Positions 1 to 64,000 of a stretch of DNA of 64,000 nt are shown piece by piece. Every line of letters starts with the position of its first letter. Position 1 is the first letter of the stretch. Under the pieces are notes generated by a model. It had not been told where the DNA came from, did not search any database, and saw nothing but the letters and a program-made list of their open reading frames with translations. The position numbers were made by a program, and so were the translations under genes. The stretch is from assembly GCA_002707025.1 (NCBI GenBank), contig PALG01000032.1:124001-188000 (forward strand), in the 5' to 3' direction. This DNA is from Flavobacteriaceae bacterium (GTDB taxonomy: Bacteria; Bacteroidota; Bacteroidia; Flavobacteriales; Flavobacteriaceae).

Positions 1-1033
1 TGAAATGGGTTACAATCTTCTTTGAAGAATAAGTATTAAAAATATGTTTTGTATAATCATGTGATGCTTTCTTACGTTCTTCAGGAGAACCCATAAATTC
101 CTGAAGCGCTTTGGCAAACATTAATGGGCTATTGGGAGGTACTATTTTACCAAAATTTGAAACTACTTCTCTACAGTATCCTACATCAGTGGCTATAACC
201 GGTAAACCTGCGGCACCATACTCTAGCAAAGCCATAGGAAGTCCTTCAGAAGTAGACGAAAGTACGCCTATACTCGACTCTTGCAAAATAGGAAAAATAT
301 TCTGCTGAACACCCATAAAATGAACTTTAGATTTTATATCATTTTCGTTTACAAAATCCTTTAATGTTTCCAAGTAGCTTAAATCCTCTTCTTTTCCCAC
401 GAACCTCAAGTTCCATTCTGGATACAAATCGTGAATTCTGGAAAATGCTTTTAATAGTGTCATTTGATCTTTTACAGGTCTTAAATTTGCCAAATGGACT
501 ATAAAAGGTTTTTCTTGATCTGTTTTCTTTAAAAATGAAGTTTCCGGAATAAAATTAGGAATGTGGTAAACTTCTTTACAGTGTAATTGATTTTTACACC
601 ACACACATAGGGCTTCATTGACAGTGATAACCGAATCAAAAAAACGGGAGCAAAAAGTTAAAGCCTTGTAATCCTTCGAGGTTCCGCTTATTCTTTTTCC
701 ATGGTGTTCGTGATAAACCAATTTTAAATGGGGCAACCTCCATTTCATTACAGTGGCTAAAAAGAAAGAGGTGCCATGAGCATGAATATGCGTAATTTTT
801 TCCTTTTGAAGGAATGTTCTTAACAATCGAAAAGCCTTACGGTCAATTGTGCTTTGCTTGTTCAAAAAAAGATACCCTACCTCTTTGTTTAAACTAGCCT
901 TCAACGGACCTTCCTTTCGGCTTACACAAAGGTAAGATCCTTCTACCAAAGGATTTAATGAATTGGCAATATGTACTGCCATTCTTTCGGCCCCTCCTGC
1001 CTGTAAAGAATCAATTAATTGAAGTATTTTCAT
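1..1033 (-). CDS. GT4-family glycosyltransferase, 3' end cut by window edge
   Basis: The reading frame begins with an ATG at 1033 and runs off the left edge with no stop, giving about 344 residues. The N-terminus MKILQLIDSLQAGGAERM is the usual GT-B start with a donor-side glycine loop. Near the end there is the SEGLPMALLEYGAAGLPVIA segment, the E-x7-E nucleotide-sugar contact of GT4 retaining enzymes. Only the last few tens of residues are likely missing. The start overlaps the preceding stop as ATGA, so the two genes are probably translationally coupled. It is expected to act in the cytoplasm on a lipid-linked glycan; donor and acceptor cannot be told from sequence. Confidence 0.88.
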   Translation of the reverse strand, partial: MKILQLIDSLQAGGAERMAVHIANSLNPLVEGSYLCVSRKEGPLKASLNKEVGYLFLNKQSTIDRKAFRLLRTFLQKEKITHIHAHGTSFFLATVMKWRLPHLKLVYHEHHGKRISGTSKDYKALTFCSRFFDSVITVNEALCVWCKNQLHCKEVYHIPNFIPETSFLKKTDQEKPFIVHLANLRPVKDQMTLLKAFSRIHDLYPEWNLRFVGKEEDLSYLETLKDFVNENDIKSKVHFMGVQQNIFPILQESSIGVLSSTSEGLPMALLEYGAAGLPVIATDVGYCREVVSNFGKIVPPNSPLMFAKALQEFMGSPEERKKASHDYTKHIFNTYSSKKIVTHF

Positions 1034-2151
1034 AATAACAACTCTTTTATAGAGGCTTCAAAAGTATCTAAAGTGTATGCTCTCGACCAAAGCTGTGCCT
1101 TTTCAGACTTTTCAATGAAATCACTCGAAGACAGTAGCTGTGTCCTTATTGCCCTCGTATCTTTCTCTAGTTCGAGGGATAATAAAAGTCCTCGATCCCC
1201 GCTTTCCAACATCCATGGCACACATGAAACAGGAGTAACCACGGGTACGACTCCCCAAAACATAGCCTCAGCAACAACTTTAGGCCATCCTTCCGATTTA
1301 GAAGGAAGCAGTAATAAGTCACTTTTCTTGTAAATAGCGATCATCTCTTCAGCAGTAGCAACTCCTTCCAAGGTAATATAGGCATCCAACTTATGAGAGG
1401 TTATATAATTAGCAAGCGAAGATACTTCGGCCCCTGTCCCATATAATTTCAAAAATATATTGATTCCCGATTCTCTTAAAGATTGTATTAAATTTACCGC
1501 ATACATAGGTCTTTTGCCTACCGAAAGGCTTCCTACAAACAATGCTTGATAGGGTTCTTTGAAAGTTTTTCGAGCTAATCCCTCAGGTTTTTGGTTTTCT
1601 GTATAAGTAGCGGTAAAAAAAGAACACACATTTGAAGATTGACCCGGCCAATCCCCATACACCAAGACCGTCATATTTCTTGAGAAAAAAGGGCTTGCTA
1701 ACAATATTTTTTGGATTCGATAACTTAAGGGTTGTTTGGCTTCTGGGTCCCAGTTTCCAGCGTACTTTGCTGTTTTTTTCTTCTTAGGAAACCAAAACTG
1801 CATCAAAACTCCTAATAATCCAATATTTCCAGGACAGCGAAGGTGAATATGCTCCGCTCTTCGCATGCCCTTTAAAATCTGCCAAACAATTAGAGGAATT
1901 AAAAACAACGATTTTACGGCTCTAGCAAAGGAAGTAAAGGCAATAGAAGGTATGGGTAACACTTCTATCGCTTCATGAGTGTAAGCTTCCATGATGGGGG
2001 TTATTTCACCACCCGTATGACAAGGCACTACCAACACAAGCTTTTCTACATATTTTGCCCAAATGTTCATTTCCCGAACGTAAGGAGCATAGGCATAAAT
2101 CTTTCCATTGATAATATGATGCGGAGTATGTGATATGATGGTAAATATCAT
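1030..2151 (-). CDS. GT4-like glycosyltransferase
   Basis: A 373-residue GT-B glycosyltransferase. The C-terminal half carries KSEGWPKVVAEAMFWG at about residues 285-300, the donor-binding E-x7-E motif. The N-terminal half (ISHTPHHIINGKIYAYAPYVREMNIWA) is less standard, lacking the GGxE loop of its neighbours, and resembles capsular glycosyltransferases that start from an acceptor-binding loop. It overlaps both neighbours by 4 bp (ATGA at each end), so it sits inside one transcription unit. The sugar transferred is unknown. Confidence 0.85.
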   Translation of the reverse strand: MIFTIISHTPHHIINGKIYAYAPYVREMNIWAKYVEKLVLVVPCHTGGEITPIMEAYTHEAIEVLPIPSIAFTSFARAVKSLFLIPLIVWQILKGMRRAEHIHLRCPGNIGLLGVLMQFWFPKKKKTAKYAGNWDPEAKQPLSYRIQKILLASPFFSRNMTVLVYGDWPGQSSNVCSFFTATYTENQKPEGLARKTFKEPYQALFVGSLSVGKRPMYAVNLIQSLRESGINIFLKLYGTGAEVSSLANYITSHKLDAYITLEGVATAEEMIAIYKKSDLLLLPSKSEGWPKVVAEAMFWGVVPVVTPVSCVPWMLESGDRGLLLSLELEKDTRAIRTQLLSSSDFIEKSEKAQLWSRAYTLDTFEASIKELLL

Positions 2152-3161
2152 ACGGATTGGCTTTTGTGAATTTTAGGAGGGTTAAAAATAATTCCATACC
2201 ATCCTAAGGTTCTCCCCAGTGCTTCACTAAGGGCTGCTTTTCGATGAGGCCCTTTAAAGGCATTAACATACCGGACCAAAGTAAGTAACAATGCGGTAAT
2301 ATGCCACTTACACCTGGCTTTCATACTTGGTTTTGGATACCTTACCCGCCAAACATACCATCCATTACGCACTACCATTTTTCCATACAGAAATTGGTTA
2401 GGCCTACCTAAGGGTTCATGAAAATGATATAATTGAGCAGCAGTATTTACATATAAAGGACCTTTTTTAGAAAGCCGAAGGGTAAAATCGGCATCTTCAT
2501 ACAAACCGTAACCTTCAAAATATGCAGAAAAGTTCAGGGATTTAAAAACATTCTTTTGGTAAGAGGCCACCCCTCCCATAAACTGTTCCACAGAATAAAT
2601 CTTTCCAGAGGGTGGTAAAAAACTAACACTTCTTCCGTGTGAAAAATCGGGCAAATGTGCAGGAGGTCTATCTGTATCTAGCCCGACCCTTTTCCGTAAT
2701 ACAAATCGAGCCCCGTCTTTTCGAACCCAACCATCATAAGCAAATTGATTCTGTGCTACTTTCTCGTTTTTTCCTAGAGGTCTCCAGTCTATTTCATTAA
2801 TAATATATCCTCCCACACCCAATGCTTCTGGAAAACGCTTATAAGTACCTATCAATTCTTTGAAATAATTGGGGGTCAGTACGATGTCATCATCTAAAAA
2901 ACAAACAATATCCATATTAGAAGCCACATTCTTAATCCCAAAATTTCGTTGTTTGGTTAACCCTCTTTGTGCTTCAGGAACTTTATAATAGATAAGATTT
3001 TGAAAAGTATGAAGCATAAGAATCTCTTGGGTTGCAGTATCCACAGAACCGTCTATGACCAATATTTCATGAGGATATAGGGTTTGCTCCTTCACTGAAT
3101 GAAGAAGCTTCACTAAGGGTTTGGGCCTTTGGTAAGTACAGATGATTAAGGAAAACCTCAC
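2148..3161 (-). CDS. GT2-family glycosyltransferase (GTG start)
   Basis: A GT-A inverting glycosyltransferase. The N-terminus FSLIICTYQRPKPL is the GT2 opening. The metal-binding DDD is at about residues 90-92 (FLDDDIVL) and a GYGLYEDADFTLRL segment supplies the catalytic ED. I choose the GTG at 3161 because it overlaps the stop of the gene before it as GTGA, matching the ATGA junctions around it, and places the GT2 strand right at the N-terminus. A TTG at 3200 would extend it by 13 residues and overlap the previous gene by 43 bp, which is less likely. About 337 residues. Confidence 0.87.
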   Translation of the reverse strand: MRFSLIICTYQRPKPLVKLLHSVKEQTLYPHEILVIDGSVDTATQEILMLHTFQNLIYYKVPEAQRGLTKQRNFGIKNVASNMDIVCFLDDDIVLTPNYFKELIGTYKRFPEALGVGGYIINEIDWRPLGKNEKVAQNQFAYDGWVRKDGARFVLRKRVGLDTDRPPAHLPDFSHGRSVSFLPPSGKIYSVEQFMGGVASYQKNVFKSLNFSAYFEGYGLYEDADFTLRLSKKGPLYVNTAAQLYHFHEPLGRPNQFLYGKMVVRNGWYVWRVRYPKPSMKARCKWHITALLLTLVRYVNAFKGPHRKAALSEALGRTLGWYGIIFNPPKIHKSQSV

Positions 3162-4195
3162 GTTTTTAGAAACTTTTTTAATTCTTGGTGCCAATAACAA
3201 AAGTAATGATGCCTTATTAAATACGCTTGATAAAGCTTTCTATTATTTTTTTGCATTTCAACAAAACCCTCCTCCGTCATTTTCGAATGAAAGGCAACAA
3301 TTTGCTCTATCCAATCTTCTTTAGGGTTCACTCGGCAAATATGCTCATTCCAAGGAATGATCGATTCTAGTGGTAAAGAAACATCGGTGTCCAATAACAC
3401 CGGAATACGACCACACGCCAAGCTCTCGTAAAACCGAACAGAAAAATTTCCAGCACCCCTTAAACAAAAAGTATATGGGCTCGCTATCATATTCTGGAAA
3501 AATTCTTGAGTGGTATGCTTTCTTTCTATTTCTGAATGAGCCCCAGCCCGATATTTTTTCCGTAAAATAAAATGTGTACGAATTCTAGAATCCTTTTGAA
3601 TTTTTTTTAAAAACTGATTTCTTCTGAAAGCCACAGGAAAAAAGGATTGCTTATCCGAAAGATCTTTCTTTAAAAGCCGTAAAAAATTTCGCCTGTAATG
3701 GGCCAATAGATTTAAAAACCATTCACTTCGACTCCCACTGGCGTACCCCGTAAAGGAAATCTCTGGGATAGCTTGATAAGGCAGGTAGGTTAAGGAGGGT
3801 ACCCAAGTGCCTATAGGGTCTTCTATAAAAGTAGGGCAAATATACGTTTGTGAAGCGTTGGTCGTTTTAAAACCTCCAAAACGAAGTGTCATAATTTCCG
3901 GTTCCTGAAATGTACGCCCATAATCCCCGCCTGTGTAGACCCATAGTTTTTTTTTAAGGTATTTCGCTTGGGTTAGCATACGTTGAAAAGCTTTCTTTCC
4001 CTTACCTTCCACAGCTTTATTTATTTCTAAAGGAAAGATCAAAAAGTGAGCCTCTTCAGGGGTTTCTACGAGTTGAAACTTTTCAAATAAAATGGATGCT
4101 GCCTTTTCGTAATAGCACAAATCGAATAATAGTGGAAAAACTTTAGAGCGGTTCTCCGGAGTTAGAAACTCTTGGTATGTGTAAAGCTTTATCAT
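3158..4195 (-). CDS. Exostosin-like (GT47-type) glycosyltransferase
   Basis: About 345 residues. The C-terminal third contains SPYTFCLRGAGNFSVRFYES followed by LACGRIPVLLDTD, the hallmark of the exostosin/GT47 fold seen in heparan synthases and in some bacterial capsule loci. The start at 4195 (MIKLYTYQEF) overlaps the preceding stop as ATGA; an upstream codon at 4228 would add an unlikely cysteine-rich stretch. GT47 enzymes often transfer uronic acid, galactose or xylose. In a locus that also makes UDP-hexosaminuronic acid, a uronosyl donor is conceivable, but this is inference. Confidence 0.8.
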   Translation of the reverse strand: MIKLYTYQEFLTPENRSKVFPLLFDLCYYEKAASILFEKFQLVETPEEAHFLIFPLEINKAVEGKGKKAFQRMLTQAKYLKKKLWVYTGGDYGRTFQEPEIMTLRFGGFKTTNASQTYICPTFIEDPIGTWVPSLTYLPYQAIPEISFTGYASGSRSEWFLNLLAHYRRNFLRLLKKDLSDKQSFFPVAFRRNQFLKKIQKDSRIRTHFILRKKYRAGAHSEIERKHTTQEFFQNMIASPYTFCLRGAGNFSVRFYESLACGRIPVLLDTDVSLPLESIIPWNEHICRVNPKEDWIEQIVAFHSKMTEEGFVEMQKNNRKLYQAYLIRHHYFCYWHQELKKFLKT

Positions 4196-5712
4196 AATCT
4201 TTCTGCCCAATATACACTGGCATTCCATCTTTTTAGAAATCTTTTCCTTAACCGAAAAGGATTTGAAAACTTTTGATGCTTCCAGATTTTAAAGAATAAA
4301 GTCCACTGGTAAGCTTTGAGCTGTTGGCTGGTGAAGTGTTTTAACTTACTGTAATATACCTGAGGGGAAGGTTTAGGAGATACTGGATCTCCATCCCATG
4401 GAAATGTAGGGGGTTGACGAAATCCTCCTACCGGAGCTTTTAAATGACGAATCTGGATTTGAGGGGTATATATAATATCATATCCTAAATTACGAATTTG
4501 CATTCCAAAATCTACGTCCTCACCATAACCATGTTCCAGTTTTTCATCAAACCGGCATTGATCTAAAATACTACAATGTATAATACTACAGCCTGCCCCA
4601 AAACTTTCCCATTGCTTATAGGGCTTAAAAAATTCTTTTTCCCCTTCTTGCAAATAGGCCGTATTGATGCAATACGCCCCGGTTTCTTCCAAAGCCTTTT
4701 GCATTTTCTCGAAAGTGTCTGGTGCCAGTCTTGCATCATCATCAAAAAGTAAAATCCATGGAGCTTGGGTTTGCTCTAGGGCCTTATTTCTTGCATGGCA
4801 TGCTCCACTCTTGTGAGTAAAAATATGCTGAACATTAAAAGGCCACTCGACAGAATTAATAAATGGCAAATTAGAAGTCGCCTTCAAATCTGGGTCTTGT
4901 TCTACCACAATTACTTTTTGAGGAAGGAGGGTTTGTCTACTAATATCTTTAAAAACCTGATGAAGATACTCCTTTCTTCCTAGGGTTGGTATCACTACAT
5001 CTAATTGAAATGGTACAAGGGAACCCTGCCGCAAAGGTTGAAATATTTGCTCCAAAGAAATCTTTATCTGACGTTTTCTGTACCAAAGGCTTTTTATAAG
5101 TGCTGCTAAAGAAAATTGTTTTTCATATTTCCATTGACAAAAAAATAAAATCATTAACCAAGAAAACTTAAAATGCTGCTTTACAAATCGATAAAGTAAT
5201 TTTTGGTTTTTCTGATAACTAGGTGGCTGGGAGTTTTGATGGTACCGATAACACATCAATCCTTCATACCGAAGGGTTCTGGCTAAGGAATTCAACCAAT
5301 ATCCAAAATGTGTATCCCCTTCTTGCCATCGATTCAAGTTATTCAATACAGAAGCATGAAGGATTCCCCCATCGGTTGCCATTCTCCAAGTAGGGTAGAG
5401 CACTTTGTAATTTACATTGATAAAAGGTCCCAATTCTACATAACCAATAGACTCGTCCAAAAGTAACGGCTCATGAGCATATACAGTAATAAATTGATTG
5501 GTGTGCTTAAGTTGCTGAAGAAGGAAGTCCCTTGTTTCTTCAGAAATGAAATTTGGACGGTAAAAATAGATCCAAGCATAAGGATATTTTTCAGCAATAT
5601 CGTAAATACAAGGAATGATACTTGACGAAGGGGCTTTCTTTTCTTTACCTTCTACAATGACATGGGTTACCCTATGGTTTTCAATAGCGATATGGACCAA
5701 ATCTATATTCAT
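4192..5712 (-). CDS. Two-part protein: uncharacterised N-terminal region plus GT2 glycosyltransferase
   Basis: About 506 residues. The C-terminal part, from roughly residue 235, is a GT2 domain: LDVVIPTLGRKEYL, then LLFDDDARLAP (metal site), then EKLEHGYGEDVDFGMQIRNL (catalytic ED). The first ~230 residues have no motif I recognise. They contain FLLQQLKHTNQFITVYAHEP and a W/Y-rich stretch, and look like a GT-A-type pseudo-domain; similar bifunctional capsule synthases exist. The start at 5712 (MNIDLVHIAI) gives an ATGA overlap with the preceding methyltransferase; ATG 5718 is the alternative. Confidence 0.82.
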   Translation of the reverse strand: MNIDLVHIAIENHRVTHVIVEGKEKKAPSSSIIPCIYDIAEKYPYAWIYFYRPNFISEETRDFLLQQLKHTNQFITVYAHEPLLLDESIGYVELGPFINVNYKVLYPTWRMATDGGILHASVLNNLNRWQEGDTHFGYWLNSLARTLRYEGLMCYRYHQNSQPPSYQKNQKLLYRFVKQHFKFSWLMILFFCQWKYEKQFSLAALIKSLWYRKRQIKISLEQIFQPLRQGSLVPFQLDVVIPTLGRKEYLHQVFKDISRQTLLPQKVIVVEQDPDLKATSNLPFINSVEWPFNVQHIFTHKSGACHARNKALEQTQAPWILLFDDDARLAPDTFEKMQKALEETGAYCINTAYLQEGEKEFFKPYKQWESFGAGCSIIHCSILDQCRFDEKLEHGYGEDVDFGMQIRNLGYDIIYTPQIQIRHLKAPVGGFRQPPTFPWDGDPVSPKPSPQVYYSKLKHFTSQQLKAYQWTLFFKIWKHQKFSNPFRLRKRFLKRWNASVYWAERL

Positions 5713-6617
5713 ATCCATTTATGCTTATAAGACACAGCTACTGCTTTTCGAATGCGGTTTTGTACAAATTCCAAATCTTTGACAAACAAGGTATTAAATT
5801 GTTTGGTATTCTGGCCTTCAAGGGGAACCAAGTTTCTTTTTTCTGGGTGGTATTCAAAAGGGGAAAACCCTCGTTTGATGAGCCATTGTACAATATCACT
5901 ATTCTTTACTTGGTATTGTGTGGCACTATAATTTAATTCAATAATCAATGCTTTTACGCGAGGACTTGACAATAATTTCTCAGCGCCTAGCAACACTTGC
6001 ATTTCATATCCTTCTACATCCACCTTCAAGATGGCCGCTCTATGACTTTCTTTACTCATAAAGCCATCCAAGCTTATCACGGGAACTTCAATCGCATTGG
6101 GGTAAGAAGCATTCACTACCCGGTTCATGACCGTATGCTGGGTAGAAAAATATAAATGTCCCGCTTCAGAAGCAACTCCTTTATGATAGGTATGTATGCA
6201 GTCTTGTAATTGGTTTAGGGAAATTTGCTCCATAAGCCTTCGGAAGGTAAGCGGAACAGGTTCAAAAGCATGGCAAGTCGTTCCCCGTATGCCTGCAACC
6301 AGCAAAGAATAATGGCCTAGGTTCGCGCCTACATCTATAAATTCATCTTCCGTAGTGAGGGTATGAAGTAAAAAAGTAGATTCTTGATATTCATACAAAT
6401 AATAATAAGCATTAGCAATAATGCCGGCATCTCCCTTTTGTATTGCCAATTTCAAAGAGCCCAACCAAGGATAGATAAGTTCTTTTTTCCAAAGAAACTG
6501 AATATTAATCCAAAGATATCGAAGCAAATGATAAAAAGGAGCTTTCGCTGTAAGTGGATGTTTCTGGAACATTCCATAGCGCTTCTTAATCTTTTTGAAT
6601 AATGCCTTTAGCCTCAT
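5709..6617 (-). CDS. FkbM-family SAM-dependent methyltransferase
   Basis: About 302 residues. The SAM-binding motif EFIDVGANLGHYSLLVAG lies near residues 90-110, and ILKVDVEGYEMQVLLGAEKLL is the typical FkbM motif near residues 195-215. FkbM enzymes O-methylate sugars or other hydroxyls, so this one probably methylates a residue of the polysaccharide. The start ATG at 6617 overlaps the preceding stop as ATGA; the longer ATG at 6629 adds four residues. About 70 basic residues precede the catalytic domain. Confidence 0.88.
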   Translation of the reverse strand: MRLKALFKKIKKRYGMFQKHPLTAKAPFYHLLRYLWINIQFLWKKELIYPWLGSLKLAIQKGDAGIIANAYYYLYEYQESTFLLHTLTTEDEFIDVGANLGHYSLLVAGIRGTTCHAFEPVPLTFRRLMEQISLNQLQDCIHTYHKGVASEAGHLYFSTQHTVMNRVVNASYPNAIEVPVISLDGFMSKESHRAAILKVDVEGYEMQVLLGAEKLLSSPRVKALIIELNYSATQYQVKNSDIVQWLIKRGFSPFEYHPEKRNLVPLEGQNTKQFNTLFVKDLEFVQNRIRKAVAVSYKHKWI

Positions 6618-7762
6618 TCTGAAAGCCACTTTTGGTAATACTTAATATTCTGATGTACAATTTTTTCTACAACAAAAGTTGTTTCAACTTTCAATTTGGC
6701 AGCTTTTCCTATAGAAAGTGTCTTTTTTGAATCCTCAAAAAGTTCTAAAACTGTTTGTACATAGCCATCAATATTGTTAGGATCGATTAAAAAACCATTC
6801 ACTCCATCGTCAATCAAGTCCTCCGCCCAACCATAATTTGTATTTAAAACGGCTTTTTGTAGTGCCATAGATTCAATAGTGACCATTCCCAACGTCTCTG
6901 CCATCGAGGGATAGATACACAAATGAGCTTTAACCATTTCCTTTTGCACCTCTTCGTAGGGTATTTTACCAAGGTAAGTGGTTTGTAATTTTGCCTGCGG
7001 ACTTAAACGTGCTTGCAGTAGTTTCCATGTAGAATGGCTTCCGGTTTGAATGTCTTTAGAATCCCCCCCTATAAAATACAACGTGGCCTTCGGTTGTTTC
7101 GCTACAATACGATTAAACATTTCAACTAATTGAAACACACCTTTTTTGCGTATCAAGGTACCCACATTCAAAATTCGAAAGGGTTCAAAGGTATCGGGGT
7201 TAGAATTCTGAAATAAGCTAAGATCCAATCCGTAGTGCAGAGTGGTCACTTTTTGGGGTGGGATTCCAAAAAGCTGCGCACTCTTGAGGCCTGCAAAGGT
7301 AGTTGGAGCAATATATCCCTGAGCTCCAAGCACTGCTCTTTTTTCAAAGAAACGGTTTTTCCACTTTTGAGGTCTTTTCTCCAAATAGCAGAAATAGGTA
7401 TCACTGCCATGAAATCGTATAATTAGGGGGACCGAAAATTTCATAAAAGCGGTAATTCCAGTCCAATCCGGAGCCTCCAATAGTTGTATAGCTTGTTGTT
7501 TTACTTCATTTTCAATGTACCGTTGTAAATATTTCCGATAATAAAACCAACCTAAAGCCGTATATTTTTTATGGGCAATTAAATGAAAGGACACCCCTTC
7601 CTCTTGAAAAACCTTAGACTCTTGTTGTCCATAAACGAATAAAGTGACCTGAACACCTTTTGCTACTAAGGCATGTACCAAATTTCGGATACTGGTTCCC
7701 ATTCCCGCCGCTTTTTGCACTTCGGGATGGGGATATTCGGGTGTTATGAAGCCTATATGCAT
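6614..7762 (-). CDS. GT4-family glycosyltransferase
   Basis: 382 residues. The N-terminus MHIGFITPEYPHPEVQKAAGMGTSIRNL is the GT-B opening, with the glycine loop that contacts the donor phosphate. FRILNVGTLIRKKGVFQLVE marks the start of the C-terminal Rossmann half. ETLGMVTIESMALQKAVLNT holds the E-x7-E pair. The start is fused to the preceding stop as TAATG. This is a retaining transferase of unknown specificity. Confidence 0.9.
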   Translation of the reverse strand: MHIGFITPEYPHPEVQKAAGMGTSIRNLVHALVAKGVQVTLFVYGQQESKVFQEEGVSFHLIAHKKYTALGWFYYRKYLQRYIENEVKQQAIQLLEAPDWTGITAFMKFSVPLIIRFHGSDTYFCYLEKRPQKWKNRFFEKRAVLGAQGYIAPTTFAGLKSAQLFGIPPQKVTTLHYGLDLSLFQNSNPDTFEPFRILNVGTLIRKKGVFQLVEMFNRIVAKQPKATLYFIGGDSKDIQTGSHSTWKLLQARLSPQAKLQTTYLGKIPYEEVQKEMVKAHLCIYPSMAETLGMVTIESMALQKAVLNTNYGWAEDLIDDGVNGFLIDPNNIDGYVQTVLELFEDSKKTLSIGKAAKLKVETTFVVEKIVHQNIKYYQKWLSE

Positions 7763-8568
7763 TATGAAATATAACCTAGTTTTTGTCTTAGTTTTTGAGT
7801 TCCCATACGAACTCCCAATCGAATAAAAAAGGAATTCCCCTTTCTATGGATAGGATCGAATGTCTCGGTCTTGGGTTTAGCTTCCCAAATTTTACGAGCT
7901 GCTACTTCTTCATGAAATGAGGAATTAATTACCTGAATAGCATCTATTTCTTCTAATAGTTGATCCATACTTTTGGGACATTGAAAAATCGTTTTTAAAC
8001 GTTCTAGTGCTTCCAAATTCTTTTGGTGCAAATCTTCATACTTAATCACCTCATAATGGGAAAAATCGGGTAATTCCCTTAGTATCCTATGGCTCATTTT
8101 CCTGCTGTAGTAATAAGGGTAGATACCTAACTGCATTCCTATTTTCTTCACCATTGTTTTGAATCCCGGTTTCTTAAACTTCATCGCTTTCATCAAGGAG
8201 TTAAAAACCGCATTGGGATCCCTCAGAAGTATGAAATGAATATCCTCAGGGAATAGCTTTCGTAAATGATCCTTTCCTATCAAAGTAGTGTCTTTAATCA
8301 TTGCATATTCATTGTCACACTTTTCAAGGATACGGCTTCTCAAGGAATGGATAAAAAGGTGATCCATAAAATCCTTATCCGTTTTATGATGGATGGATTT
8401 GTAATAAATATGGTAGTAAGCCTCCAGCATTCTAGAAAGACGGGTTTCACTTCGATTGTGAATTAACACCTCATGTTGGGAAAATACTTTTATTGCTTCA
8501 GATACGAAGTTATGCCCAGTTCTTGGAGAATAGGAATTAAGAAATATGATTTTTTTCTCAGAAGGCAT
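7762..8568 (-). CDS. Sulfotransferase-family protein
   Basis: 268 residues. IIFLNSYSPRTGHNFVSEAI near the N-terminus occupies the place of the 5'-phosphosulfate loop of PAPS-dependent sulfotransferases, and IHFILLRDPNAVFNSLMKAM supplies the 3'-phosphate-binding Arg/Asp-Pro. The loop is atypical (SPRTGHN rather than PKSGTT), so the donor site should be read with caution. The gene is more AT-rich than the glycosyltransferases upstream. It is one of seven sulfotransferase-like genes in the block, so its likely role is sulfating the growing polysaccharide. Confidence 0.72.
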   Translation of the reverse strand: MPSEKKIIFLNSYSPRTGHNFVSEAIKVFSQHEVLIHNRSETRLSRMLEAYYHIYYKSIHHKTDKDFMDHLFIHSLRSRILEKCDNEYAMIKDTTLIGKDHLRKLFPEDIHFILLRDPNAVFNSLMKAMKFKKPGFKTMVKKIGMQLGIYPYYYSRKMSHRILRELPDFSHYEVIKYEDLHQKNLEALERLKTIFQCPKSMDQLLEEIDAIQVINSSFHEEVAARKIWEAKPKTETFDPIHRKGNSFFIRLGVRMGTQKLRQKLGYIS

Positions 8569-8584
8569 TTATTTAAAATTTTAG

Positions 8585-9388
8585 CTAGTTTTCAAAATGA
8601 ACTTCCCAGGGAGTTCCCAAAAATTGCTGTTTTAAATCTTCATAATTCATGATAAGTTCACTCAATTTTTCTGGATTTTGTTTTTTGTTTTTTACGACTA
8701 CTTCTTTTTTGGACAGCCCTAAAAACTCATATAATTCATAGGCGGTACTTATTGGGTCTTCCGCTAGGTTTTCATAATATATTTCGGTATAGGGATGATT
8801 TGAAAAGGCCCTTCTGGTATGCTCTTCATAATTAGAGATTTTTTGAAACGTGTTTTTACATTCTTCAAAATCCAAGGAAATCCTCTTCTCATCCAAATTC
8901 AACCCGTGAGGTCGATCTACATTCTCACTCCACAATTTCGTTTTTTCCCCAATTTTTTGTGACACCAAAGCACTTAACCTATTTTTTCGAATTAGATGGA
9001 TGATCTTTATTTCTGAATCCCTTTCTATAAGATCCCAAACTTCAGTACCCCCATCCAATGGATGGTAGTAAAAAATCTTACATCCAACTTGCTTGATATT
9101 TTTAGGTTTTTTATTAAAGAACTGATTCCAAACTGTATGTGTATCCTTTCCTTGCAACGTTTTAAAAATTTCCCCACTACAAGCAATTTCAGGATGATGA
9201 TCCAATAATGATTTCAGTAAACTGGAACCCGTCCTAGAGCGGCAAATAATGATAAACTTACCATATCCCATATGCCCCCTTAGGGCTACCCTTTTCTGAT
9301 AAAGATTTTTTTTAAGTAAATGATAATATTTTTTCAAGTGATCAATTTTAATGTAAGATTTGTGCAATCCCCTCCCAAATTCGCTCAC
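8585..9388 (-). CDS. Sulfotransferase-family protein (GTG start)
   Basis: 267 residues. IIICRSRTGSSLLKSLLDHH is a clear 5'-phosphosulfate-binding loop, followed by PEIACSGEIF as in Stf0-like and related sulfotransferases. The Arg in IKIIHLIRKNRLSALVSQ is the 3'-phosphate site. The only good upstream start is a GTG at 9388, which overlaps the preceding gene by 41 bp; the next ATG lies 39 codons in, just before the P-loop. The gene is AT-rich (roughly a quarter G+C in the line I counted), unlike the neighbour upstream, consistent with acquisition as a cassette. Confidence 0.82.
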   Translation of the reverse strand: MSEFGRGLHKSYIKIDHLKKYYHLLKKNLYQKRVALRGHMGYGKFIIICRSRTGSSLLKSLLDHHPEIACSGEIFKTLQGKDTHTVWNQFFNKKPKNIKQVGCKIFYYHPLDGGTEVWDLIERDSEIKIIHLIRKNRLSALVSQKIGEKTKLWSENVDRPHGLNLDEKRISLDFEECKNTFQKISNYEEHTRRAFSNHPYTEIYYENLAEDPISTAYELYEFLGLSKKEVVVKNKKQNPEKLSELIMNYEDLKQQFLGTPWEVHFEN

Positions 9389-10742
9389 TGGCTTTCTCCG
9401 GATTTTTAGGGTGATTTATTACACCATACCATCGTTGGGCAGTAGGTACGGGATTTATCCTACCCTCCAATACCAGCTTTAAAGCATTATATATTTCATT
9501 TTTTTTCAAAGCCCACACTACAGCATCTTTTGGCATGGATCGAAAATGCACATACTTATAATTTTGCCCTATATCCCGTATTCCTTTTTTTAACTGGGGT
9601 TGTTCGTAATTAGGGTAGATACAGGGTTTATGATGTATTGCAAAATCGAAAACCATACTGGAGCATATATTCACTACCAAATCGCAATGATGGCAGGTAT
9701 TGACCAGTCGAACAAAATCTTCTTTAGTAGGCATAACTTCATTCCATTGGCTACCCATGGTTTTCCATAAGGGTTTTACCGAAGTAATGACATCTTTGTA
9801 CTCTTCCAATACTAAATCGTAACGTCCCGAATCGTCCACTGGCACTTGCCTATATACCACCCCTAAATTAAAGTCTTCATCATTTAATTTCCGGACCGCT
9901 TTAGCGACATCTTCCAAATAGTATTGATCCAAGGGAGAGGTTGTTTGGTCATCCCCAGAGAAACAAACGTAGCGCTTTTGTGCGTCTAGACCATGTGATT
10001 CACAAAAGGCTTCCCTTGTTTGTAAAAGGGACGTATCGTAATGGGGCTCAAATTGAGGTGTTCCGGTTACGAAAACTTGTTCGGCGCGTACTTTCGGATA
10101 GTAGGTAAGTAATTGTTCCTTCATGAGTTGCGACCATACAAAATAATAATCGGTTTCAACCGTACTCATACCTTTCGGTAAGTTATCCCAACTATAAACC
10201 CAACAAGCGGTAGGAATCCCTAATTCCTGAGCAGCCAGCAAAGGCGCAATCGCCTGGGTCGCTCTCTGGGTGGTACAAAATACCAAGTCAGGTTGATGTT
10301 CCCTTAATTGCTGAAGGCATTCCTGGTACCGATTCGTACTTTTCTCGGCAGCATGCATGGCATCCATAAGGTTTTGCCATCCTTTTGGAGTGCTCGAAAA
10401 CTGTTCATGATAGCTAACAAAAAGGGATTTCATCACATTTTTCAAACCCTTCCAACGCAAAGGAAACCGATAGGTTTTATAAATAGGGTCTTTTAGTCGT
10501 TTACGGTTTAAGGCCAACTCCACCCGTTTACGGGCTCTACTAAGGGTAGCGGTTTTAGGGTGAATTTGCGTGTTTTGCAATACCACCTCCTTATAGCCCA
10601 ACTGTTCCTGTAGTGGAAATACGGAATGATTCCAATATATCACTTCAAATCCTTGCTGCTCACCTACTTCCTTAAAATTTGTAAAGGCAAAATTTCGAAG
10701 TCCAACACCATCGGGAAATAACACAAAAATCTTTTTTGCCAT
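9348..10742 (-). CDS. GT-B-like surface polysaccharide biosynthesis protein
   Basis: 464 residues. The N-terminus KKIFVLFPDGVGLRNFAFTN and an internal PDLVFCTTQRATQAIAPLLA strand give a Rossmann half. The C-terminal half has CDLVVNICSSMVFDFAIHHK, which matches the acidic/serine loop of CDP-glycerol-phosphotransferase-like and UDP-GlcNAc-2-epimerase-like GT-B folds. I infer a glycosyl- or glycerophosphotransferase of the polysaccharide; the family cannot be fixed by eye. The start directly abuts the NeuB-like stop. Confidence 0.7.
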   Translation of the reverse strand: MAKKIFVLFPDGVGLRNFAFTNFKEVGEQQGFEVIYWNHSVFPLQEQLGYKEVVLQNTQIHPKTATLSRARKRVELALNRKRLKDPIYKTYRFPLRWKGLKNVMKSLFVSYHEQFSSTPKGWQNLMDAMHAAEKSTNRYQECLQQLREHQPDLVFCTTQRATQAIAPLLAAQELGIPTACWVYSWDNLPKGMSTVETDYYFVWSQLMKEQLLTYYPKVRAEQVFVTGTPQFEPHYDTSLLQTREAFCESHGLDAQKRYVCFSGDDQTTSPLDQYYLEDVAKAVRKLNDEDFNLGVVYRQVPVDDSGRYDLVLEEYKDVITSVKPLWKTMGSQWNEVMPTKEDFVRLVNTCHHCDLVVNICSSMVFDFAIHHKPCIYPNYEQPQLKKGIRDIGQNYKYVHFRSMPKDAVVWALKKNEIYNALKLVLEGRINPVPTAQRWYGVINHPKNPEKASERIWEGIAQILH

Positions 10743-11618
10743 TTATGCCTTTCGGTATTTTAATTTATCCCTTTGTACTTGCTCTATAGGAAGAATGTCT
10801 TCTTTTTTGTATTGCAAAGCCTTATACACAGCCCGAACATCTCTTGACAGTTTACGCATGCCCATAGGCTCTAGGGAAGCGGCATGATCGGTACCCTTCC
10901 ATGTACGATCCAATGTATAATGACGTTCAATTATGGGAGCTCCCAAGGTATAGGCAGCCATATCGACCGCAATCCCTAGGTGGTGACCCGAAAAACCGAT
11001 ATGTTTTACATCGTCCCCGTATTGCTCAAGGAGGTTTTTAATATCCAACAAACATACATCTTCAAATGGAACCGGATATCCCGAAGTACAATTGTACAAG
11101 ACCAAATCCTTGTTACGTTCGTTATCTTTGAAAAACTGTACCAAAGCAGCTATTTCCAATTTGGTCGTCATTCCGGTAGATATATGAATTTCCCCCGAAT
11201 AATTTTCACATAACCATTTTAGCATCTCAAAATGATTATTACAAGCAGAAGGAATTTTTATAAACTCGGGTTGCAGAGAGGCAATTTCTTTGGCCGAAGT
11301 AAGATCCCAAACCGATGTTGCATAAATCACTCCAATCTCTTCACAATAGGCTTTTAATTCGGCATGTTGTGCTTTCGAAAACTCTAAAAACTCCCGGTGT
11401 GCCCCATAGGTAGCACCATAAGAATTTACTGGGTTGGGATGGGGTGCTTGGTATTGTTCTTCCGTAAGCAACTCTTTATTATTTCGCTTCTGAAATTTTA
11501 CGGCATCTACATTGCAGAAAATCTTGGCCACTTTAATCAGTTCTTTGGCAATCTCCATGTCGCCTTTATGATTACAGCCAATTTCAGCAATGATAAATGG
11601 GGGGTGGTATTTATGCAT
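10743..11618 (-). CDS. neuB: NeuB-family nonulosonate (sialic acid/KDN-type) synthase, without SAF domain
   Basis: About 291 residues. NeuB condenses phosphoenolpyruvate with a six-carbon sugar to give a nine-carbon acid. FIIAEIGCNHKGDMEIAKEL opens the TIM barrel, and VDAVKFQKRN carries the PEP-binding Lys. YATSVWDLTSAKEIASL, IKIPSACNNHFEMLKWL and IHISTGMTTKLEIA are further hallmarks. The barrel ends at about residue 270 and the protein stops soon after (QRDKLKYRKA), so the usual antifreeze-like SAF domain is absent. The start at 11618 (MHKYHPPFIIAEIG) overlaps the previous gene by 8 bp; a start at 11702 would add 28 residues read through neuA. No NeuC epimerase is in the window. Confidence 0.88.
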   Translation of the reverse strand: MHKYHPPFIIAEIGCNHKGDMEIAKELIKVAKIFCNVDAVKFQKRNNKELLTEEQYQAPHPNPVNSYGATYGAHREFLEFSKAQHAELKAYCEEIGVIYATSVWDLTSAKEIASLQPEFIKIPSACNNHFEMLKWLCENYSGEIHISTGMTTKLEIAALVQFFKDNERNKDLVLYNCTSGYPVPFEDVCLLDIKNLLEQYGDDVKHIGFSGHHLGIAVDMAAYTLGAPIIERHYTLDRTWKGTDHAASLEPMGMRKLSRDVRAVYKALQYKKEDILPIEQVQRDKLKYRKA

Positions 11619-12771
11619 AACGTAGGTTGTATTTTTCAATAAACTGGCAGACTTCCCTAATGGCCCCGCCGCCACTGGGATGGGAAAGGGTGACGTCTGC
11701 AATATTTTTAATTTCTATCATCGCATTTTGGGGAGCAAACGACCAAGATACATAAGCCATGGCAGCCATATCGTTCACGTCATCGCCCACATAGGCTATT
11801 TGGTCGGGGGAAATACCTTGCGTATCACAAACATATTGCAATTGGTGATATTTGTCTTTAACCCCCAAAAAAACTTCTTTAATTTTAAGTTTCTTCATTC
11901 GCTGAGCCACTAATTCAGAATTTTCGGAAGTCATAATCAGCACCTCTATCCCTTTTTCCCGAAGAAGTTCCAAGCCCATTCCATCCCGCATGTCAAAAGA
12001 TTTAGCCAATTCGCCTTCTTTTCCATACCAAACGGTTCCTGGGGTAAAAACCCCATCTACATCGAGCACTAAATGGGTAATCTTGGCCGTTCCTTTTTGT
12101 TGTTGCAGTCGCTTTACCAAAAGTTGCTCAACAAAAAGCCAATCCGTTTCCGAATCAATTTCAGTATAAGATATCTCGGGCATTGTAACAAGTTCAATAC
12201 TTCCACTTATTCGGGTTTTCGTCTTCTTAAACGCACTTGCTGTGGTTGCATATACCGCACCATTTTCAACCAAAAGTCCTTCAAAGTCTTGCCTTCTTGG
12301 CCGATGGGATGGATCATAGTTTAGGGGTGCTCCTTCCGTATTCCAAACAAATCGATGGGTATTCACTACAGTCAATGCCGAATCTTTTCCTTTTTCCAAG
12401 GCGGCCAAGCAACAATTAATATCTTTCTGGGTTGTCGTAGGAGAGGTAGCCTGTAGTAAACAAAGCACTTCAAAATCTTTACCAACAGCCTCGTAAAATT
12501 CTTCTAAAGCCATTTCAGTGCTTGCTGTATCGGTAGCAGAGGCTTCACTTCTTTCAAAAAGTTTGATTTTGGGAAGATGCTTGTAGTGGGTTTTTATAAA
12601 ATCCTGAATGTCGTTGTCATCAGTAGCCACGTAGATGGCATCCAACTTTGAAAAAGCAGCTTCATTAAGTACCCAAGTAAATAAAGGGCGTCCAGCCATT
12701 TTCCGTTTGTTCTTTCCGGGGATTCCCTTGGAGCCTTTCCGTAGGGGCAAAAAACCTACCGATGTTGCCAT
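11611..12771 (-). CDS. neuA: CMP-nonulosonate cytidylyltransferase fused to KdsC-like HAD phosphatase
   Basis: 386 residues in two domains. Residues 1 to about 225 are an acylneuraminate cytidylyltransferase (FLPLRKGSKGIPGKNKRKMA, the CTP-binding loop; CLLQATSPTT). From about 230 there is a HAD phosphatase with DVDGVFTPG (nucleophile Asp), MTSEN, GVKDK and YVGDDVNDMAAM. The order implies one protein that removes the 9-phosphate left by a nonulosonate-9-phosphate synthase and activates the acid as its CMP-sugar. Vertebrate CMAS has a comparable architecture. It begins a sub-operon, as 115 bp without a gene precede it. Confidence 0.9.
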   Translation of the reverse strand: MATSVGFLPLRKGSKGIPGKNKRKMAGRPLFTWVLNEAAFSKLDAIYVATDDNDIQDFIKTHYKHLPKIKLFERSEASATDTASTEMALEEFYEAVGKDFEVLCLLQATSPTTTQKDINCCLAALEKGKDSALTVVNTHRFVWNTEGAPLNYDPSHRPRRQDFEGLLVENGAVYATTASAFKKTKTRISGSIELVTMPEISYTEIDSETDWLFVEQLLVKRLQQQKGTAKITHLVLDVDGVFTPGTVWYGKEGELAKSFDMRDGMGLELLREKGIEVLIMTSENSELVAQRMKKLKIKEVFLGVKDKYHQLQYVCDTQGISPDQIAYVGDDVNDMAAMAYVSWSFAPQNAMIEIKNIADVTLSHPSGGGAIREVCQFIEKYNLRYA

Positions 12772-12786
12772 ACCTTTGCTTTTGCG

Positions 12787-12794
12787 CTAAGATA
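12787..12794 (-). promoter_or_regulatory. Possible promoter -7 box before neuA
   Basis: TATCTTAG on the minus strand, seven of eight matches to the flavobacterial TAnnTTTG box, 15 bases ahead of the neuA start, in the only sizeable gap (12772-12886) of this part of the block. No clear -33 TTTG is seen, so support is weak. Confidence 0.35.
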
Positions 12795-12886
12795 AAAAAA
12801 TTGGGTTGGTATGCACTTTTTTTAAAGCATAAATTTAACAGTTCCTTAGCAGTGTTGAAAATTTATGAAAAGCCAAAAATGACCTT

Positions 12887-13969
12887 TTACGGTAATTGAA
12901 TTACACAAAGAAACGTACCCTCCTTAGGGAATACACGAAACACATACGGAAAATCCCTATAAAAGGATATAAGATGCAATAACAATAGGTCATGTACTTC
13001 CTTAATCGTGTAATATTTAGGCACTTTTTTACCCAACACTTTTTTTAGCTGTTGCTTCGCACTACTTTTGGAGTGGGTCTCCTGGAAACGAAAAGCATGA
13101 ATACCTGCTTCCAAAGAAGGGAGTGTAGCATACAAAAACGCGTCAAAAGCATGTTTTTCGCAACCAAGAGCAAGGATTTCTCCCGAAAAATTTGCAAGGG
13201 ACTCCATTACCGATTCAGAAGGAACCTCTCCCCAAGCTTTTGGATTAGCCCCTGTAGTTTTCTGTATTCGTTTTTGTGACAAACGCTCGTGATTCAACTG
13301 TACTATCCCTTGTAACTGAAGTTTTTCGGTAAGCTGATTTTGCTCTTCGCTTCGATAGTTTGCATGCCATTGGTGCAATAATAAAACTTCTTTTTCATAA
13401 AAATGAACCGGAACTCCTAAGTTCCTCAATCGTACATGAACATCGGTATCTTCGGCACCCCAAAAGTGATAAAACTCATCAAACCCTCTTATTTCATGAA
13501 GCACTTGAAATGGGAACAGGGTAAGTCCCGTAGCCTCGTGCGTACTTTCGAAGGCTATTTCACATTCCATAAAGGGAGCATTTTTTTGAGTCTCCTTTTC
13601 TGAAAGAAATCCTACTTTAAAATAGGTTACCTCCCTATCTTTTTGAAGGGATAAGGTCCTTTCTACAAATTCTGGATGGAATAGCATATCCACATCGGCG
13701 ACAAAACCCCAGCCCGTAGTTCGTTGCTTTATAATCCAGTTTAAAGCCCGACTTTTGTTCCAAGGCTGAAATTGGGTTGCCGCATAATGATAAGTAACAA
13801 ACTCAAATTGACCGATCAACTTTTTTACCGCTTCCGCTATTTGAGGTTTTGAACCATAGTCTACCCAAATTACTTCAAATTCCTTGGAGGTTTGTAATTG
13901 TAAACTTTTCAGGGAACGAAGTACCCTATTTAAATCCCGGTCGCGATATGGAAAAATAAGTGTAATCAA
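12887..13969 (-). CDS. GT2-family glycosyltransferase (GalNAc-T-like ED motif)
   Basis: 360 residues. ITLIFPYRDRDLNRVLRSL is the GT2 opening, WGFVADVDMLFHPEFVERTL gives the DxD, and FWGAEDTDVHVRLRNLG is the W-G-x-E-D-x-D segment typical of galactosyl/GalNAc transferase C-terminal domains. It is the last gene before a 115-bp gap, so it may end a transcription unit. It overlaps the next upstream gene as ATGA. Confidence 0.87.
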   Translation of the reverse strand: MITLIFPYRDRDLNRVLRSLKSLQLQTSKEFEVIWVDYGSKPQIAEAVKKLIGQFEFVTYHYAATQFQPWNKSRALNWIIKQRTTGWGFVADVDMLFHPEFVERTLSLQKDREVTYFKVGFLSEKETQKNAPFMECEIAFESTHEATGLTLFPFQVLHEIRGFDEFYHFWGAEDTDVHVRLRNLGVPVHFYEKEVLLLHQWHANYRSEEQNQLTEKLQLQGIVQLNHERLSQKRIQKTTGANPKAWGEVPSESVMESLANFSGEILALGCEKHAFDAFLYATLPSLEAGIHAFRFQETHSKSSAKQQLKKVLGKKVPKYYTIKEVHDLLLLHLISFYRDFPYVFRVFPKEGTFLCVIQLP

Positions 13970-15114
13970 AGCAATGTTTCCGTGGCAATTTTATGATAGC
14001 AAGTTAGTACTTCCTTTTGAATGTGCGCAAATGCCCACTGTTCTTTTTTTTGCTGGTTGTATTGAAATGCGGTTCCCCAAAGTGTTTCAGAAGTAAGTGC
14101 TTGGGCAATTGTTTTAGCTATAGCGGGCACGGCTTCTTCATCCTCAATTAAAAAGCCGTTCATTCCAGGAGTGATCACCTCAGCCGTAGCGCCTCCCGGA
14201 TTCGATTGTATGGGAAAGGCGCCCATTCCTATCGCCTCCAACAAAGTATTAGGCATTCCATCACTTTGACTATTTCCTATGTACACCAAACTTTTTCCCA
14301 TTTCCTCGAGTAGGGCTTTATGGGGCATCATTCTTTTTTTGGTGGAAATGATTTCCATAAGGTCTGTCAAGGCCTTGTGTTTCTGAATAAACGCCACTAC
14401 TTCATCATCCGCTCCAAATACTTTCCAGTTAAAGCGCTCCCGAAGCCCTACTTCTAACTGTAGGACCGACTTTAACACAGCGATGGCCCTCCCAGATCGA
14501 CCTTCATAACCTTTAATGAGAATCGTTTCCCGTTCTGTAGGTGGTTTTACATAAGCTTGGTATTGATTCCAATGAAATCCGCCTCCCCCTGGAAATACTC
14601 CCAGAGCCGTTCCTTTAAATCCTAATGCTGCGGCTATTTTTTGGTCCCGAAGGGTATCGGAAAACATATAATCGATATGTGGCAAAACAGTTTCCAAATC
14701 TTTCCGGTGGTTGGGCAACTCCTTGTAGTAAAACAAATCGCTCCCCCAGGAAGAATAAACCCACTTTAGTTTTGGGTACCGTAACATCACGGGGAAAATA
14801 GGAACACAGCACGCATACATCACAAAAGTATGTACCACATCGGGTTGCACTTCTTTTAGGACTTTTTCAAAAGCTTTTTCCACATTATTTTCCAGCGCTT
14901 GATGCACCCATGGCAGTTTTTTCTTAAGCCAGGTTCTCCCCTTAAAATCGCCCCCCTTATAGCGCCATTGGGTATGCTGCGTGACCCAAGGAAGGTTTTT
15001 ATTGTAGCCTCCATTTAAAATATCGAACCAATGCACTTCATGGCCAGAGCTTTCCAACTGGGAAGTCCACCGGGTAAAATGTAGTGACGGTATGGATACC
15101 ATGAGGATTTTCAT
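13966..15114 (-). CDS. GT4-like glycosyltransferase
   Basis: 382 residues. MKILMVSIPSLHFTRWTSQL is a GT-B N-terminus and YSSWGSDLFYYKELPN is an acceptor-side loop found in capsular GT4 enzymes. SQSDGMPNTLLEAIGMGAFP then SNPGGATAEVI forms the donor site with E-x7-E spacing. It is coupled to both neighbours through ATGA overlaps. Specificity is unknown. Confidence 0.88.
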   Translation of the reverse strand: MKILMVSIPSLHFTRWTSQLESSGHEVHWFDILNGGYNKNLPWVTQHTQWRYKGGDFKGRTWLKKKLPWVHQALENNVEKAFEKVLKEVQPDVVHTFVMYACCVPIFPVMLRYPKLKWVYSSWGSDLFYYKELPNHRKDLETVLPHIDYMFSDTLRDQKIAAALGFKGTALGVFPGGGGFHWNQYQAYVKPPTERETILIKGYEGRSGRAIAVLKSVLQLEVGLRERFNWKVFGADDEVVAFIQKHKALTDLMEIISTKKRMMPHKALLEEMGKSLVYIGNSQSDGMPNTLLEAIGMGAFPIQSNPGGATAEVITPGMNGFLIEDEEAVPAIAKTIAQALTSETLWGTAFQYNQQKKEQWAFAHIQKEVLTCYHKIATETLL

Positions 15115-16037
15115 GCTTTTGGTCTTTTTTTAAATAAAGCGCCTAAATACGTTTTCAGCAATCTAAAAGAAGGAGTACGCCAAAAACACTTCCAAAAATA
15201 ATACGTTCCCTTTACCAAATTTCGCTCTCGTTGAAAGGAACGCATCAATCCTTCTTCCACCTGTTTCAAAGCCCTTTGAATCACCTCGTTTTTGGAAACA
15301 AAATGAGGGTCTTTCTGCAGGTTACTTAATATAAATCGTTTAACCAACAAAACATCACTATGCTTTTTACGCAGTTGGGCCGATTGGCCAATGGCCATTC
15401 GATACATCGCTACAGGTTCCTTCAGGTATTTGATGCTTCCCCCATCAGCCAGTGTCCAGAGGTACAACGGCCAATCACCATAAGGCAAACGAGCCCACCA
15501 AGAAGGGATAGAATGGCCTCGTATTTTATTTCTGAATACAGCGGTTACCGAAGCAATATAATTTCCTTGAATCAAATCTTCGAAGGATGTGGTTTCGGGG
15601 ATCTCCTCCCGCTCCTGAAATTGAACCGATCCATCGGGCCAGAGATCCTTCTTTTGGGCGAAAACCAAGTCGTAGGTAGGATGGGCTTCCAAAAAAGAGA
15701 CTTGTTTTTCCAATTTCAAAGGGTCGGTCCAGTAATCATCTCCATCACAAATGGCGATATAGTTTCCGGCACACTGTTGCAGGGTACGGATAAAATTTTG
15801 AATAAGCCCAGTATTAATAGGGCTAGTCACCAAAGTAATTTGATCGGGAAACCGTTGCTGGTATTCTTTGCAGATAGCTAAAGTGGCATCGGTAGAAGCA
15901 TCATCACCAATCACCAGTTCAAAACGGTATTGGGTTTGCTGTGCCAAAATACTTTCGATCATTTGCGCCACAAGGCCCTCTTGGTTGTACACCAAAATAA
16001 ATACACTTACCAGAGCCGGTTGTTGTGATACTTCCAT
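15111..16037 (-). CDS. GT2-family glycosyltransferase
   Basis: 308 residues. VSVFILVYNQEGLVAQMIES opens the domain; FELVIGDDASTDAT and YIAICDGDDYWTDPLKLEKQ give the two acidic motifs. The YWTDPLKL(E/Q)KQV wording is nearly identical in the GT2 at 21502-22380, so the two are probably paralogues within the locus. About 70 basic residues follow the catalytic domain and may associate with the membrane. Confidence 0.9.
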   Translation of the reverse strand: MEVSQQPALVSVFILVYNQEGLVAQMIESILAQQTQYRFELVIGDDASTDATLAICKEYQQRFPDQITLVTSPINTGLIQNFIRTLQQCAGNYIAICDGDDYWTDPLKLEKQVSFLEAHPTYDLVFAQKKDLWPDGSVQFQEREEIPETTSFEDLIQGNYIASVTAVFRNKIRGHSIPSWWARLPYGDWPLYLWTLADGGSIKYLKEPVAMYRMAIGQSAQLRKKHSDVLLVKRFILSNLQKDPHFVSKNEVIQRALKQVEEGLMRSFQRERNLVKGTYYFWKCFWRTPSFRLLKTYLGALFKKRPKA

Positions 16038-16041
16038 ACCG

Positions 16042-16722
16042 TTAGGTTAACCAAAGTTTATCCCATCGGCTTCGTTGGTCCTGAAACCCATATCCAAAAT
16101 TTTCAAGATCCTGAGCATACTGCTGGGCCACCCAATCGCGATTCTTATCGCTATAGTAGCGTGAATAATGTTTCCGTTTTTTTTTGGAGGCATTGATATG
16201 CGTTTCAAAAGGGCGGTCTATATGCAATAATTGGAGCACTTGCTGCATGTCTTCCAGAAAATTCTCAAAACGGCCTACATAATCCAAGGCATAAGGCCCG
16301 TCGTTATCAAAAAAATGGGATTGCGGGTCTAAATGCTCTCCACGATAATAGGTTTCGGAAACCTCGTTCAACACCTTTGTGAATTTTCCGCTTCTACGCA
16401 GATAATGGGAAAACGAATCTTTTATTTTTTGGTCTTTCATCAACCAGAAATAATCGCTTACGGCACGGTCCCATGGGTTTCGAACAAAAGTAAACTTGGT
16501 ATAACTTTCCCACTGTTCGGGAGTTACCAATTCGGTTTCCAATAATTGCTGTGCTGTGGCGTGTTGCATAAAAAACTTCCGTTTGGGGCACCAGCCGTGC
16601 AACACTTCGTAATTAGCCTCTTTCCAGTGGATTTTCTCATTCGGAAACAAAAAATATTTTACACTCGTCCCGGCACATTTCGGAATGTGAATAAAAATAC
16701 ATCGATGTGCGTGGCTAATCAT
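16042..16722 (-). CDS. Sulfotransferase family 2-like protein
   Basis: About 226 residues. CIFIHIPKCAGTSVKYFLF is the classic Sulfotransfer_2 5'-phosphosulfate loop (HIPKxxGTS), and FTFVRNPWDRAVSDYFWL is the matching 3'-phosphate motif. Homologues sulfate carbohydrate hydroxyls using PAPS (chondroitin, HNK-1 and heparan 2-O types). The start at 16722 (MISHAHRCIF) overlaps the preceding stop as ATGA; the ATG at 16776 is read inside the neighbour. It is surrounded by glycosyltransferases, so a carbohydrate substrate is very likely. Confidence 0.9.
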   Translation of the reverse strand: MISHAHRCIFIHIPKCAGTSVKYFLFPNEKIHWKEANYEVLHGWCPKRKFFMQHATAQQLLETELVTPEQWESYTKFTFVRNPWDRAVSDYFWLMKDQKIKDSFSHYLRRSGKFTKVLNEVSETYYRGEHLDPQSHFFDNDGPYALDYVGRFENFLEDMQQVLQLLHIDRPFETHINASKKKRKHYSRYYSDKNRDWVAQQYAQDLENFGYGFQDQRSRWDKLWLT

Positions 16723-17750
16723 GAAAAAAAATAGTCCATTTGATGTTTTTGTAATCCCTTGTTTCGGTAAAACCATTTTCTAAAACTTTTTCGGCCAAAG
16801 ATTTTTCCTAAAAGTTTCTGTTTCAGAAAAAAAACGAAAGGACGGGGTCGCATTATAGATTTCGGGAGCCCCCTAAAATCTATGGAATCGGCAGGCGTTT
16901 TCAAAGTAGAAAAAACTTCCTGCATCCAGGGCTCCATGGCATTACCCATATGGTAGGAGTAATTTTGATAAGTCGCCAAACGATAACCATCACACAATAC
17001 AGGGGGCTTATCCAAATATTCAAATTCACTATCCCCTCCTAACAAATAGGGTGAATTGCCTTTGGGTAGGGTTCTAAATACCGAAGTTTTGTAGGTCACC
17101 GTCATATGGTTACAGCCCACTACCGCTTTGACACCTTGTGTAGATTTCAAACCTAAAATCACTTCCTTGTACTTTCTATCCAATCGGGGCCAGCCAATAC
17201 TTTGAACAAAACGAGTCATCGCTTCTGGATCGGCTACGGGCAAAAACTGCAGTTTTTTGGAAAAAAAATAATCTTTCCAAATAGGATAGGTAAGTCGTGC
17301 CTGCGTTCCAAAAATGGGAGTGGGAGATACTGCAGCTGCCTTTGGAAAAGCCTCAAATACTTCATATACAGCTTTCTCCCAGTCGTTCAAAAAGAGGACA
17401 TCGGCATCGGTAAGTGTCACAAAAGGACTTTCCAAACTCCGCAAAGCCTTCAAAAGGGCATTGATTTTCCCAACCCCTTCTTTCAGCAAAAATAGATCTT
17501 GTATCCAACCTTTTTTATGGTATTCCGACAGCCTATGGGTAACCGTTTCACAACAACCATTAGCTACTACGCAAATTTCCGTGGTAGGCTGCTTGGTTTT
17601 TACCAGCGATTCCAAACAGGTTTCAAACACCTTCAAAGCATCCTTATAATAACCATCCATCTCGGGGATGTACAAAGGAATAACCACCACATGAGGTGCC
17701 GGATCAGGAACTTGGGCTAGGTCCTTGGTTGGGTTATTTCCTTTGCGCAT
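16719..17750 (-). CDS. GT2-family glycosyltransferase
   Basis: 343 residues. VVVIPLYIPEMDGYYKDALK, then EICVVANGC and SPFVTLTDADVLFLNDWEKA (DxD-type TDADV), indicate a GT-A fold. LLGGDSEFEYLDKPP supplies the C-terminal acidic site. The sequence is divergent at the N-terminus, with about 20 residues before the first strand. It is separated from the next upstream gene by 29 bp. Confidence 0.83.
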   Translation of the reverse strand: MRKGNNPTKDLAQVPDPAPHVVVIPLYIPEMDGYYKDALKVFETCLESLVKTKQPTTEICVVANGCCETVTHRLSEYHKKGWIQDLFLLKEGVGKINALLKALRSLESPFVTLTDADVLFLNDWEKAVYEVFEAFPKAAAVSPTPIFGTQARLTYPIWKDYFFSKKLQFLPVADPEAMTRFVQSIGWPRLDRKYKEVILGLKSTQGVKAVVGCNHMTVTYKTSVFRTLPKGNSPYLLGGDSEFEYLDKPPVLCDGYRLATYQNYSYHMGNAMEPWMQEVFSTLKTPADSIDFRGLPKSIMRPRPFVFFLKQKLLGKIFGRKSFRKWFYRNKGLQKHQMDYFFS

Positions 17751-17779
17751 GGTTGATCAATTTGGAGGACAAGATACTA

Positions 17780-18940
17780 TTATTGAAAAAAATGGGCGAC
17801 CGCTTCCCGGTATTTCTTCTGAATTTGCTCACGGGTATAGTGGGCGATATAACGTTCCCGATTGGCTTGAGCTATTTTTTGAACCTCCAATAACGACAAA
17901 GAGACAATCCTTTTCAAGACCCTATCAAAATCTTGGGCATCTTCTACCGCAAACCAAAACTTATTTTCGGTTCCCTGCAACCGCTCGGGCATAGCTCCCA
18001 CTTCTGTACTCATAATAAGACGGCCCGCCGCCATAGCTTCTAGCCCTACCAAAGGACCCGATTCTTCATAAGAAGGAATTACCAATACATCAAAAGTCTT
18101 ATAAAATTTGGACAACTCCTTTGGCGACATACTTCCTTTATAAATTAGATGGGAGAATTTTTGGGCAAACGCTTCCACATCTTCTTTTAAAGGGCCCTCT
18201 CCAATAAGGGTGAGTTGAACATCGGGATGTTTGCTGCAATGTTCCAATAAAGGCAATACGCCTTTTTCTTCACTAAGCCTTCCTACATATCCTAGGGAGC
18301 TAATAGTTTTATCAAGAATGGGGTGGGACAACAACTCATCTTCAAATTGTGCCGTTTGATCAATAAGTCGGTAGGGTACTGAAACATACTGCGTCAAACG
18401 ATGGGCATTTTCTTGGGAGTGCATCAAAAACATCGAGGCTTTTTCCAATAAAGGGGCTAACTTTTTCCCTATAACCTCAACAGTTCCGGTAATTCGAATA
18501 AGCACCGGAATACTTTCTGCATGAGCCGCTTCCAAAATTTCCCGTATCCCATAACTAGCTACTTGCGTACAGAGTAATAGTGCATCAAAATGCTTTACAT
18601 AGTCCCGCAAATAGGCTTTCGAAAGACTATCGAAAGGTACTCTGGATTTCACCCAGGGATGATTCACATAGGTAAACCCCGGTTGCCTCCCTCCCTTCAA
18701 AAACGACATCCAATTAGCCCACCGCCTTAACTTAGGATATTTTAAATATAACTGTTCTTGCAAGCTAGAAAAGGAAACACCTTCGGGCAGGGCTACCGAT
18801 TGTTGCGTCATTCCAGCGGTAGAAAAAATAGTTACCTCATACAGGTCCTTTAGAGCAGTAGCAATAAAATGCACTTCCACTTCCCTACCGCCTTGATCTA
18901 CGATGGGACCGATAATGGCTATTTTTTTTTTTACGGTCAC
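17780..18940 (-). CDS. GT4-family glycosyltransferase with poly-A tract at the start
   Basis: 386 residues. KKIAIIGPIVDQGGREVEVH is the GT-B N-terminus; SSLGYVGRLSEEKGVLPLLE opens the donor half; SYEESGPLVGLEAMAAGRLI gives the E-x7-E pair. Codons 3-7 contain a run of 11 adenines (18922-18932 on the other strand), the longest homopolymer I noticed, so loss or gain of one base would abolish translation. The frame is intact here, so the gene reads as switched on. Confidence 0.9.
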   Translation of the reverse strand: MTVKKKIAIIGPIVDQGGREVEVHFIATALKDLYEVTIFSTAGMTQQSVALPEGVSFSSLQEQLYLKYPKLRRWANWMSFLKGGRQPGFTYVNHPWVKSRVPFDSLSKAYLRDYVKHFDALLLCTQVASYGIREILEAAHAESIPVLIRITGTVEVIGKKLAPLLEKASMFLMHSQENAHRLTQYVSVPYRLIDQTAQFEDELLSHPILDKTISSLGYVGRLSEEKGVLPLLEHCSKHPDVQLTLIGEGPLKEDVEAFAQKFSHLIYKGSMSPKELSKFYKTFDVLVIPSYEESGPLVGLEAMAAGRLIMSTEVGAMPERLQGTENKFWFAVEDAQDFDRVLKRIVSLSLLEVQKIAQANRERYIAHYTREQIQKKYREAVAHFFQ

Positions 18941-18942
18941 GA

Positions 18943-19812
18943 TTAAGCGTTTTTTAAATCTTTAAAAATAGTGGAAAAAGATTTACCCGTCGTCAAACCC
19001 AATTTTACAAAACAAAGTGCCACTCGAAAAAATTGATAGCGCCCTAAGTGTTTGGAACGATGTAACACATATTGGTAGTTGGTATATAAATACCTATTGC
19101 GGATGGCCGAAGGCAACTTAGTTAAATGCTTTTCAATTAGTCTCCACCCACGTAACAGTTTTAAGAACTCTTTTTTAGAGGGGATCTTACTGGTATTTCC
19201 TGCATGAACCCGAACCCCAACCAAGCTTTGGGGAGTAAGGTGTAGGGACAGTTCTTTTTGAGCAAGTTCCGATAAAAATACCGCATCGTCGTTTGGGACA
19301 TCTTCCCATACTATATCCTTGGCATACTGGGCTGGGACAAGCCATGCTGCCGTGGCGATAAACCCCCCTTGGGAAAGGGCTTCATACAGCTGGGGCATGG
19401 TAGTAATCGTTGTCTCAAATAAATGTGGAAAGGGAAAGGTGTAGGGCTCTTCTAGGGTTTTTGAAAATTTCTTCCAACCACAAATAAGGAGCGTGTTTGA
19501 AGAGTGGTTTTGTAATTGTGTTTCAATTTTTTTGGGATACAGAACATCATCATAATCCAAAAATTGCAACCATGTACCTTGGGCATGCTGCATGGCATGG
19601 GTACGGGCACGATCCCGTCCAGAATCACAAAGTATAAATTGCAAACGGTCATCTTTTACCCCTAAAAACCGTTCACAAGCTTCAGGCGTCAATCCACCGT
19701 TACAGGCCAGCAATACCTCAATTTGGGTATGGGTCTGTGCCAAGGCACTGGCCACACACTCCTTTAAAAAAGGAACCGTTTGATGTACTGGAATGATAAT
19801 GGAAACGAGCAA
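18943..19812 (-). CDS. GT2-family glycosyltransferase
   Basis: 289 residues. MLVSIIIPVHQTVPFLKECV and TWLQFLDYDDVLYPKKIETQ (metal-binding DYDD) identify a GT-A GT2. A WEDVPNDDAVFLSELAQK segment is the downstream acidic site. The gap to the gene downstream is 2 bp and to the gene upstream also 2 bp. Specificity is unknown. Confidence 0.88.
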   Translation of the reverse strand: MLVSIIIPVHQTVPFLKECVASALAQTHTQIEVLLACNGGLTPEACERFLGVKDDRLQFILCDSGRDRARTHAMQHAQGTWLQFLDYDDVLYPKKIETQLQNHSSNTLLICGWKKFSKTLEEPYTFPFPHLFETTITTMPQLYEALSQGGFIATAAWLVPAQYAKDIVWEDVPNDDAVFLSELAQKELSLHLTPQSLVGVRVHAGNTSKIPSKKEFLKLLRGWRLIEKHLTKLPSAIRNRYLYTNYQYVLHRSKHLGRYQFFRVALCFVKLGLTTGKSFSTIFKDLKNA

Positions 19813-19814
19813 AA

Positions 19815-20684
19815 TTAAAACAACTTTTTCTTAATTCTTTTAAAGAATACTTGAAGATAGTAAATCCCAAAAACCTCCTTGATTAAATAGCTCCTTTGTT
19901 TTGGGTGTAATTTCCAAAATAGGTTCTTCATGAGTATCTGAGGAAGTAAACGAGCATCTTTGGTTTTTCTTTTTTCATTTTTTTGAGTGGCTTGCCCACC
20001 ATGCAAGCGAAATTTTATTAAAACCTTATCTACAAAAGCAATTTTATAAAAAGGCATTAATCGATACCAATATTCAAAATCTAAAGTCTGACTTAAGCGG
20101 GTATCAAAATAACCTACCTTATCAAAAACTTCTTTTTTGAGCAATACTAAAGAGGGTTCCCCTATTTTATTGTTTGGTAAATTCAATAGGTTTTTATCCC
20201 TTAAATAAGCTTTACCATCTAAAATGCCTTGTTTAACAGTAATTCCTTTCCAACTTTGATGCAATATTCCACATTTTCGAAGCCAAATTGTATAGTCTTT
20301 AGGCTCGGTGTCAAATAAAAAATCTCTCTTCCCATAAACCAAACCAATTTCAGGATCGGTTTTTGCTAGGTTTACCATCTCTTCCAAACAATACGGCAAG
20401 AGCACATCATCCTGAAACAAAAACTTAATATACGCTCCTTTTGCATGTTTTACACAATGGTTCCAATTGGCCCCAATACCCTTTGGGGTATGTTGAAAAA
20501 TATGTACTGGGAAAGAAACACGAGCTTTAAAATTCTCTAAAATTTGAAGGGTGTCGTCTTTAGAAGCATCATCACTTATCACAACTTCAAAATCTTTATA
20601 TGTTTGAGCTTCAACGGATGCCAAGGCTTCCGACAAATAATCAGCTCCGTTGTAAGTTGGTATGCAGATAGAGACAGTATGCAT
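19815..20684 (-). CDS. GT2-family glycosyltransferase
   Basis: 289 residues. VSICIPTYNGADYLSEALAS, FEVVISDDASKDDTLQILEN and YIKFLFQDDVLLPYCLEEMV are the three GT2 motifs in order. The C-terminus is strongly basic and aromatic (FFKRIKKKLF), suggesting membrane contact. The A+T content is higher than in the genes on either side of the 17-19 kb stretch. Confidence 0.9.
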   Translation of the reverse strand: MHTVSICIPTYNGADYLSEALASVEAQTYKDFEVVISDDASKDDTLQILENFKARVSFPVHIFQHTPKGIGANWNHCVKHAKGAYIKFLFQDDVLLPYCLEEMVNLAKTDPEIGLVYGKRDFLFDTEPKDYTIWLRKCGILHQSWKGITVKQGILDGKAYLRDKNLLNLPNNKIGEPSLVLLKKEVFDKVGYFDTRLSQTLDFEYWYRLMPFYKIAFVDKVLIKFRLHGGQATQKNEKRKTKDARLLPQILMKNLFWKLHPKQRSYLIKEVFGIYYLQVFFKRIKKKLF

Positions 20685-20690
20685 TTCAAA

Positions 20691-21500
20691 TTAATTAGAC
20701 CCTTTGTTTCTTAAGCCTTTAATAAGCCTTCTCTTTATCTTTGTGAATATGGGGATATTAAATTCTTTTACAAGCCTATCATGCTTCTTTTTTAGTTCTA
20801 CAAAAGAGGTTCCATAAAGCTTATAATGTTTTTTGAAAATATAATCGATATTACGAAGGGTCATTTCTTTATCAAAACTACGAATCATCGAACTGGCTAA
20901 AACCCGATAATCAAAAGTCACTTCTTCTAAATAAAAAAAAGAATGATTTGCAGCTATTACCCGTAACCAAAAATCCCAATCTTCGTGACCTTGATGTGGC
21001 ATGGCTTCATCATATAATCCCAATTCATCAAAAATTTGCTTTCTAATAATGGCGCAAGCATCAATATAGTTATGTGAAAGCATCTTATATCTACTAAATT
21101 CCCCAACCTTCCATATACCTGTTTTTTCCCCAAAATACTCTGCATCTCCATACACAACACCAATAGCGGAATCCTGTTCTAAAATCTTAAGAGCTTTGCG
21201 TGCAAAGTTGGGCCTAACTTTATTATCAGAATCTAATGGTAAAATATAATGCCCCAGAGCTCTTTCAAGCCCAAAATTTCGGGCCGACCCCAAGCCCCCG
21301 TTTGGTTTTTCAAAGTACCGAAAACGGGCATCTTTGGCCACCCACTCTGAAGCAATGGCCGCTACCCCATCGGGGGAACCATCGTTTACAATAAGTGCTT
21401 CCCACGACTCAAAATCCTGCGCCAACACAGAAGCAAGGGTTTCGGGCAAGGTTGCTTCCGATTGGTAACAGGGAATGATAATGGATAATTTTACCGCCAT
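20691..21500 (-). CDS. GT2-family glycosyltransferase
   Basis: 269 residues. LSIIIPCYQSEATLPETLAS, WEALIVNDGSPDGVAAIA and GHYILPLDSDNKVRPNFARK (DSD metal site) are canonical, followed by MPHQGHEDWDFWLRVIAANH with the ED-W-x-x-W/L catalytic segment. Six bp separate it from the next gene. Acceptor and donor are unknown. Confidence 0.9.
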   Translation of the reverse strand: MAVKLSIIIPCYQSEATLPETLASVLAQDFESWEALIVNDGSPDGVAAIASEWVAKDARFRYFEKPNGGLGSARNFGLERALGHYILPLDSDNKVRPNFARKALKILEQDSAIGVVYGDAEYFGEKTGIWKVGEFSRYKMLSHNYIDACAIIRKQIFDELGLYDEAMPHQGHEDWDFWLRVIAANHSFFYLEEVTFDYRVLASSMIRSFDKEMTLRNIDYIFKKHYKLYGTSFVELKKKHDRLVKEFNIPIFTKIKRRLIKGLRNKGSN

Positions 21501-21501
21501 T

Positions 21502-22380
21502 TCAGAATTTAAAACGAAGATAGTATTTGTAAATTTGTTGCCACAATATATTTTTTGGAAAGCGTAGTATGGCCAAATTCTTAATAGTTTGTAACCTTTT
21601 TTTGGCCACTACTTTTTGCTCTTCTAAAGATAAGATTTGCACAATCCTTTTATAAAAAAACAAATATTGTAGTTGTTGCCGAAGCTTGTTTTGTTTCTGA
21701 AAGATACCTTGGGAGTGTATTCTATAAACAGACATAGTATCATTCAAACATTTTATTTTCTTACTTTTTGTTACCAAGGCATATAGTGACAGATCCCCGA
21801 ATGGAATCCCTTCAAACCACTTTGGAAAGGAAAAACTTTGAGGAATCTTAAATAAAACACTAGCAGTAGCAATAAAATTATAATGACTTAATAAATCTTT
21901 ATAAACGAATGTATTTTCTTCAAAATCCTCTGGTATGGCATGAAGTGTAAATTCTCCCTTTTCATTCAAAAGTTGAGCCCTGTGAAAACAAAGTGCATAA
22001 TCGGGATGTGCCTCTAAAAAATCTACTTGCTTTTGCAGTTTTAAAGGGTCGGTCCAATAGTCATCCCCTTCACAAAGCGCAATATATTTGCCTTTCGAGA
22101 CTTTGAGACTTTCCATAAAATTAGAACGTCCCGTTGGGTGGCCTTCTATGTAGATCACATCTCCCCTACTTCTTAAAAACAATCGTATGATATCGGAATA
22201 CTTTTCGGCATAGGCTTTACAAACTTCCCTGGTACCGTCGGTACTCGCATCTTCACCCAAAATAATCTCGAAAGGAAATGTGGTTTGCTGCATCAAAATA
22301 CCCTCTAGGCATTCTGAAATATAGTCCCTGTGGTTATAAGTAGTGACCACCACACTTACTTTGGGCCCTTCCATATCCAT
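21502..22380 (-). CDS. GT2-family glycosyltransferase
   Basis: 292 residues. VSVVVTTYNHRDYISECLEG, FEIILGEDASTDGTREVC and YIALCEGDDYWTDPLKLQKQ identify a GT2 closely related to the one at 15111-16037. The start codon is fused to the upstream stop as TAATG; an ATG two codons on is a second choice. The C-terminal ~70 residues are basic. Confidence 0.9.
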   Translation of the reverse strand: MDMEGPKVSVVVTTYNHRDYISECLEGILMQQTTFPFEIILGEDASTDGTREVCKAYAEKYSDIIRLFLRSRGDVIYIEGHPTGRSNFMESLKVSKGKYIALCEGDDYWTDPLKLQKQVDFLEAHPDYALCFHRAQLLNEKGEFTLHAIPEDFEENTFVYKDLLSHYNFIATASVLFKIPQSFSFPKWFEGIPFGDLSLYALVTKSKKIKCLNDTMSVYRIHSQGIFQKQNKLRQQLQYLFFYKRIVQILSLEEQKVVAKKRLQTIKNLAILRFPKNILWQQIYKYYLRFKF

Positions 22381-23429
22381 TAAAATTCAAAATAAGAGCT
22401 AGGCAAAGCCCTACCCAGTTGTTGTTCCAACCTTCGATTGGAAGTCTCAAACAATTCTTTTAAAAACCGCTCAATATAATTGGGATAGGAAAATTCAATT
22501 TCCCGTACCTTTTCATAATCGGCTTCAGCTTTTTCTATATTTCGATTCTTCATTCGGGCATCTCGATACAGTACATCGTCTTCAATGGAAATACCCAAAT
22601 CTCCCCTAAAATGATCCTTCAGACGGTGAAAATTGGTTCCCGTACTATAGGCTTGGTTTCCTATTCCATGAACAAATTCTTTATTTAGGTTTCTCATTTT
22701 CTCCAGTGCAGATAGGGAAAGTGGTTTGTTGTAATGGTCCAAATTCAAATTTAAGGGAGTAATGTTTAAAACCTGACAGAGTTTTTCAGTTAACAAGCAG
22801 GTATCTTCTCTGTAGCGTAACTTCCCTTCAGAAGTTCGGTAATCTTCAATACATAAAACCTCCATATTATCCTTTCCAAACAAATTGGAATACAATTCAT
22901 AGAGATAATGATACTGAAAATCAAAAATAAAATTGTTGTCCCTTTTGTAATAAATGTATTCCAGATAATCCTGAAATGTCCCGTAGTACCCTATTTTAAT
23001 CGCCTCTTTATATAGAGACTCTATTAAATTTTTCTGCTGACGTACAATAAGAATGATTTTAGTGTCCTTGCCGAAAGCTTCAAAAACGCGCTGTGCCTTT
23101 TCCTCGATTTCTATTTGATCTGGTGTGAAAGTGAAGGATAGCAACTCCAGAGAAATCCCGCAAGCCTTCTTTTCGGGGTTTTGCTGAAATAAACCAAATT
23201 CGTTTTGGAAGGCCTGGTGTATTCCTTCCTTTGCCTTTCGGTAGGTAAATTTTTTACTGTACTGAAAATGATTTTCACAGGCAGCCCCAATAACCGAGTT
23301 AATATAATCCACATTAGAACCCACCCCAACTCCCAAATGATAAATTTCAGGATGTTGATCAAAAAAATCCCTTTGCAAGGTGGTAGAAAGATTTTTTGGC
23401 AAGCCTATATGAATGTATTTTGTTTTCAT
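22380..23429 (-). CDS. Sulfotransferase-family protein
   Basis: 349 residues. KYIHIGLPKNLSTTLQRDFF is a PAPS 5'-phosphosulfate loop in which Asn-Leu-Ser replaces the common Ser-Gly-Thr. IILIVRQQKNLIESLYKEAI carries the 3'-phosphate Arg. Long C-terminal helices (res ~200-349) are rich in Arg and Tyr. It is most like the carbohydrate sulfotransferase-type proteins of capsule loci, but the altered loop leaves some doubt about catalysis. Confidence 0.75.
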   Translation of the reverse strand: MKTKYIHIGLPKNLSTTLQRDFFDQHPEIYHLGVGVGSNVDYINSVIGAACENHFQYSKKFTYRKAKEGIHQAFQNEFGLFQQNPEKKACGISLELLSFTFTPDQIEIEEKAQRVFEAFGKDTKIILIVRQQKNLIESLYKEAIKIGYYGTFQDYLEYIYYKRDNNFIFDFQYHYLYELYSNLFGKDNMEVLCIEDYRTSEGKLRYREDTCLLTEKLCQVLNITPLNLNLDHYNKPLSLSALEKMRNLNKEFVHGIGNQAYSTGTNFHRLKDHFRGDLGISIEDDVLYRDARMKNRNIEKAEADYEKVREIEFSYPNYIERFLKELFETSNRRLEQQLGRALPSSYFEF

Positions 23430-23430
23430 C

Positions 23431-24363
23431 TTACTTTATTAATTGGGCATATCCAAAACCTGTCGCGCCAAAACCGTTACCATTATAGACCAAATAGCGC
23501 TGTCCCTGAAACTCAAACGTGGAACTATACTCTTGCATAATGGATTCCCAAGTTTCTGCAGGCTCTTTTAGATTTATTTCTGAATCTTTACGTTCCCATT
23601 GCAAGCCGTCTTTGGAAGTAGCATATCCCAAACGGTAACTTTTACTGGCATCGGTTCTGTAATCTTCAGAATTACGATAAGAATAAATCATATGATATAC
23701 TTCATTTTCCTTAAAAACCATTGGCTTTCCAATAGCATGGGTAAAATCATCATACCCTATACACTCTACATTCTTTCGTTCCCAATCAATTCCATTGTGG
23801 GATTCAGCATAACGAATTAAATACCATGGTTCGGGCCAATCCTTCACATTCTTCCATCCGGTGCAGGAAACATACCACATTTTCCATAGGTTGCCCTCTT
23901 TAATAACATACGGAGCCGTATTGAAAAAAGGTTCGTGCTTGTCACGATCCAGTATTGGACCTTTGGAAAACTTTTCAAAATGAATACCGTCTTCACTAAT
24001 GGCCAATCCTATTGACAAACGATAAGAAACCGTAACCTGTGGGTTCCAGCCAATGTAGTACAGGTATTTTTTTCCATCATGATCCACGATAGAGGAAGGC
24101 ATGATACCGTTGTCATCAAACGTCCCTTGTGCGCCTAAGGACAGAATGGGCTTGGAGTGTATTTTTAAAATATTTTTAGGGTTTTTAGGAGACACTTCTA
24201 TAAAAGTTGGTAAGCTCCTACCCTTTGCATCCCTAGTAGAAAAATAGATACGTAGTAAATCTTCAGAAATTAAATCACAAACGGGTAATGCTGCATAGTT
24301 ATGGATCCAATCGGAAGTATTTTCCCTAGGATCAAAAAGCTGTCCTTTCTTTTCCCACTTCAT
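23431..24363 (-). CDS. Five-bladed beta-propeller glycosidase-like protein (GH43/GH130-like fold)
   Basis: 310 residues, no signal peptide, so cytoplasmic. Repeated blade motifs are visible: LLRIYFSTRD near 50, KYLYYIGWNPQ near 100, WKMWYVSCTGWK near 160, VYHMIYSYRNSEDY near 225 and YLVYNGNGFGATGFGYAQ at the end. Proteins like this occur inside polysaccharide synthesis clusters and next to NeuD-like and WbqC genes. I infer a sugar-handling or transfer role rather than degradation. The catalytic residues cannot be assigned by eye. Confidence 0.72.
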   Translation of the reverse strand: MKWEKKGQLFDPRENTSDWIHNYAALPVCDLISEDLLRIYFSTRDAKGRSLPTFIEVSPKNPKNILKIHSKPILSLGAQGTFDDNGIMPSSIVDHDGKKYLYYIGWNPQVTVSYRLSIGLAISEDGIHFEKFSKGPILDRDKHEPFFNTAPYVIKEGNLWKMWYVSCTGWKNVKDWPEPWYLIRYAESHNGIDWERKNVECIGYDDFTHAIGKPMVFKENEVYHMIYSYRNSEDYRTDASKSYRLGYATSKDGLQWERKDSEINLKEPAETWESIMQEYSSTFEFQGQRYLVYNGNGFGATGFGYAQLIK

Positions 24364-24364
24364 A

Positions 24365-25024
24365 TCAATACAGGTTATAGCTTAATTTTCCTTCCAGTTT
24401 CTTGGCAGGGTTTCCCACATACACCCCCCACTCTTCGGTTTCCTGTTTGGTGATGCTTGCCCCCATAGCCACAAGGGTGCCTTTTTTAATATGGCTGTAA
24501 TCCCTTATGGTCGCATTCACCCCAAAAAAACAATGCGTTTCTACCACACAATGTCCCGAAAGCACCACATGCGAAGTAAAAAAGACATGGTCCTTGATTT
24601 CCCCGTGATGGCCAATATGGTTACCACTCCACAGTACTACATTGTTGCCAATCTTAGTAAAGGGCTGTAGGGTATTATCTTCCAATATAAAACAGTTCTC
24701 CCCTATTTCATTGTCACAAACCGTAGCCTTACTACTCACATAAGAAATATAGGAATAGCCCTTGGCCTTACCCTCCAAATAAATTTTCTCCCGCAACTGA
24801 TTCATGCTTTTGGCTGTCATAGGTGCAAAGAGTTGGTAGCGATCTGGAGGGTACTGGGTTTCCACGTTTTCAAAATCTACCACGGGAAGCCCCTTAAAGG
24901 TTTCACGATCTTTATATTCTTTAGACACGGTAAAGGCTACCACCTCATGCTCGCTATCGTGCGTTAGGTAATAATACGCCAGTTCGGCCGTATCCATTAA
25001 TCCAAAAATAACCACCTTCGCCAT
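24365..25024 (-). CDS. NeuD-like sugar acyltransferase with left-handed beta-helix
   Basis: 219 residues. The N-terminal VVIFGLMDTAELAYYYLTHD is the small Rossmann domain of the NeuD/PglD family. From about residue 100 the hexapeptide repeats begin (ATVCDNEIGENCFILEDNTL, IGNNVVLWSGNHIGHHGEI), with the catalytic His in the GHHG segment, and it ends at VYVGNPAKKLEGK. Such enzymes acylate an amino or hydroxyl group of a nucleotide sugar. The adjacent DegT-type aminotransferase could supply the amine. Despite the family name, its distance from neuA/neuB argues against a sialic acid substrate. Confidence 0.85.
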   Translation of the reverse strand: MAKVVIFGLMDTAELAYYYLTHDSEHEVVAFTVSKEYKDRETFKGLPVVDFENVETQYPPDRYQLFAPMTAKSMNQLREKIYLEGKAKGYSYISYVSSKATVCDNEIGENCFILEDNTLQPFTKIGNNVVLWSGNHIGHHGEIKDHVFFTSHVVLSGHCVVETHCFFGVNATIRDYSHIKKGTLVAMGASITKQETEEWGVYVGNPAKKLEGKLSYNLY

Positions 25025-25025
25025 A

Positions 25026-25733
25026 CTACACTTTTTTATATTGCTTTATTAATTGAAGGGCTTCCGCTTTGGTACAGAACATAAGTACATCTATCATGGA
25101 AAGTCCCAGTACACAGGGTTCCTCAAATTGCGGATAGGCCTCTAAATGGTTTTTCATAAAATACAGGTTCACGCCCCGTCCTGAAAAATACGCTTTTTCA
25201 TACAATTCTTTTCCGCCCGAAGGGTTTACATAGGTGTCATACCCTTTTTTTTGGGTAATGGCAATCAAACGGTCTGCTTTATCCAATCCCTTGGTTTCGG
25301 GATACTGCTGCGAACTTACCTCAAATTGGGTGAAAAGTCCTACGTATTCTGAAATAGCTTTCACACTTTGGATGGCCAAATGAGCAATCGAGGTATACGG
25401 AGTGTCAAAAACCTTTTTTACCAAAGCATATACTTCTTCATAATAAGGGGCTTTGGCATACTGTTGTTGCAAGGTGGCAAAAAATTGTTGTTCCCATTTT
25501 ACATCTTTCAACACGGCAATTTCATGGATCAGCTTATTTTGGGAAGCGCCTTGCAGGGGAATGGAAAAAAGATGGGCTTTGCCATTCACCAATAGTTGGT
25601 TTCGATTGATCCATCCGCGTTTGATAAAATGCACATCGTCATAAAAAACAAAGGTATCTACCGCATCCACCAATTGAAAGTATCCCAGATACGGAAACAC
25701 ATACGGTTGCATAATGGCTAGGGAACCCTTCAT
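25026..25733 (-). CDS. wbqC: WbqC-family protein
   Basis: 235 residues. LAIMQPYVFPYLGYFQLVDA, FVFYDDVHFIKRGWINRNQ and YVNPSGGKELYEKAYF match the WbqC-like family. These proteins are found next to aminotransferases and acyltransferases in O-antigen and capsule loci, and their reaction is not firmly established to my knowledge. It overlaps the DegT gene by 4 bp as ATGA, which supports a shared step in making an acylated amino sugar. Confidence 0.88.
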   Translation of the reverse strand: MKGSLAIMQPYVFPYLGYFQLVDAVDTFVFYDDVHFIKRGWINRNQLLVNGKAHLFSIPLQGASQNKLIHEIAVLKDVKWEQQFFATLQQQYAKAPYYEEVYALVKKVFDTPYTSIAHLAIQSVKAISEYVGLFTQFEVSSQQYPETKGLDKADRLIAITQKKGYDTYVNPSGGKELYEKAYFSGRGVNLYFMKNHLEAYPQFEEPCVLGLSMIDVLMFCTKAEALQLIKQYKKV

Positions 25734-26791
25734 GCGGTAAGGGTGTTTACAATTTGCGCTTGGATTTCTTCAGAAATATCATGCGACAGCGGCAGGCATA
25801 GAATGCGTTCTGAAACCGATTGAGATACGGGCATATCGGGGCCTGAAACATAGGGCAAGGTATGCAGACTTGGGTAAAAATACCGCCGTGGGTAAATATC
25901 CAAAGCATTCAAGCGCTCCTGTGCGGTAAGCAATAACGCTTCCGAGTCAAAAATAATGGGATAATAAGCATAGTTCCATTGGGTACCTTCCCGAAGCTTT
26001 AGGGTGGTGTATTGGGATAAGTGCTCTTGGTAAAAGGTCACCGCCTTTTTTCGATGTCCTACTATTTGAGGCATATAGGGTAACACCGCCAGCCCCAAGG
26101 CTGCTTGTAATTCACTCATCTTGGCATTGATTCCCAAGCCTTGAAAAGCTTCTTGCCCTTCATGCCCAAAATTGTGATGGTAAAAAAGCTTTTGGTATAA
26201 TTCTGAATCCTTACAAAAAACCCCACCCCCTTCCCCGGTATGGAACAATTTGGTGGCATGAAAACTACAGGTACTTACATCACCATAATGAAAAATACTT
26301 TTCCCTTGGTAGGTTACCCCAAAGGCATGCGCGGCATCATAAATTACTTGAAGACCATGCTTCGCTGCAATCGCTTCAATAACGGTGACATGACAAGGGT
26401 TTCCAAAAACATGGGTCGCCAAGATGGCCGTGGTTTTTGGGGTAATGGCCGCTTCAATAAGGGTTTCGTCCAAGGTAAGGTATTCGGGATGGATATCCAC
26501 AAATACGGGCGTACAACCCTCCCATACCACGCTACTGGTGGTAGCTACATAACTAAAGGGCGTAGTTATAATTTCCCCCGTTAAGCCCAAGGCCTTGATC
26601 GCGATTTGGAGGGGCAAGGTACCATTGGTCATGGCCAACAAGGGAGGCGATTGTAAATGGTCTTGAAGGGTAGCTTCCAATTCCTTTACCAAAGTCCCAC
26701 GATTGGTAACCCAACCTTGATCCCAAGCTTTTTGCAATTGGGCTTGGTAGTCTGCCTGGGGGGGCAAAAAGGTTTTGGTGACTTGTATCAT
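25730..26791 (-). CDS. DegT/DnrJ/EryC1/StrS-family nucleotide-sugar aminotransferase
   Basis: 353 residues of a PLP-dependent fold-type I enzyme. PPLLAMTNGTLPLQIAIKAL carries the cofactor loop, LQVIYDAAHAFGVTY has the cofactor Asp, and STCSFHATKLFHTGEGGGVF contains the Schiff-base Lys (within HATK). LPLSHDISEEIQAQIV is the usual family ending. It makes an amino-deoxy sugar from a keto-sugar. The matching 4,6-dehydratase is not in the window, so the keto-sugar must come from elsewhere. The start is fused to the upstream stop by 1 bp. Confidence 0.92.
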   Translation of the reverse strand: MIQVTKTFLPPQADYQAQLQKAWDQGWVTNRGTLVKELEATLQDHLQSPPLLAMTNGTLPLQIAIKALGLTGEIITTPFSYVATTSSVVWEGCTPVFVDIHPEYLTLDETLIEAAITPKTTAILATHVFGNPCHVTVIEAIAAKHGLQVIYDAAHAFGVTYQGKSIFHYGDVSTCSFHATKLFHTGEGGGVFCKDSELYQKLFYHHNFGHEGQEAFQGLGINAKMSELQAALGLAVLPYMPQIVGHRKKAVTFYQEHLSQYTTLKLREGTQWNYAYYPIIFDSEALLLTAQERLNALDIYPRRYFYPSLHTLPYVSGPDMPVSQSVSERILCLPLSHDISEEIQAQIVNTLTA

Positions 26792-27429
26792 TACAGCGCA
26801 CTGGTTTTATTTTCCCAAGGAAAGGTTTCATATAAGGGTTCCCTGTCCAAAAAAGCACATAACCGGGAATAGGCATCTACTTCGGAAACGTTCAAGACCA
26901 ACAAATTCTCCTTATTTTTAAAGTAATCCAAAACACTTGCATTATGGGTAGTGTAATAGGCTTTTAGCTTTTCTTCTTGATAAGGAGGTTCATTTTCCAT
27001 AATGCCAAACACCTGCTTTCGCACTTCAGCAACATATCCAGGGTAGCGATAAGGGGCTTTTTTAAGGTCCTCCCATGTAGGGGTTCTTTTACCTTCACCA
27101 AAGAGTTTGGTATGAAATCTTACTAACGATTGGTACCATTGTTCATCACTATCCCTAACGGTTAAAATAAATTTAGCCTTCGGAAAGGCTTGCTCCAAAG
27201 CCATATAGGTATGCTGGAAACAAAATGGCACATCTTGAAAAGCATCAGCCGTTTTGCAAAATTTCACGATGGCTTTAAAGTTTCGCTGTGTATAGGCTGG
27301 CAATAACAATTCTCCTTTAGCTTGGTCTCCCAATCTGTAACCAAGATCCCTAAGAGCTTTCTCTACCGAAGTGGTACCCGTTTTACCTGCACCGATGCAA
27401 AATACTTTATGATTTTTAATTTGAAACAT
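26791..27429 (-). CDS. Sulfotransferase family 4-like protein
   Basis: 212 residues. KVFCIGAGKTGTTSVEKALR is a P-loop-like 5'-phosphosulfate motif (GxGKTGTTS) followed by DLGYRLGD, both typical of Sulfotransfer_4-type proteins. FILTVRDSDEQWYQSLVRFH gives the 3'-phosphate Arg/Asp. It lies directly downstream of a second, unrelated sulfotransferase gene with only one base between them. The G+C content looks like the rest of the locus (about 42% in the line I counted), unlike that neighbour. Confidence 0.85.
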   Translation of the reverse strand: MFQIKNHKVFCIGAGKTGTTSVEKALRDLGYRLGDQAKGELLLPAYTQRNFKAIVKFCKTADAFQDVPFCFQHTYMALEQAFPKAKFILTVRDSDEQWYQSLVRFHTKLFGEGKRTPTWEDLKKAPYRYPGYVAEVRKQVFGIMENEPPYQEEKLKAYYTTHNASVLDYFKNKENLLVLNVSEVDAYSRLCAFLDREPLYETFPWENKTSAL

Positions 27430-27430
27430 T

Positions 27431-28267
27431 TTAATTCTTATTCATCCAATTAAGCTCTAGATTAATCAATTCTTCCAAACCTTTATTCTTTAACTGAAAA
27501 TGGTTCAAAAGCAAATAATATAAATTCTCATTAATTTTAGAATCATAAGTTCTTTTATTCATTGGTTCAAGATTCAAAAAATCATAGTTAAATTCAGAAA
27601 TCCCTAGAAAATTAGTTATTTGTTTTAAAGTTAATAATGTTTCCTTCTTGAAGGAATCAAAATCAATAAATAAAAAGCTTTCTTTTGGAAAAAAATTTAG
27701 GTAGGTTTCAATTTGAGTCTTATAGTACCCCCTTTTCACTAAAGAGGGTTCAATAATCTCACTACCAAAATCATTCGACAATTCTAAAGTAATAGCATCC
27801 TGAAATGAAGGAAAGTTATTCTCGAAATAATATTTATAAAGCTGTTCTAGTGAATTTTGCTTCATTAGATTTTTAGAAGCATTTATAATCTTAGGATTTT
27901 GAGCTAATTGTTTATACATATTCCAAGCACTAAAAGCCCTTTTTACAGGATTTCTTAGGATTATAATGAATTTCAATTTTGAATTGAACTCATAGAGTTT
28001 TTGTGCTGTACTAGGATAATATATATATCTTGGTGTAGCTTCAAAAGTTATCTTTCTTGAAAAATAACTTTTTGGAAAATTTTTTAAATAAGGCTCTTTG
28101 GGGGTTGAATTATGAGTATCAAAATAATGAAGTTCCTTAGTTTTAGGAACCAGAATAGATGGGTGCTGTGAAAGGTATGAATAAATGGATGATGTACCTC
28201 CTTTTTGCACACCAATAACCATAAAGGATGGGTGAACACGACCAAAATTTATAGGTATCTTTCCCAA
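27431..28267 (-). CDS. Sulfotransferase-domain protein (heparan sulfotransferase-like), AT-rich
   Basis: 278 residues. PSFMVIGVQKGGTSSIYSYL is the 5'-phosphosulfate loop, KELHYFD follows as in heparan N- and 3-O-sulfotransferases, and LKFIIILRNPVKRAFSAWNM is the 3'-phosphate motif with the expected Arg and Ser. The gene is strikingly AT-rich (two lines I counted gave 12/60 and 13/60 G+C) compared with its downstream neighbour. It forms one compositional island with the 3' half of wzt. The likely substrate is the exported polysaccharide or its terminal residue. Confidence 0.9.
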   Translation of the reverse strand: MGKIPINFGRVHPSFMVIGVQKGGTSSIYSYLSQHPSILVPKTKELHYFDTHNSTPKEPYLKNFPKSYFSRKITFEATPRYIYYPSTAQKLYEFNSKLKFIIILRNPVKRAFSAWNMYKQLAQNPKIINASKNLMKQNSLEQLYKYYFENNFPSFQDAITLELSNDFGSEIIEPSLVKRGYYKTQIETYLNFFPKESFLFIDFDSFKKETLLTLKQITNFLGISEFNYDFLNLEPMNKRTYDSKINENLYYLLLNHFQLKNKGLEELINLELNWMNKN

Positions 28268-28280
28268 AGAATAATTTGTT

Positions 28281-29573
28281 TTAAGTTACTTTCGAAAAAG
28301 TCCAAGGCATTTTTATTTTCAATGGCGCCCGGCTTTTCCCCATCCATTCTCCCAATTTCCGACTATTTTCCAATACTTGAAATGAAATTATATCTTCCAA
28401 TCTTAAAATCACTTCCCGATTATTCTTAACAAACAAAACATTTACAAAAAACTCTTCAGAATTAAAAAAATGGGAAGGAAACCTAACCGAAAACTCTAAG
28501 ATTCCTAGAGTTTGTGAATTGTCTATATTTTCAACAAGACCACTTCCGCTACTAATCACAAAATTACCCGTTGAGTCTTTAATTTGAATTGTAGTGTCAA
28601 TTTTTACATTCTGGATTTTTTTATCAAAACGAATTTTAAACTCAATCTCGTCTTCAAACTCAATGGGCTCTTCCAATTGTTTATGAAGAGCTCCCACACT
28701 TAAAGAAATTGGAACAAAATAGGGGTTTCTATCAACTTCCTTATCCTCAAAATGAACGTAATTTCTAATTCCCTTAGCAGAAGAATCCATTTTTAAATAA
28801 TAATCCACCGCTTCATCGGTATCCCCATCAAATACCACGGTACCATGTTCCAAAACGATGCCTCGGGTACACAAGCTTTTTACAGCGGCCATATTGTGGC
28901 TTACAAACAACACCGTACGGCCTTGGCCTTTGCTAATGTCCTGCATTTTACCTACCGCCTTTTTTTGGAATTCGGCATCCCCTACGGCTAACACCTCATC
29001 GACCACCAAAATATCGGGTTCCAAATGGGCCGCCACGGCAAAGGCCAATCGTACCCGCATCCCACTACTGTAACGTTTTACCGGGGTATCTATATACATC
29101 TCACAACCACTAAAGGCCACAATCTCTTCTTCTTTGCTTTTTATTTCGGCTTTGGTCATACCCAAAATAGCACCATTCAAATAAATATTTTCCCGTCCGG
29201 TGAGCTCGGGATGGAAACCGGTCCCTACTTCCAACAAAGAAGCAATGCGCCCACGGGTTTTAATAACCCCAGTGGTAGGGCTGGTTACTCGGGACAATAT
29301 CTTTAGCAACGTACTTTTTCCAGCTCCATTTTTACCGATAATGCCCAACACTTCGCCTTCCGCTACCTCAAAATTGATATCCCGCAGTGCCCATACATAA
29401 TCTTCTTGGGCCTGGGCGCTACGGTTATTGACGGCCCCTATGGTTAAAAAGGGGTCTTCCTTTCCACGCACTCGATACCACCAACGGGTTAAGTCATCTT
29501 TTAAAGTACGGCTTCCCACCAATCCCAAGCGGTATTGTTTGCTAATATGGCTAACGTGTAAAATGGTACTCAT
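28281..29573 (-). CDS. wzt: ABC polysaccharide exporter ATPase (Wzt) with C-terminal cargo-binding domain
   Basis: 430 residues. The nucleotide-binding domain spans roughly 1-255: GIIGKNGAGKSTLLKILSRV (Walker A), RYSSGMRVRLAFAVAAHLEP (signature) and DILVVDEVLAVGD (Walker B). From about 258 to 430 there is a beta-rich extension (IEFEDEIEFKIRFDKKIQNV and so on), the Wzt_C jelly roll that recognises a terminal modification in O9a-type export. By hand count DNA coding the C-terminal part is about 30% G+C (28381-28800) and DNA coding the adjoining NBD about 50% (28801-29040). The domain therefore looks exchanged along with the sulfotransferase gene behind it. Confidence 0.95.
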   Translation of the reverse strand: MSTILHVSHISKQYRLGLVGSRTLKDDLTRWWYRVRGKEDPFLTIGAVNNRSAQAQEDYVWALRDINFEVAEGEVLGIIGKNGAGKSTLLKILSRVTSPTTGVIKTRGRIASLLEVGTGFHPELTGRENIYLNGAILGMTKAEIKSKEEEIVAFSGCEMYIDTPVKRYSSGMRVRLAFAVAAHLEPDILVVDEVLAVGDAEFQKKAVGKMQDISKGQGRTVLFVSHNMAAVKSLCTRGIVLEHGTVVFDGDTDEAVDYYLKMDSSAKGIRNYVHFEDKEVDRNPYFVPISLSVGALHKQLEEPIEFEDEIEFKIRFDKKIQNVKIDTTIQIKDSTGNFVISSGSGLVENIDNSQTLGILEFSVRFPSHFFNSEEFFVNVLFVKNNREVILRLEDIISFQVLENSRKLGEWMGKSRAPLKIKMPWTFSKVT

Positions 29574-29713
29574 GGTTGTACGCGATCTCTTTTTTGAGGT
29601 GGTTGCAGTCCTTGGGGCCTCGCAACACCGTTTGTTTTCGTTTTTAATTTAGGCTCTAAAATAAGCATATCTTCACATTTAACCAGCGCTTCCCTACCTT
29701 GTATGACACAAAA

Positions 29714-29797
29714 GGGCGCTTTTTTCCACTTTTGGGCCTTTTTTTCCACTTTAGGGCACTTTTTTCCGTTTTAGGTCACTTTTTTCCTTTTTTGTCC
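29714..29797. repeat. About four tandem copies of a 20-bp unit
   Basis: Imperfect head-to-tail copies of a unit like GGCACTTTTTTCCGTTTTAG (20 bp, first copy 21), all rich in T on the plus strand and A on the minus strand. Each copy has a long T run followed by CC, so the array should be strongly curved DNA. It lies between wzt and the 11-bp array. Confidence 0.8.
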
Positions 29798-29815
29798 CTT
29801 TCAAATACCCTCATT

Positions 29816-29903
29816 ACTTCGGCTTTACTCCCACTTTACTTCGGGTTATCTTCGGCTTTACTTCGGGTTATACTCCACTTATACTGCACTTATACTCTAC
29901 TAT
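29816..29903. repeat. Eight tandem copies of an 11-bp unit
   Basis: Exact 11-bp phasing with units such as ACTTCGGCTTT, ACTTCGGGTTA, TACTCCACTTA and TACTGCACTTA; eight units without indels. The same unit family, in the same orientation, forms the array at 35380-35511. An 11-bp period is about one helical turn. Confidence 0.88.
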
Positions 29904-29986
29904 ACCCTTAGGTTATTGCTTACTACGGCCCAAAATCCCATTCAAACACTACCCATCATTGCTTTTTGCGCCTTGTTCCCTGTTTC

Positions 29987-30796
29987 CTATTTCCACGGAC
30001 AAACCGCTAGGAGTCCGTGTTTTAGAGACTCCAAAACTTCCGTATCGGGTAGGGCCGGATACCATTCCATATAGTGCTTCCAGGCTGCTATGTCTTGTAT
30101 TTCGGTTTCCATTTCGGGTTGGTAAGGGGGCAGGGCCACACTTTCAAAATAGTCCCGGTATTTTATGCCATCGCCAAACACCCGATCCGAAAATTGGGCC
30201 CATACCGCCGGAATCCCATACGCATGTGGAACAATCAATCCGTGTAACGAAGACGAAATAATGCTTTCGCAGCTAAGGATTTCCCGCGTGGTAGCTTCTA
30301 TATCGTTGGTAAAAAGGGAAATCACCTTTACGCCCTCTAGGTTTTGGTATTGTTCACTTACTTGGGCGTAATCGCTGATATGCGGAATGATGCCCAAGGC
30401 ATGGGTTTTGGCAACTTCAGGTTGGTAATAATTGGGTAATAGCAAAGCAGGATCTCCATACACTTCGGGAACCGCATAGCCTTTTTCCAACAAATACGTT
30501 CGGGTTTGTGGTCCCCGTACGGCCAGGAAAGTTGCAGCAGGCACTTGCGTATCCCTAGAAATAATACCACTTCCCCAAACAATCCATCCTTTTTTAATAT
30601 GTCCCAAAATGCTACCAATCGTAGCATAAACTTTCTTGGAAAAGAACCATCCTTGGGCTTTTTTGGGGTCTATCCACTGGACTGGCCTTCCCGAAATTTT
30701 TTCAACTAGGTATTTACCCAACAAATCCCCATAATTTTCCCTATCCTTCTTTTGAATAAAGATTTCGCTCCACCAGTATAGAGGGATGTGCTTCAT
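29987..30796 (-). CDS. Polysaccharide pyruvyl transferase-like protein
   Basis: 269 residues. GDLLGKYLVEKISGRPVQWI at the start, TFLAVRGPQTRTYLLEKGY in the middle (the R-G-P-x-T/S motif), VYGDPALLLPNYY, then LSCESIISSSLHGLIVPHAYGIP (the SxHG-xxxxHAxGIP motif) are those of the pyruvyl transferase/CsaB family. Members add a 4,6-ketal pyruvate to a sugar using PEP, or act as related transferases. It would add acidic charge to the glycan. It is fused to the wzm stop by 1 bp and lies between the two exporter genes. Confidence 0.87.
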   Translation of the reverse strand: MKHIPLYWWSEIFIQKKDRENYGDLLGKYLVEKISGRPVQWIDPKKAQGWFFSKKVYATIGSILGHIKKGWIVWGSGIISRDTQVPAATFLAVRGPQTRTYLLEKGYAVPEVYGDPALLLPNYYQPEVAKTHALGIIPHISDYAQVSEQYQNLEGVKVISLFTNDIEATTREILSCESIISSSLHGLIVPHAYGIPAVWAQFSDRVFGDGIKYRDYFESVALPPYQPEMETEIQDIAAWKHYMEWYPALPDTEVLESLKHGLLAVCPWK

Positions 30797-31662
30797 TATA
30801 CCGTATCAATAAAGCTTTTCTCTGTTCTATTGAATATTACAAGGCCTATTAAAAACAAGACCACCGAAACGAACAGGGTATAAAAAAACCCGCTCCACGT
30901 AAAAGTGCCGGTATCCAGCAACATATAACGGAAGCCTTCTATAATTTGCGTCATTGGGTTATAGGTAACTAGATTGGCCAAGGAAGGAGGAAGTTTGTCA
31001 ACCGCTTCACTCACCGGATAAGGCACCGCAGAAATATACATCAACAGATTGGTGGCAAACCCAATAAAAACATTGAGGTCACGGTATTTGGTGGTAAGAG
31101 CCGAAAATACCATGCCCAAGCCCAAGGCAAACATCGCCATGATAGCAATATACACTGGAAAAAGCAATAGGTTTAAATTAACGGAAAGTTCAAACCCTTG
31201 GTAACTGTAATAGGCAAAAAAGAAAAAGAAAATCAATAATTGGATGCCAAATTTCATCAAGTTGGATACCGTAATCGATAAGGGGGTAATAACCCTTGGG
31301 AAGTACACCTTTCCAAAAAGGTTTTGGTTTCTGGAAAAGGTATTCGAAGTATTATTCAAACATTCCCGAAAATAATTCCACGCGGTAATCCCGGCTAGGT
31401 TGAACAACATTGGGGGAATGCCTCCCGTTTGAATATTCCCTAAATTGTTGAATACCAACGTAAATATGATAGAGGTAAATAACGGCTGAATAAAAAACCA
31501 CAGAGGCCCTAAAATAGTTTGCTTATAAACGGTGGTAATATCCCTTTTTACAAATAGGATCAACAAATCTCGATAACGCCAAATCTCCTTAAAATTAAGG
31601 TCTATTAGCTTCCGTTTGGCCGATATTTCATACAGCCAAGGCTCTTTAGGGTTCGGGGTCAT
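30796..31662 (-). CDS. wzm: ABC-2 type polysaccharide exporter permease (Wzm)
   Basis: 288 residues with six predicted membrane spans. These include ILGPLWFFIQPLFTSIIFTL, GIQLLIFFFFFAYYS, NLLLFPVYIAIMAMFALGLG, FATNLLMYISAVPYPVS and FFYTLFVSVVLFLIGLVIF. The N-terminal YRDLLILFVKRDITTVYKQT is the cytosolic amphipathic stretch of Wzm/KpsM/TagG. It partners Wzt to move the finished lipid-linked chain across the inner membrane, so assembly should be ATP-driven rather than Wzx/Wzy-dependent. Confidence 0.93.
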   Translation of the reverse strand: MTPNPKEPWLYEISAKRKLIDLNFKEIWRYRDLLILFVKRDITTVYKQTILGPLWFFIQPLFTSIIFTLVFNNLGNIQTGGIPPMLFNLAGITAWNYFRECLNNTSNTFSRNQNLFGKVYFPRVITPLSITVSNLMKFGIQLLIFFFFFAYYSYQGFELSVNLNLLLFPVYIAIMAMFALGLGMVFSALTTKYRDLNVFIGFATNLLMYISAVPYPVSEAVDKLPPSLANLVTYNPMTQIIEGFRYMLLDTGTFTWSGFFYTLFVSVVLFLIGLVIFNRTEKSFIDTV

Positions 31663-31749
31663 AGTAGGTGTTCATGAAGTTGCAAGATACTATTTTTTAA
31701 CAATTCCGAAGAAGCATCCCTTAAGAATTCACTCTTTGTGAAAATTCTT

Positions 31750-32505
31750 TCAAACCTTCCAATCGCTACAGTCCCAATCTAAGGTTTTTTCTAGCGCTAA
31801 GATGTCATTTTCGTAGGTCTTTAACAGAAACGTTTTCGATTCTTTATCCAAAACTTCTGAATAGTCTCTCGCATGAATCTTCTTGGGCTCATAGGCAAAC
31901 TGGCCTGCTTGAACTCCCAAAAACCGAAACACTTTTTCTAAAGACATCTCTTGGGCTGTTATAAAATCCTCGTATTTAATAAATAAGAGTTGTTCTTTGG
32001 GAAACAAACCTAGCATGTTGCGTACTTGAGCATGGTAAAACCCTCTCTTCACATAAGAAGTAATACGATCTTTTTGATCATTTGTCATATCTGCTTGTAT
32101 TGCCTCCAAAAATCCTCGGGACTCCTTGCCCCTGGATACTTCCATATTCCAATGGGAAAAAGCCCTATCCACAGGGTTACGAAGAATGGCAATCAATTTC
32201 ACTTGTGAATGATAGGCCTTAATGCGCTCCAAAGCTTGATCCCAAAACATATAAATAGGAGTAATTTCGCCATGGAGTTTGGAAGACAGGCGGGTATCAA
32301 AAAATCGATGATAGGAACGATAATTTGTACGGGAAGTAGAAAAAAAAGCGTCATGATCAAAAAAATGGACTTCCTTTCTTTTGGCCAAAGCTAACTGTGG
32401 GTGTTGCCTTAGGTAATAATCCAATGCCGAAGTTCCTGCCTTTTGTGCTCCCACGCATATAAAATCAACTTTGAATCTATGGAAACCTAAAAAGTGACCC
32501 CCCAT
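31750..32505 (-). CDS. Sulfotransferase-domain protein
   Basis: 251 residues. DFICVGAQKAGTSALDYYL is the 5'-phosphosulfate loop, KRKEVHFFDHDAFF corresponds to the K-E-x-H-F-F segment of heparan-type enzymes, and LIAILRNPVDRAFSHWNMEV is the 3'-phosphate motif. It is closely related to the gene at 27431-28267 and is probably a paralogue or a convergent recruit from the same family. It occupies the start of the exporter cassette; 87 bp without a gene separate it from wzm. Confidence 0.9.
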   Translation of the reverse strand: MGGHFLGFHRFKVDFICVGAQKAGTSALDYYLRQHPQLALAKRKEVHFFDHDAFFSTSRTNYRSYHRFFDTRLSSKLHGEITPIYMFWDQALERIKAYHSQVKLIAILRNPVDRAFSHWNMEVSRGKESRGFLEAIQADMTNDQKDRITSYVKRGFYHAQVRNMLGLFPKEQLLFIKYEDFITAQEMSLEKVFRFLGVQAGQFAYEPKKIHARDYSEVLDKESKTFLLKTYENDILALEKTLDWDCSDWKV

Positions 32506-32515
32506 ATAAAATAGT

Positions 32516-33502
32516 TTAAGCAGGTGCTATAAAATAGTTCCAAGTAATCTTCATCCCTTCCTGTACCGAGAACTTAGGGTCGTACCCCATGAGTTTTTTT
32601 GCCTTCTCGATATTGGCCAAAGAATCCCGTACATCACCTTTTCGGGGAGGGCCATAGGTAGCGGTGATTTCCTTTCCGGAGGTCTCCTTCAAGGACTTCC
32701 AAAGGGTATTCAAACTAATACGTTCTCCATACGCCACGTTAAATACTTGGTTTACTGCTTCAGAAGGGGCAAACATCGCTTTAAGATTCGCTTGGACGGC
32801 ATTCTCCACATAGGTAAAGTCCCTTGTTTGCTCCCCATCGCCATTGATCGTGGGCGCCTTTTCATCTTTTAAGGCTTGCATAAACAACGGAATCACCGCA
32901 GCATAAGCACCCTTTGGGCTCTGCTTGGGGCCAAAAACATTAAAATAACGCAAGCCAATGGTTTCTATGCCATAGGTTTTATGGAACACATCGGCGTACA
33001 GTTCATTGACCAATTTGGTAACCGCATAGGGGGATAATGGTTTCCCAATGACGTCTTCCACTTTGGGAAGGTTCTTGCTGTCGCCATAGGTGGAACTAGA
33101 AGCTGCATACACCAATCGCTTTACGGAAGAGCTCTCCTTTTGGGCTACCAACATATTTAAAAAACCCGTGACATTTACTTCGTTGGAGGTAATGGGGTCG
33201 TTAATAGACCTTGGAACCGATCCCAATGCGGCTTGATGGGACACATAGTCCATTCCCCGCACCGCTTTTTTACAGGTTCCCAAATCGCGAATATCCCCTT
33301 CCATAAATTCGAAAGCAGGATGATTTTCATATTCCTTTAGGTTTTCTTTAAAGCCCGTAGCCAAATTATCCAGCACCCGCACTTTTTTAGCACCGTATTT
33401 CAATAAGTACGCCACCAAATTGGAGCCAATAAATCCGGCACCTCCAGTGACTAAAAAGGAGTAATTTGATAATTCTTCAGTATGATAAACGTTTTCGTAC
33501 AA
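32516..33502 (-). CDS. wbpP: UDP-N-acetylhexosamine 4-epimerase (WbpP/TviC-like)
   Basis: 328 residues of the short-chain dehydrogenase/epimerase family. FLVTGGAGFIGSNLVAYLL is the NAD site, YAASSSTYGD...SPYAVTK gives the Ser and Y-x-x-x-K catalytic set, and YFNVFGPKQSPKGAYAAVIP is the substrate loop, as in WbpP and TviC. With the WbpO/TviB-like dehydrogenase nearby it should convert UDP-GlcNAc(A) to UDP-GalNAc(A). That supplies a uronic acid building block, matching the acidic character of the locus. Confidence 0.92.
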   Translation of the reverse strand: MYENVYHTEELSNYSFLVTGGAGFIGSNLVAYLLKYGAKKVRVLDNLATGFKENLKEYENHPAFEFMEGDIRDLGTCKKAVRGMDYVSHQAALGSVPRSINDPITSNEVNVTGFLNMLVAQKESSSVKRLVYAASSSTYGDSKNLPKVEDVIGKPLSPYAVTKLVNELYADVFHKTYGIETIGLRYFNVFGPKQSPKGAYAAVIPLFMQALKDEKAPTINGDGEQTRDFTYVENAVQANLKAMFAPSEAVNQVFNVAYGERISLNTLWKSLKETSGKEITATYGPPRKGDVRDSLANIEKAKKLMGYDPKFSVQEGMKITWNYFIAPA

Positions 33503-33529
33503 TTTATTTGAGTTAAATGTTAATAGAAA

Positions 33530-33883
33530 TTAGTCATTGTGTTTTCTGATATGATTTCGATACCCTAAAAGCAACTTTCTCTGGATGGTAATTAAATCTA
33601 ATACTTCTTTACTCTCTAAAGTATATTTCAATCGAACAGCAATGATGTATTGCGTTTCCACTTCCGCCAAGGAACCCAAGGCAACCGAAATGAACTGTAA
33701 TAACTCCTTGTTACTTTTTCTGGCACTACCTTCAGCTATGGTAGAAGGAACTGAAACAGCAGCTCTACGTATTTGCGAGCTAAGCCCAAATCTTTCTTCC
33801 CCAGGAAAACCTGAAGAAATTTTATAAATAATTGCTGCCAAATCAATCCCCTTCTTCCAAACATCTAAATTCTTGTGATCCAT
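33530..33883 (-). CDS. Four-helix bundle (S23-type) protein
   Basis: About 117 residues from the ATG at 33883 (MDHKNLDVWKKGIDLA). LDVWKKGI, FPGEERFGLSSQIRRAAVSV and PSTIAEGSARKSNKELLQFI are the signature of the four-helix bundle/23S intervening-sequence protein family, which also includes the diversity-generating retroelement factor Avd. No reverse transcriptase is here. Such genes occur commonly inside flavobacterial polysaccharide loci with unknown function. A start at 33916 would add 11 residues. It lies between epimerase and dehydrogenase genes, with a 7-bp tandem repeat upstream. Confidence 0.9.
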   Translation of the reverse strand: MDHKNLDVWKKGIDLAAIIYKISSGFPGEERFGLSSQIRRAAVSVPSTIAEGSARKSNKELLQFISVALGSLAEVETQYIIAVRLKYTLESKEVLDLITIQRKLLLGYRNHIRKHND

Positions 33884-33929
33884 TTTATTACATAGTATCT
33901 GATTTAGGGGAGTCACTGCATTCTTAACT

Positions 33930-33977
33930 ATTCACCATTCACCATTCACCATTCACTATTCACTATTCACTATTCAC
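33930..33977. repeat. Seven tandem copies of a 7-bp unit (ATTCACC/ATTCACT)
   Basis: Three ATTCACC followed by three ATTCACT and a partial ATTCAC in perfect 7-bp phase, 47 bp upstream of the four-helix bundle gene start. On the transcribed strand the unit reads GTGAATA/GTGAATG. Length variation by slippage is possible. Confidence 0.9.
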
Positions 33978-33998
33978 AAATAAATAGCATAATAAGTG

Positions 33999-35282
33999 CT
34001 ACAATCTACCATCAATAGTGGAAGGATCCAAAAAAGCCTTGACATCAAAAATCACCGATGGATTCTTAGCCAAGGAAGGAATATCCAATGTTTTAAATTG
34101 GTGATGCGCTACGGTTAAAACCACGGCGTCATAATCGTTTCTCAATTTGGAAGCATCGGTTAGCAAATCTTTTCCAAATTCATGGGCCACTTCTTCCGCG
34201 TTGGCCCAAGGGTCGTAAATCGTGACATTCAAATTGTATTTTTCCAATTCTTCCACCACATCAATCACCTTGCTGTTTCGAATATCGGGACAGTTTTCCT
34301 TAAAGGTAATCCCCAACACCAAGACTTTGCCTCCTTTAACCTTACAATCTTTCTGAATCATCAGCTTCACTACTTCATGGGCCACATAGCTCCCCATTCC
34401 ATCGTTCATTCGGCGTCCGGCCAAGATAATTTCAGGGTTATACCCCTCCTCCATGGCCTTTTGAGCCAAATAGTAAGGGTCTACCCCAATGCAGTGTCCG
34501 CCTACCAATCCAGGAGTGAATTTTAAAAAGTTCCATTTGGTACCGGCCGCTTCCAAAACCGCTTGGGTATCGATGTCCAAAAGCCTAAAGATTTTGGACA
34601 GTTCGTTCACAAAGGCAATATTGATATCCCGCTGGGAATTTTCAATGACCTTAGCCGCCTCGGCTACTTTTATGGAAGGAGCCAAATGCGTCCCTGCCGT
34701 AATTACCGAAGCATATAAAGTATCCACATATTGAGCCACTTCGGGCGTAGAACCCGAGGTCACTTTCAAAATCTTGGTCACGGTGTGCTCTTTATCCCCA
34801 GGATTGATACGCTCTGGCGAATAGCCCGCATAAAAATCTTTGTTAAAAGTCATCCCCGAAAACTGTTCCAAAATAGGTACGCAAATATCTTCGGTGACCC
34901 CTGGATATACGGTAGACTCATATACTACCACATCGCCTTTTTGAAGCACTTTACCCACGGTTTCACTCGCCTTTTCCAAGGGAGTGAGTACCGGTTGGTG
35001 ATGCTTGTTGGTAGGAGTAGGAACCGTCACCACATATACATGGGCCGCTTGTAAATCTTCAGCCTTAGAGGTTACTTTAAGGCCGTTTTGGGAAGCTTTC
35101 AATACGTTTTGCAGCGCATCTTCCGTCACCTCCAAGGTTCCATCTTTACCAGCTTGTAGTTCGGCGACCCGCTTTTCATTGATATCAAAACCAATAACAG
35201 GGTATTTTTCAGCAAAAGCTACGGCGAGCGGGAGCCCCACATAGCCCAATCCAATAATCGCAATGGTAGGATTTTCTTTCAT
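33999..35282 (-). CDS. wbpO: UDP-N-acetylhexosamine 6-dehydrogenase (WbpO/TviB-like)
   Basis: 427 residues in the UDP-glucose/GDP-mannose dehydrogenase family. IAIIGLGYVGLPLAVAFAEK is the NAD site, VTSGSTPEVAQYV and KVAEAAKVIENSQRDINIAFVNEL form the middle domain, and GGHCIGVDPYYLAQKA carries the catalytic Cys. ITFKENCPDIRNSKV and a C-terminal UDP-binding domain follow. The wording is that of the UDP-GlcNAc/GalNAc branch that yields the uronic acid. A consensus promoter box lies 21 bp upstream, so this gene probably begins a transcription unit. Confidence 0.94.
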   Translation of the reverse strand: MKENPTIAIIGLGYVGLPLAVAFAEKYPVIGFDINEKRVAELQAGKDGTLEVTEDALQNVLKASQNGLKVTSKAEDLQAAHVYVVTVPTPTNKHHQPVLTPLEKASETVGKVLQKGDVVVYESTVYPGVTEDICVPILEQFSGMTFNKDFYAGYSPERINPGDKEHTVTKILKVTSGSTPEVAQYVDTLYASVITAGTHLAPSIKVAEAAKVIENSQRDINIAFVNELSKIFRLLDIDTQAVLEAAGTKWNFLKFTPGLVGGHCIGVDPYYLAQKAMEEGYNPEIILAGRRMNDGMGSYVAHEVVKLMIQKDCKVKGGKVLVLGITFKENCPDIRNSKVIDVVEELEKYNLNVTIYDPWANAEEVAHEFGKDLLTDASKLRNDYDAVVLTVAHHQFKTLDIPSLAKNPSVIFDVKAFLDPSTIDGRL

Positions 35283-35302
35283 AAATATCTTCTAACAAGG
35301 TG

Positions 35303-35310
35303 CAAAGATA
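35303..35310 (-). promoter_or_regulatory. Promoter -7 box before the UDP-sugar dehydrogenase gene
   Basis: TATCTTTG on the minus strand is a perfect TAnnTTTG match, 20 bp ahead of the start codon at 35282. No clean -33 TTTG was found. It lies between the 11-bp repeat array and the gene. Confidence 0.6.
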
Positions 35311-35379
35311 CATAGCTTAACCGAGAAATGAAGAAAAGCGTTCTATTAATAAATGGTCATGATTTTAAGTTTCAAGGTA

Positions 35380-35511
35380 AAGCTGGAGATAAGTCGGGGA
35401 TAAGTCGGGGATAAGTCGGATATACTTCGGATATACTTCGGGTCTACTTCGGCTTTACTTCGGCTTTACTTCCAGTTATACTCCACTATACTCCCAGTAT
35501 ACTTCCACTCA
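35380..35511. repeat. Twelve tandem copies of an 11-bp unit
   Basis: Twelve units in exact 11-bp phase: AAGTCGGGGAT (two copies), AAGTCGGATAT, ACTTCGGATAT, ACTTCGGGTCT, ACTTCGGCTTT (two), ACTTCCAGTTA, TACTCCACTAT, ACTCCCAGTAT and ACTTCCACTCA, plus a degenerate first unit. Several units are shared with the array at 29816-29903. This is the main content of the 339-bp gap 35283-35621; the rest of the gap showed nothing apart from the promoter box. Confidence 0.9.
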
Positions 35512-35621
35512 AGGGGAGCACTTTGATAGGATTTGTCAGAAAAATATCACGTAATTAAGAATTAAAAAACCATATAAGGCTAATGGAATGTTCTTTTATA
35601 CAAACTCAAGAGCTTTAAGTT

Positions 35622-38108
35622 TTAACGCTTAGTTCGCCTGAATAAATTCTTAAAGAAGGACTTTATACGCAATGAAAGTGGTTTCTTTCGGTCTTCTTCA
35701 TGGTACCCATGACCATACCCATAGCCGTAGCCATATCCGTAACCATAGCCATATCCGTAACCATAGCCATATTTAGCCTTCCCTTCAAAGAAATTGAGCA
35801 CAAAGCTAATATGGGATATCTCACCCGCTTTATACTTTTCATTGATCATGGAAAGCATACCCCTCTTTGTATAGTTTTGGCGAACCATATAAATAGTAGC
35901 GTCCGCATATTTTAAAAGTTCTAATGAATCTGCCACCAAACCTAGGGGGGGAGAATCCAATACAATGTAATCGTATTTTTCCTTCAAGTTTGAAATGAGT
36001 TGCTCCATACGCTCGGTCATTAATAATTCAGAGGGATTCGGTGGGATGGGCCCAGCTGTAATAACATCCAATGATTGAATCATGGTTTTTTGAATGATCT
36101 CTTCTTCTGTAGCATCTTCAATTAAGTAATTAACCACTCCAATTTCATTATTGATTTTAAAATCATCAAAAATCTTTGGCTTGCGTAAATCCAAACCAAT
36201 TAATACTGTCTTTTTTTCACTTAAAGCAAAAACCGAAGCAATGTTGATGGAACAAAAGGTTTTCCCTTCCCCACTAATGGAAGAGGTCACCAATACGGTT
36301 TTCGCTCCTTTTATTTCCTGTTTCTTATAAATATATTGCAAACTCGATCGAATCGCCCGGAAAGATTCCGATATAGCAGATTTAGGCTTTTCAATCACCG
36401 CTAGATTATTTTTAAGACGGCTTTTCCCAATAACTCCTAGGATAGGAATTTTAGAAAGACGTTCTATATCTTTGGTATGGTGGATGCGGTTATCAAAAAA
36501 CACTACTAAAAACACAAATGCAAAAGGAATTAGTGCCCCAAACACTGCGGCCATCACATAATTTAATCGGGTGTTGGGACCCACTTTGCCGCCACCTGTA
36601 TCTTTTGCGCTATCAATCACCAATACGTCACTCACGTTAGCCGCTTTCACCAATCCGGCTTCACTACGCTTAGCTAAAAACAAATCATAAGTCCCCTGAC
36701 TTAAACGATACCGACGTTCAATTTTCAATAGTTCTTGTTGGTCTTTGGGAAGCTTACGAATCTCTGCCTCATATTGAGCAATATCTCCGTTTATTCTAGA
36801 AAGTTCTTGCCCCTTAAGGCTTTTGGATGATTTTATATTTTCCAGAAGGACCGTTTTAATTGCGTTTATTTGCCGATCTATATCCTTAAATATAGGGGCT
36901 CCTTCTTTATAGGAATATTCTAATTTACTCCGTTCTTGTGCTTTAGCCACAATTTGAGATACACCTTGAACAATACTTGCTTCAGAAATACCTGCAACAG
37001 AGGGTGCTGGCACATCACTGTAGTCTGAACGACTCACCAAATAATTTTCCAAAGTATTGTAATATTCCAGTTCCCTATTTACAGCTTCCTTACGAAGGTC
37101 CAGCTCGTTTAGCCTGGAATTGATTTGCTGCCCTTCGGTTTCTAGATTAAAAATAGCATTTTGATTCTTAAAATTATTGAGCTCTTGTTCAACATCCTTA
37201 AGTTCTTTTGACTTTTCAGCCAAACTGCTATCGATAAAGCGTATGGTTTTGGTCGCAAAAAGGTTTTTGCGCTCCAACATATCTTCAGAAAGAACGGCTA
37301 CCGAAGTATTCAAATAATCAACCATACGGGCCTTATTCTGGCCCACCATGGAAAGTGATAATACGGAAGAACCCTTACTCTCGGGTTTCACCCCTACATT
37401 TAAATAACGTTTTACAGCACCATCGAACCCTGAAAAAGAAAAGTAAAATTCTTTTCCTGGAACCACCTTGCGCTGAGGATTGGGAAACAAAATCACATTT
37501 AGAAATGGCATTTTTATAGGTTGCCCAATTTGATACTCTTTCGAAAATTCTTGTGCCTCGACATAACTTGACAACACTTCTTTTGAAGTATCATAACGTT
37601 GCATCTTTTTATTTCCACCATTCGCAAAATTAGTACTTAATATGAAATGGATAGAGTCCTTGAAAACCACTTTAAATTGTTTTCCAAGTATTTGGGGTTG
37701 TGTGGTATCCACCTGTATTTCAAAAGGAGTGGTGCCATAAGCATCCAACTGTTGGTACTCACCCTCCTTATTGACATTCACATAATACTGCAATCTATCT
37801 ACTACCTTTTCATTGTGAGTACGTGATCTTAAAGTAATGATGGCCGTATTTACCTTATCGGTCGTTCCTCCCCAGTTAAAGGTCAAACTCGTGTTGGTTG
37901 TAAAAAACGGGTTTTGGTCATCCTTTATCGAAATGGTGTTTGCAATACGATAAATAGGTAGTTTCCGAACATTGATGTAGTAAGCAATTCCAAAGGCAAT
38001 CGCTAAACAAAATAGAAATAAAGGCCAATAGCTTAAAAGTTTGAACAAAAACCCCTTCAAATCGAAAGTTTGATGCAATTGTTCTTTTATCTCAAAATCT
38101 TCACTCAT
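35622..38108 (-). CDS. wzc: Wzc-like polysaccharide co-polymerase and tyrosine autokinase
   Basis: 828 residues. A membrane span near 25-50 (FLFKLLSYWPLFLFCLAIAF), the Wzz periplasmic domain with coiled coils (about 280-480), a second span (YVMAAVFGALIPFAFVFLVV), then the kinase: TSSISGEGKTFCSINIAS (Walker A), VLIGLDLRKPK (A') and YDYIVLDSPPLGLVADS (B). It ends in a tail of ten Tyr-Gly dipeptides plus HGY, 11 tyrosines in all, the likely autophosphorylation cluster. It controls chain length and export with the Wza-like protein, which precedes it by 3 bp. Confidence 0.95.
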   Translation of the reverse strand: MSEDFEIKEQLHQTFDLKGFLFKLLSYWPLFLFCLAIAFGIAYYINVRKLPIYRIANTISIKDDQNPFFTTNTSLTFNWGGTTDKVNTAIITLRSRTHNEKVVDRLQYYVNVNKEGEYQQLDAYGTTPFEIQVDTTQPQILGKQFKVVFKDSIHFILSTNFANGGNKKMQRYDTSKEVLSSYVEAQEFSKEYQIGQPIKMPFLNVILFPNPQRKVVPGKEFYFSFSGFDGAVKRYLNVGVKPESKGSSVLSLSMVGQNKARMVDYLNTSVAVLSEDMLERKNLFATKTIRFIDSSLAEKSKELKDVEQELNNFKNQNAIFNLETEGQQINSRLNELDLRKEAVNRELEYYNTLENYLVSRSDYSDVPAPSVAGISEASIVQGVSQIVAKAQERSKLEYSYKEGAPIFKDIDRQINAIKTVLLENIKSSKSLKGQELSRINGDIAQYEAEIRKLPKDQQELLKIERRYRLSQGTYDLFLAKRSEAGLVKAANVSDVLVIDSAKDTGGGKVGPNTRLNYVMAAVFGALIPFAFVFLVVFFDNRIHHTKDIERLSKIPILGVIGKSRLKNNLAVIEKPKSAISESFRAIRSSLQYIYKKQEIKGAKTVLVTSSISGEGKTFCSINIASVFALSEKKTVLIGLDLRKPKIFDDFKINNEIGVVNYLIEDATEEEIIQKTMIQSLDVITAGPIPPNPSELLMTERMEQLISNLKEKYDYIVLDSPPLGLVADSLELLKYADATIYMVRQNYTKRGMLSMINEKYKAGEISHISFVLNFFEGKAKYGYGYGYGYGYGYGYGYGYGHGYHEEDRKKPLSLRIKSFFKNLFRRTKR
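35703..35772 (-). repeat. In-gene repeat encoding the Tyr-Gly tail of Wzc
   Basis: Head-to-tail TATGGC/TATGGT/TACGGA codon pairs, including two copies of an 18-bp unit, encode (YG)10 then HGY. A change by multiples of 6 bp would alter the number of tyrosines without a frameshift. Confidence 0.85.
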
Positions 38109-38111
38109 CTA

Positions 38112-38912
38112 TTATAAACGTATAAATAACAATATGGCAGTAGTCAATGCTGTTACCACACTTAAAATGGTTGTAAAAGATTGGATTCCTGTGGTACCCG
38201 TACCTAATGACTTTTGCGGTAAAGGGTTTACGATAATTTGATCATTAGGCTGAATGTAATAATATGGAGAATCCATCGCATCAATCGAAGTTAAGTCGAT
38301 ATGATGCACTTTTTGACCACCCGGATATTGCCGAATAACCACCACATCGGTTTTATCCCCGGTAACTGGTATGTCACCACTATTACCTATCGCTTCCATA
38401 ATCGTGGCTTGATCCCGATAAATTATATTGGATCCCGAGCGTCCAATCTCGCCGTTTATGGTGTATCTTATACCCGCCAACTTTACAGTAACAAAAATAT
38501 TGGCTTCCTCCCTAAAAAAATCCTTTAAAAGACGTTTTTCTATATCCTTACGTACTTCCTCAATGGTATACCCTAAAACATTAACATCTCCTAATGCAGG
38601 GATACGAATATTTCCATGCACATCTACTACAAATCCGTCAAAATACAATCGTTCTTCCCGGTTCGCATTAATTCGGGATTCATCGCTAATGGGGTTAAAA
38701 ATCCCTACGGTTTCTTGATCCAGTGCCTTGACCCGAATACTCAACAAATCGTTTACCTGTAAACGGTAAGGCTCTTGCATCTTACGAATAGGATAAATGG
38801 TATCATTCTCTTGAGTAGTATCTTCCTGAAGGTAGGTTAACCGCTTTTGCGAAACACAAGAAGCTAGGCAAATAGCCACAAAACCAAGGAACCACAATCG
38901 CATTAATTTCAT
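38112..38912 (-). CDS. wza: Wza-like polysaccharide export lipoprotein
   Basis: 266 residues. The signal peptide ends in the lipobox LASC (Cys19), so it is an outer-membrane-directed lipoprotein. PYRLQVNDLLSIRVKALDQE and FDGFVVDVHGNIRIPALGDV form the polysaccharide export domain, followed by an SLBB domain (YTINGEIGRSGSNIIYR). A C-terminal hydrophobic stretch (ILSVVTALTTAILLFIRL) could span the outer membrane. It is the first gene of the minus-strand locus and has a consensus promoter box 20 bp upstream. Confidence 0.93.
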   Translation of the reverse strand: MKLMRLWFLGFVAICLASCVSQKRLTYLQEDTTQENDTIYPIRKMQEPYRLQVNDLLSIRVKALDQETVGIFNPISDESRINANREERLYFDGFVVDVHGNIRIPALGDVNVLGYTIEEVRKDIEKRLLKDFFREEANIFVTVKLAGIRYTINGEIGRSGSNIIYRDQATIMEAIGNSGDIPVTGDKTDVVVIRQYPGGQKVHHIDLTSIDAMDSPYYYIQPNDQIIVNPLPQKSLGTGTTGIQSFTTILSVVTALTTAILLFIRL

Positions 38913-38932
38913 AGTAGTGGGGTTGTTACCGA

Positions 38933-38940
38933 CAAATATA
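38933..38940 (-). promoter_or_regulatory. Promoter -7 box of the polysaccharide locus
   Basis: TATATTTG on the minus strand matches TAnnTTTG perfectly, in the 104-bp divergent gap between the wza-like gene and the ABC-F gene. It is placed to give a short leader of roughly 15 nt before the start at 38912. It is the likely first promoter of the whole 38-kb block. Confidence 0.6.
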
Positions 38941-39016
38941 GCGTAAGCATACTAATAATAAAATATATTTTACCGTAACTGAACAAAATGGCTTTATTTT
39001 GCATTAAATTGCTTTT

Positions 39017-40885
39017 ATGAATTACCTCTCGGTAGAAAACATTGCTAAATCCTATGGAGAACGGCTGCTTTTTAGGAATATTTCCTTCGGAATCAATGAA
39101 GGCCAAAAAATAGGATTTGTTGCCAAGAATGGTACTGGAAAAACTTCCCTACTCAATATTCTTTCAGGAGCCGATACACCCGATGAAGGCCGTGTGGTAT
39201 TCCGAAAAAACCTATCAGTGGCGTTTCTTTCCCAAGAACCCAACCTCCAGCCCAGCCTTACCATAGAGGAAACGATTTTTTCTTCGGAAAAGCCTATCCT
39301 AAAAATTATTGAAGCCTACGAAAAAGCGCTCGAAAATCCGCATGACACCGAAACTTATCAAAAAGCCTTCGATGCTATGGATGCACATCAGGCTTGGGAC
39401 TTTGAAACTTTTTACAAACAAATACTCTTCAAACTGAAGCTGGAAAACCTTCAGCAAAAAGTAAACACTTTAAGCGGCGGACAAAAAAAGCGCTTGGCGT
39501 TAGCCAATGCATTACTGTCGCAACCCGATTTGCTCATCATGGACGAGCCCACCAACCACTTGGATCTCGAAATGATTGAATGGCTGGAAAGCTTCTTTGC
39601 CAAAGAAAACATCACCCTATTTATGGTGACGCACGATCGCTACTTCCTGGAAAGGGTTTGTAATGAAATCGTAGAGCTCGATGAAGGAAATCTTTATTCG
39701 TATAAAGGCAATTACAGTTACTACCTAGAAAAAAGGGACGCCCGTATCGAAAACTTCGAAACGGAAACGGCCAAGGCCAAACAACTCTATAAAAAAGAAT
39801 TGGACTGGATGCGCCGACAGCCGAAAGCAAGAACTACCAAAAGTAAAAGCAGGATCGACGATTTCCACGAAATTAAATCCAGAGCCCACCAACGCCGAAA
39901 AGATCATGAAGTGCAGCTAGAACTGAACATGGAACGATTGGGCACCAAAGTGGTAGAGCTTCATAATATTTCAAAAGGATTTGGAGAGAAAACCCTTTTC
40001 GAAAAATTTGACTACAACTTCATTAAAGGGGAACGGGTAGGTATTATTGGAAAAAACGGTACCGGAAAATCCACTTTTCTCAATATCCTCACAGGAGGCT
40101 TATCGCCCGATACTGGAAAAGTAGTGATTGGTGAAACGGTTCAGTTTGGCTATTACACCCAAAAAGGAATCCCGGTAAAAGAGGGCCAAAAAGTGATCGA
40201 TGTAGTTCGCGAGTTCGGAGACTTTATCCCACTTAAAAAAGGAAAGCAAATTTCTGCGAGTCAGTTGTTGGAACGCTTTCTTTTTGACCGTAAAAAGCAA
40301 TACGATTTTGTAGAAAAACTAAGCGGCGGCGAGAAAAAACGGCTATACCTGTGCACCGTCCTTATTAAAAATCCAAACTTCTTGATTCTCGATGAGCCTA
40401 CCAACGACTTGGACATTGTGACCTTGAACGTACTGGAAAGCTTCTTATTGGATTTTCCCGGTTGTTTAATAGTGGTATCCCACGACCGGTATTTTATGGA
40501 TAAGATTGTGGATCACCTATTTATCTTCAAAGGGGAAGGGGTTATTGAAGATTTCCCCGGAAACTATAGCGATTACCGAACCTACGAAGACAGCAGCCCA
40601 AAAGAAACGAAGGAAGCTTCCGAAAGCAAACCCAAAAACCATTGGAAAAATAGTGGCAGCAAGGCTAAACTAAGCTATCAAGAGCAGAAAGAATACAAGA
40701 AGTTAGAGAAAGAAATTGCCCAATTGGAAACCGAAAAGGAGACTTTGGAAAATAAGTTTGCCACGGAAAACTGGGACGGGGAAGAAATTGACAAGCAATC
40801 GATCAAACTTCAGGAAATCGCCGATAACATCGAAACCAAAACAGAACGGTGGTTTGAGCTTTCTGCAAAAATGGAGGAAGCATGA
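39017..40885 (+). CDS. ABC-F family ATPase (Uup/Ettlike)
   Basis: 622 residues with two ATPase domains and no membrane span. Domain 1 has GFVAKNGTGKTSLLNILSGA, LSGGQKKRLALANALL and DLLIMDEPTNHLDLEMIEWL. Domain 2 has GIIGKNGTGKSTFLNILTGG, LSGGEKKRLYLCTVLI and NFLILDEPTNDLDIVTLNVL. A basic linker (QPKARTTKSKSRIDDF) separates them and a coiled-coil tail from about residue 540 is the Uup-like DNA/ribosome contact. The function is ribosome-associated translation quality control or DNA branch handling. It overlaps the next gene as ATGA. Confidence 0.94.
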   Translation: MNYLSVENIAKSYGERLLFRNISFGINEGQKIGFVAKNGTGKTSLLNILSGADTPDEGRVVFRKNLSVAFLSQEPNLQPSLTIEETIFSSEKPILKIIEAYEKALENPHDTETYQKAFDAMDAHQAWDFETFYKQILFKLKLENLQQKVNTLSGGQKKRLALANALLSQPDLLIMDEPTNHLDLEMIEWLESFFAKENITLFMVTHDRYFLERVCNEIVELDEGNLYSYKGNYSYYLEKRDARIENFETETAKAKQLYKKELDWMRRQPKARTTKSKSRIDDFHEIKSRAHQRRKDHEVQLELNMERLGTKVVELHNISKGFGEKTLFEKFDYNFIKGERVGIIGKNGTGKSTFLNILTGGLSPDTGKVVIGETVQFGYYTQKGIPVKEGQKVIDVVREFGDFIPLKKGKQISASQLLERFLFDRKKQYDFVEKLSGGEKKRLYLCTVLIKNPNFLILDEPTNDLDIVTLNVLESFLLDFPGCLIVVSHDRYFMDKIVDHLFIFKGEGVIEDFPGNYSDYRTYEDSSPKETKEASESKPKNHWKNSGSKAKLSYQEQKEYKKLEKEIAQLETEKETLENKFATENWDGEEIDKQSIKLQEIADNIETKTERWFELSAKMEEA

Positions 40886-41655
40886 TTTACCAAGCAAAAT
40901 CCTATATTCAATTTCTTCGGAAGTCGAAAAACCAACACGGAATTCATTCACCGTTTGTATACGATTTTGCTACCAAATGCCTTTATAACAAAACTAAATT
41001 TGATTCGTATGCGCTTCTGAAGCGGTTCAGAAAAGATTTGGCGAAAAACAAGGAAACTATTGTCGTAGAAGATTTCGGAAAAGGGTCCAGGGTGTTTACT
41101 TCCAACCATAGAAAAGTATCCAAAATTGCCAAAAATGCAGGCATTCGCAAAAAAAGGCAGAAAATGCTCTTTCGTATTAGCAACTATTTTCAACCCAAAG
41201 AAACCCTAGAGCTGGGTACTTCTCTGGGATTGGCAACCGTCGCTTTGGCATTAGGAAATACGGGCGGGCAGGTTACCACCATAGAAGGATGCCCCAATAC
41301 AGCCAAAAAAGCGAAAGCACAGTGGGAGAAATTTCAGCTGAAGAACATCCTTCTTCAACAAACGACATTTGAAGGTTTCTTTGAAAAAGATACTTCTCAC
41401 AAATACGATTTGATCTATGTAGATGGCAACCACGACAAGGAAAAAACCCTTCAATACTTTCAGCTCTTATTAAAAAAAGTACATAACGATTCCTTAATTA
41501 TATTCGACGATATTTACTGGAGCAAGGAAATGACCCAAGCCTGGCAGGAAATTATAAAAAACGATACGGTAACCGTTAGCATCGACACTTTTTATTGGGG
41601 TATTGTTTTCTTCCGAAGGGAACAAAGAAAACAACATTTCGTGCTTAGAGTGTAA
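40882..41655 (+). CDS. Class I SAM-dependent O-methyltransferase-like protein
   Basis: 257 residues. The SAM site is TLELGTSLGLATVALALG near residues 110-128, followed by VTTIEGCPNTAKKAKAQWEK and DLIYVDGNHDKEKTLQYFQ. This is the catechol O-methyltransferase-like fold. About 100 basic residues precede it (SYIQFLRKSKNQHGIHSPFV), a feature of a conserved Bacteroidota group of unknown substrate. Translation is probably coupled to the ABC-F gene by the ATGA overlap. Confidence 0.88.
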   Translation: MIYQAKSYIQFLRKSKNQHGIHSPFVYDFATKCLYNKTKFDSYALLKRFRKDLAKNKETIVVEDFGKGSRVFTSNHRKVSKIAKNAGIRKKRQKMLFRISNYFQPKETLELGTSLGLATVALALGNTGGQVTTIEGCPNTAKKAKAQWEKFQLKNILLQQTTFEGFFEKDTSHKYDLIYVDGNHDKEKTLQYFQLLLKKVHNDSLIIFDDIYWSKEMTQAWQEIIKNDTVTVSIDTFYWGIVFFRREQRKQHFVLRV

Positions 41656-41719
41656 CATGCCGTAAAGGGTTTAGACATATGTAAAGAATTAGCTAACTTG
41701 CATCACCAATCCAAAATTT

Positions 41720-42409
41720 ATGAGTTCGGTAATTAAAATTAGAGGTATTCGTAGGGATTTCCCCTTAGGACAGGAGATTGTAAAAGTTCTCAAGGGAATC
41801 GATCTTGATATCGAAAAAGGAGAGTACGTTGCCTTGATGGGACCTTCCGGTTCTGGAAAATCTACCTTGATGAATCTTTTAGGCTGCCTAGACACCCCTA
41901 CCGAAGGAATCTATGAACTTAACGGAGTGGATGTAAGCAGCATGACCGATGACGAACTTGCCGAAATTAGAAACAAGGAAATCGGTTTTGTTTTTCAAAC
42001 TTTCAACCTACTCCCACGCACCACAGCACTTGACAATGTAGCCTTACCCATGATTTATGCGGGTGCTAGTAAAGCCGACCGTGAAAAAAGAGCTGCCGAG
42101 GTATTGACCGACGTAGGATTGGCCGATCGTATGGACCACAAACCGAATCAGCTTTCGGGAGGACAACGACAAAGAGTGGCTGTAGGAAGAGCTTTGGTAA
42201 ACAATCCCAGTATTATTTTGGCCGATGAGCCTACAGGAAACCTAGATTCCAAAACTTCGGTGGAAATCATGCAACTTTTTGATGATATACATGCTTCGGG
42301 AAATACAGTGATCATAGTGACTCACGAAGAAGAAATTGCCGAACATGCTCACCGGGTGATACGACTACGGGATGGCGTGGTGGAGAGTGATGTAAAAACC
42401 AAAGGTTAG
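41720..42409 (+). CDS. ABC transporter ATPase, LolD/MacB type
   Basis: 229 residues. [20 protein letters not shown] (Walker A), [20 protein letters not shown] (signature), [20 protein letters not shown] (Walker B) and [20 protein letters not shown] (switch His) are those of lipoprotein-release and MacB-type ATPases. No permease gene is adjacent; the partner is elsewhere or it serves several permeases. The same sequence class is common in flavobacteria as a single gene. Confidence 0.93.
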
Positions 42410-42460
42410 GAGTGCCTATTGTTTTTATCGATCATCGTCTTATAAAATTCTTCTTTTTAG

Positions 42461-42468
42461 TATTTTTG
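42461..42468 (+). promoter_or_regulatory. Promoter -7 box close to a methyltransferase start
   Basis: TATTTTTG is a perfect TAnnTTTG match ending only four bases before the ATG at 42473. Transcription from it would begin at about the start codon, so the message would be leaderless or the true start would be downstream. Confidence 0.5.
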
Positions 42469-42472
42469 CACC

Positions 42473-43279
42473 ATGGAAAGCATTGAGGAAACCTTAGAGA
42501 AAAATAAGGCTCAAAAAGAATTTTACAATTCAAAAAAAAAGAACTTACCTACTCGCATCTGGTCTTTTATAAGGGAAAAAGGCCTAAAGGGAATTCGGAA
42601 AGACTTGGGCATTTTAGAACAGTCCTACGCATTACATAAGAAATGGTTAGGGGATTTAAGCCAAAAAAAGGTTTTAGATTTAGGATGCTATGCGGGAAAT
42701 GCACTTTCATTCTATTTAGCGGAAAACAGTCAAAGTTATACTGGAATAGATTTAAGTGAGAAAGGTATAGAGCGACTTAACTCTATTATTGCGCATATCC
42801 CAACAGCAGAAGCAAAAGCAATAGATTTTTTTTCTGAAGAATTTGAAGAAGGAAGTTTTGATGTTATTTATGCCTATGGAGTATTGCATCACTTCAAGAA
42901 CGTTGACAACTTGATAAAACGCCTAGATGAAAAATTAGCTCCCAACGGAATAATTGTAAGTTACGACCCCCTTAAGACCAGCTACCCTATCTGGCTGTTA
43001 AGAGCCTTATACAGACCCTTTCAAAGTGATGCCGCTTGGGAATATCCCTTCGGAAGGAAAACGCTTCAAAAATTGGGGACAGCTTTTACTATCAAAGAAA
43101 GCAGAGGGGTACTCGGAAAAGCAAAATGGTATTTTTTGTATCAACTGCTTCCATTTTCCAAAGCAAAAAAAATAGCCTGGGGTAAAAAAGCACACCAAAA
43201 AGATTGGCAACGTTCAGCGACTTCCCGTAAACATTTGTTAACTTGTATGCAGTTAAACTTGTTACTTCAAAAAAAATAA
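42473..43279 (+). CDS. Class I SAM-dependent methyltransferase
   Basis: 268 residues. KKVLDLGCYAGNALSFYLAE (SAM motif I), YTGIDLSEKGIERLNSI (II) and SFDVIYAYGVLHHFKNVDN (post-I) place it with small-molecule methyltransferases. The N-terminus EETLEKNKAQKEFYNSKKKN resembles methyltransferases of glycan and lipid modification. The substrate is unknown and its surroundings are housekeeping genes. The start is at the extreme 5' end of the transcript if the box at 42461 is used. Confidence 0.88.
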   Translation: MESIEETLEKNKAQKEFYNSKKKNLPTRIWSFIREKGLKGIRKDLGILEQSYALHKKWLGDLSQKKVLDLGCYAGNALSFYLAENSQSYTGIDLSEKGIERLNSIIAHIPTAEAKAIDFFSEEFEEGSFDVIYAYGVLHHFKNVDNLIKRLDEKLAPNGIIVSYDPLKTSYPIWLLRALYRPFQSDAAWEYPFGRKTLQKLGTAFTIKESRGVLGKAKWYFLYQLLPFSKAKKIAWGKKAHQKDWQRSATSRKHLLTCMQLNLLLQKK

Positions 43280-43282
43280 ACT

Positions 43283-43420
43283 ATGCTAGTCTGGATAGGA
43301 ATTGCCTTTATTTTATTGATTGTCGTGGTATGGAACAACTTTCGGGTAAATAAATCCCGTAGGAAGCGCAACCAAAAAAACTTCCGGAAAGGCTACTATC
43401 ATAAAAAAGATAAAAAATAG
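43283..43420 (+). CDS. 45-residue single-span micro-membrane protein
   Basis: ATG at 43283, stop at 43418-43420. One hydrophobic span (MLVWIGIAFILLIVVVWNNF) is followed by a very basic tail (VNKSRRKRN, then HKKDKK). It starts three bases after the preceding stop and ends four bases before the next micro-gene, which has the same build, so the pair looks like a tandem duplication. Function not known. Confidence 0.65.
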   Translation: MLVWIGIAFILLIVVVWNNFRVNKSRRKRNQKNFRKGYYHKKDKK

Positions 43421-43424
43421 AATA

Positions 43425-43586
43425 ATGCTTTTATGGATATTCATTCTTGGCGGACTATATGGCCTAGTTCATTTAAACGCCAAAAAAAGTCGAAGGATTA
43501 GAAACGGAAGGAGGAACAACGGCTATACATCGAATTATATCAGAAAGAAAAAAGAACTACATGAAGATATACACCAAGACCGGTGA
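43425..43586 (+). CDS. 53-residue single-span micro-membrane protein
   Basis: ATG at 43425, stop at 43584-43586. The N-terminal span MLLWIFILGGLYGLVHLN is followed by KKSRRIRNGRRNNGY, echoing the MLVWI...NKSRRKRN of the gene before it. It overlaps the adenosyltransferase start by 26 bp, so it may be translationally coupled to it. Function not known. Confidence 0.62.
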   Translation: MLLWIFILGGLYGLVHLNAKKSRRIRNGRRNNGYTSNYIRKKKELHEDIHQDR

Positions 43587-44133
43587 TCAAGGAACCACAG
43601 CGCTTTTTGGAGGCACAAGGGTCCCGAAACACCACATTCGCATTGAAAGTTACGGTACCGTGGACGAGCTCAATTCGCACCTAGGGCTAATTCGTGATCA
43701 GGAAATTAATGCTACCTATAAAGAACAACTTATCCAAATACAGGACAAGCTTTTTACCGTGGGTGCCATTTTAGCTACCGACCCAAAAAAAGCTACCCTA
43801 AAAAGTGGAAAGGAACGTTTAAACATTCCTAAAATTGAAAGCGAGGATATTGCATTTCTAGAAAAGGAAATGGATGTGATGGATGAAGCCCTACCGCCAA
43901 TGACACACTTTGTCCTTCCCGGAGGACACACAACTGTGTCATATTGTCACATTGCACGAACGGTATGCCGAAGAGCGGAGCGATTAGCCGTACTATTACA
44001 TCAAAATGAAGCGGTTAATGAAAATGTATTGATTTATTTAAACCGCCTTTCTGACTACCTTTTTGTACTGGCACGGAAATTGTCCAAAGACCTTGAAGCA
44101 GATGAAATTGCCTGGGTTCCCAAAAAACTCTAA
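43561..44133 (+). CDS. pduO: Corrinoid adenosyltransferase (PduO type)
   Basis: 190 residues. MKIYTKTGDQGTTALFGGTR is the ATP-binding N-terminus of PduO/MMAB-type enzymes, YGTVDELNSHLGLIRD follows, then ARTVCRRAERLAVLL and IYLNRLSDYLFVLARKLSKD with the catalytic Arg/Asp helices. It makes adenosylcobalamin from ATP and cob(I)alamin. It supplies coenzyme B12 for methylmalonyl-CoA mutase, whose GTPase chaperone MeaB is coded at 52460-53545. Length is normal for the family. Confidence 0.95.
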   Translation: MKIYTKTGDQGTTALFGGTRVPKHHIRIESYGTVDELNSHLGLIRDQEINATYKEQLIQIQDKLFTVGAILATDPKKATLKSGKERLNIPKIESEDIAFLEKEMDVMDEALPPMTHFVLPGGHTTVSYCHIARTVCRRAERLAVLLHQNEAVNENVLIYLNRLSDYLFVLARKLSKDLEADEIAWVPKKL

Positions 44134-44216
44134 TTTCACTGGTAAATTTTAAATAACTGAAAATCAATTATTTAAAAACGTTCTTTAAAATTATTTTGAA
44201 ATAACTTTAATTTTTC

Positions 44217-44246
44217 TTGACTTTTTCGGTTAAAAATTTATTTTTG
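44217..44246 (+). promoter_or_regulatory. Promoter before the DUF2795 gene (TTGAC ... TATTTTTG)
   Basis: A TTGAC element at 44217-44221 and a perfect TAnnTTTG box (TATTTTTG) at 44239-44246 have an 17-18 bp spacer. The start codon at 44273 is 26 bases beyond the box. It is the best two-element promoter I saw in the window. Confidence 0.65.
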
Positions 44247-44272
44247 CAGAAAATTAAAACCCTAATTCTGTT

Positions 44273-44494
44273 ATGTACTGGACATTAGAATTGGCATCTT
44301 ATTTAAGCGATGCACCTTGGCCTGCTACCAAAGACGAGTTAATTGATTATGCCATTAGAACTGGAGCCCCACTGGAAGTGGTGGAAAACCTTCAAGCTAT
44401 CGAAGATGAAGGAGAATCCTATGACTCTATTGAAGAAATCTGGCAGGACTATCCCACAGACGAAGATTACCTGTGGAACGAAGACGAATATTAA
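44273..44494 (+). CDS. DUF2795 small acidic protein
   Basis: 73 residues. LASYLSDAPWPATKDELIDYAIRTG and APLEVVENLQAIEDEGESYD match the DUF2795 family, and the C-terminus (IEEIWQDYPTDEDYLWNEDEY) is highly acidic. In flavobacteria this family is conserved and short and often precedes secA. The function is not known to me; RNA- or protein-binding has been supposed on fold grounds. It has its own promoter and a strong terminator, so it is probably transcribed abundantly and alone. Confidence 0.9.
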   Translation: MYWTLELASYLSDAPWPATKDELIDYAIRTGAPLEVVENLQAIEDEGESYDSIEEIWQDYPTDEDYLWNEDEY

Positions 44495-44516
44495 ACCAAT
44501 AAATTAAAACCATAAG

Positions 44517-44553
44517 AAAAAGTCTCACCCCCTTGGGGTAGGGACTTTTTTTT
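44517..44553 (+). terminator. Rho-independent terminator after the DUF2795 gene
   Basis: AAAAGTC...ACCCC, loop CTT, GGGGT...GACTTTTTTTTT: a GC-rich stem with a short loop and a run of nine T, 22 bp after the stop. Confidence 0.9.
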
Positions 44554-44677
44554 TGCTCAAAAGTCTAGCCTTTAAAAGCGTTAAACCACTTGAAATTCTG
44601 GTTTATTTACCCTTTTTTTGCTAAACTTTATAAAGAGGTGCAGCCTCTGGCAATGAGCCTTAAACAAAATACACATC

Positions 44678-47600
44678 ATGGGACTTTTAGACAGCGTATT
44701 AAAAGTATTTGTAGGAGACAAATCCAAAAAAGACATCAGTGATATTCAACCACTGGTAGACCAAATAAAAAAACACGAATCGGCTATCGCCAATCTATCC
44801 TTGGACGAGCTTCGGGCAAAATCGGATGAATTCCGTGAAAAAATAAAGGCCGATCAAAAAGAGATTCAAGACCAAATCGATGCACTGGAAAAAGAGGCAG
44901 AAGCTGCCGAAGATATCGATGAAAAGGAAGATATCTATAATCAGATTGATACGCTTAAAGACGACCGCTACGAGATTGAAAAGAAAACCCTAGAAGATAT
45001 CCTTCCTGAAGCTTTTGCAGTTGTGAAGGAAACTGCCAAACGATTTAAAGAAAATGAAACGCTTACCGTTACCGCTTCTCCTTTCGATCGGGAACTTTCC
45101 GGTACCAAAGACTATGTGACCCTCGACGGAGACAAAGCCATTTGGAACAACTCTTGGGATGCGGCAGGAAAAGAGGTTACCTGGGACATGGTACACTATG
45201 ATGTACAGCTTATTGGAGGGATTGCCCTACACCAAGGAAAAGTAGCCGAGATGCAAACAGGGGAAGGAAAAACCTTGGTAGCTACCTTACCCGTATATTT
45301 AAATGCATTAGCTGGAAATGGAGTGCACTTGGTCACTGTCAATGATTACCTAGCCAAAAGGGATAGTGCCTGGATGGCCCCTATTTTCGAGTTCCACGGA
45401 ATGAGCGTAGACTGTATCGACCTGCACCAACCCAATTCGGAAGCGCGTAGAAAAGCTTATAATGCGAATATTACCTACGGAACCAATAACGAATTTGGTT
45501 TCGACTACCTAAGGGATAACATGTCTCATTCGCCCAACGATCTAGTACAACGGCCGCACCACTATGCTATCGTAGATGAGGTGGATAGCGTATTGATTGA
45601 CGATGCCCGTACTCCGTTGATTATCTCTGGTCCCGTGCCGCAAGGAGATCGACACGAATTCAATGAGCTAAAGCCAAAAATTCAAAGTATAGTGGATGTT
45701 CAGAAAAAATACCTTACTGGCGTATTGGCCGAGGCCAAAAAACTGATTAAGGAAGGGGACACCAAAGAAGGGGGATTTCAGTTGTTACGCGTGTACCGCG
45801 GACTTCCAAAAAATAAAGCTTTAATTAAATTCCTTTCGGAAGAAGGCGTTCGTCAAATCCTTCAGAAAACAGAAAACCAATACATGCAGGATAACAATCG
45901 GGAAATGCCAAAGGTAGATGCCGAATTGTATTTTGTGATTGACGAGAAAAACAATCAGATAGAGCTCACCGATAAAGGGGTGAATTACCTTTCTGGAGAG
46001 GACGATCCAGAATTCTTCGTAATGCCAGACATTGGAACTGAAATCGCTAAAATTGAAGCGAAAGAGCTTCCGAAAGAAAAAGAAGCGGAAGAAAAAGAAG
46101 ACCTTTTCCGTGATTTTGGTGTAAAAAGCGAACGCATCCACACCATGAATCAATTATTAAAAGCCTACACACTTTTCGAAAAAGACGACCAGTATGTCGT
46201 GATGGAAAACAAGGTGATGATCGTGGATGAGCAAACGGGACGTATCATGGAAGGCCGTCGTTATAGCGACGGATTGCACCAGGCCATTGAGGCGAAGGAA
46301 AATGTAAAAATTGAAGCGGCCACACAAACTTTTGCTACCGTGACCCTTCAAAATTACTTCAGAATGTACCGTAAGCTATCCGGGATGACGGGTACTGCCG
46401 TAACGGAAGCGGGAGAGCTTTGGGAAATCTATAAATTGGATGTAGTAGAAATTCCTACCAACCGCCCTATCGCCCGTGACGACCGTGACGATAAAATTTA
46501 TAAAACCAAACGGGAAAAATACAATGCTGTCATCGAGGAAGTAGTAGAGCTTTCCCATGCGGGAAGACCCGTATTAATTGGTACCACCTCTGTAGAAATC
46601 TCAGAATTGTTAAGTAGGATGTTGAGCATCAGAAACATTCCGCATAACGTTCTAAACGCGAAATTACATAAAAAAGAGGCCGATATTGTGGCGGAAGCCG
46701 GTAAAAGCGGAATTGTAACCATCGCCACCAATATGGCGGGTCGTGGTACCGATATCAAACTTTCTGACGAGGTTAAGAAAGCTGGCGGATTGGCCATCGT
46801 GGGTACCGAACGTCACGATTCGCGTCGGGTGGACCGACAGCTTCGCGGTCGTAGTGGTCGTCAAGGGGATCCAGGAAGTTCGCAGTTTTATGTGTCTTTG
46901 GAAGATAACTTGATGCGCCTCTTCGGAAGCGAACGGATTGCCAAAATGATGGACCGATTGGGATTGAAGGAAGGCGAAGTGATTCAGCATTCCATGATTT
47001 CCAAATCCATTGAAAGAGCCCAGAAGAAGGTAGAAGAAAACAACTTTGGAATCCGTAAGCGTTTGTTGGAATATGATGATGTTATGAACGCCCAGCGGGA
47101 AGTGGTTTACAAACGCCGTTACCACGCTTTATTTGGAGAACGCCTTCGAGTGGATATCGCGAACATGATTTATGACACTTCTGAAGTCATTGCCGAAAGT
47201 AACAAATTGGCGCAGGACTTTAAAAACTTTGAGTTTGAATTGATTCGATTCTTCTCTATGAGCTCCCCTATTTCCGAAAAGGAATTTGAAAAATTAAGCG
47301 CAAAGGAAATTAGCGGAAGGGTCTATAAAGCTGCCTACAAGCATTATCAAGAGAAGATGGCACGTAATGCTGAAATGGCTTTCCCAGTGATTGAAAATGT
47401 CTACGAAAACCAAGGGGATCGCTTTAAAAGAATTTTAGTTCCTTTTACTGATGGAGTTAAAACGTTGAATGTCGCTACCGATTTGGAGAAAGCTTATGAA
47501 ACAAAAGGTAAGCAGCTCATTCAGGATTTTGAGAAGAACATCACCTTGGCCATTATCGACGACGCGTGGAAAACCCACCTCCGTAAAATGGACGAACTAA

Positions 47601-48037
47601 AACAGAGTGTCCAGCTTGCGGTGCACGAACAGAAAGATCCTTTATTGATCTATAAGTTTGAAGCCTTTGAACTTTTCAAAGCCATGATTGAAAAGGTAAA
47701 TAAGGATGTGATCTCTTTCTTGTTCAAAGGGGAATTGCCGCAAGAAAATCAAGAGCAGATTCAAGAGGCCCGACAAACCCGCCCTAAGGAAAAATTAAGT
47801 GAGCAAAAAGAGGAAATTCCTAACATGGATGAGCGTGCTGCACAAGCACGCGCTGCAGGAAATACGCAACCTCAGCAACAGCAAGTCACTGAAACCATTA
47901 CAAGGGAAAAACCAAAAATTGGACGTAACGATAAAGTCACCATCAAACATGTAATGAGTGGTGAAAATAAAACCGTAAAATACAAACAAGCCATCCCGCT
48001 CATTGAAAAAGGGGAATGGGTTTTAATTGAAGATTAA
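44678..48037 (+). CDS. secA: Preprotein translocase ATPase SecA
   Basis: 1119 residues. VAEMQTGEGKTLVATLPVYL (Walker A), YAIVDEVDSVLIDDARTPLI (DEVD box) and IATNMAGRGTDIKL with ERHDSRRVDRQLRGRSGRQG (motifs V and VI) are conserved. It is longer than the ~900-residue E. coli enzyme: an acidic insert of about 150 residues follows RTPLIISGPVPQ (residues ~320-480), as known for Bacteroidota SecA. There is no C-terminal zinc-binding Cys motif; it ends in KYKQAIPLIEKGEWVLIED. It drives protein export through SecYEG. A small 5-bp hairpin lies 30 bp upstream at 44634-44648. Confidence 0.98.
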   Translation: MGLLDSVLKVFVGDKSKKDISDIQPLVDQIKKHESAIANLSLDELRAKSDEFREKIKADQKEIQDQIDALEKEAEAAEDIDEKEDIYNQIDTLKDDRYEIEKKTLEDILPEAFAVVKETAKRFKENETLTVTASPFDRELSGTKDYVTLDGDKAIWNNSWDAAGKEVTWDMVHYDVQLIGGIALHQGKVAEMQTGEGKTLVATLPVYLNALAGNGVHLVTVNDYLAKRDSAWMAPIFEFHGMSVDCIDLHQPNSEARRKAYNANITYGTNNEFGFDYLRDNMSHSPNDLVQRPHHYAIVDEVDSVLIDDARTPLIISGPVPQGDRHEFNELKPKIQSIVDVQKKYLTGVLAEAKKLIKEGDTKEGGFQLLRVYRGLPKNKALIKFLSEEGVRQILQKTENQYMQDNNREMPKVDAELYFVIDEKNNQIELTDKGVNYLSGEDDPEFFVMPDIGTEIAKIEAKELPKEKEAEEKEDLFRDFGVKSERIHTMNQLLKAYTLFEKDDQYVVMENKVMIVDEQTGRIMEGRRYSDGLHQAIEAKENVKIEAATQTFATVTLQNYFRMYRKLSGMTGTAVTEAGELWEIYKLDVVEIPTNRPIARDDRDDKIYKTKREKYNAVIEEVVELSHAGRPVLIGTTSVEISELLSRMLSIRNIPHNVLNAKLHKKEADIVAEAGKSGIVTIATNMAGRGTDIKLSDEVKKAGGLAIVGTERHDSRRVDRQLRGRSGRQGDPGSSQFYVSLEDNLMRLFGSERIAKMMDRLGLKEGEVIQHSMISKSIERAQKKVEENNFGIRKRLLEYDDVMNAQREVVYKRRYHALFGERLRVDIANMIYDTSEVIAESNKLAQDFKNFEFELIRFFSMSSPISEKEFEKLSAKEISGRVYKAAYKHYQEKMARNAEMAFPVIENVYENQGDRFKRILVPFTDGVKTLNVATDLEKAYETKGKQLIQDFEKNITLAIIDDAWKTHLRKMDELKQSVQLAVHEQKDPLLIYKFEAFELFKAMIEKVNKDVISFLFKGELPQENQEQIQEARQTRPKEKLSEQKEEIPNMDERAAQARAAGNTQPQQQQVTETITREKPKIGRNDKVTIKHVMSGENKTVKYKQAIPLIEKGEWVLIED

Positions 48038-48069
48038 AAAAAAAGCGAGGTCAAGGCCTCGCTTTTTTA
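48038..48069. terminator. Bidirectional terminator between secA and the anti-sigma-like gene
   Basis: AAAAGCGAGG, loop TCAAGG, CCTCGCTTTTTT: an eight-base-pair stem flanked by an A run and a T run, so it can act in both directions for these convergent genes. It overlaps the last bases of the minus-strand gene. Confidence 0.92.
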
Positions 48070-48459
48070 GTCATATTTTTTTTCAATGAACCGCTTCAGA
48101 AAAGGAATTTGAATAAAGAATAAGGCTAAAAATACTACCGCATATAAAGTAGTTTTTGAAATCTCTACGTTTGGTAAAAAAGTGGTTATTCCACTTAATT
48201 TTTCGACTAGAAAACCTCTATCCAAATCGATCCAATTACTTTCAGGATAAAAATACAATCCTACGGAAGTGATCAAAAAAGTTAAGGCTATCCACCCCCA
48301 AGCCTTTTTGGAAATTAAAGGTTCGTAAACCGTTGTTGCTCTTTTCGCCTGAATTTTTTCCATGACCGACTTGGAAAAATCCAAAGAGGGTTTCTCTAAC
48401 GAACTTTCCTGGAGTAAATCACATAATAGTTTATCCTGTTTATTAAGTGGCTCTTCCAT
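48067..48459 (-). CDS. Membrane protein, probable anti-sigma partner of the ECF sigma factor
   Basis: 130 residues with two membrane spans (GWIALTFLITSVGLYFYPES near 70-90 and LYAVVFLALFFIQIPFL near 105-122). A cytoplasmic N-terminal helix follows the start (DKLLCDLLQESSLEKPSLDF). I recognise no known family domain. Its 17-bp overlap with the sigma gene upstream, plus the N-cytoplasmic/two-span layout, is how Bacteroidota anti-sigma factors are usually arranged. The role is inferred from position. Confidence 0.65.
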   Translation of the reverse strand: MEEPLNKQDKLLCDLLQESSLEKPSLDFSKSVMEKIQAKRATTVYEPLISKKAWGWIALTFLITSVGLYFYPESNWIDLDRGFLVEKLSGITTFLPNVEISKTTLYAVVFLALFFIQIPFLKRFIEKKYD

Positions 48460-49030
48460 TTTCTTCGGTGTATTTTGGAAGTACGTAAAATTTTAAATAG
48501 GAAAATAATTTTTTACGACTTCGATATAATTTAATTTTAATATTGTCTTCTGTGAGTTCCGTAATATCGGATATTTCCCTAACGGAAAGTCCCTCAAAAT
48601 AATAAAACCCTACAATAGCCGCTTCTACCTCGGGCAATTGTTCTAACCCTTTTTGAATAATCACACTACGTTCCATGGCTTCCAAGGTTTGAAGGGCGTT
48701 TTCTATAGATTGGGTTTCAGCTTCCGTGGTTTCTTCTACCAAATCTAAAGTTCTTATTTTTTTATGCTTCCGAAGCCGATCCAGCGATTTTCGATAGACA
48801 ATTCGATACAGCCAGCTGGAAAATTTCGAATCGCCCCGAAACGTCCACAAACTTTCATATGCCTTTACAAAACTGTCTTGTGCCACTTCTTCGGCCTCCT
48901 CCCGCACTTTCAACATTTTTAGGGCGATGGTGTACACAAAATCCTGATAGCGTTCCACCAATACCGAAAAAGCCTGGGTATTTCCAGCCAAGGTTTCCTG
49001 TATGTAATGATGGTCGGTTTCGTGGGTCAT
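48443..49030 (-). CDS. ECF RNA polymerase sigma factor
   Basis: 195 residues. Region 2 is VERYQDFVYTIALKMLKVRE and AEEVAQDSFVKAYESLWTFR, with FSSWLYRIVYRKSLDRLRK for promoter contacts. Region 4 is EAAIVGFYYFEGLSVREISD and ELTEDNIKIKLYRSRKKLFS, a helix-turn-helix. Its own putative promoter (49041-49066) places a candidate transcription start only a few bases before the ATG at 49030. A mirrored motif serves the divergent gene at 49165. Confidence 0.93.
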   Translation of the reverse strand: MTHETDHHYIQETLAGNTQAFSVLVERYQDFVYTIALKMLKVREEAEEVAQDSFVKAYESLWTFRGDSKFSSWLYRIVYRKSLDRLRKHKKIRTLDLVEETTEAETQSIENALQTLEAMERSVIIQKGLEQLPEVEAAIVGFYYFEGLSVREISDITELTEDNIKIKLYRSRKKLFSYLKFYVLPKYTEENGRAT

Positions 49031-49040
49031 TTTAAGGTAA

Positions 49041-49066
49041 GACGTAAGTTAATGAATTAAGGTTAC
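49041..49066 (-). promoter_or_regulatory. ECF-type promoter of the sigma factor gene (GTAAC-N17-CGTC)
   Basis: On the minus strand GTAAC (49066-49062), 17 bases, then CGTC (49044-49041). AAC in the -35 and CGTC in the -10 are the core of many ECF promoters. An identical spacing occurs in the divergent copy 30 bp away. Confidence 0.65.
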
Positions 49067-49096
49067 AGCCGCTTCAGGTTTTTTTTCAGAAAAGTT

Positions 49097-49122
49097 GTAA
49101 CCCAAATTTAAAAAGCTACGTC
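49097..49122 (+). promoter_or_regulatory. ECF-type promoter of the divergent membrane gene (GTAAC-N17-CGTC)
   Basis: GTAAC at 49097-49101, 17 bases, CGTC at 49119-49122, then about 42 bp to the ATG at 49165. Same boxes and spacer as the promoter on the other strand, so one sigma factor could drive both genes. Confidence 0.68.
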
Positions 49123-49164
49123 CTATGGAAAAACGAACAGTAATCAATCATTAAAAAACACATT

Positions 49165-49515
49165 ATGGGATCAGAAGTAATTATTGCACCAATTTTTTTC
49201 GGAGTGATCTTCGGAATTTTTTATCTATTCATTTCGGCACGGAACAAAGAACGTTTGGCACTTATTGAAAAAGGGGAAAATGCTTCTATTTTCTTTGCCA
49301 ACAATCAAAAAGCCACTCCTATCTGGAAGGTGATTGTCATTAACATTGCCTTTCTTTTAATGGGAATTGGATTGGGGATTTTTGTAGGAGGGTTATTCTC
49401 GGATGTATTAGGAATGGACGATGATATTGCCATGCCTGGAAGCATCCTATTTCTCGCGGGGCTTGGACTATTCCTAGGGTTTTTCTTTACCAAAAAGTTG
49501 AATTCAGACGCTTAA
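49165..49515 (+). CDS. DUF6249-like small membrane protein
   Basis: 116 residues with three predicted spans (IIAPIFFGVIFGIFYLFISA; VIVINIAFLLMGIGLGIFVG; GSILFLAGLGLFLGFFFTKK). Between spans 1 and 2 is the segment ARNKERLALIEKGENASIFF, the RxxxLIEKG-type motif of this group of small membrane proteins, which often adjoin ECF sigma genes. It is divergent from the sigma gene and has a matching ECF-type promoter, so it is likely part of the same membrane stress response. Confidence 0.75.
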   Translation: MGSEVIIAPIFFGVIFGIFYLFISARNKERLALIEKGENASIFFANNQKATPIWKVIVINIAFLLMGIGLGIFVGGLFSDVLGMDDDIAMPGSILFLAGLGLFLGFFFTKKLNSDA

Positions 49516-49579
49516 AGCTTCCGCTTTTTTGGTTATTAGTGAAAGTCATTTCGGTTCTCTTACTGAAATGACTTTTTTT
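49514..49579. terminator. Two hairpins between convergent genes
   Basis: A short hairpin AAAGC-TTCC-GCTTTTTT at 49514-49530 overlaps the stop codon of the DUF6249-like gene. A longer one, AAAGTCATTTCGGT-TCTCTT-ACTGAAATGACTTTTTT (49542-49578), has a stem of about 12 bp and can terminate both strands. Confidence 0.85.
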
Positions 49580-51185
49580 ATTGAAAGCTCACATTGCTGT
49601 AATTGGCATTGATGGTAATGTTTTTTTTGGAGGAAGAAGATTGATGATAGCCTTTTAAAAGTTTGCGATCAAAACTTTTGGTTTCGGTAAGCTGAAGGGA
49701 TTTAGGAGCCTTCAATTGCGATTTCTTTCCGTTAAAATAAAATCCGAAGGCCGTTTTAGGTAAACTTATGGCAGCATCGGTATTTTCCAAGACAATATCC
49801 ACCGATTGGAAATTTGGTGAAATTTCAGAAACAAATAAATTCCCGAAGGAACCTGAGAGCATGGCGTTTTGCAAAAGTTCATTGATGGTCACATCGCTGG
49901 AGTTTGCCTGAAGATTAATAGACGCAACTGTGTTTAACCGACAATCTTCTACGTAATTTACCTTTAAAGAGCCTTCATTCCAGGTATTCACATATACGGG
50001 CGCATAAGAAGCATTGATGAGGGTGCTCCCCCCATCAATACTATTGGCTGTTAAAGTAGCATAATTTAAAGTGGCTTTTACATTGTATGCATTGGCCATT
50101 TTCAATTCGCCATACTTTACATTCACTTCAGTTTTGGTGCCTTTTGGCATTCTCACGATAATGGTCTTATTGGCTTTCCCTGAAAAATGTACATCTTTCT
50201 TACTTTGAAGAATGATTTTTTTGTTTCCATGTTCATCGGTAATCACTTCCTTAGAGAAATTATCTTCATTTTCTTCAAATTGTTTGGCCCACTCTTCCAT
50301 TCCTTTCCCAAATTCTTCGCCCCATTTTTCCATATCCTTGGCAAACTTCTCTCCAAACTCATCGCCCCATACTTCCATCTTTTTACCAAACTCTTCTCCC
50401 CATTTTTCCATTTTCACTTCAAAATCGGGTCCAAATTTCTCACTGAATTTCATTCCGAAGTCTTCGCCCCAACGTTCCATGACTTTTTCGAAATCGGCAG
50501 TCCATCGTTCCACATCGGCCAACCATTGATCCACTTCTTTTACTTTCACATTGGTTCCGTATTTTTTATTCAGTTTAGCTACGTAAGCCGATTTGTCTTT
50601 TTGATACGCCTCTTGATCAAAAAAATGGGAACCATTATCGATATGAAAATTCAAAAAACCTTCTTTGTGTTTAATACTAGGACGATTTTTGCTAAAAGGC
50701 CATTCAGGGATTTCCTTGAATTCTGGCACCTTGGGTACTTTGAAATTAAAATCGAAGTCGAAATTAGGCATTTCAACCCAAAAAGCTTCGTCTCCTAGTC
50801 TATTCAAAGCTTTTAGGGATTTTAAGGATTCTAAAGACTTCAAAGCCTCCATCCCTCCAAAAGCGGCCATGCCTTCTCCAAAATGGGAAGCATTGGAAGT
50901 AATCACTACTTTTTTGCTATTGCCCAAGACATCCAACTTCCAATTCTTGAAAATTTCGGCTTTTTCTTCTTTGCTAAGGCCTTCGCCATCCACAAAAGCC
51001 TCTACCTCTACTTTATCTTTGTTCCAAGTTTCAAAAATCACATTGGCATACGACGTATTTACCGATACGGTCATGTCTTTGGAAGCATTAAAGCTTTCCT
51101 TATAACGATCCTGTGCAGAAACAAACGCTGTTAAAAGCAACGCCCACAAAAAAAGGCTATGCCTGTAAATTGTTATAGTTTTCAT
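49578..51185 (-). CDS. Secreted DUF4097-type protein with amphipathic 11-residue Trp repeats
   Basis: 535 residues. A signal peptide precedes QDRYKESFNASKDMTVSVNT, and a beta-rich start follows. Between about residues 205 and 300 lie repeats of the form FxxKMEKWGEE (FEKVMERWGED, FEVKMEKWGEE, FGKKMEVWGDE, FGKGMEEWAKQ, with two longer variants). Each is 11 residues with F, M and W on one helical face and acidic residues on the other. The C-terminal part (TIIVRMPKGTKTEVNVKYGE onwards) is the beta-helix of DUF4097-like adhesin-type proteins. It follows an ECF sigma/anti-sigma pair and probably belongs to its regulon or operon. Confidence 0.75.
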   Translation of the reverse strand: MKTITIYRHSLFLWALLLTAFVSAQDRYKESFNASKDMTVSVNTSYANVIFETWNKDKVEVEAFVDGEGLSKEEKAEIFKNWKLDVLGNSKKVVITSNASHFGEGMAAFGGMEALKSLESLKSLKALNRLGDEAFWVEMPNFDFDFNFKVPKVPEFKEIPEWPFSKNRPSIKHKEGFLNFHIDNGSHFFDQEAYQKDKSAYVAKLNKKYGTNVKVKEVDQWLADVERWTADFEKVMERWGEDFGMKFSEKFGPDFEVKMEKWGEEFGKKMEVWGDEFGEKFAKDMEKWGEEFGKGMEEWAKQFEENEDNFSKEVITDEHGNKKIILQSKKDVHFSGKANKTIIVRMPKGTKTEVNVKYGELKMANAYNVKATLNYATLTANSIDGGSTLINASYAPVYVNTWNEGSLKVNYVEDCRLNTVASINLQANSSDVTINELLQNAMLSGSFGNLFVSEISPNFQSVDIVLENTDAAISLPKTAFGFYFNGKKSQLKAPKSLQLTETKSFDRKLLKGYHQSSSSKKNITINANYSNVSFQ

Positions 51186-51762
51186 TGTCTAAGTTTTTAA
51201 GTTCTTTTAATTTGTTTTTTAGTTTGAACAGCAATTCCAAACGTAGTTGCAAATTATCGATCAGTGCGTTGATGGTCGCCTCGGTAGGCCCTACTTCATT
51301 TAGTTCCTTATTTAAACTTAAATAAGCCTTATCCAGCTCTTCCAAACGTAAAAGGTACCCGTCCACCAACTCTTTGTTTTCGGGTGTTTTTTCAAGGGAA
51401 GCCAATTGCATGTTGATTCCCGTGACATAAAAATCTTCTACTTTTTTCAAATCTGGAGACAAGTCGCCAATAGTAAGTACGGGTGTCTCGGGGGTATTAT
51501 TTTTTTCTTCGGAAACATTCACAATATCCTCTCCAGTAGTATCTATGGGTTTTTCATAAAAATACTGAAACCCAGCATAGCCCAATCCAAAAAAGATGAC
51601 CACGGAAGCCGCTATTTTAAGCCAGAAGAAACTTACTTTCGATTGTTTTTCCTTTGGAAGCTCCTTATCCAAAAGGGCTTCAAAACGGGCCTCATGACCT
51701 TTAGAAAGCTTTGGGCTCTTAGGTTGGTAGTCTTTCAATAGGTTCTTAATATCCTGTGCCAT
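51157..51762 (-). CDS. Membrane protein, probable anti-sigma partner
   Basis: 201 residues. The N-terminal ~40 residues are cytoplasmic and basic; one span follows (VSFFWLKIAASVVIFFGLGY); the outside part is helical and Glu-rich with long coiled coils (VDGYLLRLEELDKAYLSL, LIDNLQLRLELLFKLK). It overlaps the sigma gene by 17 bp upstream and the repeat protein gene by 29 bp downstream. The layout is that of an anti-sigma factor with a periplasmic sensor, but no family domain is recognised. Confidence 0.62.
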   Translation of the reverse strand: MAQDIKNLLKDYQPKSPKLSKGHEARFEALLDKELPKEKQSKVSFFWLKIAASVVIFFGLGYAGFQYFYEKPIDTTGEDIVNVSEEKNNTPETPVLTIGDLSPDLKKVEDFYVTGINMQLASLEKTPENKELVDGYLLRLEELDKAYLSLNKELNEVGPTEATINALIDNLQLRLELLFKLKNKLKELKNLDNENYNNLQA

Positions 51763-52288
51763 CTTGCAAATGTTTTAATTGTTCTTGTAATCTTTTTTTA
51801 GCCCGATGAAGGTAGGTTCTGGAAGCATTTTCGGTAATCCCTAATACTTCAGCTATCTCTTGATGATCGTAACCTTCCAGTAAATACAACCGAGTTACTA
51901 TTCCGTACGGATCTTTTAAATCCTCAATCGCCTGAATTACTTCGGTAACCGTTGTTTCATCTGGCACGCTCCAAGAGTCTTCCTCCACAATGCTTAGCGT
52001 TTCTTCATTCACCTCTACCCGATCCATTTTTTTGGTTTTTAGGGTATCCAAGCAAGTATTGATGACGATACGCTTTAACCAAGCCCCAAAGGTGACGTCC
52101 CCTTTGAACTGGTGTATTTTTTGAAACGCTTTAATAAACGCTTCCTGCAGGGCATCTTCTGCTGCTGCAGTGTCTTTTAGATATCGGCTGGCAACAATGA
52201 ACATCCCGTCACAATATTGGCGGTATAACGCCATCTGTGCCTTTCGGTTGTGTTCTTTACACTGCTCTACCAGTAACGAATGAGACAA
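51746..52288 (-). CDS. ECF RNA polymerase sigma factor
   Basis: 180 residues. Region 2: MALYRQYCDGMFIVASRYLK, AAEDALQEAFIKAFQKIHQF and FGAWLKRIVINTCLDTLKT. Region 4: LYLLEGYDHQEIAEVLGITE with RTYLHRAKKRLQEQLK. Region 2 is well conserved, so it should be active. It heads a minus-strand unit of sigma factor, membrane partner and secreted repeat protein, preceded by an ECF-type promoter motif at 52325-52350. It is only distantly similar to the sigma factor at 48443-49030. Confidence 0.94.
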   Translation of the reverse strand: MSHSLLVEQCKEHNRKAQMALYRQYCDGMFIVASRYLKDTAAAEDALQEAFIKAFQKIHQFKGDVTFGAWLKRIVINTCLDTLKTKKMDRVEVNEETLSIVEEDSWSVPDETTVTEVIQAIEDLKDPYGIVTRLYLLEGYDHQEIAEVLGITENASRTYLHRAKKRLQEQLKHLQDGTGY

Positions 52289-52324
52289 ACTTTGATGGTT
52301 TTTTTGGTTGCTGTTCGGTTAAAA

Positions 52325-52350
52325 GACGACCCTTATTTCCAAGTGTTTCA
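52325..52350 (-). promoter_or_regulatory. ECF-type promoter of the second sigma unit (TGAAAC-N16-CGTC)
   Basis: On the minus strand TGAAAC (52350-52345), 16 bases, then CGTC (52328-52325), about 36 bp ahead of the start at 52288. The -10 agrees with the other sigma system, the -35 differs (GAAAC versus GTAAC), as expected for separate ECF groups. Confidence 0.6.
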
Positions 52351-52413
52351 AAAATAGGGATAGTTTTTTTAAATTAAATTCGTAAAAGCAGTAACAAGGG
52401 GTTTTAACAGAAC

Positions 52414-52435
52414 TGTAAACTGTCGTTGTAAACTG
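52414..52435 (+). repeat. Direct repeat TGTAAACTG before meaB
   Basis: Two copies of TGTAAACTG (52414-52422 and 52427-52435), start-to-start 13 bp, 25 bp ahead of the meaB GTG in the divergent gap. They could be an operator. Confidence 0.45.
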
Positions 52436-52459
52436 CCAACTTTTTTCTATCTTCCCATC

Positions 52460-53545
52460 GTGACGAAAAAGAAGAAACATAGTTCGGCGCTTAACGAAAA
52501 GCAAGGGGTAAATGCTCCTGCAACCACCAATTGGCACGCTGCGAAAAAAATTCAGCAGCAGAGAAAAATACGTCTTGATATTGCCAATTTAGCTGAATCC
52601 ATTTTAAAAGGCCATCATGCTGCCCTTAGTCGGGGTATCACCCTTATTGAAAGCACGGCTCCCAAACACCAGTCGCAAGCCAAAGAACTGATTGAGAAAT
52701 GCCTTCCCCACGCTAATAAGTCCTTTCGAATAGGTATTACAGGAGTGCCCGGAGTAGGCAAAAGTACCTTTATTGAAAGTTTCGGAACCCTACTTACCCA
52801 ACAAGGAAAAAAAGTAGCAGTGCTAGCTGTAGATCCTACCAGCAGTTTGAGTAAAGGAAGCATTTTAGGTGATAAAACCCGAATGGAAGAATTAGTAAAA
52901 AACCCAAATGCCTTTATCCGTCCCTCTGCCAGCGGGGATTCCTTGGGAGGGGTCGCTCGAAAAACCCGGGAAGCCATCATTCTTTGTGAAGCTGCCGGAT
53001 TTGACACCCTCATTATTGAAACCGTAGGCGTAGGACAAAGCGAGATTGCGGTGCATAGTATGACCGACTTCTTTTTATTGCTGAAATTGGCCGGAGCAGG
53101 TGACGAATTACAAGGCATTAAAAGAGGCATCATGGAAATGGCCGATGCCATTGTGATCAATAAAGCCGATGGGGAAAATGTGAAAGCGGCCAGACTTGCC
53201 AAAACTGAGTTTAACCGCGCCCTACACCTCTACCCACAAAAAGAAAGTGAATGGACTCCCAAAACCCTTACCTGCTCGGCGCTTCAGCAAGAAGGGATTG
53301 TTGAAGTATGGGAGTTATTGGAAACCTATGTATCACAAACCAAAGACAACGGATACTTTCAGAAAAAAAGAAAGGAACAAAACCAATATTGGTTATTGCA
53401 AACCATTGAAAGCCGATTGAAATCACAATTTTACAGCGATCCTAAAATAAAGGCCGAACTGCAAGTGCAACAACAATTGCTTTCTGAAAATAAAACCACC
53501 CCCTTTGAAGCCGCCGAAACTATTTTAAAGCAATATGAACTATAA
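52460..53545 (+). CDS. meaB: Methylmalonyl-CoA mutase-associated GTPase MeaB (GTG start)
   Basis: 361 residues. [20 protein letters not shown] (P-loop), [40 protein letters not shown] and [20 protein letters not shown] are characteristic of MeaB/ArgK. It protects and reactivates adenosylcobalamin-dependent methylmalonyl-CoA mutase. The start is a GTG in this window (52460); there is no earlier in-frame ATG. The adenosyltransferase at 43561 serves the same enzyme, which is not encoded here. Confidence 0.95.
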
Positions 53546-53810
53546 GGCTTTAGCTACATATTACGGGCATGTGACCTTCTATAATTTATGTTTTGCCATC
53601 GTTATAGGCTTTATTTTTTCTGCTTTTTGGGCGGTGCTGCTATTTGCTACCTTAGGAAATAGCATTGGGTTTTTGGCCTTCGGATTTTTCCAAAAGGATG
53701 AATATTATTTGTATCAAAACCTTGGATTCACCAAATTACGATTATGGGTCATGGTAGGGCTTGTAAACCTGAGTCTTATGGTGATTCCGCTTATCCTCTT
53801 TAGCATTTGA
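53535..53810 (+). CDS. Small membrane protein (91 residues)
   Basis: Two or three spans: [40 protein letters not shown] and [19 protein letters not shown]. It overlaps meaB by 11 bp and the ABC ATPase gene by 4 bp. I recognise no family. Position suggests it is a partner of the ATPase, though it is far shorter than a typical ABC permease. Confidence 0.78.
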
Positions 53811-54472
53811 ATTGTTTAAAGGCACAACATATCACGCAGCAGTTTGGTTCAAAAAAAGTGTTGAACAACGTTTCCATTTGTCTTCAAACAGGGGATGTAA
53901 TAGGACTCTTCGGAAGGAATGGTTCAGGGAAATCCACTTTACTGAAAATTCTCTTTGGAGTTTTAAAAAACACTGGTTTTTCCTTGGACATTGATGGAAA
54001 TCGCATCCTTCAGAAGCAGATCGTCCCCTTGAAAAAAATAGGGTATTTGCCACAGGATTCCTTTCTTCCGAAGCGCATCACTGTACGCAACCTTATCCCC
54101 ATGATTTTTCCCGACGGAAAATTACAGGAACTTCTTTTTTACCGAAAAGGGATTGCGAAATTCGAAAAACAACGTATTGGCGAGCTTTCCATTGGGCAAC
54201 GGAAATATTTGGAATTACTCCTTTTAAGCCACATGGAACACCCTTTTTTATTGCTGGACGAACCCTTCAGTATGGTAGAACCCTTGTACAAGGAGGAAAT
54301 AAAAGGGCTTCTAGAAGAAATCAAACTTTTCAAGGGGATGATCATTACCGATCATTATTACCACGATGTTTTTGAGGTTTCCAGCCAAAATTATGTACTG
54401 AAAGAAGGTTCCCTTACAGCAGTGTTTTCAGAAGAAGACCTAAAAAAATACAATTACCTTCGAAGCGATTAA
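53807..54472 (+). CDS. ABC transporter ATP-binding protein (TTG start)
   Basis: 221 residues. GLFGRNGSGKSTLLKILFGV (Walker A), GELSIGQRKYLELLLL (a degenerate signature with SIGQRK) and FLLLDEPFSMVEPLYKEEIK (Walker B). The switch His is in IITDHYYHDVFEVS. The TTG start overlaps the upstream stop as TTGA. The altered signature and short length suggest an atypical ATPase; substrate unknown. Confidence 0.87.
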   Translation: MNCLKAQHITQQFGSKKVLNNVSICLQTGDVIGLFGRNGSGKSTLLKILFGVLKNTGFSLDIDGNRILQKQIVPLKKIGYLPQDSFLPKRITVRNLIPMIFPDGKLQELLFYRKGIAKFEKQRIGELSIGQRKYLELLLLSHMEHPFLLLDEPFSMVEPLYKEEIKGLLEEIKLFKGMIITDHYYHDVFEVSSQNYVLKEGSLTAVFSEEDLKKYNYLRSD

Positions 54473-55413
54473 TTCATAAAATTGTTGCGAAACCACGCTA
54501 CCTGTGCTTCCAGGCCCGTTTTTAAAGACGTCTGCGGGTTATAATTCAACAATTTTCGTGCTTTATCGATATTGGCGCAGGTTCGCGATTGGTCGCCAGG
54601 TCGGGGCGGCTGCTTTTCAATGGTAATTTTCTTACCTAAAATGGCTTCTACGGTAGCGATTCCCGTGGCGGTGGTATTTTCTTCTTCCGTCCCTAAGTTA
54701 AAAATCTCCCCATTGCAAACCGACTCCTTCCCTATCACACTCACAATGCCATCTACAATATCCTGAACATAGGTAAAACTACGCAAGTGTTTATCGCTTC
54801 CTTCATACAAGGGAAAAGGTTTGTTATTCAATCCGCAATCGATCAAACGGGTGTACAATTTATCGGGGCGTTCCCTGGGGCCGTAGACCGAATACAAACG
54901 TAAGGAAGTACCTTTCAGTAATCCTCTTCGGCTATAGGCTAAGACCAGCTGTTCGGCAGCTAGTTTGGTCACTCCGTACCAAGAAGCAGGTTTTGGGGCT
55001 TCTTCTTCGGTCATGATGGCATTCAACCCATAAATAGAGGAAGTGGCGATATTCACAAAGAAGGGTTTTTTTTCAAAGGTTTCAAAAAGGTCCAATAAGC
55101 GTTGCGTTCCGAAGAAATTATTCGAAAAATAGTCTTCAAAACTACTGGTCTGCGAAATACCCGGTTGTGCTGCAAAGTGAAAGATGTAATCAATCCCCTC
55201 CTGAATGGCTTGCGACAAATCATCGTTTCGCAAATCTATTTTTTGAACGGCAATGCCTTTTTCGGAAAGGTCTTTGGCATTGAGCTGCTTCAGTTTGATA
55301 TCGTAATACGGAGAAAAATTATCAATAGCCTGTACTTCGTGCCCCAAGGAATGCAGCCTTTCAGCTGTATGGGAACCAATAAATCCGGCAGCACCGGTAA
55401 TAAGAACTTTCAT
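54469..55413 (-). CDS. NAD-dependent nucleotide-sugar epimerase/dehydratase
   Basis: 314 residues. VLITGAAGFIGSHTAERLHS (NAD site), SSIYGLNAIMTEEE followed by SWYGVTKLAAEQLVLAYSRR (Ser and Y-x-x-x-K), and RLYSVYGPRERPDK resemble UDP-glucuronate 4-epimerases and related epimerases. It lies outside the main locus, but may still supply a uronic sugar. It converges on the ABC gene with a 4-bp overlap. Confidence 0.9.
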   Translation of the reverse strand: MKVLITGAAGFIGSHTAERLHSLGHEVQAIDNFSPYYDIKLKQLNAKDLSEKGIAVQKIDLRNDDLSQAIQEGIDYIFHFAAQPGISQTSSFEDYFSNNFFGTQRLLDLFETFEKKPFFVNIATSSIYGLNAIMTEEEAPKPASWYGVTKLAAEQLVLAYSRRGLLKGTSLRLYSVYGPRERPDKLYTRLIDCGLNNKPFPLYEGSDKHLRSFTYVQDIVDGIVSVIGKESVCNGEIFNLGTEEENTTATGIATVEAILGKKITIEKQPPRPGDQSRTCANIDKARKLLNYNPQTSLKTGLEAQVAWFRNNFMN

Positions 55414-55478
55414 AGATGTGAATTATACTGCAAAATAACACCTTTTTTGCGTTTCTGTTTTATTCCATAAAAAAGAAA

Positions 55479-55486
55479 TACTTTTG
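55479..55486 (+). promoter_or_regulatory. Promoter -7 box of the lipid glycosylation operon
   Basis: TACTTTTG, a perfect TAnnTTTG match, 22 bp ahead of the start at 55508, in the 94-bp divergent gap. Confidence 0.55.
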
Positions 55487-55507
55487 CAGACAAAGTATTT
55501 GTAGTTT

Positions 55508-56218
55508 ATGTACGAATTTACCATCATTGTTCCCGTGTATAATGAGGAGGAGAATCTGGAACGGGTCGAAAAAGAATTATTGGCCTACACCAAAATCGCC
55601 TCTAAGAAAACAGCCATTCTCTTTGTGAATGATGGGTCCAAAGACAGTAGTCAACAACTCATTGAGGAAATTTGCCGAAGAAATCAGGCTTTCCATTATA
55701 TCTCCTTTAAAGAAAACCGCGGATTGAGTGCCGCCATTAAAGCAGGTTTCGACCATGTGGAGAGTCCGTTGTTAGGATATATCGACAGTGATCTGCAAAC
55801 GGCCCCGGAAGATTTCAATTTACTATTGAAACACATTGGCGAGTACGATTTGGTGACGGGTGTTCGTGCCGATCGAAAGGATTCGTTCGTAAAAAATATG
55901 TCTTCAAAAATCGCCAATGGCATTCGAAGGGCGTTTACCCACGATGGAATGGACGACACCGGCTGTCCCTTAAAAGTGATTAAAAGCGACTATGCCAAAC
56001 GAATCCCTATGTTTAAAGGGTTGCACCGCTTTTTACCAGCCATGATTTTATTGCAAAATGGAAAGATACTTCAAGTTCCCGTGCAACACTTTCCAAGAAT
56101 GGCTGGAACCGCCAAATTTGGTTTGTGGAACCGCTTGCTGGGACCTTTAATGGATTGCTTTGCCTACCTTTGGATGAAGAAGAAGTACATTAACTACGAA
56201 GTGAAAGACAAAGGATGA
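55508..56218 (+). CDS. GT2 polyprenyl-phosphate glycosyltransferase-like (DPM1/ArnC type)
   Basis: 236 residues. YEFTIIVPVYNEEENLERVE, TAILFVNDGSKDSSQQLIEE, LSAAIKAGFDHVESPLLGYI and DSDLQTAPEDFNLLLKHI (acidic metal site) mark the ArnC/dolichyl-phosphate mannosyltransferase family. There are no C-terminal membrane spans, so it is the soluble short type. It would load a sugar onto undecaprenyl phosphate for the ArnT-like transferase two genes on. It overlaps the next gene as ATGA. Confidence 0.9.
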   Translation: MYEFTIIVPVYNEEENLERVEKELLAYTKIASKKTAILFVNDGSKDSSQQLIEEICRRNQAFHYISFKENRGLSAAIKAGFDHVESPLLGYIDSDLQTAPEDFNLLLKHIGEYDLVTGVRADRKDSFVKNMSSKIANGIRRAFTHDGMDDTGCPLKVIKSDYAKRIPMFKGLHRFLPAMILLQNGKILQVPVQHFPRMAGTAKFGLWNRLLGPLMDCFAYLWMKKKYINYEVKDKG

Positions 56219-56841
56219 GCACTTGGCTTATTTATTCCATCGGATTTCTAGCCCAAATTCTCTTTTCGGGGAGGCTGGTATTACAATGGATCCTTTCTGA
56301 AAAAAACAAACGCATCATTACCCCTTCCCTATTCTGGAAATTAAGCCTCTTGGCTTCTTTCCTCCTTTTTGTGTATGGGTATTTACGGGACGATTTTGCC
56401 ATCATGTTAGGGCAATCGCTTACCTATTTTATCTATATCCGGAACCTACACCTTCAAGGCCAATGGCAAAAGAGCCCCATTTGGTTTCGAGGGTTTTTAT
56501 TGATTTTCCCGGTTTTGATCGTTATTTACGGTTATAACAATGGGGAGTATGATATCTATGAATTATTTAATAACGAAGCGATTCCCACTTGGCTTTTGTG
56601 GCTAGGGATCATCGCCCAACTGTTGTTTACCTTTCGGTTTATTTACCAATGGATTTATTCTGAAAGAAAGAAAGTATCGCATTTACCTCTTGGTTTTTGG
56701 CGATTAAGTGCGCTGGGAGCTGCCTTGATTATTGTATATGCTATTTATAGGAAAGATCCCGTTCTACTAATTGGACATGGCTCCGGACTTATTATTTATG
56801 TACGAAATATTTTTATAGGAAAGAATGAAGTGGCTCAATAA
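56215..56841 (+). CDS. Duplicated LAB_N (LpxB N-terminal-like) membrane protein
   Basis: 208 residues in two similar halves: about 1-80 (IYSIGFLAQILFSGRLVLQW, then LSLLASFLLFVYGYLRDDFA and LGQSLTYFIYIRNLHLQG) and 122-204 (LWLGIIAQLLFTFRFIYQWI, LSALGAALIIVYAIYRKDPV, IGHGSGLIIYVRNIFIG). This is the lipid-A-disaccharide synthase N-terminal domain, present twice and without the catalytic part. It probably helps handle undecaprenyl- or lipid-linked sugars. It overlaps the upstream and downstream genes by 4 and 17 bp. Confidence 0.86.
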   Translation: MSTWLIYSIGFLAQILFSGRLVLQWILSEKNKRIITPSLFWKLSLLASFLLFVYGYLRDDFAIMLGQSLTYFIYIRNLHLQGQWQKSPIWFRGFLLIFPVLIVIYGYNNGEYDIYELFNNEAIPTWLLWLGIIAQLLFTFRFIYQWIYSERKKVSHLPLGFWRLSALGAALIIVYAIYRKDPVLLIGHGSGLIIYVRNIFIGKNEVAQ

Positions 56842-58456
56842 ACATCCGTTGTGGGTTGTGACCCTAGTTTGCCTTGGGATCTTTTTTGTCCATCTCGATG
56901 CCATTTTCGTGAACATCATGGAAGCCCGGAATTTTATCACGGCCCGGGAAATGATTCAGGATGGAAATTGGATTTTCACCACGATCAATGGAGAGCCTCG
57001 ATATCAAAAACCGCCACTTCCTACTTGGTTAACTGCTTTTTCGGCAATGGTTTTTGGGTTAAAGAGTTTGTTTGGGTTACGATTGCCTGCTGCCATCATG
57101 GGTTTGCTCACCGTACTTTTTTCCTATAAAATGGCCCATACATTTACCTTTGACAAACGTTACAGTTTACTTAGCGGACTCATTCTTGCAACTTCCTTTT
57201 ACATCATTTTTGCAGGACGGAATGGACAATGGGATATTTTTACCCATGCCTTTATGATGGGCTGTATCTTTTTTTTATTCCGGTTTTTTTCTTCGGAAAG
57301 TCAGAAACTTCAAAACGCCCTTATCGCAGCCGTATTCTTTGGTGCCTCCTTTATGAGCAAAGGGCCCGTTTCATTATATGCACTACTACTGCCCTTCCTC
57401 ATAGCCTACGGAATCGTCTATCGCTATCAAAACTTTAAAAAGAGACTGCTTCCTTTATTCCTTTTTCTAGGGGTAGCAGTGGTTCTTTCGGGATGGTGGT
57501 TTTGGTATACCTATACGTTCGACACTCAATCGGTTGCAGAAATCACCCAAAAGGAAACATCCAATTGGACCGGCTACAACACCCGCCCTTTTTACTATTA
57601 TTGGAGTTTCTTTACCCAAAGCGGGGTCTGGACGCTTCCTGCTTTTATGGGATTACTCTATCCTTACTTAAAAAATAGGGTTTTTGACAAAAAAGGCTAT
57701 CGATTTACCTTTTGGTGGACAATGCTTTCTGTGGTATTGCTTTCCCTTATCCCTGAAAAGAAATCGAGGTATTTGCTTCCCGTACTCATTCCGTTGGCCT
57801 TAAACACTGCTTTTTACCTAGAGTACCTCTTCCGAAGCTTTAAAACCCTTACCGCAAAAAAGGAGACCTTCCCGGTGTATCTTCACTTCGGATTAATAGC
57901 AATCATAGGCGTGGCATTTCCCGTGGGAGGCTATTTGTTTCTGAAGGAGCAATTAAGCGGTCAATGGGTATGGTATGGGTTACTCTCGGTTGCCTTATTT
58001 GGAATTGGTTTGTATCTCTTCCGAAGTCTTTATCGAAAAGACATTCCGAAGGCTTTTTATGCCAATATTGCCTTTATTGTAGCGATTATCCTGTTTGGAA
58101 TGCCCTTAGCCAAAGCGTTAACCGTAAATCCGGAATACAAAAGTTTGAAACAACTAAACGATTGGCAAGCCAAAACCGAGTTGCCAGTGTATGAGTTGGG
58201 CGGATTTACCCCAGAATTGATTTGGGCCTACGGAAAACCAATTCGTGAAATTTCAGAAGGGAATGAAATAAATTATCCGAAGGAAACCCGCTTCGGACTC
58301 TTGGTTTCGGAAGACCAACAAGGAAAATTAAAGAACCGCTTTAAGGGGTATTCCGTAGAAAAAATTATCCGCTACGACATGAACCCCAAAGCTCCCGGAG
58401 AACGCTCGCACCGTCCTCGGCTTTGGAGGGATCTGTACTTGCTCACGAAGCAATAA
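56825..58456 (+). CDS. GT39 family lipid A/glycolipid glycosyltransferase (ArnT-like)
   Basis: 543 residues, about 11 spans. MEARNFITAREMIQDGNWIF and YQKPPLPTWLTAFSAMVFG are the catalytic-loop signature of ArnT and protein mannosyltransferases (an acidic residue, then R-Y-x-K-P-P-L). The polytopic middle and a soluble C-terminal domain follow. It would transfer a sugar from undecaprenyl phosphate to lipid A or another lipid on the periplasmic face. It is the third gene of an ArnC/LAB_N/ArnT-like operon. Confidence 0.92.
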   Translation: MKWLNKHPLWVVTLVCLGIFFVHLDAIFVNIMEARNFITAREMIQDGNWIFTTINGEPRYQKPPLPTWLTAFSAMVFGLKSLFGLRLPAAIMGLLTVLFSYKMAHTFTFDKRYSLLSGLILATSFYIIFAGRNGQWDIFTHAFMMGCIFFLFRFFSSESQKLQNALIAAVFFGASFMSKGPVSLYALLLPFLIAYGIVYRYQNFKKRLLPLFLFLGVAVVLSGWWFWYTYTFDTQSVAEITQKETSNWTGYNTRPFYYYWSFFTQSGVWTLPAFMGLLYPYLKNRVFDKKGYRFTFWWTMLSVVLLSLIPEKKSRYLLPVLIPLALNTAFYLEYLFRSFKTLTAKKETFPVYLHFGLIAIIGVAFPVGGYLFLKEQLSGQWVWYGLLSVALFGIGLYLFRSLYRKDIPKAFYANIAFIVAIILFGMPLAKALTVNPEYKSLKQLNDWQAKTELPVYELGGFTPELIWAYGKPIREISEGNEINYPKETRFGLLVSEDQQGKLKNRFKGYSVEKIIRYDMNPKAPGERSHRPRLWRDLYLLTKQ

Positions 58457-59015
58457 ACTTTCTTTGGGCCCACTGTTGGACTTTATAGAAGACGCTTCCG
58501 ATAAGGGCGCCAAAAAACATTCCGGTAATGATATCCAATGGATAGTGTACGCCTAGGTAAATTCGGCTATACGCCACAATCACAGCCCAAAAAAGTAATA
58601 GAAATGGTAAATAGCGATAGGTGCTTCGGAAGGAACATCCTAAAAAAACGGCCACTGCCATACTACTGGCGGCATGGGCAGAGAAATACCCATAACGACC
58701 ACACACATCGGCAATGAAACGCATCTGGTCCTGAATCGCTTCGACCCTACAGGGCCTAGGCCTTTGAAACAATACATATTTGAATAAATTGGCCAGCTGA
58801 TCGGTGGCCGTAATCATCAATGCTACACAAACCAAAAGGATGAACGTGCCCTTCCAGTGTAGTTTTTTCCAAACCAAAAACAACAACAAAACATACAACG
58901 GTATGGAAGCATATTTTTCGGTAATGAACAGCCAGAGTCCGTCCCATGATTCACTCCCCAAATTATTAAGGTAGAGAAAGAGTTCGGTGTCGTATTTCAG
59001 TAATTCCTCAAGCAT
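58443..59015 (-). CDS. PAP2-superfamily membrane phosphatase
   Basis: 190 residues, six spans. The catalytic triplet is visible: KYVLFQRPRPCR (K-x6-R-P), YGYFSAHAASS (a P-S-G-H-like His) and YSRIYLGVHYPLDIITG (S-R-x5-H-x3-D). It removes phosphate from a lipid such as undecaprenyl diphosphate or phosphatidate. Its 14-bp convergent overlap with the ArnT-like gene is suggestive of a link to undecaprenyl-phosphate recycling. Confidence 0.93.
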   Translation of the reverse strand: MLEELLKYDTELFLYLNNLGSESWDGLWLFITEKYASIPLYVLLLFLVWKKLHWKGTFILLVCVALMITATDQLANLFKYVLFQRPRPCRVEAIQDQMRFIADVCGRYGYFSAHAASSMAVAVFLGCSFRSTYRYLPFLLLFWAVIVAYSRIYLGVHYPLDIITGMFFGALIGSVFYKVQQWAQRKFIAS

Positions 59016-59241
59016 CCTCGTCGTAGCGTGCTATTTCCCGATCGTAGAATTCGGTTGCCTCCCGAATGTAATTTTCGGCTTCGGCTTCAATCTCTTTTTC
59101 ATCGTGCTGATCAAATTCTTCCAACCATTCTACCTCATCATTCTCCAAGTTGATGACAAAACGGGGGAAGTCAGTATGAATCACAAAAATCGCATTGGGG
59201 AAATCGGTGTTATCGCCTAAAATGAATTTCGGAAGTTCCAT
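59008..59241 (-). CDS. Small acidic protein, unknown function
   Basis: 77 residues: MELPKFILGDNTDFPNAIFV and a glutamate-rich C-terminus (EWLEEFDQHDEKEIEAEAEN). No motif recognised. It overlaps the PAP2 gene by 8 bp and has a consensus TAnnTTTG box upstream, so it is the first gene of that unit. This kind of protein is conserved in flavobacteria. Confidence 0.78.
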   Translation of the reverse strand: MELPKFILGDNTDFPNAIFVIHTDFPRFVINLENDEVEWLEEFDQHDEKEIEAEAENYIREATEFYDREIARYDEDA

Positions 59242-59261
59242 AGTATTCTGAATTAGTTTCG

Positions 59262-59269
59262 CAAAGATA
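59262..59269 (-). promoter_or_regulatory. Promoter -7 box before the small acidic protein gene
   Basis: TATCTTTG on the minus strand, a perfect TAnnTTTG match, 20 bp ahead of the start at 59241. Confidence 0.6.
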
Positions 59270-59369
59270 GAGAAATATCAAGTATAAAGCTCTTCAGTTT
59301 GGGAATCCATACTCTAAATAAAATCGAATACTTTTTTTAAATTTACTTCGCTAACCAACCTTACCAACT

Positions 59370-60131
59370 ATGTTTCGGCTATTTCGAAAACTTCGGAAAA
59401 AAATGATTCTTGAAAAAAAAGTGCGGCATTATCTTTTGTACGCATTGGGTGAAATTATTTTGATTGTCATTGGTATCTTAATTGCCTTGGGCATTAACAA
59501 TTGGAACATCCGGGAACAAGAACGCGACCAAGAACAGTTTTACCTTTTGGGATTGCGCCAGGAGTTTGTTTTGAGTAAAATAAAACTGGAAAAATTAATA
59601 GAGGTCAATCAGCAGAACTATGAAAACTCCAAAAAAATTGCCGCTTTTATAGATGCGGAAACGCGCCCTACCGAAAAGGAACTTTCCGTTTTGATTTTTC
59701 AGTCCCTCACCAATGAAATTTCCTATAACCCCAATAATTCCCTGTTAAATGAACTGATTAATACAGGAGGGTTAAAAGTAATTTCCAATCCAGACCTTCG
59801 AAAGTCTTTAACCTCATGGGAGTCGTTTATACAAAGTATTAAATATCAAGAAAGAGGGCTTCAGGAGCAGCGCGAACGGCTACTGAATGTCTTACGGGAA
59901 GAAGGTAGTATTCGAACGGGACTGGATGAAACGGGGGTTACTTCAGAAATGGGACTTAAAAAGAGCTCTCGGGTGGGCAGTAACCTGGCTTTGTTAGAAT
60001 CGATGAAGTTTGAAAACGAACTTCTATTATTTATTTTAACAGGTTCCCTTACCGAAACCGCTCATTATCAACCCTTATTAGAGGAAATCAATGAAATTTT
60101 GGTCTTGTTGAATCAAGAAATTGAAGACTAG
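59370..60131 (+). CDS. DUF6090-like protein
   Basis: 253 residues. The N-terminus MFRLFRKLRKKMILEKKVRH is strongly basic, then a single span (YLLYALGEIILIVIGILIALGIN) and a long helical outside part. YLLYALGEI-IL-VxGIL-ALxINNW is the signature of this Bacteroidota family, whose function is unknown. It is often found in multiple copies in these genomes. It converges on the MATE gene with a 4-bp overlap. Confidence 0.88.
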   Translation: MFRLFRKLRKKMILEKKVRHYLLYALGEIILIVIGILIALGINNWNIREQERDQEQFYLLGLRQEFVLSKIKLEKLIEVNQQNYENSKKIAAFIDAETRPTEKELSVLIFQSLTNEISYNPNNSLLNELINTGGLKVISNPDLRKSLTSWESFIQSIKYQERGLQEQRERLLNVLREEGSIRTGLDETGVTSEMGLKKSSRVGSNLALLESMKFENELLLFILTGSLTETAHYQPLLEEINEILVLLNQEIED

Positions 60132-61495
60132 TCGGTAATAAGCCGGTTCGACAGTATTTCAAAACGAACAAACAGCATGATTCCAGAAGCGGTAAGTCCT
60201 GCCAAAAGCCCTATCCAGATTCCCGAGCTGCCATATTCGGTGTGCATTCCTAGATAATAAGAGACTGGAAAGCCTATAAGCCAATAAGCCACGAAGGTAA
60301 TAAAGGTGGGTATTTTCACATCCTGCATGCCACGCAACGTTCCTAAAGCTACTACTTGCAAGGCATCGCTAATTTGAAAGATCGCTGCAATAAACATGAG
60401 CTTGGAAGCGATGGTCCATACTTCCAGCGTATCGGCTATGTCGGTAGGATCGTCAAATTCTAAATAGAGTTTGGGTAATTCGGTTCTAAACAAGAAAAAT
60501 ACCAAGGCAAAAAATGTTGCTAAAAGGGTGGTTAAGAAAAAAATAGAATACGCAATGCGCCGTAATTCGCGAAAGCGTTTCATTCCTTTTTGGTTCCCCA
60601 CTCGAATCATGGCTGCCACGCTAAAGCCCATAGCCACCATAAAGGTCATGGAAGATAGGTTTAAGGCAATTTGGTTGGCTGCTTGGGGGTTTTTACCTAA
60701 AATCCCTGAAAGCCAAATAGCAGCCGTAAAAATGGCCACTTCAAAAAACATTTGCAATGCAGATGGAAAACCGATATTCAGTAATTTTTTAAGCATGGAA
60801 CCCGTAAGCTTAAACAACTTAATATGTGTGACATATTCCCGCGACTTATAGTGCCTGGACATCAAATACCACAAGTAAAATAGCATGACGACTCTTGAAG
60901 CCAAGGTACCAATGGCTGCACCCACTACCCCTAGTTGTGGCGCTCCAAACTTTCCGAAGATGAAAATATAGTTTAGGACCACATTGACCACATTTGCCAA
61001 AATGGTCGCATACATAGGATATTTGGTCATGGAGAGACCATCGCTACATTGCTTAAAGGCTTGAAAAATAATTAAGGGAACCAAAGAAGCAGCGACCAAC
61101 GTTAGATAAGGCATGGCCAATTCAACCACTTCGGGCGGTTGGTTCATGATATGCATTAATGGTTTTGCAAAAAAGACCATAAAAAACAAAGCAAGACCCA
61201 GGACCGTGCATAAAAAGAGTCCGTGTTTAAACGAAGACTTCCCTTTCAACACATTTTCCTCACCATCGGCCTCTGCAACCAATGGAGTAATGGCGGTTGA
61301 AAAACCTATTCCCAGCGACATGGCAATAAACATAAAGCTATTCCCTAGGGAAACTGCTGCCAATTCGGCCGTACCCAATTGCCCCACCATGACATTATCG
61401 ACAAAAGCCACCAAGGTATGTCCTAGCATCCCAAGTATGACAGGGGTTGCCAATTTAATGTTGTATCGAAACTCTTTGGTATATTGCTGAAGCAC
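60128..61495 (-). CDS. MATE-family efflux transporter
   Basis: 455 residues, twelve spans in two homologous halves: LATPVILGMLGHTLVAFVDN and VGQLGTAELAAVSLGNSF in the first, LLNIGFPSALQMFFEVAIFT and ANQIALNLSSMTFMVAMGFS in the second. These are NorM-type features, so it is a cation-coupled exporter of drugs or toxic metabolites. The start is preceded by a TAACTTTG promoter box. Confidence 0.95.
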   Translation of the reverse strand: MLQQYTKEFRYNIKLATPVILGMLGHTLVAFVDNVMVGQLGTAELAAVSLGNSFMFIAMSLGIGFSTAITPLVAEADGEENVLKGKSSFKHGLFLCTVLGLALFFMVFFAKPLMHIMNQPPEVVELAMPYLTLVAASLVPLIIFQAFKQCSDGLSMTKYPMYATILANVVNVVLNYIFIFGKFGAPQLGVVGAAIGTLASRVVMLFYLWYLMSRHYKSREYVTHIKLFKLTGSMLKKLLNIGFPSALQMFFEVAIFTAAIWLSGILGKNPQAANQIALNLSSMTFMVAMGFSVAAMIRVGNQKGMKRFRELRRIAYSIFFLTTLLATFFALVFFLFRTELPKLYLEFDDPTDIADTLEVWTIASKLMFIAAIFQISDALQVVALGTLRGMQDVKIPTFITFVAYWLIGFPVSYYLGMHTEYGSSGIWIGLLAGLTASGIMLFVRFEILSNRLITD

Positions 61496-61514
61496 GGCTT
61501 TTAAGTTGAAAGCG

Positions 61515-61522
61515 CAAAGTTA
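61515..61522 (-). promoter_or_regulatory. Promoter -7 box before the MATE gene
   Basis: TAACTTTG on the minus strand, a perfect TAnnTTTG match, 19 bp ahead of the start at 61495. Confidence 0.55.
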
Positions 61523-61571
61523 GCAAAGCCCAAGGACATAAAAATTCATTTTGGGCACCTTCTCAAAATTT

Positions 61572-62981
61572 TTAAAGAGACCCTAAATATTGAGTAGGTG
61601 TTTGTGATAGAAACCGTTTGAAGGATTTATTAAACGTCACCTTATTATTGAATCCCACTTGATAAGCCACATCAATAATGGTACGTGAGGTATCATTTTG
61701 TAAAATTTCCACGGCATCCTGAATTCTATATTTATTGATCAGGTCAAAAAAATTGAGTCCAAAATGTTCGTTGATTACTTGTGAAGCATTATGGCGCGTC
61801 GTATTCAATCGTTCAGCGATTACATCCAAGCTCACATCATTTTTCAGATAAATTTTTTCATTTTCCAACAAATCCGATAATTGTTCTTTTAGTTCTACGG
61901 AATAACTAGGCGTGAGTCCCGATTTGGTGTACTTGTCTTTTTTTCTTCCGAAGGAAGATGAAAACAACAAAGGTTGTTGAAAAGAAGCATAACCAATATA
62001 GAGCACCATAGAAGCCATAGCGATAATTTGAAGATGGTACAGGAAATCAAATCTTAGAATGACATCACTAATGGTGAGTCCATAAATAATATAGGAAACT
62101 ACATACGTTCCTGCCAAAACCACTAAAACATGCAACCATTTTACAGTATCTGGAGAATAAGAACGTTCTTTCTTAAGCTTAAGGAAAATTTTATAAATCA
62201 GAAATCCATAAATAGCCAAGGAAAGTGTTTTTGACACCACCCCCCAAAACAAAGGAGGAAAATCTGCCTGATTGCTTACATGCAGCATAACATTTAACTT
62301 CTCACTAGCTGGAAGAAGGTAAATAGGCATCATCATGACGACGATTACTAAAGTAGGCAACAAGTGCAATAAGTCCCACTTATTAAATTCATATTTCAAA
62401 GCGACTCTCTTAAAGTAAAAATAAAGCAAGGGACCATACAAAAAGGAAAAAATAGTGGACATATTCAAAATATGCGGAACTTGATATTTCAAATTGGTAT
62501 TGTGCAGGAAAATATGAAAGATAAAAATGGAGTGCATCAATACAAACAAGCTAATGAGGACTGCCGAAATCTTATCATTCCCTTTTTTAAGAAAAATCAT
62601 GAGTCCGATGAAAAATCCCGACAACGCAGAAAACAAATAAAAGAAGTGCAGCCAATTAAAGTTGAAGGCATATTTCTTTCGAAGTTTTTTAAATTCGGGA
62701 GTATGCTGTAATGGTTTGAAATTGCTAGTTTCCAAAAAGCTAAGTTCTGCCGAGTACCTTATGTACTCTTCAACAAAATACGCAGCTTTAACTACATTAC
62801 GCTGATCTGCAGCCAAAATGGCTTCCTTTTTAAAATGTACTAAAGAGTCTTTACTAAACTTCCCTGGAAAAAAAGATTGTTCCGCATCAGCGTTCTGAGC
62901 ACGTAAAGTTGCTTCGGGAAAATTTCCCAAAAGTAGCAAAATAACGCACAAAGATTTTATGATGGAACAATTTTTAAACAT
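61572..62981 (-). CDS. Membrane-anchored AraC-family regulator
   Basis: 469 residues. A signal peptide-like start (SLCVILLLLGNFPEATLRAQ), an outside segment to about 105, then about seven spans (FYLFSALSGFFIGLMIFLKK to LQIIAMASMVLYIGYASFQ). A C-terminal AraC helix-turn-helix pair at about 380-469: LDVIAERLNTTRHNASQVIN and IDVAYQVGFNNKVTFNKSFK. Ligand sensing in the membrane or periplasm is inferred from the layout. Such regulators are common in flavobacteria. Confidence 0.93.
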   Translation of the reverse strand: MFKNCSIIKSLCVILLLLGNFPEATLRAQNADAEQSFFPGKFSKDSLVHFKKEAILAADQRNVVKAAYFVEEYIRYSAELSFLETSNFKPLQHTPEFKKLRKKYAFNFNWLHFFYLFSALSGFFIGLMIFLKKGNDKISAVLISLFVLMHSIFIFHIFLHNTNLKYQVPHILNMSTIFSFLYGPLLYFYFKRVALKYEFNKWDLLHLLPTLVIVVMMMPIYLLPASEKLNVMLHVSNQADFPPLFWGVVSKTLSLAIYGFLIYKIFLKLKKERSYSPDTVKWLHVLVVLAGTYVVSYIIYGLTISDVILRFDFLYHLQIIAMASMVLYIGYASFQQPLLFSSSFGRKKDKYTKSGLTPSYSVELKEQLSDLLENEKIYLKNDVSLDVIAERLNTTRHNASQVINEHFGLNFFDLINKYRIQDAVEILQNDTSRTIIDVAYQVGFNNKVTFNKSFKRFLSQTPTQYLGSL

Positions 62982-63005
62982 AGGTTAGTATTATAATCAC
63001 TTACT

Positions 63006-63013
63006 TAAAGATA
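63006..63013 (-). promoter_or_regulatory. Possible promoter box before the AraC-type gene
   Basis: TATCTTTA on the minus strand, seven of eight matches to TAnnTTTG, 25 bp ahead of the start at 62981. Confidence 0.4.
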
Positions 63014-63100
63014 CAATTAGTTTGCCAAAAATTCAGCTTTTAGGTAATGCCCGATAATCATTTACTATTCCTTCCGAAGAATATTAACCTCTTAAAAAAT

Positions 63101-63127
63101 AAAAAAGCCTTGATATAACAAGGCTTT
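63101..63127 (-). terminator. Rho-independent terminator after the peptidase gene
   Basis: On the minus strand AAAGCCTTG-TTATAT-CAAGGCTTTTTTATTTTTT: a nine-base-pair stem with a six-base loop and a T-rich tail, 29 bp after the stop. Confidence 0.9.
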
Positions 63128-63156
63128 ACAAATAATCACGGTGCTTTTTAAAAAGA

Positions 63157-64000
63157 CTATTTTTTTATCGTAGTGAATTCCTTCTTTGTCCCGTATCTAT
63201 CAAAAAGATAAATTAAACTCGCCATTGCAGCTCCTCCCAATTCCAATTCCCGCTTATTAACAGCATCAAAAGTATCGTTAGCCGCATGATGATGGTCAAA
63301 ATATCTTTGAGAGTCTGGGCGTAAACCCGCCAATACCATTTGGTCGTTCTTTAAAGGGCCAATATCGGCACCACTTCCCCCCTTTTCGAAATAGTGAATT
63401 AAATAAGGTTTAAATAAAGGCGCCCAACTTTTTACTTGGGTAAATGTAGCATCATCAATGTCAAAGGAAAAGCCTCTTGGGGTAAATCCACCCGCATCGC
63501 TTTCTAGGGCGAATACATGGGTTTCATTTTTAAGTTGCGCTTGTTGTGCGTATTCCCTTCCGCCACGCAAACCATTTTCTTCGTTCATAAACAGTACTAC
63601 CCGAATACTGTGTTTGGGTTGATAGTTCATTTTTTTGAATAACCGAAGTACTTCCATGGATTGTACACAACCCGCACCATCATCATGAGACCCATCACCC
63701 AGATCCCAAGAATCCAAGTGTCCCCCAACCACGATATACTGATTAGGAAATTGGGTTCCTGTAATTTCCCCTATCACATTATAAGATTGCACATCGGGAA
63801 AAACTTTACATTTCTGTTTAAAATAAAATTTTAAACTAGGCATCAATTTTAGGGCACTACTCAAATAATCGGCTCCATTGGTACTAATGGCACATGCAGG
63901 TATTCGCATATTGGCAGGAGTATCCCCGTACGTCATACTTCCTGTATGGGGGTAATCGTCTTTTCGTAAATTCATGGAACGAACAATGACCCCTACCGCT
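63157..64000 (-). CDS. M28-family metallopeptidase, N-terminal part cut by window edge
   Basis: The frame is open beyond the apparent ATG at 63975 (upstream residues read AVGVIVRS, normal for the family), so the start lies past the right edge. About 280 C-terminal residues are visible. Zinc and catalytic residues: the His and Asp in GGHLDSWDLGDGSHDDGAG, the Glu pair in FMNEENGLRGGREY, the Asp in ALESDAGG and the His in YFDHHHAANDTFD. It is an exported aminopeptidase or carboxypeptidase-like enzyme of the M20/M28 kind. Confidence 0.92.
   Translation of the reverse strand, partial: AVGVIVRSMNLRKDDYPHTGSMTYGDTPANMRIPACAISTNGADYLSSALKLMPSLKFYFKQKCKVFPDVQSYNVIGEITGTQFPNQYIVVGGHLDSWDLGDGSHDDGAGCVQSMEVLRLFKKMNYQPKHSIRVVLFMNEENGLRGGREYAQQAQLKNETHVFALESDAGGFTPRGFSFDIDDATFTQVKSWAPLFKPYLIHYFEKGGSGADIGPLKNDQMVLAGLRPDSQRYFDHHHAANDTFDAVNKRELELGGAAMASLIYLFDRYGTKKEFTTIKK

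Follow-up and report, generated by a model that had tools for sequence, protein, structure and literature searches.

Tandem 11-bp and 10/20-bp arrays at polysaccharide-export genes of a Flavobacteriaceae bacterium as possible copies of the control region of a divergent gene pair

An 11-bp tandem array upstream of the ABC-export ATPase gene wzt (site 1), together with an adjoining 20-bp array, and a third such array elsewhere in the same genome (site 3) are interpreted here as copies of the intergenic control region of a gene pair, CIY-IKL, that perhaps act on wzt and on a dehydrogenase gene. Taken as a whole, this interpretation stands at an even balance between right and wrong. The origin of the arrays as copies of the CIY-IKL control region is the firmer part and is probable, whereas control of wzt and the dehydrogenase gene by these copies is the weaker part and rather doubtful. 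A second array in the window (the whole stretch of 64,000 nucleotides analysed), termed site 2, is related but consists of the 11-bp part only. The names IKL and CIY were coined in this analysis. IKL denotes a family of proteins of about 250-265 amino acids, upstream of which arrays recur in relatives, and CIY a protein of about 70 amino acids that is usually encoded divergently from IKL; both are undescribed, in the sense that they were not found in the databases and literature (open-licence PMC papers) searched.

Both 11-bp arrays were found where the original prediction had placed them. Site 1 occupies positions 29816-29905 on the minus strand, which is that of the downstream gene wzt, and comprises 8 units, as had been proposed. 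Site 2 occupies positions 35386-35511 (start approximate), also on the minus strand, upstream of the dehydrogenase gene, where 11-12 units were counted instead of a firm 12. The two arrays have the same orientation and share the words ACTTCGGCTTT and TATACTCCACT. Their register is kept overall, but the proposed "perfect" 11-bp phase is slightly too strong a term because single 12- or 10-bp steps occur, for instance where ACTTCGGGTTAT is followed by ACTCCAC. Both arrays are confirmed as real and beyond chance: 60 first-order Markov copies of the window yielded no period-11 TRF row at a score of at least 45 and a top TRF score of 66 over all periods, and the real rows scored 45-72 at period 11 and 64-80 at periods 22 and 33. 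Furthermore, site 1 is a compound of the 11-bp array and an adjoining 10/20-bp array absent from the original prediction, which consists of four A-tract units of 20 bp (2 x 10) at 29713-29792 on the minus strand, between the 11-bp array and wzt; site 2 has no such partner. RNA folding of six strands of the arrays gave no stable structure save for the plus strand of site 2, which was somewhat stable (z -2.2; 5/200 shuffles).

At site 3, the same compound of 11-bp and 10/20-bp arrays as at site 1 is present, with the 11-bp part at G000:C27:41373-41462 and, beside it, the 20-bp part at G000:C27:41501-41569. Sites 1 and 3 align colinearly over 204 bp with a score of 217 (best of 50 mononucleotide shuffles, 41). 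The genes flanking site 3, one of the AhpC/TSA family and one of the DinB superfamily, are unrelated. The longest identical words measure 36 bp between sites 1 and 3, 31 bp between sites 2 and 3, and 17 bp between sites 1 and 2.

The proposed source of these copies is a recurrent gene arrangement. Searched with a profile built from CIY copies found beside IKL, CIY occurred at 109 places, 97 of which lie within 5 kb of an IKL and 91 of which are divergent from it; the two genes are thus mostly divergent neighbours. Both genes were present in 71 of the 397 genomes sampled from the family. The IKL query came from an array locus, and a cut-off of E<1e-30 used in the analysis was set after the data were seen. 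Database comparisons assigned neither protein convincingly to a known family: three IKL proteins compared with Pfam, NCBIfam and PHROGs, and six further members compared with Pfam, gave no match near the cut-off, PADLOC gave none for two IKL proteins, a PDB sequence search with IKL profiles gave none, and three CIY proteins matched no Pfam family. An AlphaFold model of IKL based on five sequences had a mean pLDDT of 39 and was unusable. Nothing on 11-bp arrays in this group was found in open-licence PMC papers.

Where the arrangement is fully developed, an 11-bp array is followed by a 10-bp array, then by a promoter-like box and then by IKL, and CIY adjoins the arrays both in relatives and at the locus of the own-genome IKL (C25), where it occupies G000:C25:21646-21834. 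Several genera show this order and these periods next to IKL while their unit letters differ, and C25 likewise has both arrays in the same order with other letters. Among 28 IKL genes that were not found via arrays, an 11-bp array lay within 1.2 kb upstream in 10 and a 10-bp array in 8, against 29 and 12, respectively, of 1205 ORFs from 80 sampled stretches, a control count that also takes in arrays within coding DNA (Fisher p ~3e-9 for each period). The IKL of H. ponticola (L356 = L156), which was found via an array, was left out of the 28, and two IKL genes with less than 600 bp of upstream DNA were left out of the count. Across all 35 counted IKL genes, which include two pairs 90-95% identical to each other, arrays were present upstream of 16 (11-bp) and 9 (10-bp) and downstream of 2 and 2, and in six of the seven regions with both periods the 10-bp array is the nearer to IKL. 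In addition, a TAnnTTTG box, presumed here to mark promoter-like elements, stands 100-230 bp before the start and on the IKL side of the arrays in 9 of 16 IKL upstream regions, against an expectation of 0.08 per region, and an IKL match is present in every one of the eight genomes of the family sample that carry CTTCGG arrays.

Sequence comparison links sites 1 and 3 to this region. The 20-bp array of site 1 is homologous to one beside IKL: it matches the array that precedes IKL in the relative G128 at 60 of 66 bases (91%), and the comparison of site 1 with that upstream region scored 102 (best shuffle, 28). The homologous 66 bp lie at about -214 to -149 from wzt and at about -233 to -168 from IKL in G128. 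Site 3 scored 69 against an IKL upstream region (best shuffle, 31), and site 2 matches such regions only in its 11-bp part (in G124, for example, 54 vs 31). The succession of an 11-bp and then a 10-bp array towards the IKL position is found at sites 1 and 3, site 2 having the 11-bp part only. At site 1 the position of IKL in the cassette is occupied by wzt (28281-29573, minus strand; Pfam ABC_tran, with Wzt_C just under the cut-off), the start of which lies 140 bp from the 20-bp array. No IKL remnant was detected at sites 1-3 (no match better than E 0.93), nor any CIY remnant in the window and L139, and the sites are called copies or relics rather than full cassettes because neither gene stands beside them. 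Several observations count against the CIY-IKL reading: no TAnnTTTG box occurs within 330 bp of wzt at site 1; the IKL position holds no gene at site 3, where the neighbouring gene is convergent; arrays in relatives do not share one orientation with respect to the gene that follows; and most IKL genes show no array, period-11 rows being absent upstream of 18 of the 28 and period-10 rows upstream of 20.

Downstream of site 2 lies the UDP-glucose/GDP-mannose dehydrogenase family gene (33999-35282, minus strand; assigned by Pfam), and the promoter-like box TATCTTTG (TAnnTTTG; 35303-35310, minus strand) stands between the array and its start. The same word is found at the same place before the dehydrogenase gene in G255, G408, G128 and G388, and in the first three of these the gap also holds period-11 arrays with other letters. 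Elsewhere at polysaccharide genes, G130 has an 11-bp array upstream of wzm and G124 has one at a distance of two genes from wza. The remaining inspected sites, in G061, G252, G408 and G027 plus a second site each in G124 and G130, stand at other genes. Searching the genome and its relatives, as had been suggested, returned the third copy and the relatives' arrays. A link to polysaccharide modules exists but is partial, being present in G255, G408, G128, G130 and G124.

A possible mode of action for the copies is suggested by what persists among them. The periods of 10 and 11 bp and their order are retained while the letters differ, as would be expected if spacing matters, and the conserved property would then be spacing near a helical turn. 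Such spacing might be conserved because it lets a small protein, for which CIY is the obvious candidate, or a bend in the DNA act on the adjacent downstream promoter. Phased protein binding on one face of the DNA, as originally suggested, is possible and compatible with the arrays. Phasing of A-tracts is clear in G128 (0/2000 shuffles) and moderate at site 1 and at the own IKL copy (34/2000 each); site 3 and the two Altibacter copies show none. The array copies may in this manner bring wzt and the dehydrogenase gene under control similar to that of IKL. A more far-reaching version, which is unlikely as it stands, is a regulatory module that conserves spacing and not sequence, in which CIY reads the 10/11-bp phased arrays to control the facing IKL, and array copies captured by wzt and the dehydrogenase gene render surface polysaccharide tunable through slippage, by gain and loss of units.

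The main rival to the control-region-copy reading is that the arrays are functionless minisatellites, neutral relics generated and shortened by strand slippage where gaps are long and under weak constraint; the link to IKL would then exist only because long gaps upstream of IKL let arrays survive. This has a real chance of being correct, although one short of even. Array lengths vary by whole units between the two Altibacter copies (by 22 bp for the 11-bp array and by three gaps of 10 bp for the 10-bp array), and the free drift of unit letters, the location of site 3 between convergent genes, the IKL genes without an 11-bp array, and the occurrence of 7- and 8-bp-period arrays in the same kinds of gap all suit neutral slippage. 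It accounts less readily for the fixed 11-then-10 order towards IKL, the upstream excess over downstream arrays, and the 20-bp letters common to the window and G128. Furthermore, no period-10 intergenic array was found at a score of 40 in a 1.6-Mb sample, against the 8 of 28 upstream of IKL, which were called at a looser score of 36. A mobile unit, in which CIY-IKL moves with its arrays and loss of the genes has left sites 1-3 behind as solo ends, is somewhat unlikely. It would fit the dispersed partial copies in the genome, the patchy distribution with several copies per genome, a copy on a Marivirga plasmid that also bears a site-specific integrase gene, and, at loci chosen by eye, the proximity of some IKL genes to genes for restriction-modification, Cas1 or OLD-like proteins. 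Against it, the one attempt at a filled/empty pair found none, the neighbour gene of an Altibacter IKL copy not being found in the second Altibacter genome; IKL was absent from the viral contigs scanned, and the own-genome IKL query had no match in phage records. Finally, the original proposal that shared direct repeats recombine to swap or delete the module between them (pyruvyltransferase, wzm, sulfotransferase, epimerase, four-helix protein and dehydrogenase, a list borne out by Pfam) is very improbable, and the arrays were rejected as recombination repeats: they are in direct orientation, and the sulfotransferase, four-helix and pyruvyltransferase genes do vary among relatives, but sites 1 and 2 share fewer identical bases than either shares with site 3, relatives that lack 11-bp arrays there show variation in these same genes, the site-2 array of G255 is accompanied by neither a site-1 array nor the pyruvyltransferase, a pyruvyltransferase lies between wzm and wzt in G113 and G220, whose corresponding region is free of 11-bp arrays, and relatives retain the core order wza-wzc-(sugar transferase)-dehydrogenase-epimerase-wzm-(pyruvyltransferase)-wzt whether or not they have arrays.

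If spacing is conserved and the letters are free, control regions of the CIY-IKL type would be missed by conserved-motif searches. The arrays also allow direct testing of phase-dependent control and of slippage-driven variation in polysaccharide export in flavobacteria. Among known systems, plasmid centromeres and iterons such as R1 parC carry 11-bp repeats bound by ParR, and the present arrays resemble them as 11-bp direct repeats beside the gene for a small, putatively repeat-binding protein; however, no Par genes were identified here, the letters are not conserved between relatives, and the location is chromosomal in nearly all cases seen. Phased A-tract DNA occurs upstream of promoters, and some copies here likewise have a 10-bp A-tract array upstream of a promoter-like box, but only certain copies are clearly phased, and A- or T-tracts of at least 4 are missing from the 11-bp arrays of sites 1 and 2. 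Prokaryotic satellites are, like the present arrays, intergenic tandem repeats that occur dispersed, in their case as families, although the portion of that work drawn on here contains no 11-bp Bacteroidetes family and no gene link (PMC6749651). TAACTGA and other heptamer direct repeats are described, in the part of the source used, from Beggiatoaceae, Cyanobacteria and Bacteroidetes as long arrays that share their gap with additional heptamers, with proposed roles in regulation or rearrangement (MacGregor, 2015; PMC4679880). Both systems are short direct repeats in intergenic DNA, including that of Bacteroidetes, but membership of the present arrays is ruled out by their units of 11 and 10/20 bp, and their changing letters and link to one gene pair differ from the period of 7 and fixed letters of the heptamers as that part presents them (PMC4679880). 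Separately, 7-bp arrays occur in and near the window, one of them at 33927-33977, and these resemble the TAACTGA heptamers in period (PMC4679880).

Both 11-bp arrays described in the original prediction are present in the window, at 29816-29905 upstream of wzt (site 1) and at 35386-35511 upstream of the dehydrogenase gene (site 2), and they exceed chance expectation, no period-11 TRF row at a score of at least 45 being found in 60 copies of the window generated by a first-order Markov model. Adjoining site 1, and absent from that prediction, is a 20-bp array of two 10-bp half units (29713-29792); on the strand of wzt the order is 11-bp array, 10/20-bp array, 140 bp and wzt. In the genome itself (3.05 Mb, 33 contigs), a third copy (site 3) was found on contig C27 (11-bp part 41373-41462, 20-bp part 41501-41569), with an AhpC/TSA-family gene on one side and a DinB-superfamily gene, convergent, on the other. 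This copy is homologous to site 1, being colinear over 204 bp with a score of 217 (best of 50 shuffles, 41). Among 397 Flavobacteriaceae genomes, a three-unit array pattern gave 37 matches in 8 genomes, and the reversed control pattern one match each in 4 others. A similar pattern run over GTDB contigs returned 74 stretches, in which the Flavobacteriaceae include Altibacter, Xanthomarina, Bizionia, Hanstruepera, Winogradskyella, Gelidibacter and Psychroserpens; the remaining members, spread over other groups, may be of independent origin. Many CCTTCGGATAC arrays of 11-bp period were also seen in the Verrucomicrobia bin Ki1-2-7m_bin-117 (L141, L154, L159, L168, L173, L176, L177 and further loci).

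An uncharacterised protein of about 265 aa, here called IKL, recurs at the array loci, with seven distinct copies in about 440 kb of array-selected DNA (some overlap) versus none in a 1.6 Mb sample made up of eighty 20-kb stretches of 11 genomes. In this sample, intergenic arrays numbered 11 for period 11 (seven of them from a single genome), nine for period 7, six for period 8, none for period 10 and at most three for any other period; six of the 11 genomes had been picked for carrying arrays. At E 1e-20, IKL has matches in 88 of the 397 genomes, all 8 array genomes among them; at E<1e-30, a cut-off chosen afterwards, it occurs in 7/8 array genomes versus 14/389 others. Arrays were counted in the 1.2 kb upstream of 35 IKL genes, after two more had been dropped for insufficient upstream DNA: 11-bp arrays were found at 16 and 10-bp arrays at 9, with two of each downstream. 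Excluding the seven genes found via arrays, the upstream counts are 10/28 and 8/28, compared with 29/1205 and 12/1205 for ORFs of the 80-stretch sample (Fisher p about 3e-9 each). Where both periods occur, the 10-bp array is closer to IKL in 6/7 cases. The unit letters differ between Altibacter (GGGGATAGGGT and AAAAACGGAC), G128 (TGGGTTATCCG and TGGAAAAAAG), G203 (ATACACCATCT and ATTTGTGTCG) and the genome under study, whose single IKL match, on contig C25, is preceded by arrays of TACTACGAGGA type and of TACGTTTTCA, ordered as in relatives. A further 11-bp unit, AGTGTATGGAT, forms arrays in Altibacter and Xanthomarina (L250 2159-2309; L132 5465-5502), with no IKL in the stretches examined.

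Facing IKL across the arrays is a protein of about 70 aa, here called CIY, which was found at 109 places in 76 of the 397 genomes. For 97 of these places an IKL match lies no more than 5 kb away, and 91 are divergent from IKL; the median distance between matches is 261 bp. The other 12 are without an IKL match in that range. Both proteins occur together in 71 genomes (hypergeometric p about 2e-55). Arrays are not found at every facing pair: among seven inspected, one has 7-, 8- and 10-bp rows and no 11-bp row (G330), one 7-bp rows only (G110), and one none of these four periods, a reading frame occupying the gap (G226). On a Marivirga plasmid the two genes likewise face each other across a short 11-bp array, and a DUF5675 gene lies downstream. 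Behind some IKL genes stand a DUF5675 gene and a small gene, and others adjoin an SNase-family gene (L361 1253-2168, L362 7114-7748, L371 3292-5466, L388), a hint of a larger cassette. Several IKL loci, chosen by eye (L131, L138, L356, L364, L365, L366, L367), have genes for restriction-modification, Cas1, OLD-like, GmrSD or KAP NTPase proteins within about 10 kb.

The 20-bp array of site 1 matches the array upstream of IKL in G128 at 60/66 bases and lies at about -214 to -149 from wzt, vs about -233 to -168 from IKL; wzt thus occupies what would be the IKL position. No remnant of IKL or CIY was found at site 1.

The suggestion that recombination between sites 1 and 2 swaps or deletes the genes between them is not supported, because the sites share at most 17 bp of identity and the core gene order of the capsule locus is identical with and without arrays. 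Among the best 30 dehydrogenase homologues, an 11-bp array precedes the gene in the window and its three closest other homologues, with differing letters: a ACCCGAAGTAA-like array of 3 units in G255 (found by pattern and by eye, missed by TRF), ACGGCTTAGAT in G408 and TTATAGTATGG in G128. The other 26, one without upstream DNA, have no period-11 row there. G113 and G220 carry a pyruvyltransferase between wzm and wzt and have no 11-bp arrays in that region. In the dehydrogenase-epimerase gap, 8/30 homologues have 7-bp arrays instead, of many letter types. A four-helix gene (PF05635) lies in this gap in the window (33530-33977), in G388 (L379 14641-15061) and, judged by eye, in G096 (L307 2782-3358), and in the wzt-wzm gap in G276 (L386 4024-4509). 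It looks like a mobile unit, since its position varies, 7-bp arrays flank it in relatives, seemingly inverted to each other, and arrays of this kind also stand in the dehydrogenase-epimerase gap of further relatives where the gene is missing.

Between two Altibacter copies of the cassette, the difference is 22 bp for the 11-bp array and three gaps of 10 bp for the 10-bp array, so length changes in unit steps. We infer that the conserved property is spacing near the helical turn rather than the letters. In shuffle tests, A-tract phasing is clear in G128 (0/2000). It is moderate for site 1 as well as for the genome's own IKL copy (34/2000 each), and absent in both Altibacter copies and site 3. 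Under control by spacing, either bent DNA or a small protein, for instance CIY, would act on the promoter just downstream, with wzt and the dehydrogenase gene as candidate targets. Neutral slippage is a serious rival to this reading, and the remnant of a mobile unit another. A TAnnTTTG box, the Bacteroidetes promoter consensus, is absent at site 1. It occurs in 9/16 IKL upstream regions (0.08 expected per region), where it stands between the arrays and IKL, 100-230 bp ahead of the gene's start.
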